Positions 1 to 50,939 of a DNA stretch of 50,939 bases are shown piece after piece. Each line of letters starts with the position of its first letter. Within the stretch, counting starts at the first letter, position 1. The translations under genes were made by a program, and so were the position numbers. The notes beneath the pieces are model-generated. The model was not told the DNA's origin. It ran no database searches and saw only the letters and a program-made list of their open reading frames with translations. This DNA comes from an uncultured Verrucomicrobia subdivision 3 bacterium. GTDB taxonomy: Bacteria; Verrucomicrobiota; Verrucomicrobiia; Limisphaerales; UBA11358. Location of the stretch: positions 1 to 50,939 of the forward strand of contig CAIQWB010000128.1 of the NCBI GenBank assembly GCA_903875465.1. The letters run 5' to 3'.

Positions 1-236
1 ATCCTTCCGGTCACCATTCGGTCCTGGCTGCCCAACCGGACAAAAATGCCAAACCCGTGCTCCTGTTTACCAATCGTTCAAATTAAAAAATGTCCTGGTT
101 TGCTAACTACAAAGAATTCCTGCTTTGAAAACTACACGACAGACAAAATGAACCACGCTTCCCGCCGTCAACAGCCCCTTTCGGCCCGGATCGTTACGGG
201 ACATCCATCTCTTCGGGGGAGGCTTTCGTCTAAGGA

Positions 237-1004
237 TTACAACGGCCGGCGATAACCTAGTTCCGCACCTCCGCTCACGTGCAGGATATGGCCGGTGACA
301 AAGCGCGCCTTGTCGGAAAGCAGATAGACGCAGGCATCGGCGATGGCGTCCCCCTCAGGACAATAGCCCAGCGGATGGATTTCATTGAGGTACCGCTCGG
401 TCGTGGCGGGTTGCGGTTGTTCCGCGCACCACTGGCGCAGCATGGGGGTCCACGTGCCCGCAGGGCACACGGCGTTCACGCGAATCCCATGCCGGGCATA
501 ATCCAAGGCCATGGACTTCGTCAGCGTGTTCATGCCGCCCTTGGTCGCAGTGTAGGCCGCGTGAATCTCCTGGCCGATAACCCCGACCAGCGAAGACGTG
601 TTTAAAATGGTGCCGCGGCTGGACTGGAGGGCGGTGAAGGCATGACGTGTCGTATGGAGCACGCTTTTTAAGTTGATGTTGAACAGGTCATCCCACTCGG
701 CATCCGTGGTTTCGTGAATGGCTTTCGCCGGAGTGCCGATGCCCGCATTATTGTGAACCGCGTCCAGCCGGCCATAATGCGCCAGGCTTTTGGCGAGCGC
801 GTCCTGCACTTGGCCATCACTGGAAACATCACAGGTGAAGCCGAGGTGTTCCGGTCCAAGGGTGGCGACGGCTTGGGCCACCGCCTCCGCTCCCCGGGCC
901 ACAATGATCACTTTCGCGCCCTCGGCTGCGTACGCCCGGGCGCAATCCCAGCCAATCCCCGTGGAACCGCCCGTGAGAAATATGACTTTGTCTTTTAGTT
1001 GCAT
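237..1004 (-). CDS. Short-chain dehydrogenase/reductase (SDR), probable sugar or ketodeoxyacid dehydrogenase
   Basis: A 255-residue classical SDR, the usual length. The nucleotide-binding motif TGGSTGIG is at residues 11-18, NNAG at 85-88, the catalytic serine lies in NTSS (135-138) and the YTATK active-site motif gives Tyr151 and Lys155. The C-terminus SGGAELG is typical of the family. It is the last gene of the nine-gene sugar operon, 26 bases after the GH78-like gene. Known SDRs in fucose and rhamnose operons act either as L-fucose dehydrogenase or as 2-keto-3-deoxy-L-fuconate dehydrogenase. Which of these applies cannot be read from the sequence. The start is ATG; no Shine-Dalgarno is visible. 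Confidence 0.9.
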   Translation of the reverse strand: MQLKDKVIFLTGGSTGIGWDCARAYAAEGAKVIIVARGAEAVAQAVATLGPEHLGFTCDVSSDGQVQDALAKSLAHYGRLDAVHNNAGIGTPAKAIHETTDAEWDDLFNINLKSVLHTTRHAFTALQSSRGTILNTSSLVGVIGQEIHAAYTATKGGMNTLTKSMALDYARHGIRVNAVCPAGTWTPMLRQWCAEQPQPATTERYLNEIHPLGYCPEGDAIADACVYLLSDKARFVTGHILHVSGGAELGYRRPL

Positions 1005-1030
1005 AAAATTGGAGTTGCTTTGGCCCGGGT

Positions 1031-3454
1031 TTAGTAGACGCCTTCGTAAGTGCCGGATTTTAAGTTGGTCACCCAGCGAGACCCTTCCCGGGAGCCGTTA
1101 ACCACCTGGCCATTCAAGGTTGCCTGCGCCCGGTCAGGCTGGGCGGGCAGGGCCAGCCGCGCGACGGTCCCCGCTGGGATCCGCAGGCTAAAATGCAGGC
1201 CCCCATTGGTTCGGTTCCAAGCCACCGGCACCGGCCCAAACTCCGTCACCACCAGCCCTTCCGCGTGGGTTAAGTCGGCCAAATGGGGTTCGATGATGAT
1301 TTGGTGCTGCCACACCGGGGCTTCCCGCCGAACCCCCAGCACATAAGCGCTTAAAAAGTAACCGGGCACGATGCCATAGCAATGAACTTTGGAGCCGCCA
1401 CCCATGGATTCCCAGGTGGTCTGCCACGGCGAGGCCACCATTGCCTGCCAGCCCCGCCGGATGCGATCCAGCACGATTTGGTCGTCCTGAGGCTGGTCCT
1501 GGCGGTACAGAATCTTGAAGTAATAGTAATTGGCCATGACTTGTCTGATTTGCTGTTCGTGCTGCAGCGTCCACTGCACCACGCGCTCCCGCCGTTCGGG
1601 CGGGACCAAGCCACGATCCAAGGCGAAGAGGTTGGCATGAAGCGTGGGCTCCGTTCGGCCATCGATGGATTTTAGGGTGATGTTTTTTTTGAAACGTCGG
1701 TCTGCCGGCAGGACTTCCGGGGTGCCCACCGCCGAGTAATAGGCCCCGGCAGTGTCATTCCAAAGCAGGCGGTTGAAATCGCTTTGCAGTTTTTCGGCGG
1801 CTGCACGCCACTGAATGGCGGCCGACTCGTTGCCGATTTCACCCGCCAGCCAGGCTCCGTTGGCAAAGGCACGCTGGAAAAAAGCATTATTCGCCGCGCC
1901 CTCGCACGTGGCGTAGCTCATCGGATTGTCCCAGGCAATCCACTCGCGGGCTCTCACCAGGCCATCGGCCGTCCGATGGCTGGCAAACCATTTGAGCAAC
2001 CGTTGGCAACAAGGCCACAGTTCGCGGATCAACTGCTTGTCGCCCGTGGCCTCGTAATAAGTGCGCAGTCCATCCACCCAGTCACAGGCGCGATCCTCCA
2101 TCCGGGTGTGAATATCCAGCAATTCCGAGCAGGTGCGCGCCCGCAACATGCCGTCCGGTTCCTGGGTCAATGCCACGCGGCGCAGCATGTTCGCAAATAA
2201 CCGGGGATCACCCCATAGCTCAGTGCCATTGGCACCCGGACCGGCCATCATCACCCGGGTGGCATCATACATCGGCGGGTCGCAATCCATCCACTCGGAA
2301 CGCTCCCGGTCGGCGCAATCCGTATAAGCATCCTCACTTAATAATTCCAGGGACCGCGCGGTAAGCTGCCACACTTGGTCCAGGAAGGGATCGCTGCTGG
2401 CAAACGAACCCACCCGGTCAAACGGGTAAAGTACTTCCACCAAACGGGCTTGCAGCTGGGATACCCGGCCAGCGGCCACCTGCACCCGGAGTTGACTAAA
2501 GGCAAATGTGTCGCCGCTCATCCAGCGCTGCGGCCCCGGCCGGCAACGATAAACACTCGGCACCCCATGATGCTGCTCTGGCAACTCCGGGGTGACCACC
2601 AGTTTGGTGCCCGCCTCGGCGGTCAGATCCAACACCCAATAGGCTTGGACAATGCGCGGACAAACCAGGGTGAGGGTCTCCTCATTGGTCAATGGCCCGC
2701 CCAAGCGCTTTGGGTTGGTGGAAAACGCCACATCACTTTCCCGTAACCGGGGAATGGTGCGGGGGGATAATACCGGCCAGTGCTTGAGATCTTCGGTTGC
2801 CACCCGCATCGCCGGCGGCAGACTGGCATCGTCGAATGCGGTCGCACGCCACTCGCCCGGCGAGGCTTGAGCGTCGTAGCTTTCGGGAATGGAGGAGTAG
2901 GAATGGGCGAGGGGCGGGCCATACCCGGTTTCGGCGAACCCCCGCCACGCGGCATCAGTGTCAAGGTGGCCGTTTGTTTTGTCCGCCATGACCCAATCTA
3001 GCCGGGCGGTAAAACCGGGTTCATGCTGGCGGAACCGGCTGAGGGTTTGGCCGGTGGACAACGGACGCACTCCCGCCCAGTCCCGGTGAACCAATACCGC
3101 CAGCACGTTTTTGCCCGCGTGCAGATGGGAAGTGAGCTCCCAGGAGTCATACTCGGGTCGCCGGTTTTCAAACCGGTTGGGACCCCGTCCGATATACTCT
3201 CCATTCACAAACAATTGATAACGGGTATAGGCAAACAGATGCAATTGGGCCGCCTGCGGCGCGGCGGCCAAATCAAAGGATCGCCGAAACCCGGCGTGCA
3301 GCGTTTCATTCGTGGACCTCCCGTCCGGTTGGGTCCAGATATAGGATCGCTGAAGCGCCGCCCCAACGGGGTCCGGTCCGCCAGCCCGGGCATTGCCTGC
3401 AAGCAATATCATGGCCAGGAGTCCTTCGCAGACCCATGATGCTTTGGCGCTCAT
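1031..3454 (-). CDS. Secreted GH78-like alpha-L-rhamnosidase
   Basis: An 807-residue protein with an N-terminal signal peptide (about residues 1-24, ending near NARA). A beta-sandwich region follows (about 50-340), with the LFVNGEYIGRGPNR motif seen in the N-terminal domains of rhamnosidases. Next is an (alpha/alpha)6 barrel containing DCADRERSEW (379-388), the counterpart of the acidic DCPQR..W motif of GH78. A second conserved stretch, TTWESMGGGSKVHCYG, lies near residue 690 and matches the C-terminal catalytic-loop region. It is 8 bases after the fucosidase gene in the same operon. The product should release terminal alpha-L-rhamnose or a similar deoxyhexose outside the cytoplasm. Family assignment is firm; substrate is inferred from context. 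Confidence 0.85.
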   Translation of the reverse strand: MSAKASWVCEGLLAMILLAGNARAGGPDPVGAALQRSYIWTQPDGRSTNETLHAGFRRSFDLAAAPQAAQLHLFAYTRYQLFVNGEYIGRGPNRFENRRPEYDSWELTSHLHAGKNVLAVLVHRDWAGVRPLSTGQTLSRFRQHEPGFTARLDWVMADKTNGHLDTDAAWRGFAETGYGPPLAHSYSSIPESYDAQASPGEWRATAFDDASLPPAMRVATEDLKHWPVLSPRTIPRLRESDVAFSTNPKRLGGPLTNEETLTLVCPRIVQAYWVLDLTAEAGTKLVVTPELPEQHHGVPSVYRCRPGPQRWMSGDTFAFSQLRVQVAAGRVSQLQARLVEVLYPFDRVGSFASSDPFLDQVWQLTARSLELLSEDAYTDCADRERSEWMDCDPPMYDATRVMMAGPGANGTELWGDPRLFANMLRRVALTQEPDGMLRARTCSELLDIHTRMEDRACDWVDGLRTYYEATGDKQLIRELWPCCQRLLKWFASHRTADGLVRAREWIAWDNPMSYATCEGAANNAFFQRAFANGAWLAGEIGNESAAIQWRAAAEKLQSDFNRLLWNDTAGAYYSAVGTPEVLPADRRFKKNITLKSIDGRTEPTLHANLFALDRGLVPPERRERVVQWTLQHEQQIRQVMANYYYFKILYRQDQPQDDQIVLDRIRRGWQAMVASPWQTTWESMGGGSKVHCYGIVPGYFLSAYVLGVRREAPVWQHQIIIEPHLADLTHAEGLVVTEFGPVPVAWNRTNGGLHFSLRIPAGTVARLALPAQPDRAQATLNGQVVNGSREGSRWVTNLKSGTYEGVY

Positions 3455-3461
3455 GTTCTGG

Positions 3462-4970
3462 TCAGGGTTGCCACTGGATTTTAAAAGTCACCGCCTGGTT
3501 TCCCGGCCATTCCGCCGGCGGCTGAATCGTGAGTCCCGTGGACTCCTGTTGCCACGCCAGTTTTTCCTGGCTGCCTAACAGGCGGATCCCCGCAATTTTT
3601 CCGGCCGCAGTTCCCAGGCTTTGGATTGTCACTGCCCCCGTGGGTTTTGCGAGCACCACCGCATATAAAGCCCCGTCATGTGTGGTGAACCGGATATCCT
3701 GGGCGGTAAACGGACGGTCCGCATTTTCACTAAAGCCGCCGGCTTTGGTTTGCTTGGTTGGCCCCTCCCCATAGATGGTCCACGGCCGGGTGCCATAGAT
3801 GGCCTCGCCATTGACCTTGAGCCAGTCACCGAGGCCAAGCAGGCGTTCCCGGGAACCTTCCGGAATGGTCCCGTCGGCCGCCGGTCCGACGTCCAGGAGC
3901 AGACAGCCGTTTTTTGACACAATGTCCACCAGCACCGCCACCAGTTCATCCACCGATTTAAATTTCTCGGATTTTTGGTTGAACCACGGTCCCACCGCCG
4001 TGTCGGTCAGCCAGGGAAAGGGCACCAACCGGTCTTCCCGGCCACGCTCAAAATCCAGGATGCTCGTTTGTTTATGAATGGTTGGTGATTTCTGGCAAAC
4101 CCCAATGGTGCGCCCGTTTTGCGCCGCCCAATTGTAAGCGGTGGCAAACAGTTTCTGTTCATAGTCCGGCTTGATGACCGCGAAAAACTCAAAATCGAAC
4201 CAGATCAGGTCGGGTTGATACTGGGTCAATACTTCATCCACCATGGCCAGCCAGGTGTCTTGAAAATGCCGGCTGGGCGCTGCCTGGGGGGAGTGGACTT
4301 CCGTGTAGAGACTGGCGAACTGTGGATCCGCGCCGTCGTATTTGAACGCCGGCTCAAAGTACCGCCAGGCATAGCCATGGTGAAACGTGGTGATGAATTT
4401 CATCCCGTGACCGCGAATGGCCCGCGCCAGTTCGCCCGTGATGTCACGATGCGGCCCCATGGCCACACTGTTCCACGGGGTGACCTGGGAATCCCACATG
4501 GCAAAATTATCGTGGTGCACCGCCACCGGCCCGGCAAATTTTGCCCCCGCTCGCGCGAACAAATCCGCCCACGCTCCGGCGTCAAAGTGGGGTGCCGTAA
4601 ACTTCGGGATCATGTCCTTGTAACCCACCTGGTGCTGGTCCCCATATTTTTGCTGATGGTAACGAAAGGTGGGACTATTCGTTTTATACATGGAATTGCC
4701 ATACCATTGCCCGCCATCCGGCCCATCCTCGGCCCCGACGGTGACCGGTCCCCAGTGGGTGTAGATGCCGAACTTGGCGTCGCGAAACCATTCGGGATCC
4801 TGATGCGCCTTAAGCGAGGCCCAGTCGGGTTGGAATGGACCCCGCGCAATCGTCTCATCGATATTTTTCAGGACGGCGGCCCGGGCCGCTTCATTCACCA
4901 GGACGGCCTCCGCCCCAGTCAGGCTTCCCGCCAGGACCATCAGGGCGAGTATTTTGAAAATCATTTTCAT
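3462..4970 (-). CDS. Alpha-L-fucosidase, GH29 (short form, no accessory domain)
   Basis: A 502-residue GH29 enzyme. The open frame extends further upstream, but the start at 4970 is chosen because it begins a signal peptide (MKMIFKILALMVLAGS) and its ATG overlaps the preceding stop as ATGA. The family signature KFGIYTHWGP is at about 66-75, HHDNFAMWD at about 152-160, and the probable nucleophile is Asp259 in DLIWFD. The C-terminal part is a beta-sandwich. The product hydrolyses terminal alpha-L-fucose, probably in the periplasm or outside the cell. It shares the operon with a second GH29, which suggests that several fucosyl linkages are handled. Confidence 0.92.
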   Translation of the reverse strand: MKMIFKILALMVLAGSLTGAEAVLVNEAARAAVLKNIDETIARGPFQPDWASLKAHQDPEWFRDAKFGIYTHWGPVTVGAEDGPDGGQWYGNSMYKTNSPTFRYHQQKYGDQHQVGYKDMIPKFTAPHFDAGAWADLFARAGAKFAGPVAVHHDNFAMWDSQVTPWNSVAMGPHRDITGELARAIRGHGMKFITTFHHGYAWRYFEPAFKYDGADPQFASLYTEVHSPQAAPSRHFQDTWLAMVDEVLTQYQPDLIWFDFEFFAVIKPDYEQKLFATAYNWAAQNGRTIGVCQKSPTIHKQTSILDFERGREDRLVPFPWLTDTAVGPWFNQKSEKFKSVDELVAVLVDIVSKNGCLLLDVGPAADGTIPEGSRERLLGLGDWLKVNGEAIYGTRPWTIYGEGPTKQTKAGGFSENADRPFTAQDIRFTTHDGALYAVVLAKPTGAVTIQSLGTAAGKIAGIRLLGSQEKLAWQQESTGLTIQPPAEWPGNQAVTFKIQWQP

Positions 4971-6079
4971 GCCCGGTTGATTTCTTCCAGCGCGCGGCGG
5001 TTGGGGGTCATGCCCGCCCCGGGCGCTTCCGGGGCGACGTAGTAGCCGTCCACGATTTTCGCCGGCGTCTCCATCCAGTCCCGCAGCCAGGGTATATACT
5101 CCAGCAGCGCGCAGGCAGGGTGGGCGAAGCAGAGATGCTGGTGCACCTGGCACATGTCACCGACATGCGGCACCACCGGCAGGCTGTAACACCGGGCCAA
5201 ATCCGCCACCTGCCAAAATTCCGTGATGCCCGCCAGCCGTACCACGTCGGGTTGCACATAGTGCACCGCCCCGGCATGAATAAAATCGCGGAAGTGGGAG
5301 GCAGTATACAATTGTTCGCCCAGCGCAATCGGGGTCGCAATCGTCTCGGCGAGGCGGCGATGCCCCTCCACATCGTCGAAATAGATCGGCTCCTCAATCC
5401 AGACGATGTCAAAATCTTGCAGCCGGCTGCCGGTTTGAATGGCCTGCGGCAGGGTCCAGCGGCCATTCACATCCGTCATAATGCGGATATCCGGCCCCAG
5501 CGCCTGCCGCACGGCCTCCACGCGGCGCAAATCCTCCCGGGGATTCGGACCGCCGATTTTAAGCTTCACCGCCCGGTAGCCCCCTTCCTCCACGAGGCGC
5601 TTGCAATCGGATACCACGGTTTCCAGCGGCCAGTTCAACCAGCCCCCATCGGTGTTATACGCCTCCACTTTTTTCTGTGCCGAGCCCCCCAGCAATTTCC
5701 ATAAGGGCACGCCTGCCTCCTTGGCCTTTAAATCCCAGAGCGCAATGTCGATCGCCCCCAGCGCCAGGTGGGTGATGCCCGCCCGACCCACCCAGTAAAT
5801 TTCCGCCTGCTTGTGCAGCTTTTCCCAGAGGGCCAGCACCTCGCGCGGATCCTCGCCCAGCAGCAAGGGGCCAAAGCTGTGGAGAATGCAGTCGACGATC
5901 AGCCGGTCCGTGGCCAGATGCGCATGGGTGCCGGAAAAGCCATAACCCACATGCCCAGTGTCGGTATGAATGGCGACGCCCGGCGCGCCCCAGTGGGAGA
6001 GTTTGTGGGTGCTGTCAGCGATGCCGCCCCGGGTCACCGGTGCGTGCAAGATGATGGGCTCGAGTTGAGTGATCTTCAT
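4967..6079 (-). CDS. Enolase-superfamily acid-sugar dehydratase (mandelate racemase subgroup)
   Basis: A 370-residue cytoplasmic protein with the full set of mandelate racemase-type residues: Lys172 and Lys174 in VKLKIG; metal ligands Asp203 (TDVNGRW), Glu229 (IEEP) and Glu255 (GEQL); and the Asp278/His305 dyad in QPDVVRL and VPHVGD. The stretch AYNTDGGWLN resembles the substrate loop of talarate/galactarate-type dehydratases. In this operon it most likely dehydrates L-fuconate or a related aldonate to the 2-keto-3-deoxy acid. The exact substrate is not fixed by sequence. It overlaps the next gene (GH29) by 4 bases and starts 16 bases after the alcohol dehydrogenase gene. Confidence 0.88.
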   Translation of the reverse strand: MKITQLEPIILHAPVTRGGIADSTHKLSHWGAPGVAIHTDTGHVGYGFSGTHAHLATDRLIVDCILHSFGPLLLGEDPREVLALWEKLHKQAEIYWVGRAGITHLALGAIDIALWDLKAKEAGVPLWKLLGGSAQKKVEAYNTDGGWLNWPLETVVSDCKRLVEEGGYRAVKLKIGGPNPREDLRRVEAVRQALGPDIRIMTDVNGRWTLPQAIQTGSRLQDFDIVWIEEPIYFDDVEGHRRLAETIATPIALGEQLYTASHFRDFIHAGAVHYVQPDVVRLAGITEFWQVADLARCYSLPVVPHVGDMCQVHQHLCFAHPACALLEYIPWLRDWMETPAKIVDGYYVAPEAPGAGMTPNRRALEEINRA

Positions 6080-6095
6080 GTTATGGAGTTGGTTT

Positions 6096-7106
6096 TTAAA
6101 TTGGGTCGAAATGAATCATGGCTTTGACCAGCCCGGGTTGATGGTGAATGCCCGGCAGTTTTTCCGCTGTCTCGGCAAATCCAAACCGGTGTGTGATCAG
6201 TGGCATTACCTCCACCCGCCCGGCCTGCAGGGACCGGATGACTTCCTGAAACGTCCCGGTCAACCCGGCGCGACTGGCCAGCATCGTCAGTTCACGCCGG
6301 TGAAAATGAGGATCGTCAAACGCCAGTTCGCCGATGAACAATCCCAAAAACACAATGCGACCGCCATGCTCGGCCAGGTGAAAGGAACTGCGCATCGAAG
6401 CCGGGTTGCCCGTGGCGTCGATGACCACCGTCGGTAACTGGCCAAAATGGTGTCGCAAGGCCGGCTCCAGTCCTTCCCCGGGCGGAAACCCGGTGCCGAG
6501 TTGCATGGTTTCGCAGGCAAAGGCCAGCCGGTCCGCTTGTGGATCCACACACGCCAGCCGGGCTCCCGCCGCCCGGGCAAAAATGGCCGCTGCCAGGCCA
6601 ATCGGCCCCATCCCCAAAATAACCACCGGTTCGCCCGCCCGCAACGCCGCCCGCTCCACCCCGTGCGCCCCAATCACCAGCGGTTCCACCAGCGCGATCT
6701 GGTCCGGTTGCAGGGCACCGGCCGGATGTAACTTGTCGGCCGGCACGGTGATCAGCGGGGCATGCCCGCCATCCAAATGCACGCCAAGCACTCTTAACTG
6801 CTGGCAACAATTGGTTTTGCCCGCGCGGCAGGCAGGGCAATGCCCGCAAAAATAATAGGGCTCCACCGCGCATAAATCCCCCGTTTGCAGCCTCCCCCCG
6901 GTCGCGGCCACCACTTCCACACACAGCTCGTGGCCCAGCCGGCGTGGATAACTGAAGAACGGCTGCCGGCCTGCCAGGGCATGAATATCCGTGCCACACA
7001 CCCCGCACCGGCGCACCCGTACCAACACCTCGCCTGGGCCGGGTACCGGCTCGGGAACCTCGCTCCACAGGAGGGTTCCAGGTTGGGACAGGACCAGGGT
7101 TTGCAT
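6096..7106 (-). CDS. Zinc-dependent alcohol/polyol dehydrogenase (MDR family)
   Basis: A 336-residue medium-chain dehydrogenase. The catalytic zinc site is seen as CGVCGTDIH (Cys37, with His42 following) and GHE (His59, Glu60). The structural zinc cysteines are 87, 90, 93 and 101 in CGHCPACRAGKTNCC. A Rossmann motif, ILGMGPIGLAA, lies near residue 158. Relatives oxidise sugars, polyols or threonine with NAD(P). In this operon it is a candidate for L-fucose (or lactaldehyde/polyol) oxidation, sharing that uncertainty with the SDR at the operon end. It begins 20 bases after the GH38-like gene. Confidence 0.9.
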   Translation of the reverse strand: MQTLVLSQPGTLLWSEVPEPVPGPGEVLVRVRRCGVCGTDIHALAGRQPFFSYPRRLGHELCVEVVAATGGRLQTGDLCAVEPYYFCGHCPACRAGKTNCCQQLRVLGVHLDGGHAPLITVPADKLHPAGALQPDQIALVEPLVIGAHGVERAALRAGEPVVILGMGPIGLAAAIFARAAGARLACVDPQADRLAFACETMQLGTGFPPGEGLEPALRHHFGQLPTVVIDATGNPASMRSSFHLAEHGGRIVFLGLFIGELAFDDPHFHRRELTMLASRAGLTGTFQEVIRSLQAGRVEVMPLITHRFGFAETAEKLPGIHHQPGLVKAMIHFDPI

Positions 7107-7126
7107 ATTAGCCAGCGGATCCGGTT

Positions 7127-9724
7127 TTATTTGCCCCGTGGGGGATGACCTTTGACATTGGGCAGATATTCATGCAGGGCCGCCAGTTTGGCGGCGGGGA
7201 CCAGTCCATCCCACGCCAGTAATGGCTGGATGTCTCCGACTGGCGTCGCCGTGCGGAAGCGCAGTGTGACAATCTGTTGCGGCCGAACTGGAAACTTATA
7301 ATCCGGCCCGCCCGCGAGGGGCAGGGCATGTCCGCCCGTTAGATCCGTCAGGGCGGCGGACTGGTGCGGCAGGTTCAAAGTCACCCACGCCGTGCCGGCC
7401 TGACCTAGCACCTCCACAGCGCGTACTTCGATATCCGCACCATCACGCCGCATGGCTTCCACAATCAGGTTGGTGGAGGTTTCCAGGAATGACTGCGCCA
7501 GCATGGCCTGGCAGCCCGGCACCGCCGTGACCGGACAATTATACTCCCAGGCCGCCTGCGGCACCCGGGCGGCCGACCAGTCTTCGTCGTGTGCCACCAG
7601 CGCATATTCGAACTGGTGCTTTCCCCGGCCACTCAACCAGGCATTGGTGTAACCGTAATATTTTTCGATGGCGTTCAGCAAATAGATGACCGGCGTGTTG
7701 GTATCCAGTTCCCGCCCCGGCACTCCGCGGTCCAGCAGGGCGACACCGCCCCGGCCAGAGGTGGCGTAGTCGCTCCAGCGTACGGCGGGCACAATCCCCG
7801 CAATCGTGCCGTCATCCCGCGAAAAACCGAAGGGTATGCCCCGCCGGACTTCGGTCGGCGTCTGGGCCAGCGGGAACTCCGCCAGCACGACCGTCAGGTT
7901 GGGAATGTCATTCAGCTCGGTTGCAAACTCGATGCGCGGGGAATGTTTGAAAAATCGTGTGACCCGCCGGAGCGTGCCGCCGCCGAGAAATGTGGAATCA
8001 GCCGATACGGTGAGGGCGATGGGCCCTTCTGTCACGGTCAGGGTCACCGGAAAATCACGGGATGTCGCCAGACGTTTTCGGTGGGGCCGGGCATCGGTAA
8101 AATCACCCGGGTCCCAGCCACGGGGGGCATGGTGTTGCTCGGCCACAATTTCATTGGCCGGACCCCCCAGCATTTCGCGGTTCGATGGTTTGGCCCGCAA
8201 ACTGACCAAAGCTCCGGTAACCGGATCCACCTTGGCGCTATAGAAGGGGGTCTCCACCACTGCCGGCAGGGCGATCTTGCGGGGAGCCTTCGCCGCATGC
8301 GCTTTAAGTTTAATGCCGGTCACTCCGCTGGCGGGCACCGCCAACTCACACCAGGTGGTGCCATCACCACCGGCCTCGGACTTCACACCTGCCAGGCTTT
8401 TGCCGGGTGGCAAAGTGAACTGCACGGGCCCCTTGCGGGCCCAGTTTGCAGCATTAAACAAGGTCACCGCCTTTCCCGGTCCGGCCAGGTCACGCGCGGC
8501 GGTTGTCAGGGTGGTGGTGCTTTGCTGTTGCACCCAGGTAAAGCGGTCCTGCACATCCCAGGATTTTTCGTCCGCAAACACCATGCCGCCGGCCGAACCC
8601 CACAAGGTGTTGCGGTCCATGTTTAACAGCATTTGCAACCAGGCCTGATACAGGGGTTGCACCGGATAAGCATAATCCTTGCCGACGCTCGCAATCGTGG
8701 CCAGCATTTCGGCCGACTGCAACGCCTGCTCGTCGCGCCGGTACCATGCCTTGACCAGCGGGTTTTCTATCCAGAAAGAATCAAAGGTGTAACTCGTGCC
8801 CGTGCGTAACAACGGCAACTCGATCCGGCCGGCCTTTACGCCCGCCAGCAAGGTGTCCACATAGGGAGAAAGTCCTGAGTAACGAATCTCACAATCTGGC
8901 CGGAATCCTTTCCACGCTGCGAGAAATTCCGCCGGATTCTCCCGGCGCGCCGGGGCCAGTGAATAATCGCCGTCCCCCCCCAGTATCAACACCGGCGCCC
9001 CCGTGGGCGTATAGGGGATTTTTGCGGAAATCGCTCGTTCGGCGGCCTTCAACAAATTAGTCGTCACTGGTCCGCGGGCGGCATAGGCGCCGCCCAGATT
9101 GTCGGAATAATGACCGGGCACCAGCGTAAGCATCCGGGAGCCGTCCGGCGACTCCGACCAGAAAGCACTTTTCCCGGCCCGGTTGCACCGGGTGTACACC
9201 ATGGCATCCAGCCCCAGCAAGGCGCAGATTTGTGGCATTTGCACATGCGTGCCGCACACGTCAATCGCCCAGCAATAACGCGGGCGCACGCCCATGACGG
9301 CTTGTTGCCACCGCAAGCCTTCCACGCCCATGCGCGCCAGGGCCTCCCCGCCGGAAAGATTGATCGTTGGTTCCAAAAAGAAAGCATTCACCAATTCCAC
9401 CCGCCCTTCGCCAACGCGCTGTTGCAACTCCGCGAACCGTTCGGGCTGGAAGTTTTTTATGGCGATTTGATTATTGCACTCGGACAGCACAAAATCGTAG
9501 TTCGTGTCCTCGCGGACCCGGTCCAGGTGGTTCAGATACGAATTCGCGCAGTAATTGCGCTCCACCGACCAGTTCGCCAGCCACCCGCAACTCGCCGGGT
9601 GAAAATTGGGCACCACAAAAACGTGGGCTGGCAGTGCCGGGGCAGGGGACTGGGCACTCCCCCCGCACGGCAGGAACAAGATAGTCGCCAGACCCAGATA
9701 AACTGCCAGTGAATCCGCTTTCAT
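7127..9724 (-). CDS. Secreted GH38-like protein with degenerate metal site
   Basis: An 865-residue protein with a signal peptide (about 1-24). The N-terminal half has the GH38 alpha-mannosidase fold signature: the GWL of the first motif (NFHPASCGWL, 40-49), a FVLSE strand near 78 and an AIDVCGTH motif placing the catalytic Asp at 155. The usual HxD zinc pair of the first motif is not present (His42-Pro-Ala, Ser45). The second zinc motif, normally H-D in a LLNQFHD-type loop, reads LLNMDRNTLWG with Arg371-Asn372. The C-terminal half is beta-rich, as in GH38. Its ATG overlaps the mutarotase stop (ATGA). It may be a sugar-binding or non-classical hydrolase rather than a zinc mannosidase. Confidence 0.8.
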   Translation of the reverse strand: MKADSLAVYLGLATILFLPCGGSAQSPAPALPAHVFVVPNFHPASCGWLANWSVERNYCANSYLNHLDRVREDTNYDFVLSECNNQIAIKNFQPERFAELQQRVGEGRVELVNAFFLEPTINLSGGEALARMGVEGLRWQQAVMGVRPRYCWAIDVCGTHVQMPQICALLGLDAMVYTRCNRAGKSAFWSESPDGSRMLTLVPGHYSDNLGGAYAARGPVTTNLLKAAERAISAKIPYTPTGAPVLILGGDGDYSLAPARRENPAEFLAAWKGFRPDCEIRYSGLSPYVDTLLAGVKAGRIELPLLRTGTSYTFDSFWIENPLVKAWYRRDEQALQSAEMLATIASVGKDYAYPVQPLYQAWLQMLLNMDRNTLWGSAGGMVFADEKSWDVQDRFTWVQQQSTTTLTTAARDLAGPGKAVTLFNAANWARKGPVQFTLPPGKSLAGVKSEAGGDGTTWCELAVPASGVTGIKLKAHAAKAPRKIALPAVVETPFYSAKVDPVTGALVSLRAKPSNREMLGGPANEIVAEQHHAPRGWDPGDFTDARPHRKRLATSRDFPVTLTVTEGPIALTVSADSTFLGGGTLRRVTRFFKHSPRIEFATELNDIPNLTVVLAEFPLAQTPTEVRRGIPFGFSRDDGTIAGIVPAVRWSDYATSGRGGVALLDRGVPGRELDTNTPVIYLLNAIEKYYGYTNAWLSGRGKHQFEYALVAHDEDWSAARVPQAAWEYNCPVTAVPGCQAMLAQSFLETSTNLIVEAMRRDGADIEVRAVEVLGQAGTAWVTLNLPHQSAALTDLTGGHALPLAGGPDYKFPVRPQQIVTLRFRTATPVGDIQPLLAWDGLVPAAKLAALHEYLPNVKGHPPRGK

Positions 9725-10140
9725 GGCTGATGGAAAACCTCCTTCGCATCACTCCAAATTTTGCCCCTGGCGGCCGCCTCCGGCAGTGGCTGCTGGCACG
9801 GATCGGTCTCCTTCCACCAGCGGTGGGTATCCGGGTCGGCAGCCATCAGCTTCATGTCGGCATCAAAGTTTGTGCCAGTATATTCCAGATAGGAGAAGAG
9901 ATACACCTGGCCATTAATTTCGCGCTCGTAGATCGAATAATTTTGAATATGGCAGGTCTTGATCATTTGGCTCACGGCCGGCCACGGGTGCGCATGCAAA
10001 TATTCATAGCGCTCCACCTTGTCAGGTTTCAAACCGGTGACCCAGGCATAGCGGGTCACCCGGGCGGATTGGCTTGTGACGCAACCGGTGAATAGGATCA
10101 GGGCCAGCAGGGGCAGCGTGAATAGGTGGGGTGGTTTCAT
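9721..10140 (-). CDS. Lipoprotein sugar mutarotase, RhaM/COG3254 family
   Basis: A 139-residue protein of the L-rhamnose mutarotase family (DUF718), recognised by YEYLHAHPWPAVSQMIK, the NYSIYER strand, the LFSYLEY strand and the final WW pair near residue 116. The start at 10140 is chosen because it opens a lipoprotein signal (MKPPHLFTLPLLALILFTGC) with a lipobox cysteine at residue 20. Family members normally interconvert alpha and beta anomers of rhamnose or fucose in the cytoplasm. Here the lipobox predicts membrane anchoring outside the cytoplasm. It lies between the symporter gene (14 bases upstream) and the GH38-like gene (4-base overlap), suggesting that it prepares the anomer for uptake. 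Confidence 0.82.
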   Translation of the reverse strand: MKPPHLFTLPLLALILFTGCVTSQSARVTRYAWVTGLKPDKVERYEYLHAHPWPAVSQMIKTCHIQNYSIYEREINGQVYLFSYLEYTGTNFDADMKLMAADPDTHRWWKETDPCQQPLPEAAARGKIWSDAKEVFHQP

Positions 10141-10154
10141 GAAAAAGATCGGGG

Positions 10155-12029
10155 TTAGCGGAATACATAATAGAGCGCGCACATGAAAATAAAAACCAGC
10201 GCCGCCAAAAATTTGTAATTAGCCAGCCCTGGCCAGCCGGGGGATTTTAAAGCATCCAGCGGATTCGCCCAATATAATCGTTGCGGATCCTCCGTCGCGA
10301 GTTTTGGCCGCGCGAGGGTGAGCGCCACTTGCAAAATGACGCAAAAACCGAGCAGGTAAAACGCCATCAACATAAACGGCGTGCGATAAATCAGGCCAGG
10401 AATCCAGCCAAAATTCAGCGGTTGCCAAGTATGCAGGGTCTTGCCGGTGAACACCAGCGCCCCGGTCAGCGAGCCAATCCACATCGTCCACTTGGCGCTA
10501 AAGGCCGACGCCCGAGGCCAGAAAACACCCAGCGCAAACACACAGGAAACGGGCGGGGCAATATGGGCGATGATGTCGTTGATGCCGGCAAAGATGCTCT
10601 TGTAATTATCCAGCAACGGCACCATCGCGATGCCCAGGAGGAACGCCGCCAGCGAGGCCAGCCGGCCAATCAACACCAGCCGGTGTTCCGGCGTGGCCGG
10701 ACGAAAACGGCGGTACAAATCATAACTGAACAACGTCGCAATGGAATTCGCCGCGCTCGCGAGATTGCCCATCAAAGCCGCCATGAGTGCGGCTGCCATC
10801 ACTCCAAATAGTCCGACGGGCATCAGGCTTTTGATCATCAACCCATAAGTCTCCTTCGACGTCATTAGGGTCACATTAGGCGGCAGCACCAGTTTGTTGG
10901 CCTCCAGCCCGGTCATCAAAGTGAGTGGCTTGCCGCCATTGGCCAGTTCCTTGGTCAAGTCCAGCGGCGGGTCTCCCGCCGCCAGGGTGATTTGCCGGGT
11001 CTGGCCGGCCAGCAGGGCTCCGCTTAATTCCAATTGATACGGCTGCCCTGGTTGGCCAGAAATCGGGGCGACCGCTTCGCTCCGCACCCGTAATTGCGCC
11101 ATGCCGTCAAGTCGTCCGCCCTGGATCATCGTTAGAAATAACAGCCCGGGCAGGATGAACACAAACACCGGAAACACTTTCAGCAATCCGCAAAACAACG
11201 GCCCCGTCCGGGCGTGGTTTTCATTTTTCGCGCCCAGCACGCGCTGCACAATCGTCTGGTCTGCGCACCAGTACCAAATGCTCAAGGCGGGGTATCCCAG
11301 CAGCACCGCATACCACGGCAAGCCCGGCTCATCGGCCGCTGACCGGAGCAGGGTGAGTTTGACCGTTTCGCCGCTCGCGTGCAATTGCTCGGTCAGGCCC
11401 TGCCAGCCACCCGCCTTGTTGTAAGCCAGCGCAGTAATGATGATGGAGCCAGTCAGCAAAATCACCGCCTGAATGGTCTCCGTGAGCACTACCGCCGAGA
11501 GCCCGCCTAGAATCGTATAAACGGCTGTCAGGGTGGTCAGCGTTAAGATGCAGACCCACTTATCGATGCCGAAAACCCCGTGCAGCACCAGCCAGCCGGT
11601 GGAGAGCGGAAATGCAATATTGAAGATGATCGCCGTCAGCATGGACAATCCCGCCAGCCAGTCCCGGCAGGCCGTGCAATATCTTTTTTCCAGAAAATCC
11701 GGCAGGGTTGCCACTTTGGCCCGCATGTAAAACGGCACAAAAAACAGGCTCAGCACAATCAACGTATAGGCCGCCAGCCATTCAAAATTGCCCATCAACA
11801 AACCGGAATCATACCCCGCCTGGGCAAGGCTTACCAGATGCACGCAGGAAATATTCGTGGCAAACAAGGCCAGTCCGATGGCGGACCAGCTCAGGGTGTT
11901 GCCCGCCAGAAAATAACTGCCCGCTTCACCGCCCTGGCGCTTGCGCAACCCCGCCCACACCCCGGCCCCAACAATTCCCGCCAGGTACGCGACGATGATG
12001 ATCAGGTCGATGAGGCTGATACTTTTCAT
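10155..12029 (-). CDS. Sodium:solute symporter (SSS/SGLT-type), probable deoxyhexose importer
   Basis: A 624-residue polytopic membrane protein of the SSS family, with the family-typical ATNISCVHLVSLAQAGYDSG (about 57-76) and many hydrophobic helices, the first at about 7-27. The sugar-type members of this family import monosaccharides with sodium. A hydrophilic segment of about 85 residues (305-390), rich in Gly, Pro and Leu and with no helix, separates two membrane helices. This is longer than the loops of standard SGLT-like transporters and probably lies outside the membrane. The gene overlaps the upstream fucosidase by 4 bases (ATGA), tying transport to fucose release. Confidence 0.92.
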   Translation of the reverse strand: MKSISLIDLIIIVAYLAGIVGAGVWAGLRKRQGGEAGSYFLAGNTLSWSAIGLALFATNISCVHLVSLAQAGYDSGLLMGNFEWLAAYTLIVLSLFFVPFYMRAKVATLPDFLEKRYCTACRDWLAGLSMLTAIIFNIAFPLSTGWLVLHGVFGIDKWVCILTLTTLTAVYTILGGLSAVVLTETIQAVILLTGSIIITALAYNKAGGWQGLTEQLHASGETVKLTLLRSAADEPGLPWYAVLLGYPALSIWYWCADQTIVQRVLGAKNENHARTGPLFCGLLKVFPVFVFILPGLLFLTMIQGGRLDGMAQLRVRSEAVAPISGQPGQPYQLELSGALLAGQTRQITLAAGDPPLDLTKELANGGKPLTLMTGLEANKLVLPPNVTLMTSKETYGLMIKSLMPVGLFGVMAAALMAALMGNLASAANSIATLFSYDLYRRFRPATPEHRLVLIGRLASLAAFLLGIAMVPLLDNYKSIFAGINDIIAHIAPPVSCVFALGVFWPRASAFSAKWTMWIGSLTGALVFTGKTLHTWQPLNFGWIPGLIYRTPFMLMAFYLLGFCVILQVALTLARPKLATEDPQRLYWANPLDALKSPGWPGLANYKFLAALVFIFMCALYYVFR

Positions 12030-13696
12030 GGTTGCTTGGCCACCAGTTCAATTTCCGACAGGGTCGGTCCTTCCGTGGCATCCAGAATGTTCAGCCGGAA
12101 CTCCCGGGCCTGCACCGGGTTGAAATCCATCGCGTACCTGGCACCCAAATGCGCGCCGCTCACGATCGTCCTCCACGCATCGCCGGACCGGTATTGGAAC
12201 TCAAACTGCATGACTCGGTTGGTGTAAGGCTCCGCTTCGTGAATCCGGACACCGCTGACCAGCTTCACCGCGCCCAGATCGGCCTGGATCCAGGCCTGCT
12301 TGGTGCCTTCATTCGTTGCCCAGCGTGTGTTCTTGTCATGGTCAAACGCCTGTTGCGGACCATAATCATTGTCATCCCCTTGATACACGTTCGACGCGCT
12401 CGCTTTAATTTCGGCTTCGGCCGAGAGCACGGGCAGGCTCATGGCCTGGCGGTCCAAAGTTAATTTCACAATGGTGTCCACCGGCTCCAACGCCGCCGCT
12501 GGAATCTGGATCGTCAACCGGCCTTCGTTCTGCTGCCAAGTCACCGGCTGGCCGTCCAGCAAGGTGGCCGACTGAATGGTGGCGGTCAGGGCGGGCAATT
12601 CGATTTTGCCGTCGCTGGATTTCATCACGTGCAGGTAAACCACATTGTCCTTGCGAGTGCTGGCAATATGGTTGCCCGGCTTCCACGGACCACCGCGCGT
12701 GCCGTAAATGCTCTCCCCGTGGGTCGTCAGCCAGTCACCCACTTGTTTGAGCAATCCGGCTTGTGCGGGATCAATGACGCCGTCCGGCCGGGGGCCGACA
12801 TTGAGCAAAATATTGCCGTCCCCGCCCGCGCCCAGAATTAGCATGTTCAGGCAGGCGGCGAGGGGTTTGACTCCGTCCTTGGACCCGCCCCAGGCCCAGG
12901 CGTTGTGCGCGGAAACGGTCATGCAGGATTCCCAGGGCCGGTTGAGTTGAAACTTTCCGATCTTCTGCTCGGGGGTGTCATAATCCCCTCCCGCCCCCGT
13001 CCGGTTGTTAATCAGTATGTTTGGCTGCAAGCGGCGCACCATTTTAATCGTGGCCGCGCCGCGTTGCTCGTACATGGCTGAAACGTCATTCCAAATCGTG
13101 ATCAGCGAACCATAGTTGGTGATCAACTCACTGATCTGGCCTTGCAAATAAGCTTCGTAGGCATCCAGGTTCGACTTGTCCCGCTTTACCTTTCCCCCCG
13201 GACTGGTCACGGGCCAGTCTTGGTTATACCAGTCAGTCACCGAATAATAGGCGCCAAACTCTATGCCTTGTTTCTTGCATGCGGTGGCCAGTTCCCGCAC
13301 CACGTCCCGGTGCAAGGGCGTGTTCATGATGTTGTAATCCGTCAGCTTGGTGTCCCACAGGCAGAAGCCGTCGTGATGCTTGGTGGTTAGCACGATGTAT
13401 TTCATGCCCGCGGCTTTGGCAATGCTTACCCATTCATCGGCATTAAAATTCGTCGGATTGAACTGGTGATACAGATTGTCATACACTGCGATGGGCGTTT
13501 GTGCGCCGCGCGACCATCCAATTTCCTGCCCGGTCAGACTCACCGGACCCCAGTGAATGAACATGCCGAACCGCAGCGACTGCCAGTGGGCCATGGCGGC
13601 CGGATCGGCTGCGGGCCATGCCGGGTCCGCCGCCCGCGTTTCGGGTAAGGCGAGGAGGGTGGCCAGGAGGGCCAGGGAGGACAGGAGTTTTTTCAT
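12026..13696 (-). CDS. Alpha-L-fucosidase, GH29, with C-terminal F5/8 type C (CBM32-like) domain
   Basis: A 556-residue secreted enzyme. The start at 13696 gives a clear signal peptide (MKKLLSSLALLATLLALPET, cut near Ala22); a longer frame upstream would hide it. GH29 motifs are RFGMFIHWGPVS (about 42-53), TTKHHDGFCLWDT (104-116) and the probable nucleophile Asp204 in LITIWND. Residues about 410-556 form a discoidin/F5/8C beta-sandwich (WIQADLG, VRIHEAEPY) that should bind galactosyl or fucosyl glycans. It is the first gene of the nine-gene operon, so it starts the transcript that faces the divergent AraC gene. Confidence 0.93.
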   Translation of the reverse strand: MKKLLSSLALLATLLALPETRAADPAWPAADPAAMAHWQSLRFGMFIHWGPVSLTGQEIGWSRGAQTPIAVYDNLYHQFNPTNFNADEWVSIAKAAGMKYIVLTTKHHDGFCLWDTKLTDYNIMNTPLHRDVVRELATACKKQGIEFGAYYSVTDWYNQDWPVTSPGGKVKRDKSNLDAYEAYLQGQISELITNYGSLITIWNDVSAMYEQRGAATIKMVRRLQPNILINNRTGAGGDYDTPEQKIGKFQLNRPWESCMTVSAHNAWAWGGSKDGVKPLAACLNMLILGAGGDGNILLNVGPRPDGVIDPAQAGLLKQVGDWLTTHGESIYGTRGGPWKPGNHIASTRKDNVVYLHVMKSSDGKIELPALTATIQSATLLDGQPVTWQQNEGRLTIQIPAAALEPVDTIVKLTLDRQAMSLPVLSAEAEIKASASNVYQGDDNDYGPQQAFDHDKNTRWATNEGTKQAWIQADLGAVKLVSGVRIHEAEPYTNRVMQFEFQYRSGDAWRTIVSGAHLGARYAMDFNPVQAREFRLNILDATEGPTLSEIELVAKQP

Positions 13697-13890
13697 AAGT
13701 GGGATAGGGTTCCAGCAAACTGCCCCATGTGCCGCCCGCACGGAACCCCTTTCGGGTGGGCGCGGCGAATCGTGAACAGTCGCACGGTTTTCTTTGTCTG
13801 GCTGGGCATCATGCTGGATTGCCTAGGGTTTTAACAGAATGCCTCGCTTTAGGATTGCACTTTTATTCGGCGAAGAATATTGAACATCCC
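13697..13890. promoter_or_regulatory. Divergent intergenic region between sugar operon and AraC gene
   Basis: These 194 bases must carry promoters for the minus-strand sugar operon and the plus-strand AraC gene. I cannot point to convincing -35/-10 boxes. A small imperfect hairpin (arms 13733-13737 and 13758-13762 with an inner ACCC/GGGT stem) lies in what would be the leader of the fucosidase mRNA. Regulatory function is inferred from gene orientation only. Confidence 0.45.
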
Positions 13891-14916
13891 ATGCCGCTGC
13901 AACCAACATATCAGACCCCCCGCAATCGTTATGAGATTGACCGTTGCGAACCCCAAAAAAGCGCCATCCAGTCCGGTAAAATCCGCTTTCATGCCCTGAC
14001 CAAAGGCCATTATCCGGGCTTGGCCATTCCCACAAAAATGTTGCCGGGCTTGAATCACATTGGTTTTTGGGATGCCGCCGGCCGGCCGGACTGGGGGCTC
14101 GAACCCCACCGCAACGAGGGGATAGAGATCATGTTTTTGGAAACCGGCCTGATGGACTTTGCCGTGGACCAGAAAAAATTTCCTCTCCGGGCCGGCCACT
14201 TTACCGTCACTCGTCCCTGGCAGTTACACAAGCTCGGGGCCCCTAATATTGGCCCGGGCCGGCTGCACTGGTTGATTCTGGATGTCGGCGTCCGGCGTCC
14301 CCACCAGCCCTGGCATTGGCCGAAATGGCTGGTGCTCACCCGGGAGGATCTCGCCGGCCTCACGGCCAAATTGCGCGGCAGTGAAAACCCCGTGTGGCAG
14401 GCCACCCCCGCCATCGCGGGTTGCTTTCGCGAAATTGCCCGCCGCATCGCCGCCTGGCCCGAACCTTATGCCGTGTCCCGGCTCGCCGCCCAGTTGAATT
14501 TGCTCTTGATTGGTATTCTCGACGCGCTGGCCGCCCAGCAAACCCGCGAGGATAATGAGCTCACGAGTCACCAGCGCACCGTGGAAATTTTTTTACGCGA
14601 CCTCGAAACCGGCCGCATTGACGCCGGCGAGCCCTGGACCATGGATAAAATGGCGGCTCACTGCGGCATCGGCATCACTACGTTTGCCAAGTATTGCCGG
14701 GCGTTGGTTAATGCCGGGCCGGTGGAATTTCTCAATCGCACCCGGCTCGAAAATGCCGCCCGCCAGTTGCGCCAGGATCCGCGGCGTTCGATCACGACCA
14801 TTGCCCTGGCCAATGGCTTTAATTCCAGTCAATATTTTGCCACCGCGTTTCGGCATCGATTTCAGGTTAGCCCTGGCGGTTGGCGGCGTGCTCGGGCACC
14901 CAAATCCGTCGCTTAA
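13891..14916 (+). CDS. AraC-family transcriptional regulator of the sugar operon
   Basis: A 341-residue regulator. The frame is open further upstream, but the ATG at 13891 gives a protein beginning directly before the sensor domain. Residues about 60-135 form an AraC-type cupin (GIEIMFLETGLMDF, GHFTVTRPWQLHKL) that would bind the sugar ligand. Residues about 250-335 hold two helix-turn-helix motifs: MDKMAAHCGIGITTFAKYCR for the first, and SITTIALANGFNSSQYFATA for the second. It is divergent from the fucosidase operon with 194 bases between, the classic arrangement for a local activator. No strong Shine-Dalgarno is seen. Confidence 0.9.
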   Translation: MPLQPTYQTPRNRYEIDRCEPQKSAIQSGKIRFHALTKGHYPGLAIPTKMLPGLNHIGFWDAAGRPDWGLEPHRNEGIEIMFLETGLMDFAVDQKKFPLRAGHFTVTRPWQLHKLGAPNIGPGRLHWLILDVGVRRPHQPWHWPKWLVLTREDLAGLTAKLRGSENPVWQATPAIAGCFREIARRIAAWPEPYAVSRLAAQLNLLLIGILDALAAQQTREDNELTSHQRTVEIFLRDLETGRIDAGEPWTMDKMAAHCGIGITTFAKYCRALVNAGPVEFLNRTRLENAARQLRQDPRRSITTIALANGFNSSQYFATAFRHRFQVSPGGWRRARAPKSVA

Positions 14917-15027
14917 ACTTATCTATGCCACCCTGCAAGGCCGTCGCCGGAAGGCATATCTTCTGGCCTTGAGGGGCATTTTATTTTATTATTTTCTCGG
15001 TCACCCGCTGCTCTGCGGTACCGCATT

Positions 15028-16662
15028 ATGACGTCACGCACTTTTATTATGTCCCCGCTGTGGGCACTTTGCCTGGGAATTATTTCCCAGTTATCCGCTT
15101 GGGGCAACGGCCAGGAAGTGGTCGTGGTTTACAATTCCGCTGTGCCGGCCTCCAAACAGGTGGCCGAATATTACGCCAAAGCCCGCCAGGTGCCCCCCGA
15201 TCACTTGTTCGGTTTTAACCTGACGCCCGATCAGGACATGTCTCGCAGCAGTTTTCACGCCGACTTGCAAGTACCCCTCGCGGAAGGCCTGGAGCAACGG
15301 GGATTGTGGCATATGGGTAAAGTGGAGGTGCCTTATTTGGATGGCGTGCCCAAACACGTTAACCACGTCGTGGTCAGTACCAGTATTCGGTATGTGGTGC
15401 TCTGTTATGGCGTGCCGGTCCGGATCAGTGAGGACAGCACCCTCCAGGAGGCCATCCCCCAAGATTACCCCGCCGGCTTCCGCGTTAACCGGGCCTCGGT
15501 GGACTCTGAATTAGTCTGGCTGCCATTGATTAAGTTGTCTGCGCGACTCACGGGACCATGGGTCAATTGGGTGTATGGCGTCACCAACCAGACCGGACTC
15601 AACCCCACCAATGGCATCCTGCTGGTTTCGCGCCTGGATGGTCCCACCCCGGAAATCGCCTGCGGTCTGGTGGACAAAGCACTCCAGGCGGAGCACGACG
15701 GTCTGTGGGGGCGCGCTTATTGCGATGCGCGCGGGCTTGATAAAAGCAGTAGCTATTATTACGGGGACCAAATGATGGAAGAGTCTGCCGTGGTTTGCCG
15801 TAAACTCGGCTTCGAGACGGCGCTGGACACCAATGCCGCCACCTTCTCCACGGCTTACCCCATGAGCAACATCGCCCTCTATTGCGGATGGTATGATGAA
15901 AATGTCTCGGGACCATTCACCCTGCCGAATGTGGAATTTATGCCCGGTGCCATTGCTTACCATTTGCATTCCTACAGTGCCGGCAACCTCCGCAACCCTA
16001 ACAAAAATTGGGTCGGTCCCTTGCTGGCCAAAGGTGTGACCTGCACGATGGGGTGCGTGAATGAGCCTTATCTGATGCTTACCCCGGATATTCACACCTT
16101 TTTGCTCGCCCTGGCCCATGGCTGGACCTTTGCTGAGGCCGGTTGGGCCGCCCAACCGGTTTTGTCCTGGCAAACGACCTTGGTGGGCGATCCCCTTTAT
16201 ACTCCCTTTGCCCGCAATCCAGTGGAATGGTTTCGCGACCTCCAAGCCCGGCAAAGCCCGCTGGTGGATTGGGCCTTCTTGCGCTTGATGGATTTGGATC
16301 TCGTTCGTGCCGCGCCGCTGGACCACGTTCAGAATGTCATTGAGAAATGGCCCGGTACCAGCCATAACCCGGTGCTCAGCCAAAAGCTAGCGGAACTCAA
16401 TATGGCGCAAGGCACACCCGAGGCCGCTGTGAACTATTACCAGCGCGCCCTGGACTTAAAACCGTCCCGCCAGCAGCGTATCGAAATCCGGCTGGCCTTG
16501 GGCCCCTTGTTGGTTTCCCAAAAACGGTTGCCAGAGGCCGTCAAAAATGACCAGGCTTTGCTGGCCGAAGTGCCGGATTACCCCGGCCAGGCAGCAATTG
16601 CGGCCGACTTGAAACAACTCAGCCTGCAGTTGGCCAGCCCGGCTGCCGGACCCCATCCCTGA
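15028..16662 (+). CDS. TIGR03790-family secreted protein with C-terminal TPR repeats
   Basis: A 544-residue protein with a signal peptide (about 1-30). The segment VVVVYNSAVPASKQVAEYYAKARQ-type start, followed by VPPDHLFGFNL, is the hallmark of the TIGR03790 family. Members are known mainly from acidobacteria, planctomycetes and verrucomicrobia and have no established function. Internal conserved patches include IRYVVLCYGVPVRI and LYCGWYDENVSGPF. From about residue 445 a tetratricopeptide-like helical tail follows (LAELNMAQGTPEAAVNYYQR). An alternative ATG lies at 15049. It precedes the TatD gene by 9 bases, so co-transcription is likely. Confidence 0.85.
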   Translation: MTSRTFIMSPLWALCLGIISQLSAWGNGQEVVVVYNSAVPASKQVAEYYAKARQVPPDHLFGFNLTPDQDMSRSSFHADLQVPLAEGLEQRGLWHMGKVEVPYLDGVPKHVNHVVVSTSIRYVVLCYGVPVRISEDSTLQEAIPQDYPAGFRVNRASVDSELVWLPLIKLSARLTGPWVNWVYGVTNQTGLNPTNGILLVSRLDGPTPEIACGLVDKALQAEHDGLWGRAYCDARGLDKSSSYYYGDQMMEESAVVCRKLGFETALDTNAATFSTAYPMSNIALYCGWYDENVSGPFTLPNVEFMPGAIAYHLHSYSAGNLRNPNKNWVGPLLAKGVTCTMGCVNEPYLMLTPDIHTFLLALAHGWTFAEAGWAAQPVLSWQTTLVGDPLYTPFARNPVEWFRDLQARQSPLVDWAFLRLMDLDLVRAAPLDHVQNVIEKWPGTSHNPVLSQKLAELNMAQGTPEAAVNYYQRALDLKPSRQQRIEIRLALGPLLVSQKRLPEAVKNDQALLAEVPDYPGQAAIAADLKQLSLQLASPAAGPHP

Positions 16663-16671
16663 AGATTTTTC

Positions 16672-17481
16672 ATGGCAATCCTTTTTGATACTCACGCACA
16701 CCTCGATTATCCCGATTATGCTTTCGATCTGGACGCCGTCATCGAGCGGGCCCGTCTGGCGGGCATTGAAAAAATAATTTCCATCGGTACCAATCTCGCC
16801 AGCAGCGAGCGGGCGATCCAACTTGCCGAGCGTTTCCCCGGCGTTTATGCGGCGGTGGGCTGGCATCCCACGGAAGCGCTGCAGGCTCCCGCGGATTTGC
16901 GCCCCGCCTTGCGCATTCTGGCCCGCCATCCCAAAGTGGTGGCCATTGGCGAAACGGGACTGGACTACTACCGACTGCCCAGCACGGCCGGTGGCACTCC
17001 TGCCGATGATGCGGCCGACCAGCTTCGCCAGGCGGAAATATTCCAGCAACAGCTGGAGGTCGCCCGGGAATTTCATCTGAACTGTATCATTCACCAGCGC
17101 GCCTCGTTTGCCGACACCCTCGCCCAGTTGCGGCCTTTCGCCGGGCACGTGCGTGGCGTGTTTCATTGCTTTGGGGAAAGCGTGGAATGCCTCAATCAAA
17201 TCCTTGAGATTGGCGGGCTCGTCAGTTTCACCGGCTTGGTAACTTTTAAAAATGCCCAGATCGTCCGGGCGGCAGTCGCCGCTGTGCCGGCCGGCCGTTT
17301 CATGTTGGAAACGGACTGCCCGTATCTCGCCCCCGTACCCTATCGCGGCAAACGCTGCGAACCCGCTTACGTGAAGGAAATTGCCGAAGCCGTGGCCGTG
17401 GTGCGCCAATGTTCCCTGGCTGACTTGAGCGCGGACACCAACGCCACCGCCCGGGACTTTTTCCCTAAATTGACGCTTTGA
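16672..17481 (+). CDS. TatD-family metal-dependent hydrolase/DNase
   Basis: A 269-residue amidohydrolase-type protein of typical TatD length. The metal ligands appear as DTHAHLD (His8, His10), ETGLDYYR (Glu near 95), a HQR histidine near 140, VFHCFGES near 165 and LETDCPYLAP near 205 with the final aspartate. Family members are metal-dependent deoxyribonucleases or hydrolases with a housekeeping DNA-quality role. It sits between a TIGR03790 gene and an alpha/beta hydrolase gene, with 9- and 3-base spacing. Nothing unusual is seen in the active site. Confidence 0.94.
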   Translation: MAILFDTHAHLDYPDYAFDLDAVIERARLAGIEKIISIGTNLASSERAIQLAERFPGVYAAVGWHPTEALQAPADLRPALRILARHPKVVAIGETGLDYYRLPSTAGGTPADDAADQLRQAEIFQQQLEVAREFHLNCIIHQRASFADTLAQLRPFAGHVRGVFHCFGESVECLNQILEIGGLVSFTGLVTFKNAQIVRAAVAAVPAGRFMLETDCPYLAPVPYRGKRCEPAYVKEIAEAVAVVRQCSLADLSADTNATARDFFPKLTL

Positions 17482-17484
17482 GTC

Positions 17485-18261
17485 ATGTCCGAAACCCTGC
17501 AAGTTCGGGTGGAGGGACCAGCCAGTCTGCCCACCCTGATTTATCTACCCGGACTCCATGGCGATTGGACCCTCATCGCGCGGTTAAGCCAATGCCTCCA
17601 AGGTCGGGTGCGCTTCGTGAGTTTTACCTATCCACGCACTCTCACATGGACCTTGGATGACTATGCTGCCGCCATCGAAACCGCGTTGGCCCAACACCAC
17701 ATTCAACAAGGCTGGATCCTCGGCGAGTCCTTCGGCTCACAAGTGGCCTGGGAGCTCCTCAGTCGCGGTCGTTTTGCCTTGGCGGGAATCATTCTGGCGG
17801 GCGGATTTGTCAAACATCCGGTTCGTTGGATGGTCCGGCCGGTGAAATGGGGTTGTCAATGGTTCCTCCTGCGCTGGTTTGTCACATTTTACCGGGCTTA
17901 CTGCCACCTCTACCGGGCCTCAGCCTTGCGTGATCCGGCGCGGCGCCAAATGCTGGAGGACTTTCTGGTCCGTCGCACCAAACTGGATCTGGCCGCCGCC
18001 CGCCACCGGTTGGAATTGATCGCCACGAATGATCCTTCAGCCATTGCTCGGCAATGCCGTGTGCCGGTTTATGGGCTCACCGGTGGTATTGACCCGATCG
18101 TTCCCTGGCCGCAGGTGCGTCACTGGCTGCAGGCCCATTGTCCGGCGCTCCGGGACTATCAAGTCATCTGGCCTGCTGACCACAACGTCTTGAACCGGGG
18201 GGCGCAACCCTCCGCTCGCCAGATTTTGCGCTGGATGGAGTTGCCCCCGCCGGCGGCGTGA
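17485..18261 (+). CDS. Alpha/beta hydrolase
   Basis: A 258-residue alpha/beta hydrolase. The oxyanion strand and loop are seen in YLPGLHGDW (20-28), and the nucleophile elbow GESFG puts the serine at 82. The acid is probably the Asp of GGIDPIVPW near 198 and the histidine is that of ADHNVL near 236. No signal peptide is present, so it is cytoplasmic. It starts 3 bases after the TatD stop and ends 16 bases before the convergent HupE-like gene. The substrate is unknown. Confidence 0.85.
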   Translation: MSETLQVRVEGPASLPTLIYLPGLHGDWTLIARLSQCLQGRVRFVSFTYPRTLTWTLDDYAAAIETALAQHHIQQGWILGESFGSQVAWELLSRGRFALAGIILAGGFVKHPVRWMVRPVKWGCQWFLLRWFVTFYRAYCHLYRASALRDPARRQMLEDFLVRRTKLDLAAARHRLELIATNDPSAIARQCRVPVYGLTGGIDPIVPWPQVRHWLQAHCPALRDYQVIWPADHNVLNRGAQPSARQILRWMELPPPAA

Positions 18262-18277
18262 CGTCCGCTTGGGATGT

Positions 18278-19489
18278 TTACGGTTGCAACAACCGTTGCA
18301 CCGTCCAAAACAAACCGGTCGCCGCAATCAAACTCGAAGCAGGCACCACAATCACCGCCCGGTACCAAGGCTTTTGTCGCCACCAACCAACAGCCAGAAA
18401 AGCCAGCGTAATCACCAATAATTGTCCCAATTCCACCCCGGAATTAAAGGTGACCAGGGCCAAAGCAAACTGCTGGCGGGCAAGGCCAAAAGAAGTCAGC
18501 ACCCCGGCGAAGCCCAGTCCGTGCACCAGCCCAAATCCAAAAATTACGAACGGACGCCAGGGTTGCAATTTTGGGGTGCAAATGTTTTCCACCGCCACGA
18601 AGGTAATGGAAAGCGCGATCAACGGCTCCACGATCGCCGGCGGTAATCTGAAAATGCCATACAGCGACAAGCCCAGGGTGATGGAGTGCGCCACGGTGAA
18701 GGCCGTGACCTGGATGAGCAGGGGTTTCAGGCGGTTGCCCAAAAGGAACAAACCCAGAACGAAGAGAATATGATCTAGCCCCTCAGGAACGATGTGCTTA
18801 AAGCCCAGCGCGAGATATTGCCGGGCCACATGCCAGTGACTGGGTTCGGGAATCGCGGGAGTGGCCGTGGGCCGGGCCGCGGTCAAGGGAACCGGATCGG
18901 TGTCGAGGCCGGGATTGGCGATCACGGAAGCCGGGGACAGGACCGGGCGCATCACGGTCATGGCCACGGAGCCCAAGGCGGGTGGAAAGCGAAAAGCCAC
19001 CGACCGGGTGCCGGGGGGCAGTCGTCCTGCCAGGGAGGCCATTAACATGACCGGTAGCCGGGGTGTCGGGGGCGATGCCCGGTATCGCTGCAAATCTTCC
19101 AGCGTCGGAAACACATTGGTGTCCAATGTCCCCGGCACACCATCCGCCAGCACCGCAAATTCCCGCGCGAAACGTTGCCGGGCTGCTGCCACCTGTGCCG
19201 CTAAATTCGTCTCCGGGCCGTCCAACAGTTGATTCATGGCGGCATCGGCCGTGGCCTGCGACGTCTGATTAAGGGCAAAAGCGACCACGTCAAACGTCAA
19301 ATCCATTTCGTAACGACCATCGGGTTCAATGGTCACGGTGGCCATGGAAAATGCCGGGAGGTGGGCACCGGCCTGCAGGCAGACCAGACACCCTAGCCAG
19401 CAACCCAGCCAGACCGCTGGCCAGCACCCGGGCCATCGCGGCCAACCACGCCCGGTAGTGCGTCTCCGCTTGTGGCCGGCTCGAATCAT
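18278..19489 (-). CDS. HupE/UreJ-family membrane protein
   Basis: A 403-residue protein with a signal-like hydrophobic start (about 22-42), an exported N-terminal region (about 43-220) and about six membrane helices after that. The C-terminal half carries the HupE/UreJ_2 signatures: HIVPEGLDHILFVLGLFLL, VAHSITLGLSL and NSGVELGQLLVITLAFLAVG. Relatives are proposed nickel or cobalt permeases or accessory proteins of metalloenzymes, but many, like this one, stand away from hydrogenase or urease genes. Its ATG overlaps the stop of the upstream GH38 gene (ATGA), so both come from one transcript. Function here is not known. Confidence 0.85.
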   Translation of the reverse strand: MIRAGHKRRRTTGRGWPRWPGCWPAVWLGCWLGCLVCLQAGAHLPAFSMATVTIEPDGRYEMDLTFDVVAFALNQTSQATADAAMNQLLDGPETNLAAQVAAARQRFAREFAVLADGVPGTLDTNVFPTLEDLQRYRASPPTPRLPVMLMASLAGRLPPGTRSVAFRFPPALGSVAMTVMRPVLSPASVIANPGLDTDPVPLTAARPTATPAIPEPSHWHVARQYLALGFKHIVPEGLDHILFVLGLFLLGNRLKPLLIQVTAFTVAHSITLGLSLYGIFRLPPAIVEPLIALSITFVAVENICTPKLQPWRPFVIFGFGLVHGLGFAGVLTSFGLARQQFALALVTFNSGVELGQLLVITLAFLAVGWWRQKPWYRAVIVVPASSLIAATGLFWTVQRLLQP

Positions 19490-22400
19490 GGGTCGACCCG
19501 CAGGGTCACCAATTCAAACTTGGCAAGAGGGATGCTTTCCGGCGCGCGGGCGCCTTGTTCTTCGCGGCCACTGGAGAGCCACGTCTGGCGCACCGGCTGG
19601 GTCCAATGCAGCCGCGCCGTCTGCGGTTCTCCGGTGGGGTTATAAAGCCGCACAATCAGTGCTTTGCCGTCGTCGCTTGGTTTGCAGGCCGTGGCCATGA
19701 CGCTGGCTGGTTCAATCTGCAGGCGGGAGGGACAGGGGCGCGGCCCAACAGCCCGGGTCACCACCAGTGGCACGGTGCTCTCCACCCCGAAATGCGTGGC
19801 CGCCACGGCATCATAAACCCCATGCGGACGCAGTGCGTAGTGGAACCAGGTGGGGCCCGATTGTTCGGCGCGGTAGTTCGTGTGCCAGTGGTTGTTCATC
19901 GCCCAAGAATACAGGGTGGCGGCCGGCGCGATGTGCTTGAGGTAGGCATTCGGGTTCGGCTGGCTGCGGGGCAGGTTGGCCGTCAGTCCCCCCAATTCCA
20001 TCAAGGGAGCGTCAGCGGTGGCCCACGTCACGCCGAGTTGATCATTGGCCACATCCACCCAGCGTTCGACACAAAACCAGTTCTTGCACGCACCCGGCAG
20101 TTGATCCGTTTCCGGCTCGCCAATGGCCCCTGGACTGTTGATGTGTACCACCGGGTTGGGGACGTTGAAGCTGAAGCCAAAATGCACGCCTTCCACCGTG
20201 CGCAAGGCGGTTTTATCCACCAAATCCAGCAAATCCACGCGGTCCAGGCCATCCACCAACCGCACTTCGCGGGCCAGTCGCTGACACCCCGGCGCACGCG
20301 ACTCCACCAGTAAGGACACCACGAGCGGGCCGGCTTCCTTAATCGTGATCCGGGCCGGACCGCTGGACTGAACTTTGGTGACGTCACCGCCCGGCAGGTA
20401 GAGGTAGTTATTGATTTTACCCTTTGCCAATTCCCCCGCCAATCCGCTGGTGCGCAAACTGTTGATGTCGCCGGTGGCAGGATCCAGTGTGACGGAGAGC
20501 AGCGGCGTCGTAAGGGTTGTGCCCGTGACCGCCGCGTGACCACCGCTTGCCCGCCCGGGACTAATCGTGAACCGTCGGGCCCCTAGCGGTGGAATGTCCC
20601 GCGCCAGAAAACCGAGTTCACCTGTGGATAGCCGTTGCGCTGGCACCGGTTGGCCTTGGTCATCGTGCACGGACTCCCCTCCGGTCGAGGCCGGCAGGGT
20701 GACCAGATCGGTGCGCGGCCAGGAGGTGGTGTTGAAAACATCCACGGTTTGCCCGTTGAGCGTGGTTCGATTGGTGCCCAGCGCCTGCCCCAGCAAGTCT
20801 CGCGAGGCCTGGTCAGCGTCAAGGGCGTAAGCCTGCTTGTATTTCCACTGGGTGGCCACAAATGCCAGGTCGGGCTGGGACACGCTATTGTAAGCGCCCC
20901 AAGTGTGTTCACTATAAAGCGCCGCATTTTTCCAAGCCTTGCCGAAGTCATCGGCCGGAAATATGCCTGGAGTCAACAAGGCCCAAAGCGTTTCGGCCTG
21001 CACCAAACGATCGGTGGCCTGGCGGTTAATGCCCGTCTCGCGGGCCGAGGACCCCGCCCCATCCTCCCAGTAAGGAGTCATGTCGCCCCGATAGGTGGGC
21101 AGCTCTTTGCCATAACGCTCCTCCAAGGCATGAAACGCCTCACTGGTGGTGGCAATGACCAGTTTGGGCCAGGTGTGGGTGGCGTTCCATTCCCGCACGG
21201 CCGGCATCACCCCCTCGTCGGGCAGGCCGTTATCGCCTTTGGTCCAGCGCAGTTGGACAATATCATAAGCGTATTTTTGCTCCTCCAGCCTTTGCAGCAG
21301 GAATGGCAGCCCATTGGTGAGTGATGTAAAATGGTGGCCAAAGGAATAGCCGCCTTGAGAACCCCAGTAGAGGACTTTTTCCCGACCCGAGGGGGACTCC
21401 CAGTAAAACGGGTGGTTCTCCCATTGCTCGCGCACATACCCAATGCGATCACCCTCCATGGTCTGCGAGGCATTGGGACCATCCGAAATGTACTTCACCC
21501 CGAATTGCGCCAGGGCGGGCACGACTCCCCAGGTCAGTCCCGGCACATCGCTGATCATCATCGAGTCGACCGTCACGCCACAGCGATGCCCGAGCGCGGT
21601 GGCAAAACTAAATTGGCGGAGTAATTCTTCGGAGCGGCACAAGCCCGTCAGCAAGTTACCGTACATGGCGTCCACCCCGATATTGCCATCCTGGATTGCT
21701 TGGTTAAAGGCCGTCAATTGTTGCGGCGTGGCGGTGGCGAAGAAATCATCGGCCGGCAGCATGACTTCCAGGTTCCACTTAAAGCGCGCGCCGGCCGGGT
21801 AAGCTTTCGACTCCTGGAATAATTCGAGCGAACGCGCCACATTGCGCGCCTGCTTTTTGGCGATGTTCGGTTGGATATCCGTGTAACCCACATCATTATG
21901 CGAATGCATCAGAATATAGACGATCCAATGGCGCACGGGCTGTTGCGTGATGGGCAGGCTGGCCAGCAGGTTGCCGGCTTCGGTGACGTTGAGCGTGGTC
22001 GCGGTTTCCTGGTCGACCGCCGGGACCATTAAATGAAGTTCCTGCACCCCCGGGTGTAATTGAATTTGACCCACTGCCGTCTGCCCCAGATGCACCGTGG
22101 CGCTCCGCGCACGGCCCGTGACCAGCATCGTGGCACTGAGGGGTTGGCGCAATTCGCCATTGATTTCCAGCAAACTGGGAGCCATGCGGGCGGACCGCAC
22201 GATCACTGTATTGGCGGCCGGGGTCGCGGAAACACCTGCGGGCGTGGCCAGGGCTATACTGTCGTAAAGCAACCAGCAACCGGTGGTCGTGGTAAGGTCG
22301 ATGACGTTGTTCCCGGTTTTCAATAAACTGGCCGGGAAAGTAACGGTAAATTGACACGGCTTGCCTTGGGCAGGATGCCCTTCCACGGAAGCATCGCCCG

Positions 22401-22806
22401 CCCCGGCCGGGAGATTTTGTTCAAACGCCTGGCCATTGATTGTGATAACCAGGTGCGGCGGCGACTGGCTCTGGGTGTCCAGCAAGTTAACCTGCAATTG
22501 TGCCGTCCCTTCGGCAACGGTCTGGCCAATGCCAAATAGAATGGTGAAGGTATGAGGCCGGCTGCCCGCCCAACTGTCGACCGGGCCGGGTTGAACATAC
22601 GGCCAGTCATGGCGCGTATCCGACTGGCCAATCACAAAAACCGCATCTTGGGTGTACTGGGCAAAACCTCCCGGTGCGAGGGCAAATTCAGCGTTACCAT
22701 GATCGGTCTGGCCAATTTGCCAGAGCCAGGGGTGGCCTGCGCCGAAGGCCGAAGCCGTCGTTATCCACACGAACACTGTCAGGAATCGATAAAGAGTTTT
22801 ATTCAT
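19486..22806 (-). CDS. GH38-type alpha-mannosidase-like protein with PL4-like N-terminal domain
   Basis: A 1106-residue secreted protein. The ATG at 22806 is preferred to an upstream TTG because it opens the signal peptide (MNKTLYRFLTVFVWIT). Residues about 25-185 resemble the C-terminal carbohydrate-binding domain of rhamnogalacturonan lyases (LWQIGQTDHGNAEF, HDWPYVQPGPVDSWAGS, and the late VIDLTTTTGCWLLYDSI). From about 295 a GH38 catalytic domain follows, with an intact HSHNDVGYTD motif (His303, Asp305), Asp420 in MISDVPGLTWG and a SEHTWGAYN zinc-histidine motif near 640. A beta-rich C-terminal half follows. It should cleave alpha-mannosyl or related linkages on a complex glycan. HupE-like protein is encoded directly downstream. 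Confidence 0.85.
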   Translation of the reverse strand: MNKTLYRFLTVFVWITTASAFGAGHPWLWQIGQTDHGNAEFALAPGGFAQYTQDAVFVIGQSDTRHDWPYVQPGPVDSWAGSRPHTFTILFGIGQTVAEGTAQLQVNLLDTQSQSPPHLVITINGQAFEQNLPAGAGDASVEGHPAQGKPCQFTVTFPASLLKTGNNVIDLTTTTGCWLLYDSIALATPAGVSATPAANTVIVRSARMAPSLLEINGELRQPLSATMLVTGRARSATVHLGQTAVGQIQLHPGVQELHLMVPAVDQETATTLNVTEAGNLLASLPITQQPVRHWIVYILMHSHNDVGYTDIQPNIAKKQARNVARSLELFQESKAYPAGARFKWNLEVMLPADDFFATATPQQLTAFNQAIQDGNIGVDAMYGNLLTGLCRSEELLRQFSFATALGHRCGVTVDSMMISDVPGLTWGVVPALAQFGVKYISDGPNASQTMEGDRIGYVREQWENHPFYWESPSGREKVLYWGSQGGYSFGHHFTSLTNGLPFLLQRLEEQKYAYDIVQLRWTKGDNGLPDEGVMPAVREWNATHTWPKLVIATTSEAFHALEERYGKELPTYRGDMTPYWEDGAGSSARETGINRQATDRLVQAETLWALLTPGIFPADDFGKAWKNAALYSEHTWGAYNSVSQPDLAFVATQWKYKQAYALDADQASRDLLGQALGTNRTTLNGQTVDVFNTTSWPRTDLVTLPASTGGESVHDDQGQPVPAQRLSTGELGFLARDIPPLGARRFTISPGRASGGHAAVTGTTLTTPLLSVTLDPATGDINSLRTSGLAGELAKGKINNYLYLPGGDVTKVQSSGPARITIKEAGPLVVSLLVESRAPGCQRLAREVRLVDGLDRVDLLDLVDKTALRTVEGVHFGFSFNVPNPVVHINSPGAIGEPETDQLPGACKNWFCVERWVDVANDQLGVTWATADAPLMELGGLTANLPRSQPNPNAYLKHIAPAATLYSWAMNNHWHTNYRAEQSGPTWFHYALRPHGVYDAVAATHFGVESTVPLVVTRAVGPRPCPSRLQIEPASVMATACKPSDDGKALIVRLYNPTGEPQTARLHWTQPVRQTWLSSGREEQGARAPESIPLAKFELVTLRVDP

Positions 22807-23349
22807 AATGGTCAACCAGGCCGGGACCTTGCAATCCTACGGAGGTGTGCGTCCCATTTCAAGGCTGACCAAAAGCTGCCCGCGATTTAACCGCTCAAGA
22901 ACTGATTTTGATTATTAAAGGCGCCTTTACCCACCAACCCAGCCCATCAGGCAGAGAGATCGCATCCCAATATTCAGCGGCCTGTAGGCCTGCCTTGACG
23001 GGTGAAAACTAGGGGGGGCGTCACTTATTGCAGTTTTAACTTCTCATAGTCTTGTGGTCTTGGAATTTGTCTTTTGCCGGACCGATAAATTCAGCCCGTC
23101 TTTAGTTCAAATTAATCTGGACAGGTCTGTTCCAAACAACTAAACCAAGCCCCTTGAACGTTAATAAACGAATGAACTTTGGCTTCCCTTGCTTTCGGGG
23201 TTTTTAACCATGGCGCAACCCAAAACATTTTAGCGCATCCAATATTGAGTTGGTATTAGTTTCAGCGTGCATTCGCTTTTTCGTGGCGGCTAAGGCGATG
23301 ACATTTGCGAGTTCGGGATTGGTGAAAGCCAGTTGATTATTTGGCGGTG
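22807..23349. promoter_or_regulatory. Divergent intergenic region with a 14-base perfect palindrome
   Basis: These 543 bases lie between the minus-strand GH38 gene and the plus-strand esterase gene and must hold promoters in both directions. They are more AT-rich than the flanking genes. The one clear element is a perfect palindrome at 22916-22929, TAAAGGCGCCTTTA, about 110 bases upstream of the GH38 start, which may be an operator. I see no RNA gene, no repeat and no credible small open frame in the rest. Confidence 0.4.
22916..22929. promoter_or_regulatory. Perfect 14-base palindrome, candidate operator
   Basis: TAAAGGCGCCTTTA reads identically on both strands. It lies about 110 bases upstream of the GH38 gene and about 420 bases upstream of the esterase gene. 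It is too short to be a terminator and lacks a T-tract. A dimeric-regulator binding site is the most natural reading, but no bound protein can be named. Confidence 0.35.
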
Positions 23350-24816
23350 ATGTCGTTTGTGATAAAATTTTTATTTGTCCTGATATGCGCGGGTGCATTG
23401 GCCAACGCGGCCGAGCAGAAGGTTTACCGCATCTTGCCGGTGGGCGATTCCATTACCGAGGGTGGAAAAACTTTTTCCAACTACCGCTATCCACTTTGGG
23501 AAAAACTACACACCGCCGGTTATCTCATGGAGTTTGTAGGCTCATGCAGCACCGATTCGCGTGTCGGGCCCTTGCGGCACGAGGGGTATAGCGGTAAGAA
23601 TGCCGAGTTTTTAGCGGGGAAAGTGGAAAATTATTTCCGTACCAATAGCGCTGATATTTTGCTGATTCATGCTGGTCACAATCACACGAATACCGAAGCG
23701 CCAGTGGGAGGCATCGTGGCATCGACCGAAAAAATGATCCGGAAGGCGCGCGCGGCAAATCCCAAAGTCATTGTGCTTGTGGCGCAGGTGATACCCAGTG
23801 GTAAGCTGCCGAAATACAGTTATCTGCCGGCGCTGAACGTCGAACTCGGCAGGCTTGCCTTGCGTTTAAACTCCCTCGCTTCGCCAGTCTTGGCGGTCAA
23901 TATGGCCGATGGATTTGACTGGCGTGAGGACACGATTGACGACCATGTGCATCCGAATGCCTGCGGCGCGGCGAAGATGGCGGCGAAGTGGTTCACGGCG
24001 CTGACGAATTTGCTGGAGACACCCCCACAGCCACCGCTTCATCCTGCGATTATCATTTACAAACATGCAAGCGAATCAGACTTGACGTTGCATGTGTTTA
24101 TGCCCGCTAAACAGTTTGGCGGCAAGCCAGCTCCTGCGGTGATCTTTTTCTTCGGCGGCGGCTGGCAGGTGGGAACACCGATCCAATTTTATTCCGAGTG
24201 CGCGCATTTTGCGGCCGAGGGCTTTGTTGCCATAAGTGCGGATTACCGCATTGCGTCGGTACATCACACGACACCCTTTGAAAGTGTGGCGGACGGCAAG
24301 TCGGCCATCCGCTGGGTAAGGCGGCACGCGGTGGAACTGGGCGTGGATCCAGCACGTATTGTGGCGGCTGGCGCGTCCGCCGGCGGACAAGTAGCCGCGG
24401 CGGCAGGCATTGTGCCGGGTTTGGACGATTTGGGCGAGGATTTGACTGTGAGTTCAATCCCAAACGCCCTGTTGCTGTGGTATGCCGTTATTGACAACGG
24501 CCCGGATGGTTACGGTCCGCCGGAAATGAAGGCGCGCTTCAAAGAAATCTCTCCGCTGCATAACATCACGCGCCAAGCGCCGCCGACATTGTTTCTGCTG
24601 GGCACGAGGGACAAATACATTCCCGGGCCGACGGCGGAGCATTTCAAGTTGCGCATGGAACAATGCGGCATCCGGTGCCATCTTAAAGTTTTTTCCGGCG
24701 CGGGCCATCCGCTTTATGAATGGCGCAAAGGCTCGTCCCCGCTGCGCACCGAGGCGTTGGCGGCTGCGGATAAATTCCTGGCCGAACTTGAATATCTTCC
24801 AACGCTGTCGAAATGA
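23350..24816 (+). CDS. Secreted two-domain esterase: SGNH hydrolase fused to alpha/beta hydrolase
   Basis: A 488-residue protein with a signal peptide (about 1-20, ending ALANA). The ATG at 23350 is preferred over a TTG 9 bases upstream. Residues about 25-225 are an SGNH esterase: GDSITEGG with Ser34, a HAGHNHTN block and a DDHVHPNACG block with the catalytic Asp-His pair. Residues about 235-485 are an alpha/beta hydrolase of the BD-FAE/carboxylesterase type: FFFGGGWQ oxyanion loop, GASAGG nucleophile, GTRDKYIPG acid and GAGHPLYEW histidine. Both catalytic sets look intact. Such enzymes remove acetyl or feruloyl groups from xylan or pectin. It converges on the XylR-like regulator gene, with 41 bases between them. 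Confidence 0.88.
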   Translation: MSFVIKFLFVLICAGALANAAEQKVYRILPVGDSITEGGKTFSNYRYPLWEKLHTAGYLMEFVGSCSTDSRVGPLRHEGYSGKNAEFLAGKVENYFRTNSADILLIHAGHNHTNTEAPVGGIVASTEKMIRKARAANPKVIVLVAQVIPSGKLPKYSYLPALNVELGRLALRLNSLASPVLAVNMADGFDWREDTIDDHVHPNACGAAKMAAKWFTALTNLLETPPQPPLHPAIIIYKHASESDLTLHVFMPAKQFGGKPAPAVIFFFGGGWQVGTPIQFYSECAHFAAEGFVAISADYRIASVHHTTPFESVADGKSAIRWVRRHAVELGVDPARIVAAGASAGGQVAAAAGIVPGLDDLGEDLTVSSIPNALLLWYAVIDNGPDGYGPPEMKARFKEISPLHNITRQAPPTLFLLGTRDKYIPGPTAEHFKLRMEQCGIRCHLKVFSGAGHPLYEWRKGSSPLRTEALAAADKFLAELEYLPTLSK

Positions 24817-24857
24817 CGAAAATATTGATTCAATTCGGTGAGAGCGTGAATTATTTA

Positions 24858-26083
24858 TCAACCTGCTTTTGGCGTGTGCTTGGGCTGGGGGCAACGGCCT
24901 TGCGCCTCATGGCGGTATCGTAGCGGCGTGGTTTTAAATTTATTGCGGAAGATGTAGGTCATGTGATCAGGCGAGCCAAAACCAGAAATGTCTGAAATTT
25001 TCTCGATGGAAAGATTGGTTTCCCACAGCAGTTGTTTCGCACGGTCAAGCTGGGTGTGGCGGATGTGGTCGGCCGGGCTTCTATCCAAAAAGGATTTGAA
25101 CTTTTTTTCCAACAGCCTGCGGGAGATGCCGGCGTGTTGGGCGACGTCCTGAACGTTGATTTGATGCACCGCATGTTCGCGGATAAACCCCAGTGCTTTT
25201 GCCACGTGCGGGTCAGCGATGGCCATCGTGTCTGTGGATTGCCGGGTGACGACTCGCAGCGGCGGGATTAGGATGGTCCGTTTGGGTGGTTTGCCACCGT
25301 TCATCAATTGGTGCAGCAGGGACGCCGATTCGTTGCCAATGGCCTCGCTGGCGGATTGGACTGCGGAGATGGGAACGCGCGACATATCGCACAAAAAATC
25401 ATCCGAGCCACTCAAAATCGCCACTTCTTCTGGAACTCTCAAGCCGATCGCCTGACAAGCATGGATGATTTCCCGTCCGCCACTCCAGGTGAACACGGCG
25501 ACGGGTTTGGGCAGTGACTTTAGCCAGTCGGCAAGTTCTTCAATGCCCAAATTCCAATCTGGCGTCTGGGCTCCTCCATGGGTCTGCACGCACCGCACGA
25601 AACTTTTCCCGCCCGCTTTGGCCACCGCCTTGACAAAGGCAGATTGCTGCCGGACGGCTATTCCAATCCATTCAGGCAAAGGTAGGCAAAATAGTGAAAG
25701 CCTCGTTCCAGAAAATAATTGACAGCTAATTTTGCCGAAGCGGCCACATCCGCATTCACCCGCGTGAATGCCGGGGCGCCGGGAATAGTGATGGCTGACA
25801 CATTGACCACCGGGATTCCACTCGCCCGCATTTCCAGCCTGCGGGCCATCTCGAGATTTGCGATGCGGGCGATAACGCCGTCACCTTGCCATCCGACCGG
25901 CAGTTCCAGGGTTTCTTCACAGCCGCGCGACCCAATAAAAACATGCCAGAAATCATTGGTGCTGATGTATTGCCGAATGCCTGTGATCACGCGCCTGGAC
26001 CAGTCGGTGGAAGTGTCGATCAATATGGCCACCCGTGGAATGTGGCGATCTGATCCGGTTTGTGATGGAATTTGATGGCTCAA
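24858..26083 (-). pseudogene. XylR-like regulator (periplasmic-binding-type sensor plus AraC DNA-binding domain), frameshifted
   Basis: Two overlapping frames together make one regulator of about 408 residues. The first (25658-26083) starts with MSHQIPSQTG and holds the sensor start (RVAILIDTSTDWSRRVITGI) up to NYFLERGFHYFAY. The second (24858 to about 25679) continues with LPEWIGIAVRQQSAFV, the rest of the sensor domain and an AraC-type double helix-turn-helix (INVQDVAQHAGISRRLLEKK and LSIEKISDISGFGSPDHMTY). The whole span is one base short of a multiple of three, so one base is missing near 25660-25685. It may be a true pseudogene or a sequence error. It is convergent with the esterase and divergent from the large repeat protein, either of which could be its target. 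Confidence 0.85.
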
Positions 26084-26302
26084 GAGTTCAGGTGTTCACA
26101 AATATCAATAAGCAGTCTCGTGCGCAAATTCTAGGAAAAAAGACGCAAACTGCTCTTTTCGTAACCCTGGTTTAAAATTAAGGTCAATCATCACCCATAC
26201 GTTTTGCCAATGTTTGCGGATGTTCCCGGTAACATCTGACTGGGGCATGGCAGGCTATGATTGTTAAAAAACTTGTTCCGTAACGAAACCAAAATAACTT
26301 GA
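26084..26302. promoter_or_regulatory. Divergent promoter region of XylR-like gene and repeat-protein gene
   Basis: These 219 bases separate divergent genes and should hold both promoters. An imperfect 15-base palindrome, GTTCCGTAACGAAAC (26275-26289, 12 of 15 positions symmetric), lies 13 bases before the repeat-protein ATG. It could be a repressor site or the lower part of the promoter. No Shine-Dalgarno precedes the ATG at 26303. Confidence 0.35.
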
Positions 26303-29300
26303 ATGAAACTGACTGCGAAAACCTGGGCTAAAATATTGTTCTTGGCGGTTGGCGGCATGACTGTCTTCAGCACTGCTCGGGCCTCGACCTACACTTGGCG
26401 CGGAACGAATAATGCAATTTGGGCGAATCCCGGCAATTGGCTGGCGGGTGTAATTGCGCCGACCAATATCACTGCCGCCCATCGTTTGGAGGCGAACAGC
26501 ATCGGATTTACGCCCTTAACCTACGATGCGGGCGAAGGCACCACGACCTATGGATCCTCGTCAGTCCGCGGCCTGGTAATTGGCAGCGGCGCCAACGGCA
26601 ATGGCACCATGAATATCACTGGCGGCACCTTTATCACGCTCAACGGGAGCACAGGTGATGTGGTCGGGAACAGCGACAATAACGTCGGCATTCTCAACAT
26701 CAGCGGCGGCACTTTTGTGTCAGGTAGCTATCTGTTTAACCTTGGCCTTGGTGGCGGGACCGGGCGCGAGTCTGATTTGAATGTAAATAGCGGCTCGGCC
26801 ACTCTGGCCACCATCTCTATAAACTCCCAACGCAGCACCATCAACTTCAACGGGGGCACAACGACCTTTAGCAACATGACCGCCAATATCACCGCTGGTC
26901 CTGTCGCCACCAATAATTTCAACGGGGGCACGCTTCGGCCGCGCGCCAACAGCGCGGCGTTCATTCCCCCGCTGACGCAGGCCAATGTCCGCGGCGGCGG
27001 CGCGGTCTTTGATACCGCCGGTTTCAATATTTCTGTCCTTGCCGCATTGGCGCACAGTGTCATTGCGAGTGATCCGGCCATTGACGGCGGCGTGAATAAG
27101 CTGGGCCTTGGCACGCTGACTTTGTCCGGGGCCAATTCTTACACTGGTCCGACTAAAGTGAGCCAGGGCACCTTGGCCATGACTCTTCCCAGCAGCAGTT
27201 CAGCACTGGTGGTCGCTTCTGGCGCCACGCTCGCGCTGGCGCCAAACGATAGCAACTGGTTGGTTGATGCCGCGTTCCTGACCAATGCAACCGTGCAATT
27301 CGACTACGGCTCTTTTGATGGTTACAACTCCGCGGTTGTCAGTGTGAATAATCTTAATTTGAGCGGCACGGTCACCATAAATATCACTGGCTCGGGCTTT
27401 CCTGTTACGGATCTGACCTTGCTCACCTGCAACACCAGGCGTGGCGGCGGCTCGATTGTGCTCGGCACCATCCCCGCAGGCGCAACGGCCACGTTGCAGG
27501 ACACCGGCTCGTCATTGATTTTGCACATTACCACTGGCTCGATTCTGGACCTGAAGTGGACTGCCTCCGTGGATAATCTTTGGAAGACCAACGGCGCGGC
27601 GAACTGGAATTTTGGCACCGCTGCCTACCAGGAATATAACGCATTAAATTCTGACAACGTCATTTTTGATGACACGCTCGGCGGCGGCGATGTTTTCCTC
27701 ACCGCTTCTTTGCGCCCTAATTCCATCAAAGTGATTAATAATACTGGTGACTATAATTTCGTTGGCACCGGCAGCATTGTGGGCAGCATTCCATTAGGGC
27801 TGGTCAAAGGTGGCAGCGCTGGATTATTCATTAGCACGAGCAACAGTTTCTCTGGACCCATCACCATCACCAACGGAACCTTGTGGGTAAACCATCCGAA
27901 TGCCCTCGGTGCGACGACTGTGGGCACGACAGTTTCCGGTTCGTCGAGCACTTTGGAAATTGGCACCAATGGCGGTGCCGGCATCCGGGTCAGTGGCGAA
28001 TCTGTGGTTATCAGTGGTACAGGCGTCGGTGGCGCACTTGGTGCCTTACGCGGCGCGGCCACTGCCAGCGGCACCAACCTATGGACTGGCCCGGTGACGC
28101 TCGCTGCGAATCAAACGCGCATCGGCACGGAAGATGGTGGTAATCTCACCGTCGCCGGGGCGGTTACTGACAATGCCACCGGCTACAGCTTGTTATTGCG
28201 ACCGGGCATAAATGGCGTGCTCACGATGGCCGGCAGCGGAACATATGCTGGCACCCTCACCTTTGGCGACGCTACCAGCATCGTCCGGCTGGGTGCGAAC
28301 AATGCGCTCTCCACGAATTTCCTGCAGATTGGGCTCGGCTCGATTGATTTAAACGGTTTCAGCCAGGCCTTCTCTGGAATCAACAGCAGCGGCACTCCTG
28401 GCACGATCACCAACAGCGCCAGTGGTTCTAGTACTTTGACGATTTATGTCCGTGCCCTGGCCAGTTTCTCGGAGTCTGGCGACATCATCAATGGCAGTGG
28501 TTCGCTCTCGGTTGTCAAAACTGGGCCGGGTATGCAAACGCTCTCTGGCAACAACCTGACTTACTCCGGCACCACCACTATCAATGGTGGCGTGCTCAAT
28601 CTTGCTTCCGCAAATCCGATGACCACAACCATCACGGTTAATGGTGGCGGCAGTTTGGGCGGTTCGGGGGTTACAACGGGGGCTTTGATTTTGAATCCTG
28701 GCGCAGGCTTGTCAGTTGATCCCGGCGCCTCGGGCGCTTTCACCGCCGGAGCCGTCACGGTGGCCGGTTCTCCAATCAACGTCAGTTTCGCAGCGATACC
28801 GGCAAACAATGCGGATGTGCTCGTGCTGAGCGCCACCGGTGGCTTCACTGGTAGCGCGGCTAATTTCCGCGCTGCCAATTTGCGCGGCGGGGTGTTCTTT
28901 TACGCCAATTCCAATAAGGAATTGCATTACTCTGCCACTGGTGTGCCCGCGTCGGTGGTATGGCAGGGCAACAACCCCTCGAACCCCACAATCTGGGACG
29001 TGGTAACGACGACCAATTGGAGCAATAACGGCATTCCTGACCTCTTTTATGCGGGCGACAACGTTTTGTGCGACAACACTGGCAGCACCAATGTTTTGAA
29101 CATTCAAGGCACTTCCTTGCTGGCGGGCAGTATCACCGTCAACAGCACTAACGACTATGTCATCAATGGCGTTATCGCTGGCTCCGCCACCCTTACCAAG
29201 GGCGGCACTGGCACTTTGCTGTTGACCAACAACAATACCTACTCCGGACTCACGCTGATCACGAATGGGGTGGTGAATATCCAGCCGAGCGGCGCGCTTG

Positions 29301-30406
29301 GCAGCACGGCTGCCGGAACGGTGATTGCTGGCAAAGGCACGCTGGATGTCGGAACGGGCGCTTTTTACGCGGACAAAGTGAACCTTGGTGCGGAAGCGCT
29401 GACCATTTCGGGTAATGGTTTTGGCGGTAATGGCGCCATTGTCAACAGCAGTCTCACTGCCAGCCAGATCAACGCCGTGCAACAGGTGGTGCTGGCGGGC
29501 AGCGCCAGCATTGGCGGATCCATGCGTTGGGATATGCGCGGCGCGGGCAATGCAATGGACATGCAAAGCACTAATACGCTGACCAAAACTGGTGGCAACC
29601 AGATTAGCCTGGTCGCCACGATCATCAATAACCCGGGTAACCTGGTTGTGAACAGCGGCATCTTGAGTATTGAGACGCAAGCCAGCTTGAACGGCTCATC
29701 CGCCAATACGCTCACCGTCAACAATGGTGGCACCGTGGGATTTTGGTCCTTGCAGAATCCTGGACTTTGGACGCTGGTGTTGAACGGTGGTTCCACTGTG
29801 CTTGGTGAGGCCGGCAGTGCGGCCAATCACTGGGGCGGGCCGGTGGTTTTAAACGGCGCCACAACCTTCAATGCAAGCGGCGGCAACCTTTATTTTGACG
29901 CTGAAATCAGCGGTTCGGGATCCATTGTCAAGAGCGGTAGCTTGAGCGCGTCCCTGACCGCGTCGAATTCCTACAGCGGCAACACCACTGTCAATGCCGG
30001 CACACTTGACTTGGACTATGCCTCGCTTGCCAGCAGTTCAACGGTAACCATCGCCGCCGGCGCGGCATTGAACCTGAACTTTGTCGAAACCAACGTCGTG
30101 GCCGAGCTCGTTCTTAACGGGACGAATCAGCCAGCTGGAATTTATGATGCGACCACCGCTGCACCCTTCATCACCGGCACCGGAACCTTGCGAGTTGTTG
30201 CCAGCGTTCCCCCCCGGTTGAACATCGTCACCATGGGGGGGAACCAGCTGCAGTTCTCATGGATTGGTGGCGGAACCTTGCAGGCGCAGACCAACAGCTT
30301 GTCCACCGGCCTCGGCACCAACTGGGTGGATTATCTTGGGAACAGCCCGGCGACAATCACGATCAATCCTTCCGCGGGTAGCGTGTTCTTCCGCGTTAAA
30401 CAATAA
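26303..30406 (+). CDS. Giant secreted autotransporter-associated beta-strand repeat protein
   Basis: A 1367-residue exported protein (signal peptide about 1-27, ending TARA). It is built of TIGR02601-type beta-helix repeats such as LGTLTLSGANSYTGPTKV and GTGTLLLTNNNTYSGLTLI. Three tryptophan-rich modules (pattern W-x-G or W-x-A, then W, then NW) begin near residues 31, 418 and 886, the latter two following a 45-50-residue linker. The protein is rich in Gly, Asn, Thr and Ser and very poor in Cys. It ends in a domain (about 1295-1367) with LQFSWIGGGTLQAQTNSL and a final FFRVKQ. There is no C-terminal outer-membrane barrel. Likely role: surface or secreted adhesive beta-helix. A strong terminator follows. 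Confidence 0.88.
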   Translation: MKLTAKTWAKILFLAVGGMTVFSTARASTYTWRGTNNAIWANPGNWLAGVIAPTNITAAHRLEANSIGFTPLTYDAGEGTTTYGSSSVRGLVIGSGANGNGTMNITGGTFITLNGSTGDVVGNSDNNVGILNISGGTFVSGSYLFNLGLGGGTGRESDLNVNSGSATLATISINSQRSTINFNGGTTTFSNMTANITAGPVATNNFNGGTLRPRANSAAFIPPLTQANVRGGGAVFDTAGFNISVLAALAHSVIASDPAIDGGVNKLGLGTLTLSGANSYTGPTKVSQGTLAMTLPSSSSALVVASGATLALAPNDSNWLVDAAFLTNATVQFDYGSFDGYNSAVVSVNNLNLSGTVTINITGSGFPVTDLTLLTCNTRRGGGSIVLGTIPAGATATLQDTGSSLILHITTGSILDLKWTASVDNLWKTNGAANWNFGTAAYQEYNALNSDNVIFDDTLGGGDVFLTASLRPNSIKVINNTGDYNFVGTGSIVGSIPLGLVKGGSAGLFISTSNSFSGPITITNGTLWVNHPNALGATTVGTTVSGSSSTLEIGTNGGAGIRVSGESVVISGTGVGGALGALRGAATASGTNLWTGPVTLAANQTRIGTEDGGNLTVAGAVTDNATGYSLLLRPGINGVLTMAGSGTYAGTLTFGDATSIVRLGANNALSTNFLQIGLGSIDLNGFSQAFSGINSSGTPGTITNSASGSSTLTIYVRALASFSESGDIINGSGSLSVVKTGPGMQTLSGNNLTYSGTTTINGGVLNLASANPMTTTITVNGGGSLGGSGVTTGALILNPGAGLSVDPGASGAFTAGAVTVAGSPINVSFAAIPANNADVLVLSATGGFTGSAANFRAANLRGGVFFYANSNKELHYSATGVPASVVWQGNNPSNPTIWDVVTTTNWSNNGIPDLFYAGDNVLCDNTGSTNVLNIQGTSLLAGSITVNSTNDYVINGVIAGSATLTKGGTGTLLLTNNNTYSGLTLITNGVVNIQPSGALGSTAAGTVIAGKGTLDVGTGAFYADKVNLGAEALTISGNGFGGNGAIVNSSLTASQINAVQQVVLAGSASIGGSMRWDMRGAGNAMDMQSTNTLTKTGGNQISLVATIINNPGNLVVNSGILSIETQASLNGSSANTLTVNNGGTVGFWSLQNPGLWTLVLNGGSTVLGEAGSAANHWGGPVVLNGATTFNASGGNLYFDAEISGSGSIVKSGSLSASLTASNSYSGNTTVNAGTLDLDYASLASSSTVTIAAGAALNLNFVETNVVAELVLNGTNQPAGIYDATTAAPFITGTGTLRVVASVPPRLNIVTMGGNQLQFSWIGGGTLQAQTNSLSTGLGTNWVDYLGNSPATITINPSAGSVFFRVKQ

Positions 30407-31076
30407 ATTGCCCTCTGCTGGTTGCGGCTTTGCCAAGCTGCAACCAGCCTTTCATTTTTTAAACCAGCAATTCCAGAGCCTTTTTCTTGGCTTAGGCAGC
30501 AGGCGGTCGCCGAGCTTGCCTGAGAAGTCCTAGGCCCGGGGTCCATCACTGGGCTGTAAAGTTAAGCAAGGGCGCGGCAGTGGGGCCGGCGCTCATAAGG
30601 CACCATTTTCAGGTCACGTCGGGTATCGCCCGGCTTTTGTTGCGCTGTTATAGGAAATTTTAGAAGCGTTTGCCCTGCAAAGTTGACGGCGATTTGACAA
30701 CTCATCGCCTGATGCTACAATATGGAAGTGGATTGAACTGCTGGGTTCCGGTCTCAATTGCATTCGCCAGTCACAGGCAGCAAATCGGGCCCCACTCATC
30801 GCCTCACTTTGCCCGCTGCGTTCGTTCTTTGAAATCGAATCGGTTGCTCTGAAAACGTCTGTCCAATCGTGCTTCTCCCCACTCTATTCCAGACGGATCG
30901 GGTTAAATCGCACCTAATCGTGCCTTTCAAGGCCCTACCTAATCCCCCGAAACCCTGGCCAGCCGCCGATGGGAGCCAGCCATGGGTGGGCGGGCTTCCC
31001 TCAGCAGTCAAACCAAATCAAAGCTAATCAAACCTGAAAAAATCAGCCGGGCAGCTATCGACTCCTTCCGTTTGGC
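30407..31076. other. Convergent intergenic region, terminator then no recognisable gene
   Basis: These 670 bases separate the plus-strand repeat protein from the minus-strand cobA-hemD gene. The first 55 bases hold the intrinsic terminator described separately. The rest (30461-31076) shows short open frames on both strands without recognisable motifs, no tRNA-like cloverleaf, no tandem repeat and no transposon remnant that I can identify. I treat it as non-coding. Confidence 0.5.
30417..30460 (+). terminator. Rho-independent terminator of the repeat-protein gene
   Basis: A 14-base stem: left arm 30417-30430 (GCTGGTTGCGGCTT) pairs with right arm 30435-30448 (AAGCTGCAACCAGC) with only one G-T wobble. 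The loop is four bases (TGCC), and a T-rich run with TTTTTT at its end (30449-30460) follows. It lies 10 bases after the stop codon of the repeat protein. Confidence 0.92.
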
Positions 31077-32603
31077 CTAAGTTTTAGCGGCTTTCACCAG
31101 GCTGGCAATCAATCCATCGGTGGTGTGGAGTTTGGCCTCCAGGGTGGGTTTGATGCCCAGGGCTTGCAGGGTCTTGGTGGTTTCCGGACCGATGGAGGCG
31201 GTTTTCAAGCCGGGAAATTGCTTGAGCAGGGCCGGTAGGTTGAAACGCGCATGAAAGTGCTCCACCGTGGAACTGCTGGTGAAGGTCACCCAGTCCGCAC
31301 CGCTTTCCAGTAGTTGCGCGGTGATGCCAGTGCGATCCTCCAGTTCGGGCACGGTTTTGTAAACGGCGATGTCGTCCACAATGGCCCCCATTTCCTGCAA
31401 ACCCATGAACAAGTCTGGATTGGCCGCCTCGGCCCGCAGCAGGCAGATTTTCCGGTTCTCAATGGTTTCATATTTGGCAAAGGCTTCGGCGACCTTGCGG
31501 CCTGTAAATTCTTCCGGTTGCAAATCCACTTGCAGATGCAATTCCTTCAGTTTGGCCGCGGTGGCCGGTCCCACGGCGGCAATCCGCGCGCCGCCGATGT
31601 CGCGCATGTCTTGAAAACGTTTGAAGAACAGGTCGAAAAAAGCGGTCACGCCGTTGGCGCTGGTGAACACCAGCCAGTCATAGGAGTTGATTTCCAGCAG
31701 CATGTCCACGAGCTCTTCGCGGCGGGTGGTGGGCTCAATTTTAATGGTGGGCACCTCCAGGACGCCCGCACCGAGTTCCGCCAGCCGGGCGGCGAAGGAG
31801 CCCGCCTGCTCCGGGCGGCGGGTAACCACAATCCGCTGGCCGAACAGCGGCAGGTTTTCATACCAATTGAGCTTGCCACGCAACTTCACCACGTCCCCGA
31901 TAATGGTCAGGGCCGGGGGGGCAATGTGCTTATCTGCCGCCAGTTTGGCAATGGTGGCCAGCGTGCCGGTCACCGATTTTTGGCGGCCCGTGGTGCCGTG
32001 CTGGATGATGGCCACCGGCGTTTGCTCCGGCAAGCCATGAGCCATGACCGACTTGGTCCAATCCTCAATGGTATCGGTCCCCATCAGCACCACTTTGGTG
32101 CCCGGGATCTGGGCGATTTGATCATAACGCAGGTTCGTGTCCGCGTCCGTGGCCTCACCATGGCCGGTAAAGACTGTAAAGCTGGAGCAATGCGACCGGT
32201 GGGTCAGGGGAATGCCAGCGTAATTGGGCACGGCCGTGATGGAAGAAACGCCCGGAATCACTTCAAAGGGAATCTTGGCTGCGGCCAGAATCTCAGCCTC
32301 CTCGCCCCCCCGGCCAAACACGTAGGGATCCCCCCCCTTGAGACGGACCACACATTTGCCCGCCTGCGCGTGCGTCACGATGAGCGCATTGAGTTCGTCC
32401 TGCGACAGCGGCTTGGCACTGCCGGGAATTTTACGAGAGATCAGTTCTGCGGTGGGGGGAGCCAGGCGGAGCAGGGCCGGATTGACCAGCACATCAAACA
32501 CCACCACTTCGGCGCGCTTCAGCAATTCGGCGCCACGCAGGGTCAGCAGGCCCGGATCGCCCGGTCCCGCGCCCACCAGATACACTATGCCTTTGGATTT
32601 CAC
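31077..32603 (-). CDS. cobA-hemD: Fused uroporphyrinogen-III C-methyltransferase / uroporphyrinogen-III synthase
   Basis: A 508-residue bifunctional enzyme. The N-terminal domain (about 1-245) is the SAM-dependent uroporphyrin-III C-methyltransferase: VGAGPGDPGLLTLRG, VRLKGGDPYVFGRGGEEAE and THRSHCSSFTVFTGHG are all intact. The C-terminal domain (about 255-500) is HemD: RIVVTRRPEQAGSFAARL, a YDWLVFTSANGV block, and WVTFTSSSTVEHF. It closes uroporphyrinogen III and methylates it towards precorrin-2, siroheme and cobalamin. The GTG at 32603 is preferred because it starts directly before the methyltransferase strand; an open frame continues to 32669. Such fusions are known in several phyla. Cytoplasmic. 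Confidence 0.92.
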   Translation of the reverse strand: MKSKGIVYLVGAGPGDPGLLTLRGAELLKRAEVVVFDVLVNPALLRLAPPTAELISRKIPGSAKPLSQDELNALIVTHAQAGKCVVRLKGGDPYVFGRGGEEAEILAAAKIPFEVIPGVSSITAVPNYAGIPLTHRSHCSSFTVFTGHGEATDADTNLRYDQIAQIPGTKVVLMGTDTIEDWTKSVMAHGLPEQTPVAIIQHGTTGRQKSVTGTLATIAKLAADKHIAPPALTIIGDVVKLRGKLNWYENLPLFGQRIVVTRRPEQAGSFAARLAELGAGVLEVPTIKIEPTTRREELVDMLLEINSYDWLVFTSANGVTAFFDLFFKRFQDMRDIGGARIAAVGPATAAKLKELHLQVDLQPEEFTGRKVAEAFAKYETIENRKICLLRAEAANPDLFMGLQEMGAIVDDIAVYKTVPELEDRTGITAQLLESGADWVTFTSSSTVEHFHARFNLPALLKQFPGLKTASIGPETTKTLQALGIKPTLEAKLHTTDGLIASLVKAAKT

Positions 32604-32781
32604 AGCCCATAATATAAGCAAATCCCGCCGCTGGGCAATCCCGGAGGTGCCGGAGCCCGGTTTTCGCAACCGCCCCGCTCAACGGCCGCCAGCGGGGATT
32701 GGGCTTGAAGAAGTGCGTTGTTGCGGCTGGCGCGCCGGGTTGCCAATGTTCGGTGAATCAGCGGTATGCCTCTCGGTCTGG

Positions 32782-33381
32782 TCAGTCTTGCTCAGCCGCC
32801 AGATTATGATGCTGGTAGTGCAGGATCTTAAATTCCGGCGTGTCGCGCAGTTCCGCAATGAGTTTGAATTTATCTTCAAATGGCGGGAAAAACGCATCGC
32901 CTGCCACCTCGCGCTTCACCACTGTCAGGTACAGGTCGGAACAGCGGGGCAGGGATTGCTCATAGATTTGGGAACCACCGCAGATAAAGATATCATTGGG
33001 AAATTCCTCTGGATTCAGTTTGTCCAGCGAGTTAAAAATCAAAATGTCCGTCTGCTGGTCCTTATCCTTGTCCATTTTGGTGAAATGGAATTGGTAGGCG
33101 CGTTTCAAATACTGGCCGCCCCGCCACTCATGATATTGACCAAAAATGGCCGCATGGTCTTTGATCAACGATTGCGGATGCCGCGTGAGGATCAGGTTTT
33201 TCCGGTTCGGCAGGGGTTTGCCCAGGCTTTCAAACGTTTTGCGGCCCATGACGACCACATTGCCCATGGTGCTCGCCTTGAACCACTTAAAGTCCTCAGG
33301 CAGATGCCAGGGGATGGCGTTGCCCGCGCCAATCACCCGGTTCAGGGACATCGCGGCAATTGCTTTAAAATATTTGCTCAC
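32782..33381 (-). CDS. folA: Dihydrofolate reductase
   Basis: A 199-residue DHFR, reducing dihydrofolate to tetrahydrofolate with NADPH. Motifs are AIAAMSLNRVIG (first strand), NAIPWHLPEDFKWFK (substrate loop with the catalytic acid), VVVMGRKTFESLG (NADPH-binding) and FICGGSQIYEQSL. The start is a GTG at 33381: the next ATG would cut off the first beta strand, and the GTG overlaps the stop of the upstream SanA-like gene as GTGA. The protein is longer than the E. coli enzyme because of inserts (HEWRGGQYLKRAYQFHFTKM and following) before the ICGG motif. It shares a gene run with thymidylate synthase, which makes the dihydrofolate it recycles. Confidence 0.93.
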   Translation of the reverse strand: MSKYFKAIAAMSLNRVIGAGNAIPWHLPEDFKWFKASTMGNVVVMGRKTFESLGKPLPNRKNLILTRHPQSLIKDHAAIFGQYHEWRGGQYLKRAYQFHFTKMDKDKDQQTDILIFNSLDKLNPEEFPNDIFICGGSQIYEQSLPRCSDLYLTVVKREVAGDAFFPPFEDKFKLIAELRDTPEFKILHYQHHNLAAEQD

Positions 33382-34079
33382 AGCCGCTCCGTCCTCGCCA
33401 AGGTTGGTTCCCGCGGCCCCGTGAACTTGGGCTGGCGGTGCCACACATACAAATCAACCGCGCACCAGGCGCGGGCGAAGCTTTCCCGGGCCTTGGCCCG
33501 CCACGCCCAACTGCGCATGGCCACATCCGGTGCCGCCAACGCCACCGCATCCAGCCCGTGCTTTTCGGCAATCCAAAGGGCGCGGGGGCAGTGGTAGGCC
33601 TCGGTAATAATCGTGCAATGGTCCAGGCCGAAAACCGTTTGCGCTCGGACGACCGAGTCAAGGGTCCTAAACCCGGCATAATCCAGGGTGATATCGGCGG
33701 CCGGCACCCCCCGGGCCATCAAAGCCTCCCGCATGGCAGTGGGCTCATCATAGGTGGCAATGTGATTGTCCCCGCTGACCAGCAAATGATGGACCTTGCC
33801 AGCGTGATACAAGGCCGCCGCTGCATCCATCCGGCTGGTGAAATGCAGGTTCGGCTGGCCCCGGCGGGTGGTCTGGCTGGTGCCTAGTACCAATCCAACC
33901 TCCCGGTTGGGCAAGGCCTCCGGACTGGTAAAGATGCGACCTTGCGCAGCCTGCTGGCAAAGCCGGTTCGCCGCCATCACTGCGATGGCCAGCAACCCGG
34001 CCACCAATGCCAGTGCGAGCACGAGGGCGCGCCGCGGGCGCGGCAGCCGGTCAGCCAGGGAAGCATTAATAAGTTTCAT
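33378..34079 (-). CDS. SanA/YdcF-family (DUF218) membrane protein
   Basis: A 233-residue protein with one N-terminal membrane helix (about 18-36, ALVLALALVAGLLAIAVMAA) and an exported DUF218 domain. Typical features are VGLVLGTSQTTRRGQPN, YHAGKVHHLLVSGDN, AMREALMARGVP, YAGFRTLDSVVRAQ and IITEAYHCPRALWIA. SanA relatives affect envelope permeability and vancomycin tolerance; YdcF binds nucleotides. It lies 44 bases downstream of the TPR membrane protein gene and overlaps folA by 4 bases. The enzymatic role is unproven. Confidence 0.88.
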   Translation of the reverse strand: MKLINASLADRLPRPRRALVLALALVAGLLAIAVMAANRLCQQAAQGRIFTSPEALPNREVGLVLGTSQTTRRGQPNLHFTSRMDAAAALYHAGKVHHLLVSGDNHIATYDEPTAMREALMARGVPAADITLDYAGFRTLDSVVRAQTVFGLDHCTIITEAYHCPRALWIAEKHGLDAVALAAPDVAMRSWAWRAKARESFARAWCAVDLYVWHRQPKFTGPREPTLARTERL

Positions 34080-34123
34080 AAAGCAAATGAACCAAGGCCG
34101 CTTAATTGCCTTTTTATTAGTAA

Positions 34124-35866
34124 TCAGTTTACGACCACGCCCAGCGCACGCAATCGTCTTTTTACGAGTTCGGAATCCGGTTCCAATTGCAGCGCCTTTT
34201 GAAATTCCGCCAGCGCCGCTCCCGTTTGGTGGGCGGCCACCAGCGCGTTGGCGAAGTTAAAATGGTAATGCATGATCCCGGGTTGCAGCATCACCGCCTG
34301 TTTGTCCTGGATGATGGCCTCATCCACCCGGTTTAATTGCAGTAGTACCACGCCCAAATTCGCATGAAAATCTGGCAGGTTGGGATTCAATTCGATCGCC
34401 GATTGATACCGGGTCACGGCGGCCTCGGGATGCCCCGTGCGGGCCAGCAGGTTGCCATAATTATAGTAAATCTCCTCCTCGGCTGGATTGATTTCCAAGG
34501 CGGCCACATAATTGGTCGCGGCCGCTGCAAATTCTTTTCGCGCCGCTTGCAAACGGCCCAGATTGGTATGGGCCAGCCAGGAGCGGGGATTTTTTGCCAT
34601 GGTATCCATCCATAATAATTCCGGGGTGACGTAAGCACGACACTGCTGGTGCGTTAAACCGCCTAAAAGTAAGAGCATGACCATGCTAACCACCCAAAAG
34701 CGGCCGCGCTGCGCCGGCCATTTTTTTGGGACCTGCACGGCCAGTGCCGCCACTCCCGCCAAGAGTCCCAAGCAGGCGAGGTATTGGTAATGGTCGGCAA
34801 CAAAACTAAAATAAAACGTGTACAGCGGAATAAAACCTAGCATCGGCGACAGCACTGCCACAAAGAAAATCACTGCGGCCACGGTCCCGCGCCCCAATGG
34901 ACGGCGCTTAAACCAAAGGAAGGCTGCTACCAGCAGGCAGGCGGCCAGCCAGAGATATTGCGCCGGATTTGCCGCATTGATATTCCAGCGTGGATAGCTA
35001 AAGGTCAGATTCACGGGCCAGAGGACCTTGCCCGCGTAAAACCAGATCGCATGCGTGGCTATCAGCAACCGGTCAATGCCCCCCGGCAAATGATATTTGG
35101 GCAGGTAATTGTCCAAATGCTTCTCCCACCAAATCGAGAGCAAGCCCATGGCCAGGCCCATGGCAACAAAGGGCGACACCTGCCACCAACGCCGCCAGGT
35201 GATTGGCTCATCGCGTAGCCAAAGCACCAACAGTAAAACGGCCGGCAGCGTGCAGGCGGTGGTCTTGGCGAACAATGCCAGCGCATGCAGGCCTAGCGCC
35301 AGGCTGTAAAACCAGCGCGACCGGCCGGCACAAAAATTTAACCAGGCCAGCACCGCCAGCAAATAAAGCAGGGTCGATTCCGTGTTTTTGAGTTCAGTCA
35401 CCCAGGCAACGGTTTCCACTTGGACCGGATGCAACGCGAATAAAGCCGCAGCCACCCAGGCGCCGGGGACGGTCAGACGTTTTAATAAATGCCAGATCAA
35501 CAGGGCATTGATAATGTGCAGTCCCACATTAACCGCGTGATAACCCAGCGCATTGAACCCCCACAAGGCATGTTCCAGGCGCAGGGTGGAATACACGAGT
35601 GGAAAATATTGGGACTGGTGGTGGGCGGAAAACCAAATCCGCCACCAGCCATCGGCGGCGGTAAGTAGCGAGTTATCCGTCACATAAGCATCGTCATCCC
35701 AGATAAAACCGGCGGAAAATACCGGCCAATACGCCGCCAGCGTGGTCAGGATGATGAAGAAAACACCCGACCAGAGCGAGCCAGTCAATGCCGGCAGCCA
35801 TTGGTCGAGGCGGCGATTGAGCGAAACCGGGGCCGGGGAGGATGATTTGAAATTACCAAGTTGCAT
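34124..35866 (-). CDS. Membrane glycosyltransferase-like protein with C-terminal TPR repeats (TMTC-like)
   Basis: A 580-residue protein with about ten membrane helices (first at about 31-52) followed by a tetratricopeptide domain (about 420-575). The first outer loop contains FIWDDDAYVTDN (54-65), the acidic pair that marks GT-C lipid-sugar-dependent glycosyltransferases. The TPR part has regular repeats such as YNYGNLLARTGHPEAAVTRY and HANLGVVLLQLNRVDEAIIQ. The layout matches the TMTC-type O-mannosyltransferase-like proteins found in many bacteria with unknown acceptors. It follows thyA by only 5 bases. Confidence 0.85.
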   Translation of the reverse strand: MQLGNFKSSSPAPVSLNRRLDQWLPALTGSLWSGVFFIILTTLAAYWPVFSAGFIWDDDAYVTDNSLLTAADGWWRIWFSAHHQSQYFPLVYSTLRLEHALWGFNALGYHAVNVGLHIINALLIWHLLKRLTVPGAWVAAALFALHPVQVETVAWVTELKNTESTLLYLLAVLAWLNFCAGRSRWFYSLALGLHALALFAKTTACTLPAVLLLVLWLRDEPITWRRWWQVSPFVAMGLAMGLLSIWWEKHLDNYLPKYHLPGGIDRLLIATHAIWFYAGKVLWPVNLTFSYPRWNINAANPAQYLWLAACLLVAAFLWFKRRPLGRGTVAAVIFFVAVLSPMLGFIPLYTFYFSFVADHYQYLACLGLLAGVAALAVQVPKKWPAQRGRFWVVSMVMLLLLGGLTHQQCRAYVTPELLWMDTMAKNPRSWLAHTNLGRLQAARKEFAAAATNYVAALEINPAEEEIYYNYGNLLARTGHPEAAVTRYQSAIELNPNLPDFHANLGVVLLQLNRVDEAIIQDKQAVMLQPGIMHYHFNFANALVAAHQTGAALAEFQKALQLEPDSELVKRRLRALGVVVN

Positions 35867-35871
35867 TATTT

Positions 35872-36666
35872 CTACACGGCCACCGGCGCTTTGATGGCGG
35901 GATGGGGATCATAACCGACCAGTTCAAAATCCTCGAACCGGAATTCATGGATGTCTTGCACCGCCGCATTTAGTTTCATCTGCGGCAGTGGGCGGGGCGG
36001 ACGTGAGAGTTGCAGATCAGCCTGTTCCAAATGATTGCTGTAGAGGTGGAGGTCGCCAAAGGTATGGATAAACTCCCCGGGCTTGAGGCCGCACACCTGG
36101 GCCACCATCAGCGTGAGCAGGGCGTAGCTGGCGATGTTGAACGGCACCCCCAGAAAAATATCGGCGCTACGTTGGTAAAGCTGGCAGCTTAATTCCCCGT
36201 CGCTGACATAAAATTGAAAGAGTGTGTGGCAGGGGGGCAGGGCCATGGTTTCGATTTCCCCGGGATTCCAGGCGCTGACAATCAACCGCCGGCTGTCGGG
36301 GTTGGCTCTAATTTGCCGGATTAATTGGTCAATTTGGTGGATGGAGCGGCCATCCGCTGTACGCCAGTCACACCACTGGGCACCATAAACCCGCCCCAGA
36401 TTACCCTGCGCATCGGCCCATTCGTTCCAAATGGAAACGCCATTATCTTGCAGGTACTGAATGTTTGTTTCGCCACGCAAAAACCATAAAAGCTCATATA
36501 TGATGGAACGCGTGTGGACTTTTTTGGTGGTTAGCAACGGGAAACTGGAGCGCAAATCAAACCGCGCCTGCGCGCCAAAGAGGGAATACGTGCCGGTGCC
36601 CGTGCGGTCGGCTTTAAATTTGCCGTGGCTACGGACATGACGCAGTAAATCGAGGTATGCAATCAT
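35872..36666 (-). CDS. thyA: Thymidylate synthase
   Basis: A 264-residue enzyme, the same length as E. coli ThyA. It converts dUMP and methylene-tetrahydrofolate to dTMP and dihydrofolate. Motifs: [12 protein letters not shown] (about 20-31, phosphate-binding arginine), [39 protein letters not shown] with the nucleophile cysteine, [20 protein letters not shown] and [12 protein letters not shown]. All catalytic residues appear intact. It is the first gene of a minus-strand run that leads through the TPR membrane protein and SanA-like protein to folA. Confidence 0.97.
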
Positions 36667-36867
36667 CGCTGGGGGAATTTAACCATAAGTACTGGGCGGG
36701 GTGCACTCGAAATTTATACCAGGTAAGAGCAGCCTCATTAGTTATTGTCTGAAAGGTCCAACCAATTGGCAAATTTCTAAAAAAACCTTGCAATAAAATG
36801 CCGGTTCAGACGTAAATGAATTATTGCCCCAAATAAGGAAATCATGGCCGGGGCGGAAGTTTATTAA
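36667..36867. promoter_or_regulatory. Divergent promoter region of thyA and the DUF1592 cytochrome
   Basis: These 201 bases separate divergent genes and are AT-rich relative to the surroundings. A purine-rich GGCGGAAG lies 8-15 bases before the ATG at 36868 and may serve as a ribosome binding site, one of the few in the window. No strong sigma-70 boxes can be named with confidence. Confidence 0.35.
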
Positions 36868-39501
36868 ATGAATCCCTTGCTTCCAAGGTCGCTTTGGAGC
36901 GGCATTGCCGGTGCGATGATCTTCGCATCAGGCCTGCTCGCAGCCAAGGCGTCAGTCGGGGTGGCGCAATTTCATCAAAAGGTGGAGCCTTTGCTGGAAA
37001 AGTATTGCTATCAGTGTCATGGCGATGGTGCCAGCAAGGGGCAGGTGGCGTTTGACACCCTCACCAGTGACCAGCAGGTTTTGAACCCCGCGTTATGGAG
37101 CAAGGTTTTGAACAATTTACGGTCCGGGCTAATGCCGCCGCAAAAAAAGCCCCGGCCCACGGCCGCCGAGGAAAAACAGTTGGAGGATTGGATTAAATTT
37201 CAGGCATTCGCGATTGATCCCCGGAATCCCGACCCGGGGCGGGTGACCCTGCGTCGCCTGAACCGGACCGAATATCACAATACCATTCGCGATTTGCTCG
37301 GGGTCGATTTCAACACCGAGGTGGAGTTTCCTCCGGACGACACGGGCTATGGTTTCGACAATATTGGCGATGTTTTAAGCGTATCCCCCTTGCTTTTAGA
37401 AAAGTACATGCTGGCCGCCACGACGATTGTGGATGAAGCTGTCCCTAAGGTCGCCCGTGTCATGCCTGTGTTGGTCATTAGCGGCAGCGCATTTTCGGGA
37501 GACGGCACCAAGGCACCCGGCAACTTTAGCCAGCATGGGCTCAGACGCCCCCCACCGCTGGCTTTTTCATTTTACGAAACGGGAACCGCCACCCATGTTT
37601 TTCAAGTTGAGCATCCGGGCACATACCACCTGGCGTTGGAGCTATCGATCAAAGGGACTTTTGAATTTGATCCCGGCAAATGCCGGGTCATATTCAAGCT
37701 GGACGATCAAGAACTGTTGAACCAGGAATTCACTTGGGAGGACAATAAAATCTTCCCGCCTTTTAAATTCGCAGAGGAATGGCAACCCGGAACGCACCGC
37801 CTGAGTTTTCAAGTGCAACCGCTGGCCGGGAAAGAATCACAGGAGTACCCCTTGGAAATGCGTTTGAACTCGGTGACGATTGCTGGGCCCTTAGACCAAA
37901 AGTATTGGACCCAGCCCACCAATTATGATCGCTTCTTTACCCGGGCAGTTCCGGCAGACCCGGCGGACCGCCGCCCTTACGCCCGGGAAATTTTGGGCCG
38001 CTTCGCTCAAAAAGCCTTTCGCCGTCCAGTGGAATCGGCCTACGTAGACCGCTTATTGGTCCTGGCCGAGAGTGTTTATGCCCAGCCGGGGGAATCGTTT
38101 GAAACCGGTGTGGCCCAGGCCATGGTGGCCGTGCTATCATCGCCGCGTTTTCTATTCCGATCGGAGCTGCCGGCCTCATCAACCACCAAGGAACAGTTTC
38201 CGCTGAATGATGAATATTCCCTGGCTTCGCGACTGTCGTACTTTCTCTGGTCTTCCATGCCGGACGATGAGTTGTTCGAACTGGCCGCGAAAGGTCAATT
38301 GCGCAACCATCTGGGTGATCAGCTCAACCGCATGCTGGCCGATCCGCGTTCCGAATCGATGGTTAATAACTTTACCGGACAGTGGCTTCAAGTGCGGGAT
38401 GTGGAAGGTGTGAGCATCGATTCCCGGGTGGTACTCGCCCGAGACCGGGGTGAGGAGAAACAATTAAAAGAGCAATTGGCGCAGCGGCGCGCGCGGTTTG
38501 AGGCCTCGTTGGCCAATCCGGCCGCCCCAAGCAGCCAGTCCAGTCCCTCAGCGGGCACCAGCAGCCCCGCGTCCGCCGGGCGCATTGCCCGGCGGCGGAA
38601 TCCCCGCTTTCCGCGACCAGCCAATATTCTGGATGCCGAGGCGAAGCATGCCATGCAACGTGAGACGCAAATGGTGTTTTCGCGGATTGTGCATGAAGAC
38701 CGCAGTATCTTGGAGTTGATCGATAGCGATTATACTTACTTAAACCAGCAACTCGCCGGGATCTATGGCCTGACCAACCTGGGCGTCACCGGTCCGGAAA
38801 TGCGCCGGGTCACCCTGCCGCCCGGTAGTCCCCGGGGGGGCGTGTTGACCGAGGGCACGGTGCTGGTCGTGACTTCCAACCCCGATCGTACTTCCCCTGT
38901 CAAACGGGGCTTGTTTGTCCTGAGCCATATTCTCGGATCCCCTCCGCCACCACCGCCACCGAATGTGCCCGCTCTCGAGGCGACGGAAAATCATTTTCAT
39001 GACCGCGAGCCCACGTTGCGCGAAATCCTTCAAGCACATCGTGACAAACCCGAGTGCTTTGCCTGTCACTCTCGCCTGGATCCGCTAGGGCTGGCTTTTG
39101 AAAATTTTAATGCTCTGGGGATGTGGCGGGAACAGGAACGGCACCAGGACATTATTCCCGCCGGCCAGTTGATTTCTGGTGAAAGTTTCACCAACATTCA
39201 CGAATTGAAGCATATCCTGGTCACCAGCCATCATTTGGAATTTTACCGTTGCCTGGTGGCAAAGTTGCTTACGTACGCCATTGGCCGCGGCACGGAGTAT
39301 TATGACACCCAAACGATTGATCAAATCGTCAACCGCCTGGACGCCGCCCACGGTCGGTTTTCAGTGTTATTATATGGCATCATCGATTCTGCTCCGTTCC
39401 AGCGCGAGCGTCGTGATCCCAACGCTGTCTTTGCCGATAGTATCGAAGCTTCTCCGCCACCCCTGGGGGGTGCGCTACCCCGCAACCCAACCAACCCATG
39501 A
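36868..39501 (+). CDS. DUF1587/DUF1592/DUF1588/DUF1585 cytochrome-type protein
   Basis: An 877-residue exported protein (signal about 1-29). A planctomycete-type cytochrome c motif, CYQCH, lies at 47-51, and a second CFACH at 730-734 in the DUF1588 part. Between them are DUF1587 (TLRRLNRTEYHNTIRDLLGV, about 126-145), a carbohydrate-binding-like beta region (about 200-340), DUF1595/DUF1592 (YFLWSSMPDDELFELA) and a SPPPPPPPNVPALE stretch that is usual in the family. A Ser/Pro/Ala-rich, then basic insert (about 551-578) is unusual. These proteins are typical of planctomycetes and verrucomicrobia and are suspected of redox or polymer-degrading roles. Its stop overlaps the next ATG (ATGA). Confidence 0.9.
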   Translation: MNPLLPRSLWSGIAGAMIFASGLLAAKASVGVAQFHQKVEPLLEKYCYQCHGDGASKGQVAFDTLTSDQQVLNPALWSKVLNNLRSGLMPPQKKPRPTAAEEKQLEDWIKFQAFAIDPRNPDPGRVTLRRLNRTEYHNTIRDLLGVDFNTEVEFPPDDTGYGFDNIGDVLSVSPLLLEKYMLAATTIVDEAVPKVARVMPVLVISGSAFSGDGTKAPGNFSQHGLRRPPPLAFSFYETGTATHVFQVEHPGTYHLALELSIKGTFEFDPGKCRVIFKLDDQELLNQEFTWEDNKIFPPFKFAEEWQPGTHRLSFQVQPLAGKESQEYPLEMRLNSVTIAGPLDQKYWTQPTNYDRFFTRAVPADPADRRPYAREILGRFAQKAFRRPVESAYVDRLLVLAESVYAQPGESFETGVAQAMVAVLSSPRFLFRSELPASSTTKEQFPLNDEYSLASRLSYFLWSSMPDDELFELAAKGQLRNHLGDQLNRMLADPRSESMVNNFTGQWLQVRDVEGVSIDSRVVLARDRGEEKQLKEQLAQRRARFEASLANPAAPSSQSSPSAGTSSPASAGRIARRRNPRFPRPANILDAEAKHAMQRETQMVFSRIVHEDRSILELIDSDYTYLNQQLAGIYGLTNLGVTGPEMRRVTLPPGSPRGGVLTEGTVLVVTSNPDRTSPVKRGLFVLSHILGSPPPPPPPNVPALEATENHFHDREPTLREILQAHRDKPECFACHSRLDPLGLAFENFNALGMWREQERHQDIIPAGQLISGESFTNIHELKHILVTSHHLEFYRCLVAKLLTYAIGRGTEYYDTQTIDQIVNRLDAAHGRFSVLLYGIIDSAPFQRERRDPNAVFADSIEASPPPLGGALPRNPTNP

Positions 39502-40904
39502 AAACCCAAACTGACTCCCCGAAATTAAATGTGGCTTCGGAAAGACACCTTAGTTTGAGTCGCCGCCGCTTTCTGCGGAACCTGGGTGTGTGCATTGCCC
39601 TGCCGGCACTGGAATCCCTTTCGCCATTGCGCTTGCTGGCGGGTGCTACTGCCGCTTCCGCCACGGCGTCGGGCCTGGTCACCCCGGTGCGAACGGCCTT
39701 CGTTTATGTGCCCAACGGAATTATTCCCTCGGCTTGGTGGCCCGAGGGCAATGGGGGAAGCGATTTTGTCCTGCCACGCACTTTGCAACCTCTCAAAGAC
39801 GTCCGCAGCCAAATTCAGCTCATCTCTGGCCTGGAGGACCTCAGTGCCAATGCGGGCGAGGATGGCGGCGGCGATCATGCCCGTGCCGGTGGCACCTTCT
39901 TGACCGGCGTACGCATTAAAAAAACGGCCGGCTCGGACATTCACGCCGGGATTTCCTTCGATCAGATACTGGCCCAACGCATCGGCCATCTCACCCGCCT
40001 GCCTTCCTTGGAATTGAGCTGCGACGCCGTGCGCAAGGCGGGGGATTGCGATTCTGGCTACTCCTGCGCCTACGAATATAATCTGGCCTGGCACACGCCC
40101 ACCCAACCGGTGACGCCCGACCCCAATCCTCGGCTGGTGTTTGAGCGTTTGTTTGGGTCCGGCTCCCCCTCTGAGCGGGCCACCAACCTCCAGCGCCGGC
40201 AGCAACAGCAACGGTCCATTCTCGACTTTGTCCTGGCAGATGCCAAAGCCATGGCAAAGGATTTGGGCGGGCGTGACCGTCAGAAATTGGATCAGTACTT
40301 TACCAGCATGCGCGAGATCGAACAGCGCATTGAACGGGCTGAACGCATGCCGGTGCTGAATCCGCAGGCCGACGCGCCGGCGGGAATTCCGGCCAGCTTT
40401 GAGGAGCATGTGCAGCTCATGTTTGACATGCTGGTTTTGGCGTTCCAAACGGATTCCACCCGCGTCGCGACCTTGATGCTGGCGGGCGAGGGGAGCAATC
40501 GTTCTTTTGGTGACATCGGTATTACTGAGGGGCACCATAATCTTTCCCACCATCAAAACGCGCCGGAAATCGTTGCCAAGGTCATGGAAATTGATCTGTG
40601 GTATGCCCGTCAATTAGGGAAATTCCTCAATAAAATGGCGCAAACCAAAGACTTGGATGGTAATACGTTGCTGCACAATTCCATGATCCTCTATGGTTCC
40701 GGTAATGCCGATGGCAATCAACACACCCATACCAACCTGCCAATCTTGCTGGCCGGTTCCGGTGGCGGCAGCTTGCAGACGGGTCGCTACCTGAAAACCG
40801 GTCCAACGCCATTGACTAATTTGTTTCTAAGCATGGCCGATCGCATGGGGGTTGCTGGAATCGAACGCCACGGAGATTCCACTGGGCGTTTGGCGGGTGT
40901 ATGA
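39498..40904 (+). CDS. DUF1552 protein, Tat-exported
   Basis: A 468-residue protein with a twin-arginine signal, SRRRFLRNLG at 21-30, then a hydrophobic stretch. Conserved DUF1552 features include FVYVPNGIIPSAWWPEG, GGDHARAGGTFLTGVR, SFDQILAQRIG, FGDIGITEGHHNLSHH and the final ILYGSGNADGNQHTHTNLP. It is the usual partner of DUF1592/DUF1588 proteins and overlaps that gene by 4 bases, so both are made together. The histidine-rich conserved blocks suggest a metalloprotein, but no reaction is known. The gene ends 2 bases before a large palindromic element. Confidence 0.92.
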   Translation: MKTQTDSPKLNVASERHLSLSRRRFLRNLGVCIALPALESLSPLRLLAGATAASATASGLVTPVRTAFVYVPNGIIPSAWWPEGNGGSDFVLPRTLQPLKDVRSQIQLISGLEDLSANAGEDGGGDHARAGGTFLTGVRIKKTAGSDIHAGISFDQILAQRIGHLTRLPSLELSCDAVRKAGDCDSGYSCAYEYNLAWHTPTQPVTPDPNPRLVFERLFGSGSPSERATNLQRRQQQQRSILDFVLADAKAMAKDLGGRDRQKLDQYFTSMREIEQRIERAERMPVLNPQADAPAGIPASFEEHVQLMFDMLVLAFQTDSTRVATLMLAGEGSNRSFGDIGITEGHHNLSHHQNAPEIVAKVMEIDLWYARQLGKFLNKMAQTKDLDGNTLLHNSMILYGSGNADGNQHTHTNLPILLAGSGGGSLQTGRYLKTGPTPLTNLFLSMADRMGVAGIERHGDSTGRLAGV

Positions 40905-40906
40905 TG

Positions 40907-41082
40907 GTTTTAACCCGAACTCCGAAAGTAAAATGGCTGGGATGTGTCAAGATGTTGGAGCAGGAACACTTTGGAAAAGTCGCCAGCATACTCGCAGTGG
41001 TCTGGTGAGATTTTTCCAAAGCGTTTATGCCCAAGAGATTGATGCAGACCGGCCATTTTAATTTCGGAGTTCGGGTTTAAAC
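40907..41082. repeat. 176-base near-complete palindrome (giant hairpin) between converging genes
   Basis: The outer arms, 40907-40940 and 41049-41082, are inverted repeats matching at 31 of 34 positions (shared core AACCCGAACTCCGAAA). The symmetry continues inward: 40943-40962 pairs with 41028-41046 with gaps, 40967-40978 pairs with 41012-41023 (CTTTGGAAAA against TTTTCCAAAG), then GCCAG/CTGGT and a final ACT-CGC-AGT hairpin at 40990-40998. Almost the whole 182-base gap between the stops at 40904 and 41087 is one long hairpin. I see no flanking target duplication and no T-tract. It may be a MITE-like mobile element or a bidirectional terminator/mRNA stabiliser. Confidence 0.85.
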
Positions 41083-41086
41083 AACC

Positions 41087-41923
41087 TTAAAGCGGACGAT
41101 TATTTCCGGCCGGCCAGGTGGTGGACCATTGCAAACCCCAGAGATCATCTATTTTTTTCATTTCCGCGTGACCATCCGCAAACGCACAGTCACTGCGGCC
41201 CGGAAGTTTGCCCGTGCCGTTGGGTAAACTCCGCGGTGCTGAGCCGGGACCGGCACCGCCATGGCGGGCAATGGCGGCCCGCCCCACCCCAGGACCATTA
41301 TCGCCGCCGTTATATAAATCCCAAGGCGTTTCCTGATCTCCCGGATTTGGCTGGAAATCTGCATAGGTGGCATCGGCAAAATACGGTGTGGCGGTAGGCA
41401 GTCGGATTGCCGACTCTTTTTGAAAATATGCCGTCGCAGTGCTGTAGCCGGAATAACAATAGGCATTCAACCCATAACCCCCTTGAAACTTGGACCCGGT
41501 GCCGCCCCAAACCGTTGGGTCCCATAGGTAGGGATGATCCGCCGTGCCCAAATCCGGATTGCTGGCGGTGGCTTTGTTGATCCCCACCCAGGTTGCCAGC
41601 TCGGGCGCGGCTGGGCAACATCGCGAGGTGGCGCGCAAATTATAGTTCGTCTGCAAGCGGGCAATCCAAAGATTGAAGCCGCCGGAAGGGTCGCCATAAC
41701 TGATCAGCTTTCCGCTGGCATCACTCACATACATGTTCATTCCCAGGGTGAACTGTTTGCTGTTGCTCACGCAATTGATATCCTTGGCCCGTTGTTTGGC
41801 GCGGGCCAGGGCGGGCAGCAACATGGCGGCCAGTATGGCAATGATGGCAATGACCACCAATAATTCAATGAGAGTGAAGGCTTGTGGACGTTGAATGGTC
41901 CGCCGGCCCGGGTTGCTTTTCAT
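41087..41923 (-). CDS. Type IV pilin-like pseudopilin (prepilin N-terminus, DUF1559-like/H-X9-DG type)
   Basis: A 278-residue protein. It starts with a short basic leader and a classic prepilin signal, [17 protein letters not shown]; processing is expected between Ala15 and Phe16, with Glu20 as the conserved glutamate at position 5 of the mature protein. The hydrophobic helix continues to about 40. The C-terminal part has the [17 protein letters not shown] motif typical of the large pseudopilin-like families of planctomycetes and verrucomicrobia. It lies 40 bases downstream of the giant repeat-protein gene on the same strand. It may take part in a type II secretion or pilus-like machine, possibly for that protein; this is inference. 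Confidence 0.92.
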
Positions 41924-41963
41924 GTGCTTATTGGCATGATCTCGGAATCCGCTCCCGGCGCCA

Positions 41964-43151
41964 TCAAGGGTAAACCAAACGATAGAACTCAGTCGGTTTG
42001 GTCGGGTCGACTGGGATCGCTACCTGGTTCGTCAAGGCTGAGCCATTGACCGTGGACCAATCATTGGTATTGCTACTCAAACCCGTCGCCAAATTATTGG
42101 TCTGTGCCACCAAACGCCAGCCGGTGTGGTCCGCCGGCCAGGCAAACAACAGTTGACCACCCGAGAGTGAAAAGCTGACTTTAATCGGAACCAAACTAAC
42201 GGATGGTGGATTGGTAATAACCTGAAGCGAGCCATTGCTGGCCAGAGAGTTGCTCCACGAGAGGTTGGCCCCCAAAGCCGGGAGGTTAAGGGTAGTGAAG
42301 CCCCCATAATATTCTTGGGCGCTAAAGAGCTTGAAAGTGTCGCCGACGGCCAAGGTTCCGCCCAAGTTGGTCACGCTCAAGGTCCCGCCGTAAACCAGTG
42401 CGCTCACTCCGGCAATCTGGGAATTCGTGGGCGTTGCTTTATTCAAGAGCATGGTAGTATTACCAAACAGATTTAGCGGGCCGTTGACCGTTAATTTACC
42501 TGGAGCGCCAACGCCGGGAGCCAGCGACGCTCCATTCTGCACCGTAACCGGACCATTGATAATTCCCACACCGCCCAAGCCACCCCCAGAATAAACCGAT
42601 ACCGCATTCCCAATCGGAAGTGAACCATTTACATACAGGGTGCCAGCGTTGACTAGGGTGCCAGCACTGTAGGTCTCGGCCGCCGTCAAGGTGAGCGCCC
42701 CGGGGCCAGTCTTGGTCAAGGGGAACGCACCCGAAATAACCCCGCCCAATGTTAGATTGCCTGCCGTGACCCCAAGCGTGGAAGCTGAGGCAAGAGTGAT
42801 GCCGCCATTCAAGACATTGGCACCGGAAAGATTTTCCAAGGCCCCCGCACCCGCGATGCCGCCAGCGTTCAGGGTCAGACCTTCGCTGGCATAAGTTCCG
42901 CCGAGGTTCAAGGCCAGCGCGCCGCCTGCATTGACGGTGGTGCCCCCGGCTGTCGTGCCGAGCGCGTTGGCATTGGCTGCCACCACTTTAACAAATGGAT
43001 TGATGGTTAAGGCACCACTAAAGGTGTTGTTACCCCCCAGCGTCAGGGTGCCGAAGGAGATCGGAGTGACATTTACGCCACACCGGACGGTAAACGCTCC
43101 CGCCCCGCTGATAATGCCGGAGATGGTCGCGCTGTTGGCCGTCCCCGCCAC
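41964..43151 (-). pseudogene. C-terminal part of the giant repeat protein, separated by a frameshift
   Basis: A 395-residue frame without its own signal peptide. Its visible start is an internal GTG, and coding sense extends upstream to about 43175 (GDNSGVGVAGT). It carries TIGR02601-type repeats (LTKTGPGALTLTAAETYSAG), a linker GDTFKLFSAQEYYGGF and a C-terminal domain (about 320-395) with GGQLLFAWPADHTGWRLVAQ and a final EFYRLVYP. The same domain ends the other giant protein of this window. It is the direct continuation of the 43172-50728 frame: the total span of 8765 bases is one base short of a multiple of three. Confidence 0.85.
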
Positions 43152-43171
43152 CCCAACCCCACTGTTATCCC

Positions 43172-46100
43172 CTAAACATCCAAACTCATCGTTGAATTCG
43201 CAATGACACTATGGATCAAGTTAATGCCAGGGGCATCGAAGCGGAGACCGCCATTAACCGTGGCTTGGTCCAGCTTCAATGAGTTTGCGGCATTCCCCAA
43301 GGAACCGTCGGCAGTGATGGCCAGGACCCCGCGATCACAGTAAATATTGCCCAAGAAGGTGTTGCCAGTGTTAGCCCAGCGCATCACGCCGAAACTCGAT
43401 GCGTCGCCAAAATCCACCCAGTTGGTCAACCCGGCGTAACCACCACTGATCGTGCCCGCGAGCGTAAACACGCTACTACTGTCGCGCCCTTGGATACTCA
43501 CATTCGTAACCGTGGAGGCACTGGCTGGTAAAATGATGGCATTGGGCAGGATGCCCCCGCCGGTAATGTTGCATTCCAGCACCCGGACGACATTGGTCAT
43601 GGCATTGGTTGTCATTTGACTCAGATCAAATGTAATCGGACCCGTACCCAAGGCATTGGAACTGGTAAGCACGAGCGCCGCAAATCCACCGACTGCGGCG
43701 ACGGCGGGCCGGGTGACCGGCGCATTGCTAATAATCACACCACCCGAAAAGGTGCTGGCATTGCTGAAGGTCAGGGTGGCCGGAATCGTCCCTGCCGTGC
43801 CACTGACCCCGCCAATGGCCAGGGCACCGGGACCGGAGATGACTCCGGAGAAGTTTTGCGCCGCACTGGCATTAAACAGGTTCGTGCTTTGCAAGGTAAT
43901 GGGGCTCAACCACAGTGGCGTTCCACCGCCTTGATTAAGCATGGTGGCGTTGGTCAGCACAATCGGCATGTTCAAGGCCTGTCCCCCATATATGCCCAGT
44001 TTCGAGCCACTCAAGACGTAATTGGTTGTGGTCGCGGTCCAGGCATTCGTCTGGCTATACGCTTCGTAGAAGGTCAAGGCATTGCTGATCGTAATGCTCG
44101 CTACATTCGTGATGGTCTGCGGGCGCAAATCAATGGACCCCGTGCCCGCGATGGCCAGTTTATGGCCCTGACCATCAAGTTTGCTGTTCGGCAGCGGTCC
44201 CACATCCCAGCGTTCCGCACCACCGATTACCGCATCAGCCGTCAGGGTGAGATTCGAGACATTGGCATAACTGTAAATGCCCCCATTATTCACGCTATCC
44301 AGCAGCGCGCCCTGCCCAGTGGGACCTGCGCCGGCGATGACAAAGCTGTTACCGCGCGTGGTGGTCGAACCATTAAAATCGGCAAAATCGAAGGCGGCAC
44401 CGTTGGAGACGGTGACCACTGTGCCCACCGGCAGGGAATTGTTCACCCCCAAGGCCAGGGTTCCGGCGTTCACCACCACCGGGCCGGTGAAGCTATTGAC
44501 CGTACTCAGTGTCAGCGTATTGGTGTTGTTTTTGACAATGCTTGTGTTACCTGCGATGGAACCGGTTCCGGTAATGGTGTAATTATTGGTGCTGTCAATG
44601 ATGATGGATTGCGGTGTGACCGTAGCATTGAGGCTTACGGTCGTGTTGACGCTGGTGTTATCAAAGCTTACAGCGTCGAACTGCTCGAAGACATCGCCGC
44701 CTGAGCCATTGGACCAGTTGGTCGAGGTTCCCACATCCCAGGTGGATGACACCAGGGGATCTGTTCCTGTCCAGACAAGATTGGAAGACGAACCGCTAAA
44801 GGTAACCACCACCGAGTTGCCCACCTGGCTAAAGACCGGATTATAACGCGTCAGGCTGTTCGTGAAAGCCCCCGTCACCGTCCCGCTAATTGGGCTGGCG
44901 CATTGGATAAGCGTATAAGGCACGCCCGTCAAGGGTGCCCCGTTCATAAAGCTGAAATTCACTGGGGTCGGATTGGCCCCGCTGGTCAAGGCCAAACTGC
45001 CGTTGACTTGGATCAGATCATTGCCACTGGCATTGTTATTGGAGAGATCAATATTCAAACTGCCATTCCCGCCGAGCGACAAATTGCCGGTGATCGTCAA
45101 GGTTCCGGCCGTGCCATTGCCTCCGGGTTGAATTATCGTGCTGACGCCATCCACAATACTGCCATTGATCCGGCCGCTGCCGGTCAATAGCTCGCTGGTC
45201 GGCAGCGAAAATCCGCCGGCAACGGCCGAGACGTCGAACGTTGCGCCAGTGGCGACGCTAATGCTTGGCGTGAGGTTAACTGTTCCGGAAGCCCCGAGCA
45301 ACAGGGTTCCGGCTCCAATGGTGGTCGGCCCGGAGTAAGTATTCGCACCATCCAACTCCAGCGTGCCTGCGCCAATTTTCGTCAAGGCGGCCGGGGTGCT
45401 GCTGTTCGCTGGATTATGGAGGAAACTGGTGCTTGAACCGCCGCCAATCACCAGATCGGAATTGGCGTTGCCCGTGACATCCGCCACATCAAAGGTGGTA
45501 CCGTTGGCCTGCAAGTCGTAAGCCGGGGAAGTTCCGGAAACCAGCAGGTACGAGGGGGTTGTGCCGCGAACCGTGACCAGGCCGGGCAATTGCAAATTCT
45601 CGTAGGCCCCATCCGAATTATTGGTGCCATTGATGGTGGCCCCGGCCAGATAGAGTGATCCAGCACTCACAAAACTGGCATAACGATTACACAACCAGGT
45701 GCTGTTGTTCAGCACCACATTGCCGCTATAATTGTTAAGCACATTATTCAGGGTGGTAATGAAGGTGGCTCCGTTATTGCCCACGATATTGCGGCCCACC
45801 ACGCCTTGGCTGCCAAAGACCGTGTTCTGTGTGCCGCAAGTGATGGTCCCGCCGTTATTGGTAAAATTACCTGTCCAGTTTGGACTTAAGCCAGACATCG
45901 TCATGCTCCACAATCCGGGAGTTTGGTTAAAGGTGACATTCAACGGCTGAGTGGCGGCATCTGAAAACGTTCCCGCATAGGTGGAAGTTCCCAAGACCGG
46001 GGCGAGCGTGACTGAGGCTGGCGAGGTGAGGCTGCCATTTTGAATCGAGGAACTGCTGCTCAGGTTCAGGAATGGGCTGAATGATTTGGTGAATCCGTTC

Positions 46101-49100
46101 AGCCAAAGCGTGCCCCCGTTCATCGTTAGCGGAATATTATTGGGAATGGCATTGGCATTTCCGGCAATTGTTTTGGCTCCGGCGGCACCAATGCTCACCC
46201 GCAGTGCGGTGTAAGCATTACTCGCGGTGGGCGCGAGCACCAGGGCACCGGCAGCATTACCGCCATAGGTTTCTAATTCGTAATTACCTGAAATATTGCC
46301 CGTGATCGTATTGGTCGTGGCGCTATTCACACCAATGCGCGCATTGCCCGCCAGGCTGATCCCCCCGGCCCACGTGCCAATGCCTTCCAGGCGCAACGCA
46401 CCCAACCCGTCCTGCCAACCTGAACCCGCCAGGCTCAGCGGCATGTTAAAGATCGGACTGTTAGGCGTGGCGACGGCATAAACCTGGCTTCCCGGATTCA
46501 CCGTGATGCTGGAAGGACTGCCAAAACTGTAAGCCCCCGCACCGCTTTGAATGCGGGCGAGGGAAAGGGTCACCGGCCCCGTGAACGTATTCGTGGCATT
46601 CAGCGAATAGGCGCTCTGTCCCGCATTGCCCGTGCCGAGGAAGTTGAAATTCCCCGGGCCGGTATAAGGAGCCGCTACAGCAATACTGCTCAGCCGATAA
46701 AAATTGATGGTCCCGTTGTTGGTCACCGGTCCGTTACCCAAACTTCCCGAGTCGCCCAAGGCACCGTTCCCCAATTGCACAGTGCTCCCAGGATTGACCG
46801 TTGTGCCGCCATAATGATTTTGGGTGGCGGTAATGAGCAATGTACCGGAGCCGGCTTGGGTCAGGCTGCCCGGTCCGTTAATCGAACCGTTGAAATTCAC
46901 CAAATCCGAACGGTTGAACACCAAGGACCCATAGTCGTTTACGGTGCCACCGGTGAGATATCCCGATGTGCCGCCACTGCCAATCTGGAGCGTGCCCCCG
47001 GCAATGGTGGTCAACCCCGTGTAGCCATTGCTGTTAACCAAGGTCAAGCTCCCCGTGCCGCTTTTGGTGAGGGTGGTCGCGCCCGCAATCGGACTGCCAG
47101 CAAAGGTGTAATTGCCCGTGGCATTCACTGTAATGCTCGCCGGAGTGACGGCCGCGGTGAGATTTACATTGGATTTGGTGATGCCTGAATCATCAAAAAT
47201 CACCGCGTCGGATTGAAAATATTTGTCCGCGATCCCGCCATTTAGCCAGTTTGCGTCGGCATTGACGTTCCAGTTGGTGCTCACTCCGCCTTTCCACACG
47301 AGACTTGCATTGGTCCCACTGAAACTAACTTGAATGCGGTTGGGATTGGTTTCATCCACGGTCGCCGCGTAGCGCGTCAAACCAGAAGGACCAAGCACGA
47401 GATGGCCGCTCCGCGCCAGTAGATTGCTGACCACGGTGTACGGACCGCCGGTGTAGGGTGTGCCGCCCAGGAAATTGAAGGACAGCGGGGTGGCGACATC
47501 CAAGGCCAGCGAACCCCGGACATACAGTAAATCACTGGTGGCACCGCTGGAGGAGGCGTCAATGACCACATTTCCGCCGGGATTAATCGTAACGTTGCTG
47601 GCCGTGAGGGTTCCAGTCGATAAAGTCGTGCCTGCCGAAATATTTGCTCCGGACTGTACCATGATTGGGCTGACCGTCGAACCCGTGCCTTGCAGTGTGC
47701 CCGCATTTACTGTGGTCACGTTCGTAAAAGTATTCGCCCCATTCAAGTTAAGGTAGCCGGAACCCTGTTTCGTCAGCCCGCCATTACCGGAGAGGGAACC
47801 GGAAAGGGTAATGGTGCTGTTCGAACTGTCGAACGTGGGTGATCCGTTGGTGAGCCGGAGGTTCATGGACGATGACCAGCCGGCGGCGATGGCGGTTGAG
47901 GGTACCAGTGTTCCAATGGTGCCACCACTCAGTAAGATCGTCGGCAGCACGGCATTGGTCTGGGTGGCCCCCCCGATGCCCCCGGTGCCGATGTTGAGGA
48001 TGCCGCCCGTCATTGTGAAGGTGCTGTTGGTGCCATTGAAGGCTGAGGTAATGCCATTGTCATCCACGGCAAACGTACGGGCATTGATCGTCCCCCCCGT
48101 CATGGTCATTAGGCCGATGCCATCCCAGCCAACGGCCAGATCATTGTTCGGCACATTGAGGGTGCCGCCATTCATCGCATAGGTGGAAAGCTCAGTCGCC
48201 CAATGGCCAATGCGTAAATTATTTCCGACATTTATCACGCCACCGTTTTGGATGACATTGCCACCCGCTCCACCACTCGGATTTCCCAGCAGAAAATTAA
48301 GGCCAATATTGACCAGGCCATTGGGGTTAACTGTCATTTGGCCGAAGCCGCTTTGGCTGATCGACACGCTGCCCGCCGGGAGTGCATTGATGCCGGCCGA
48401 ACCATCCACGGTCATACCGCCCGCTCCGCGCACATTGATATCGCCATTGCCATACTCCAGGGTGTTACCAGCACTTGTGATATTGTTTTTGTTGGTAAAC
48501 GCATCCGACCGGTACAGATTCAAGGTTGAATAATTGGTAATATTTCCCGCAACACTGGCGACTGTGGCATTGCCAATTTGAGTCGTGCCACTGAGCGCCA
48601 CCAAGCCACCGCTAAACGTATTGGAACCGGTCAATATGAGTGTGGCACCGGGCATGAAGGAAACGACTGAACCCGTGCCGCTCATGTTGCCCGCATAGGT
48701 CGCACTGGCCGTTTCGAAAAAGGTCACCGTGGTGTTATTGGTCAGGGAACCGCTCCCCAGTGCCCCAGTTGTGCCCCCATTACCAACATTCACCACCCCA
48801 CTGCCGTTCAAACTGCCGCCGCCAGCGAAATCGTTGGCCGTAAGTAGCGTCAGATTACCTGAGTTGCTCTTGATCAACCGCCCCCCGCCTGAAATTTTTC
48901 CAGGACCGCTAAAGAGATAGTTCTTCGTCGAATTGATCGTCAGCACGGTTGGTTGCACCGTGGTGGCAACTGAAACCGCGGGCGTGTTGGACCCGAGATC
49001 ATTAAAGGTGGCATTGTCCCCCTGAAGAAAGACATCCTTGGAGGGCGCCCCGTTGAACCAATTTGTAGTAGTGGCCACGTCCCAGGTGTTGGTCACCCCA

Positions 49101-50728
49101 TCACCCTTCCAGACCAAATTACCCGGGGCACCTGTGACAATCACTTTAATGGCCCCAGCGGTGGTATCGTTGGTGAAAGCGTAAACATATCGGGATGCCG
49201 CCGCGACCAGGAATTGCGAAGGATCGCCGGTGAAACCATTGCCATACTGAATCAAGGTGTAAACGCCGCCCACTTTTGGGGTGCCATTTAAAAATGAGAT
49301 GTTCACGGTGTTGGTGGTGCCGGCCGTCGCGGTGAAATTGGTGACAATCAGCAGATCATTGGTTCCGCCGCCAATCCCGGTAGTCGAGCCCAAATCAAAA
49401 TTCAAATTGAGATACCCGCCCAGGCTCAACCCTCCCATGGTTAGGGTGCCAGCCAGATTGTTTCCGCCCGGACTCAGCGTTGAACCCGGTACGCCATTTT
49501 GGTCGTTCAAGGTGCCGATCACCGTTCCCGAACCGTTGAGCAGTTGGTTGGCACTTAACGAGAAATTACCCGCGGAAATGTCAAAAATCGCATTGCTCGC
49601 AACGTTAATCACACTGGATAAAAGGGTGCCAGTGAGCATAACGGTGCCGCCATTAATGGTGGTGGTACCGGTTTGGGTATTGGCACCAGACAATGTGGTA
49701 ATGCCGTTCCGGGCAAAAATCAGGTTTCCCCCGTTCTTGATGTTACCCGAGATTGTCAGGTCACTCGCCGCCTGGCCGCGCGCCACATCGAAGGTAACGG
49801 TGACACCTGAGCCAATGGTGTTCAGCGGGCTGCTAATGACTGAGCCGGCCACTGAATTCGTCACGTACCAAGTGTAACTGCCGTTCCCCCCGGCATTACC
49901 TACGCGGAGTTCACCGCCACTGCTGTTCGGATTGGGTCCGGGCTCGATCGTGCCATCCCACAGGGTCAAATTTTGCTTGTAATCTTCCGCATCGAGCCTC
50001 CATGTGCCTCGATTTAGAAAGACGGAGGTGCCACCGCCAATGGCGTGCGTGGTGGTTCCGTAAATGGTGCCATTCGTGTTTACGGTGATGAGCGAGGGTG
50101 TAAGGGCTCCGCCAAAATCAAGATTGCCCGCCGTTGAAACAGTCAGCGTTCCATTATTGATGAATATTCCCCCGGTAAGCGGCTGTCGGTTGGTGATCGT
50201 CAGGTTACCCGTTCCGGCCATTGTCAGGCTGCCCGCCCCGGTGACCGCGCCCAATAGATTAAAATTACCGCCATCCGTGAGCGTTAGTGGATAGCCGTTA
50301 TTGTTAATGGTAGCGGATTGACCGGCACCTGGGCCAAGCGTCAGGGTTCCATTAAGGGAGGAAAAGTTCTGCGACGCGGCCAGCGTCAGGGCGTTGCCGA
50401 TCGTATTGCCATCAAAGGAGTTGGTTATGCCCCCCGAAAGCACCAGTGAATTGCCCGCCAAAGTATAGCCACTGTTATTCAGCCATACCCAGCCCAGGGT
50501 CAGTCCGGAGATGTCGTTCGAGCTAACGACCTGTGTGGTTCCGGAAAAAATCACGTCGTCGCCACTCTTGGGGACCACGTCCCAATTGCCTGCCTCACTC
50601 CAATTAGGCGTGGTGCCATTACCCGACCAGGTGTCATCGGCCGCTTGGATGCTTGAGGATAGGCTGAAAAGCATGCCGAGCGCAGCGAACGACCGGAGCA
50701 TTATATATTGCGTGGATTGGTTTTTCAT
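43172..50728 (-). CDS. Giant autotransporter-associated beta-strand repeat protein (N-terminal 2518 residues)
   Basis: A 2518-residue frame with a signal peptide (about 1-30, ending SIQAA). It consists of glycine-, asparagine- and threonine-rich beta-helix repeats of the TIGR02601 type (for example GAGTLELDGANTYSGPTTIG near 1786). Four tryptophan modules start near residues 33, 538, 1143 and 1984 (LVWKGDGVTNTWDVATTTNW-like). The last three each follow a linker containing G-x-YTLIQ or PYTVVS about 47 residues earlier. The frame ends at SLDV, then stop, in mid-domain, and the missing C-terminus is in the next frame downstream. The intact protein would have about 2,920 residues. Probably an extracellular adhesin or matrix protein; no barrel domain is present. 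Confidence 0.88.
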   Translation of the reverse strand: MKNQSTQYIMLRSFAALGMLFSLSSSIQAADDTWSGNGTTPNWSEAGNWDVVPKSGDDVIFSGTTQVVSSNDISGLTLGWVWLNNSGYTLAGNSLVLSGGITNSFDGNTIGNALTLAASQNFSSLNGTLTLGPGAGQSATINNNGYPLTLTDGGNFNLLGAVTGAGSLTMAGTGNLTITNRQPLTGGIFINNGTLTVSTAGNLDFGGALTPSLITVNTNGTIYGTTTHAIGGGTSVFLNRGTWRLDAEDYKQNLTLWDGTIEPGPNPNSSGGELRVGNAGGNGSYTWYVTNSVAGSVISSPLNTIGSGVTVTFDVARGQAASDLTISGNIKNGGNLIFARNGITTLSGANTQTGTTTINGGTVMLTGTLLSSVINVASNAIFDISAGNFSLSANQLLNGSGTVIGTLNDQNGVPGSTLSPGGNNLAGTLTMGGLSLGGYLNLNFDLGSTTGIGGGTNDLLIVTNFTATAGTTNTVNISFLNGTPKVGGVYTLIQYGNGFTGDPSQFLVAAASRYVYAFTNDTTAGAIKVIVTGAPGNLVWKGDGVTNTWDVATTTNWFNGAPSKDVFLQGDNATFNDLGSNTPAVSVATTVQPTVLTINSTKNYLFSGPGKISGGGRLIKSNSGNLTLLTANDFAGGGSLNGSGVVNVGNGGTTGALGSGSLTNNTTVTFFETASATYAGNMSGTGSVVSFMPGATLILTGSNTFSGGLVALSGTTQIGNATVASVAGNITNYSTLNLYRSDAFTNKNNITSAGNTLEYGNGDINVRGAGGMTVDGSAGINALPAGSVSISQSGFGQMTVNPNGLVNIGLNFLLGNPSGGAGGNVIQNGGVINVGNNLRIGHWATELSTYAMNGGTLNVPNNDLAVGWDGIGLMTMTGGTINARTFAVDDNGITSAFNGTNSTFTMTGGILNIGTGGIGGATQTNAVLPTILLSGGTIGTLVPSTAIAAGWSSSMNLRLTNGSPTFDSSNSTITLSGSLSGNGGLTKQGSGYLNLNGANTFTNVTTVNAGTLQGTGSTVSPIMVQSGANISAGTTLSTGTLTASNVTINPGGNVVIDASSSGATSDLLYVRGSLALDVATPLSFNFLGGTPYTGGPYTVVSNLLARSGHLVLGPSGLTRYAATVDETNPNRIQVSFSGTNASLVWKGGVSTNWNVNADANWLNGGIADKYFQSDAVIFDDSGITKSNVNLTAAVTPASITVNATGNYTFAGSPIAGATTLTKSGTGSLTLVNSNGYTGLTTIAGGTLQIGSGGTSGYLTGGTVNDYGSLVFNRSDLVNFNGSINGPGSLTQAGSGTLLITATQNHYGGTTVNPGSTVQLGNGALGDSGSLGNGPVTNNGTINFYRLSSIAVAAPYTGPGNFNFLGTGNAGQSAYSLNATNTFTGPVTLSLARIQSGAGAYSFGSPSSITVNPGSQVYAVATPNSPIFNMPLSLAGSGWQDGLGALRLEGIGTWAGGISLAGNARIGVNSATTNTITGNISGNYELETYGGNAAGALVLAPTASNAYTALRVSIGAAGAKTIAGNANAIPNNIPLTMNGGTLWLNGFTKSFSPFLNLSSSSSIQNGSLTSPASVTLAPVLGTSTYAGTFSDAATQPLNVTFNQTPGLWSMTMSGLSPNWTGNFTNNGGTITCGTQNTVFGSQGVVGRNIVGNNGATFITTLNNVLNNYSGNVVLNNSTWLCNRYASFVSAGSLYLAGATINGTNNSDGAYENLQLPGLVTVRGTTPSYLLVSGTSPAYDLQANGTTFDVADVTGNANSDLVIGGGSSTSFLHNPANSSTPAALTKIGAGTLELDGANTYSGPTTIGAGTLLLGASGTVNLTPSISVATGATFDVSAVAGGFSLPTSELLTGSGRINGSIVDGVSTIIQPGGNGTAGTLTITGNLSLGGNGSLNIDLSNNNASGNDLIQVNGSLALTSGANPTPVNFSFMNGAPLTGVPYTLIQCASPISGTVTGAFTNSLTRYNPVFSQVGNSVVVTFSGSSSNLVWTGTDPLVSSTWDVGTSTNWSNGSGGDVFEQFDAVSFDNTSVNTTVSLNATVTPQSIIIDSTNNYTITGTGSIAGNTSIVKNNTNTLTLSTVNSFTGPVVVNAGTLALGVNNSLPVGTVVTVSNGAAFDFADFNGSTTTRGNSFVIAGAGPTGQGALLDSVNNGGIYSYANVSNLTLTADAVIGGAERWDVGPLPNSKLDGQGHKLAIAGTGSIDLRPQTITNVASITISNALTFYEAYSQTNAWTATTTNYVLSGSKLGIYGGQALNMPIVLTNATMLNQGGGTPLWLSPITLQSTNLFNASAAQNFSGVISGPGALAIGGVSGTAGTIPATLTFSNASTFSGGVIISNAPVTRPAVAAVGGFAALVLTSSNALGTGPITFDLSQMTTNAMTNVVRVLECNITGGGILPNAIILPASASTVTNVSIQGRDSSSVFTLAGTISGGYAGLTNWVDFGDASSFGVMRWANTGNTFLGNIYCDRGVLAITADGSLGNAANSLKLDQATVNGGLRFDAPGINLIHSVIANSTMSLDV

Positions 50729-50939
50729 GGATTCAGGTCTGACTTTGAGGTGCTTGCTTATGAATTTAAAGAGCGATCGATGGACAGTCCTTGTAGGGGC
50801 CGGTAAAATCTAACTACCGCATAATCAAGGTATGACTCGTTCATTTAGTTGGAAACGGTGGCACGGGATTTTCCTTAAAAACCCTAATCCTTTTATTATT
50901 AACAGGGCTTACTTCCTCTGGCCATACCACATTCGGGGG

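Follow-up and report, generated by a model that had tools for sequence, protein, structure and literature searches.

A high-copy palindromic MITE with IS1380-type ends lies between two convergent genes of an uncultured Verrucomicrobia subdivision 3 bacterium

Results

The locus and the limits of the palindrome

We analysed a 50,939-nt stretch of contig CAIQWB010000128.1 (hereafter the window), in which a long imperfect palindrome lies between the stop codons of two convergent genes. The features of the locus are as follows.

39498..40904, + strand, neighbour gene with PF07586 (DUF1552, E 1.4e-103); stop codon TGA at 40902-40904
40909..40913, no strand, left copy of the target duplication, TTTAA (5 bp)
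40914..41075, + strand, MITE, 162-bp short form, oriented as the family consensus
40914..40927, + strand, left terminal inverted repeat, CCCGAACTCCGAAA; IS1380 elements carry such ends
40914..40991, + strand, left arm of the imperfect palindrome, matched by the opposite arm at 60 of 78 aligned positions; limits approximate
40998..41075, - strand, right arm of the same palindrome, its limits also approximate
41062..41075, - strand, right terminal inverted repeat, complementary to the left one at all 14 bp
41076..41080, no strand, right copy of the target duplication, TTTAA (5 bp)
41087..41923, - strand, neighbour gene encoding a protein with an N-terminus of the type IV prepilin kind (PF07963, E 2.4e-08); stop codon TAA at 41087-41089

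A listing of inverted repeats in the window (arms of at least 16 bp, at most 400 bp apart) has 13 entries, of which this palindrome is the longest, with outer arms at 40900-40958 and 41031-41089 and inner arms at 40960-40981 and 41009-41030. The fold prediction that an earlier note on this DNA had proposed gave a stable RNA structure on both strands: for 40900-41090, the energy was -104.2 kcal/mol on the + strand (z = -12.9) and -86.3 kcal/mol on the - strand (z = -11.9), and neither value was equalled by any of 200 shuffles. By these z-scores and the inverted-repeat listing, the giant palindrome which that note had described at 40907-41082 is confirmed and well past what chance would give, and its count of 31 identical positions out of 34 in the outer arms is exact for 40907-40940 against 41049-41082. 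Its limits need correction, with the element proper spanning 162 bp (40914-41075) between exact 14-bp terminal inverted repeats, while the outermost bases of the palindrome as first described are the two copies of the TTTAA duplication, which are partly paired, and a few flanking bases. The window copy encloses no complete ORF among the listed ORFs of at least 60 aa, and a search of Rfam yielded no family match (two hits, one at E 0.47 and one at E 0.77, were far below the gathering score, and the latter lies outside the element). Once the element and one TTTAA are removed, the gap between the convergent stops measures 15 bp; the palindrome does lie between both stops, as had been noted, and the gap appears exactly filled because the element would have inserted into just these 15 bp.

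Copies in the genome

A genome-wide search, also proposed earlier, established that the element is multicopy. With up to 3 mismatches allowed, an internal motif was found at 99 places in the 5.3-Mb genome, split 54 to 45 between the strands (reversed control, 0), and the terminal 16-mer, allowed up to 2 mismatches, gave 116/115 matches against 3/5 for the reversed pattern. When the element was compared with its own genome by BLAST, full-length copies of about 86-97% identity and many partial matches were obtained (40 of 161 candidates scored). Within the fetched stretches, the internal motif at up to 4 mismatches gave 101 hits, and both ends were recognised in 78 rows, corresponding to 76 distinct elements since L108 and L144 match in both orientations and were counted once. 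Twenty-four of these complete copies are 161-162 bp long and 52 are 214-232 bp long (44 of the latter 224-225 bp), the long form having about 63 additional bases in mid-element; by eye, there are two sequence subfamilies, each with both size forms. The mean pairwise identity was 93% in the short set and 91% in the long set, so that most copies are not recent. Only one end was recognisable in the other 23 motif hits, which were excluded from the copy counts; 18 of them are no farther than about 550 bp from a contig end, and five are well inside contigs (the first copy of L085, L115, L117, L125 and L146).

The 5-bp flanks of the 76 copies were identical in 50, alike at four of five positions in 17 and worse in 9, and in a 6-bp frame they were identical in one copy out of 76. 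Thirty of the 50 perfect duplications read TTTAA/TTAAA and 7 read TTGAA/TTCAA. A 5-bp duplication, TATGA, is generated by ISEcp1 of the IS1380 family, according to an excerpt of PMC2887853. Variation per column was 0.015 in the 14-bp ends and 0.038 in the whole stem, in copies that had been preselected for ends with at most 4 mismatches.

Several irregularities accompany these copies. Many contigs of the assembly (e.g. C3, C9, C18, C25, C69, C71, C81 and C89) end inside or beside a copy. The first copy of L085 (the same place as L023), L117 and L125 have in common a variant left end, CACCGAAAAC(A/C)GCGAGGAACC, which replaces the usual terminal repeat; these copies may form a third subfamily or share a truncation. 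L079 (C48, right) and L146 (C152, left) each have one end repeated in tandem, with two terminal repeats side by side, and in L079 the flank ATAAT recurs outside the outer terminal repeat. The copy in L093 (C89:80300-82109) has flanks that mirror each other over 20 bp at a contig end, perhaps as an assembly artefact.

In an exact scan of a one-genome-per-species collection (84,980 species, from which records of the source genome or its near relatives may be omitted, as also from the plasmids searched), the internal motif was present in a single record, CAIXXC010000065.1 (L238), which is labelled as a Rhodospirillales MAG; over 2.8 kb it shares 99.9% identity with C27, a contig of this genome, and so is probably a mis-binned contig from the same species as the window genome. 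The plasmids searched contained no match to the internal motif.

IS1380-family transposases between matching ends

In related genomes, the ends of the family, CCCGAACTCCGAA, are also found on either side of IS1380-family transposase genes. In this genome, where the transposase families PF01609 and PF13701 were searched, no PF13701 match was detected at E 1e-3 and no tblastn match to the partial protein of L195 (a locus in a relative, described below) at E 1e-20, and the IS1380 link therefore depends on the relatives; the assembly is fragmented, and a high-copy IS might be absent from it. PF01609 transposases were considered as the mobiliser and rejected: of the three genome hits (L061-L063), L061 and L062 have no end within 3 mismatches, and the two 3-mismatch end matches at L063 do not appear end-like.

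PF13701 matches were found in 19 of the 39 relatives searched with that profile. The partial IS1380 transposase of L195 (NF033539, 76.7 bits against a cut-off of 180) ends 39 bp inside an end reading TTTAG-CCCGAACTCCGAAG. With its protein as query (E 1e-20), 17 of 293 genomes of the order gave matches and 24 loci were returned, some of them overlapping. At four places among these loci (L215, L217, L220 and L223, the last being the same as L231), such ends stand on both sides of the gene and delimit elements of about 1.5 kb; several of the remaining loci, including L218 and its 474-aa frame, have one end only, and at others neither end is present. In L217 and L220 the first 13 bases of both ends agree exactly with those of the family; L215 departs from them by one base at a single end, and L223 by one base at each of its ends. 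The flanks read TTAAA/TTAAA in L223 and TTTAA/TTCAA in L215; the duplications of L217 and L220 are unreadable because L217 begins and L220 stops at a contig end. L220 has an intact 474-aa transposase ORF (NF033539, 233.4 bits against the cut-off of 180; PF13701, E 1.9e-31), the only unbroken frame of the four, with L215, L217 and L223 appearing frame-broken. L217 comes from the same genus as the window genome.

These four IS1380 elements resemble the MITE in their ends, in their AT-rich 5-bp flanking repeats (where readable) and in coming from the same bacterial order, whereas they differ from it in having a transposase gene (intact in L220) and in their interiors, which are dissimilar by eye. 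By eye, the ends of MITE and IS look unrelated once past the first 14 bp or so, and the MITE therefore did not arise by simple deletion from any of the IS copies seen. IS1380 elements with other ends also occur among the relatives, as in L188 (CCTGAGAAATGC, TTGAA) and L194 (CCTAGAAACGGC, TTCAC).

Small elements with the same ends in relatives

With no more than 1 mismatch allowed, the terminal 16-mer was found in 17 of 39 relatives, with at most 6 forward and 5 reverse matches against 108/108 in this genome; lone matches in relatives can be chance, as the reversed control also shows some. In 19 fetched stretches, chosen from the listed 16-mer matches, eight small elements of 185-212 bp (genomes G021, G019, G033 and G010) were inspected closely. 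In L172 (G006, contig C91), a 20-bp palindrome at 1978-1997 consists of both IS1380-type ends alone with TTAAT on either side, perhaps a minimal element or a deletion remnant. Counting this one with the eight, 5-bp flanks were identical in six of nine and not in three. A paired-ends pattern with 138-168 bp spacing, which misses the ordinary copies of this genome (their spacing falls outside the range), matched in 8 of 320 genomes of the order, including the window genome through its tandem-ended L079, with none in the control. Of the ten places it matched outside this genome, all but the third in G108 were examined (two in G021 were already known), and the 5-bp flanks of these nine were identical in L240, L242, L243, L244 and L248 and not in L239, L241, L245 and L247.

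The search of relatives that had been suggested thus recovered elements with shared ends, but the interiors examined do not match that of the window copy. With the ends removed, the interiors of 15 small elements and the window copy were compared by BLAST (E 0.01). One group comprised G021, G026 and G049 (72-76% identity over most of the length, one pair being joined via a 48-bp stretch), to which a short stretch of G010 was also joined; the three G019 interiors grouped together, as did the two of G108; G033 grouped with G224 via a 51-bp stretch; and the interiors of G208, G199 and the window copy each matched none, giving seven groups in all. In this small sample, picked by ends and size and not by fold, 13 of the 16 interiors beat all 100 dinucleotide shuffles in predicted fold, and the fold of the other three was reached by 1 (G019_a), 5 (G019_c) and 3 (G199) of 100 shuffles; fold alone is no proof of function. 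Judged from these comparisons, one IS1380 end pair is joined to at least seven unrelated interiors (about 160-230 bp), mostly strong folders, within one order. The interior common to G021, G026 and G049 spans three different families of the order and is therefore older or wider-spread than the MITE family of the window.

Genomic context of the copies

Gene calls from a simple codon-usage script, run on the uncut sequence and blind to genes interrupted by copies, placed 28 of the 76 copies between convergent, 33 between tandem and 9 between divergent genes, and 6 at an edge. As empty sites, 7 of 76 fell in predicted coding sequence, compared with 812 of 1086 control TTNAA sites (same loci plus the window). 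Among non-coding, non-edge sites, convergent positions were over-represented (21/64 against 28/199, P = 0.0015) and divergent positions under-represented (9/64 against 68/199, P = 0.0025), with tandem positions at 22/64 against 83/199; this TTNAA control is imperfectly matched because some targets are not TTNAA. Against a window-only control (26 non-coding sites), the convergent excess was not significant (P = 0.63) and there was a tandem excess (P = 0.009). Few copies lie in genes and convergent gaps hold more than their share, the distribution to be expected of tolerated parasites. Table 1 of PMC3049150 lists the pneumococcal repeats RUP, BOX and SPRITE as over-represented between convergent genes, and in the text excerpted from that paper its authors read the bias as tolerance of probable parasites downstream of genes.

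Variation in the stem and choice of target

It has also to be considered whether the copies, though inserted by transposition, are now kept as a two-way terminator or mRNA 3'-end stabiliser of convergent genes, a reading that would fit their convergent excess and the very stable fold on both strands. Such stability is a property of any long palindrome, however, and the 33 copies between tandem genes and 9 between divergent genes do not fit that role. No terminator-like site (a stem followed by a T-run) was found at 40800-41200 when loops of 3-8 were scanned. Among the 24 short copies, stem columns varied less (0.038) than unpaired columns (0.088), a difference that is partly circular because the structure was taken from the consensus. 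In the short set, six pairs had both members changed, a count reached by none of 500 shuffles (mean 2.0) and above that of slid versions (1 to 4), but relatedness among the copies inflates such shuffle tests and matched changes are also expected from arm-to-arm DNA copying; in the 41 long copies of alignment A2, hand-chosen from 52 (the 11 omitted include L093, L131, L137 and L157, of ordinary length), just one pair had changes on both sides. Rare changes at consensus Watson-Crick pairs (excluding variants present in more than 4 of 24 copies) comprised 14 G-U, 7 A-C, 21 uncompensated transversions and 7 compensated changes, a pattern not clearly different from that of neutral decay. In the window copy itself, where the earlier note had seen many wobble pairs between the arms, the case for them is weak: six mismatches are G-U on the + strand, two would be G-U on the - strand, and there are ten transversions and two gap positions. 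None of the proposals that the fold is kept at the RNA level, that it is a shared bidirectional terminator or RNA stabiliser, or that it is a source of long double-stranded RNA is supported, the stem showing no clear sign of RNA-level selection. We consider a retained RNA role improbable; there is no good evidence for one, and nothing requires it.

We likewise weighed whether the element is guided to the loops of existing hairpins (e.g. terminators) or to stop codons and not to TTNAA generally. Single copies such as L076, L099 and L132 lie between short inverted flanks, and among copies with at least 4 of 5 matching flank bases, the 8-bp flank complementarity was reached by 34 of 2000 swaps (67 sites), and by 115 of 5000 for 20 short copies alone. 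Without L093 and its mirror-image flanks, however, 353 of 5000 swaps reached the 8-bp value (66 sites), the 46 long copies showed no excess of flank complementarity (1756 of 5000 swaps), a small-offset test gave 799 of 2000 swaps, and the fold energy of the empty sites was just 1.0 s.d. from that of swapped flanks; complementarity had, moreover, been tried at several lengths and subsets. The 5-bp target itself contains a neighbour's stop codon at 12 of 64 non-coding sites, against 20 of 199 control TTNAA sites (P = 0.08). Convincing in hand-picked copies and weak over all copies, hairpin-loop targeting was rejected, and guidance by hairpins or stop codons is in our view very improbable.

Discussion

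The high copy number, the terminal inverted repeats, the 5-bp duplications and the IS1380 elements with matching ends in relatives, together with the context bias against one of two controls, bear out the earlier suggestion of a MITE-like palindromic element between two stop codons. A REP/BIME or ERIC-like repeat moved by no IS transposase would also be a high-copy, mostly intergenic palindrome, and is extremely unlikely given the 5-bp duplications and the ends in common with IS1380 elements. Because these ends bound both IS1380 genes and small elements in relatives, the mobiliser of the MITE is likely of IS1380 type, and the palindrome is very probably a MITE that an IS1380-family transposase inserted at TTTAA in a 15-bp convergent gap, one of about 100 copies situated where they do little harm. 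An IS1380-family transposase would have recognised the ends of the 162-bp element and inserted it at a TTTAA site in the gap between the two convergent genes; filling-in of the staggered cut would have left TTTAA on both sides; and the gene-less element would have multiplied to its present number, with present-day copies found where harm is small, mostly outside genes and in convergent gaps more than expected. We infer that such a transposase moved the MITE, that the family is now immobile here, and that the context bias reflects selection and not target choice.

Several known systems offer parallels. The pneumococcal RUP, BOX and SPRITE repeats are likewise short and interspersed with a convergent excess, a likeness of description and not of sequence in the excerpt of PMC3049150, whereas the IS1380 link is particular to the MITE. 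MITEPye1 of Paracoccus yeei is, in the part of PMC11578231 consulted, also a long stem-loop with IS-matching ends and flanking direct repeats, but it goes with an IS1182-family IS and has 1-3 copies per chromosome. Many ends of animal piggyBac elements start with CCC and the targets are TTAA or similar, according to an excerpt of PMC10813416, a study in which IS1380 served as outgroup; piggyBac differs in its 4-bp target and eukaryotic hosts, the likeness being one of ends and target alone. Among the titles and abstract openings surveyed on IS1380, MITEs and Verrucomicrobia, none names a high-copy IS1380-tied MITE.

This MITE family accounts for a striking palindrome and for numerous breaks between contigs of the assembly. 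As a high-copy MITE linked to IS1380, it is a newly described member of a well-known class of genomic parasites. Since one end pair bears at least seven unrelated interiors, most of them folding beyond shuffled DNA, we raise the tentative and on balance doubtful proposal that a palindromic interior, and not a particular sequence, is required for moving or for survival beside genes; if it is needed for movement, a hairpin or cruciform form or a fixed end-to-end spacing may be what matters. With like ends and different folding interiors across the order, the question of what the interior of a MITE is for becomes askable.
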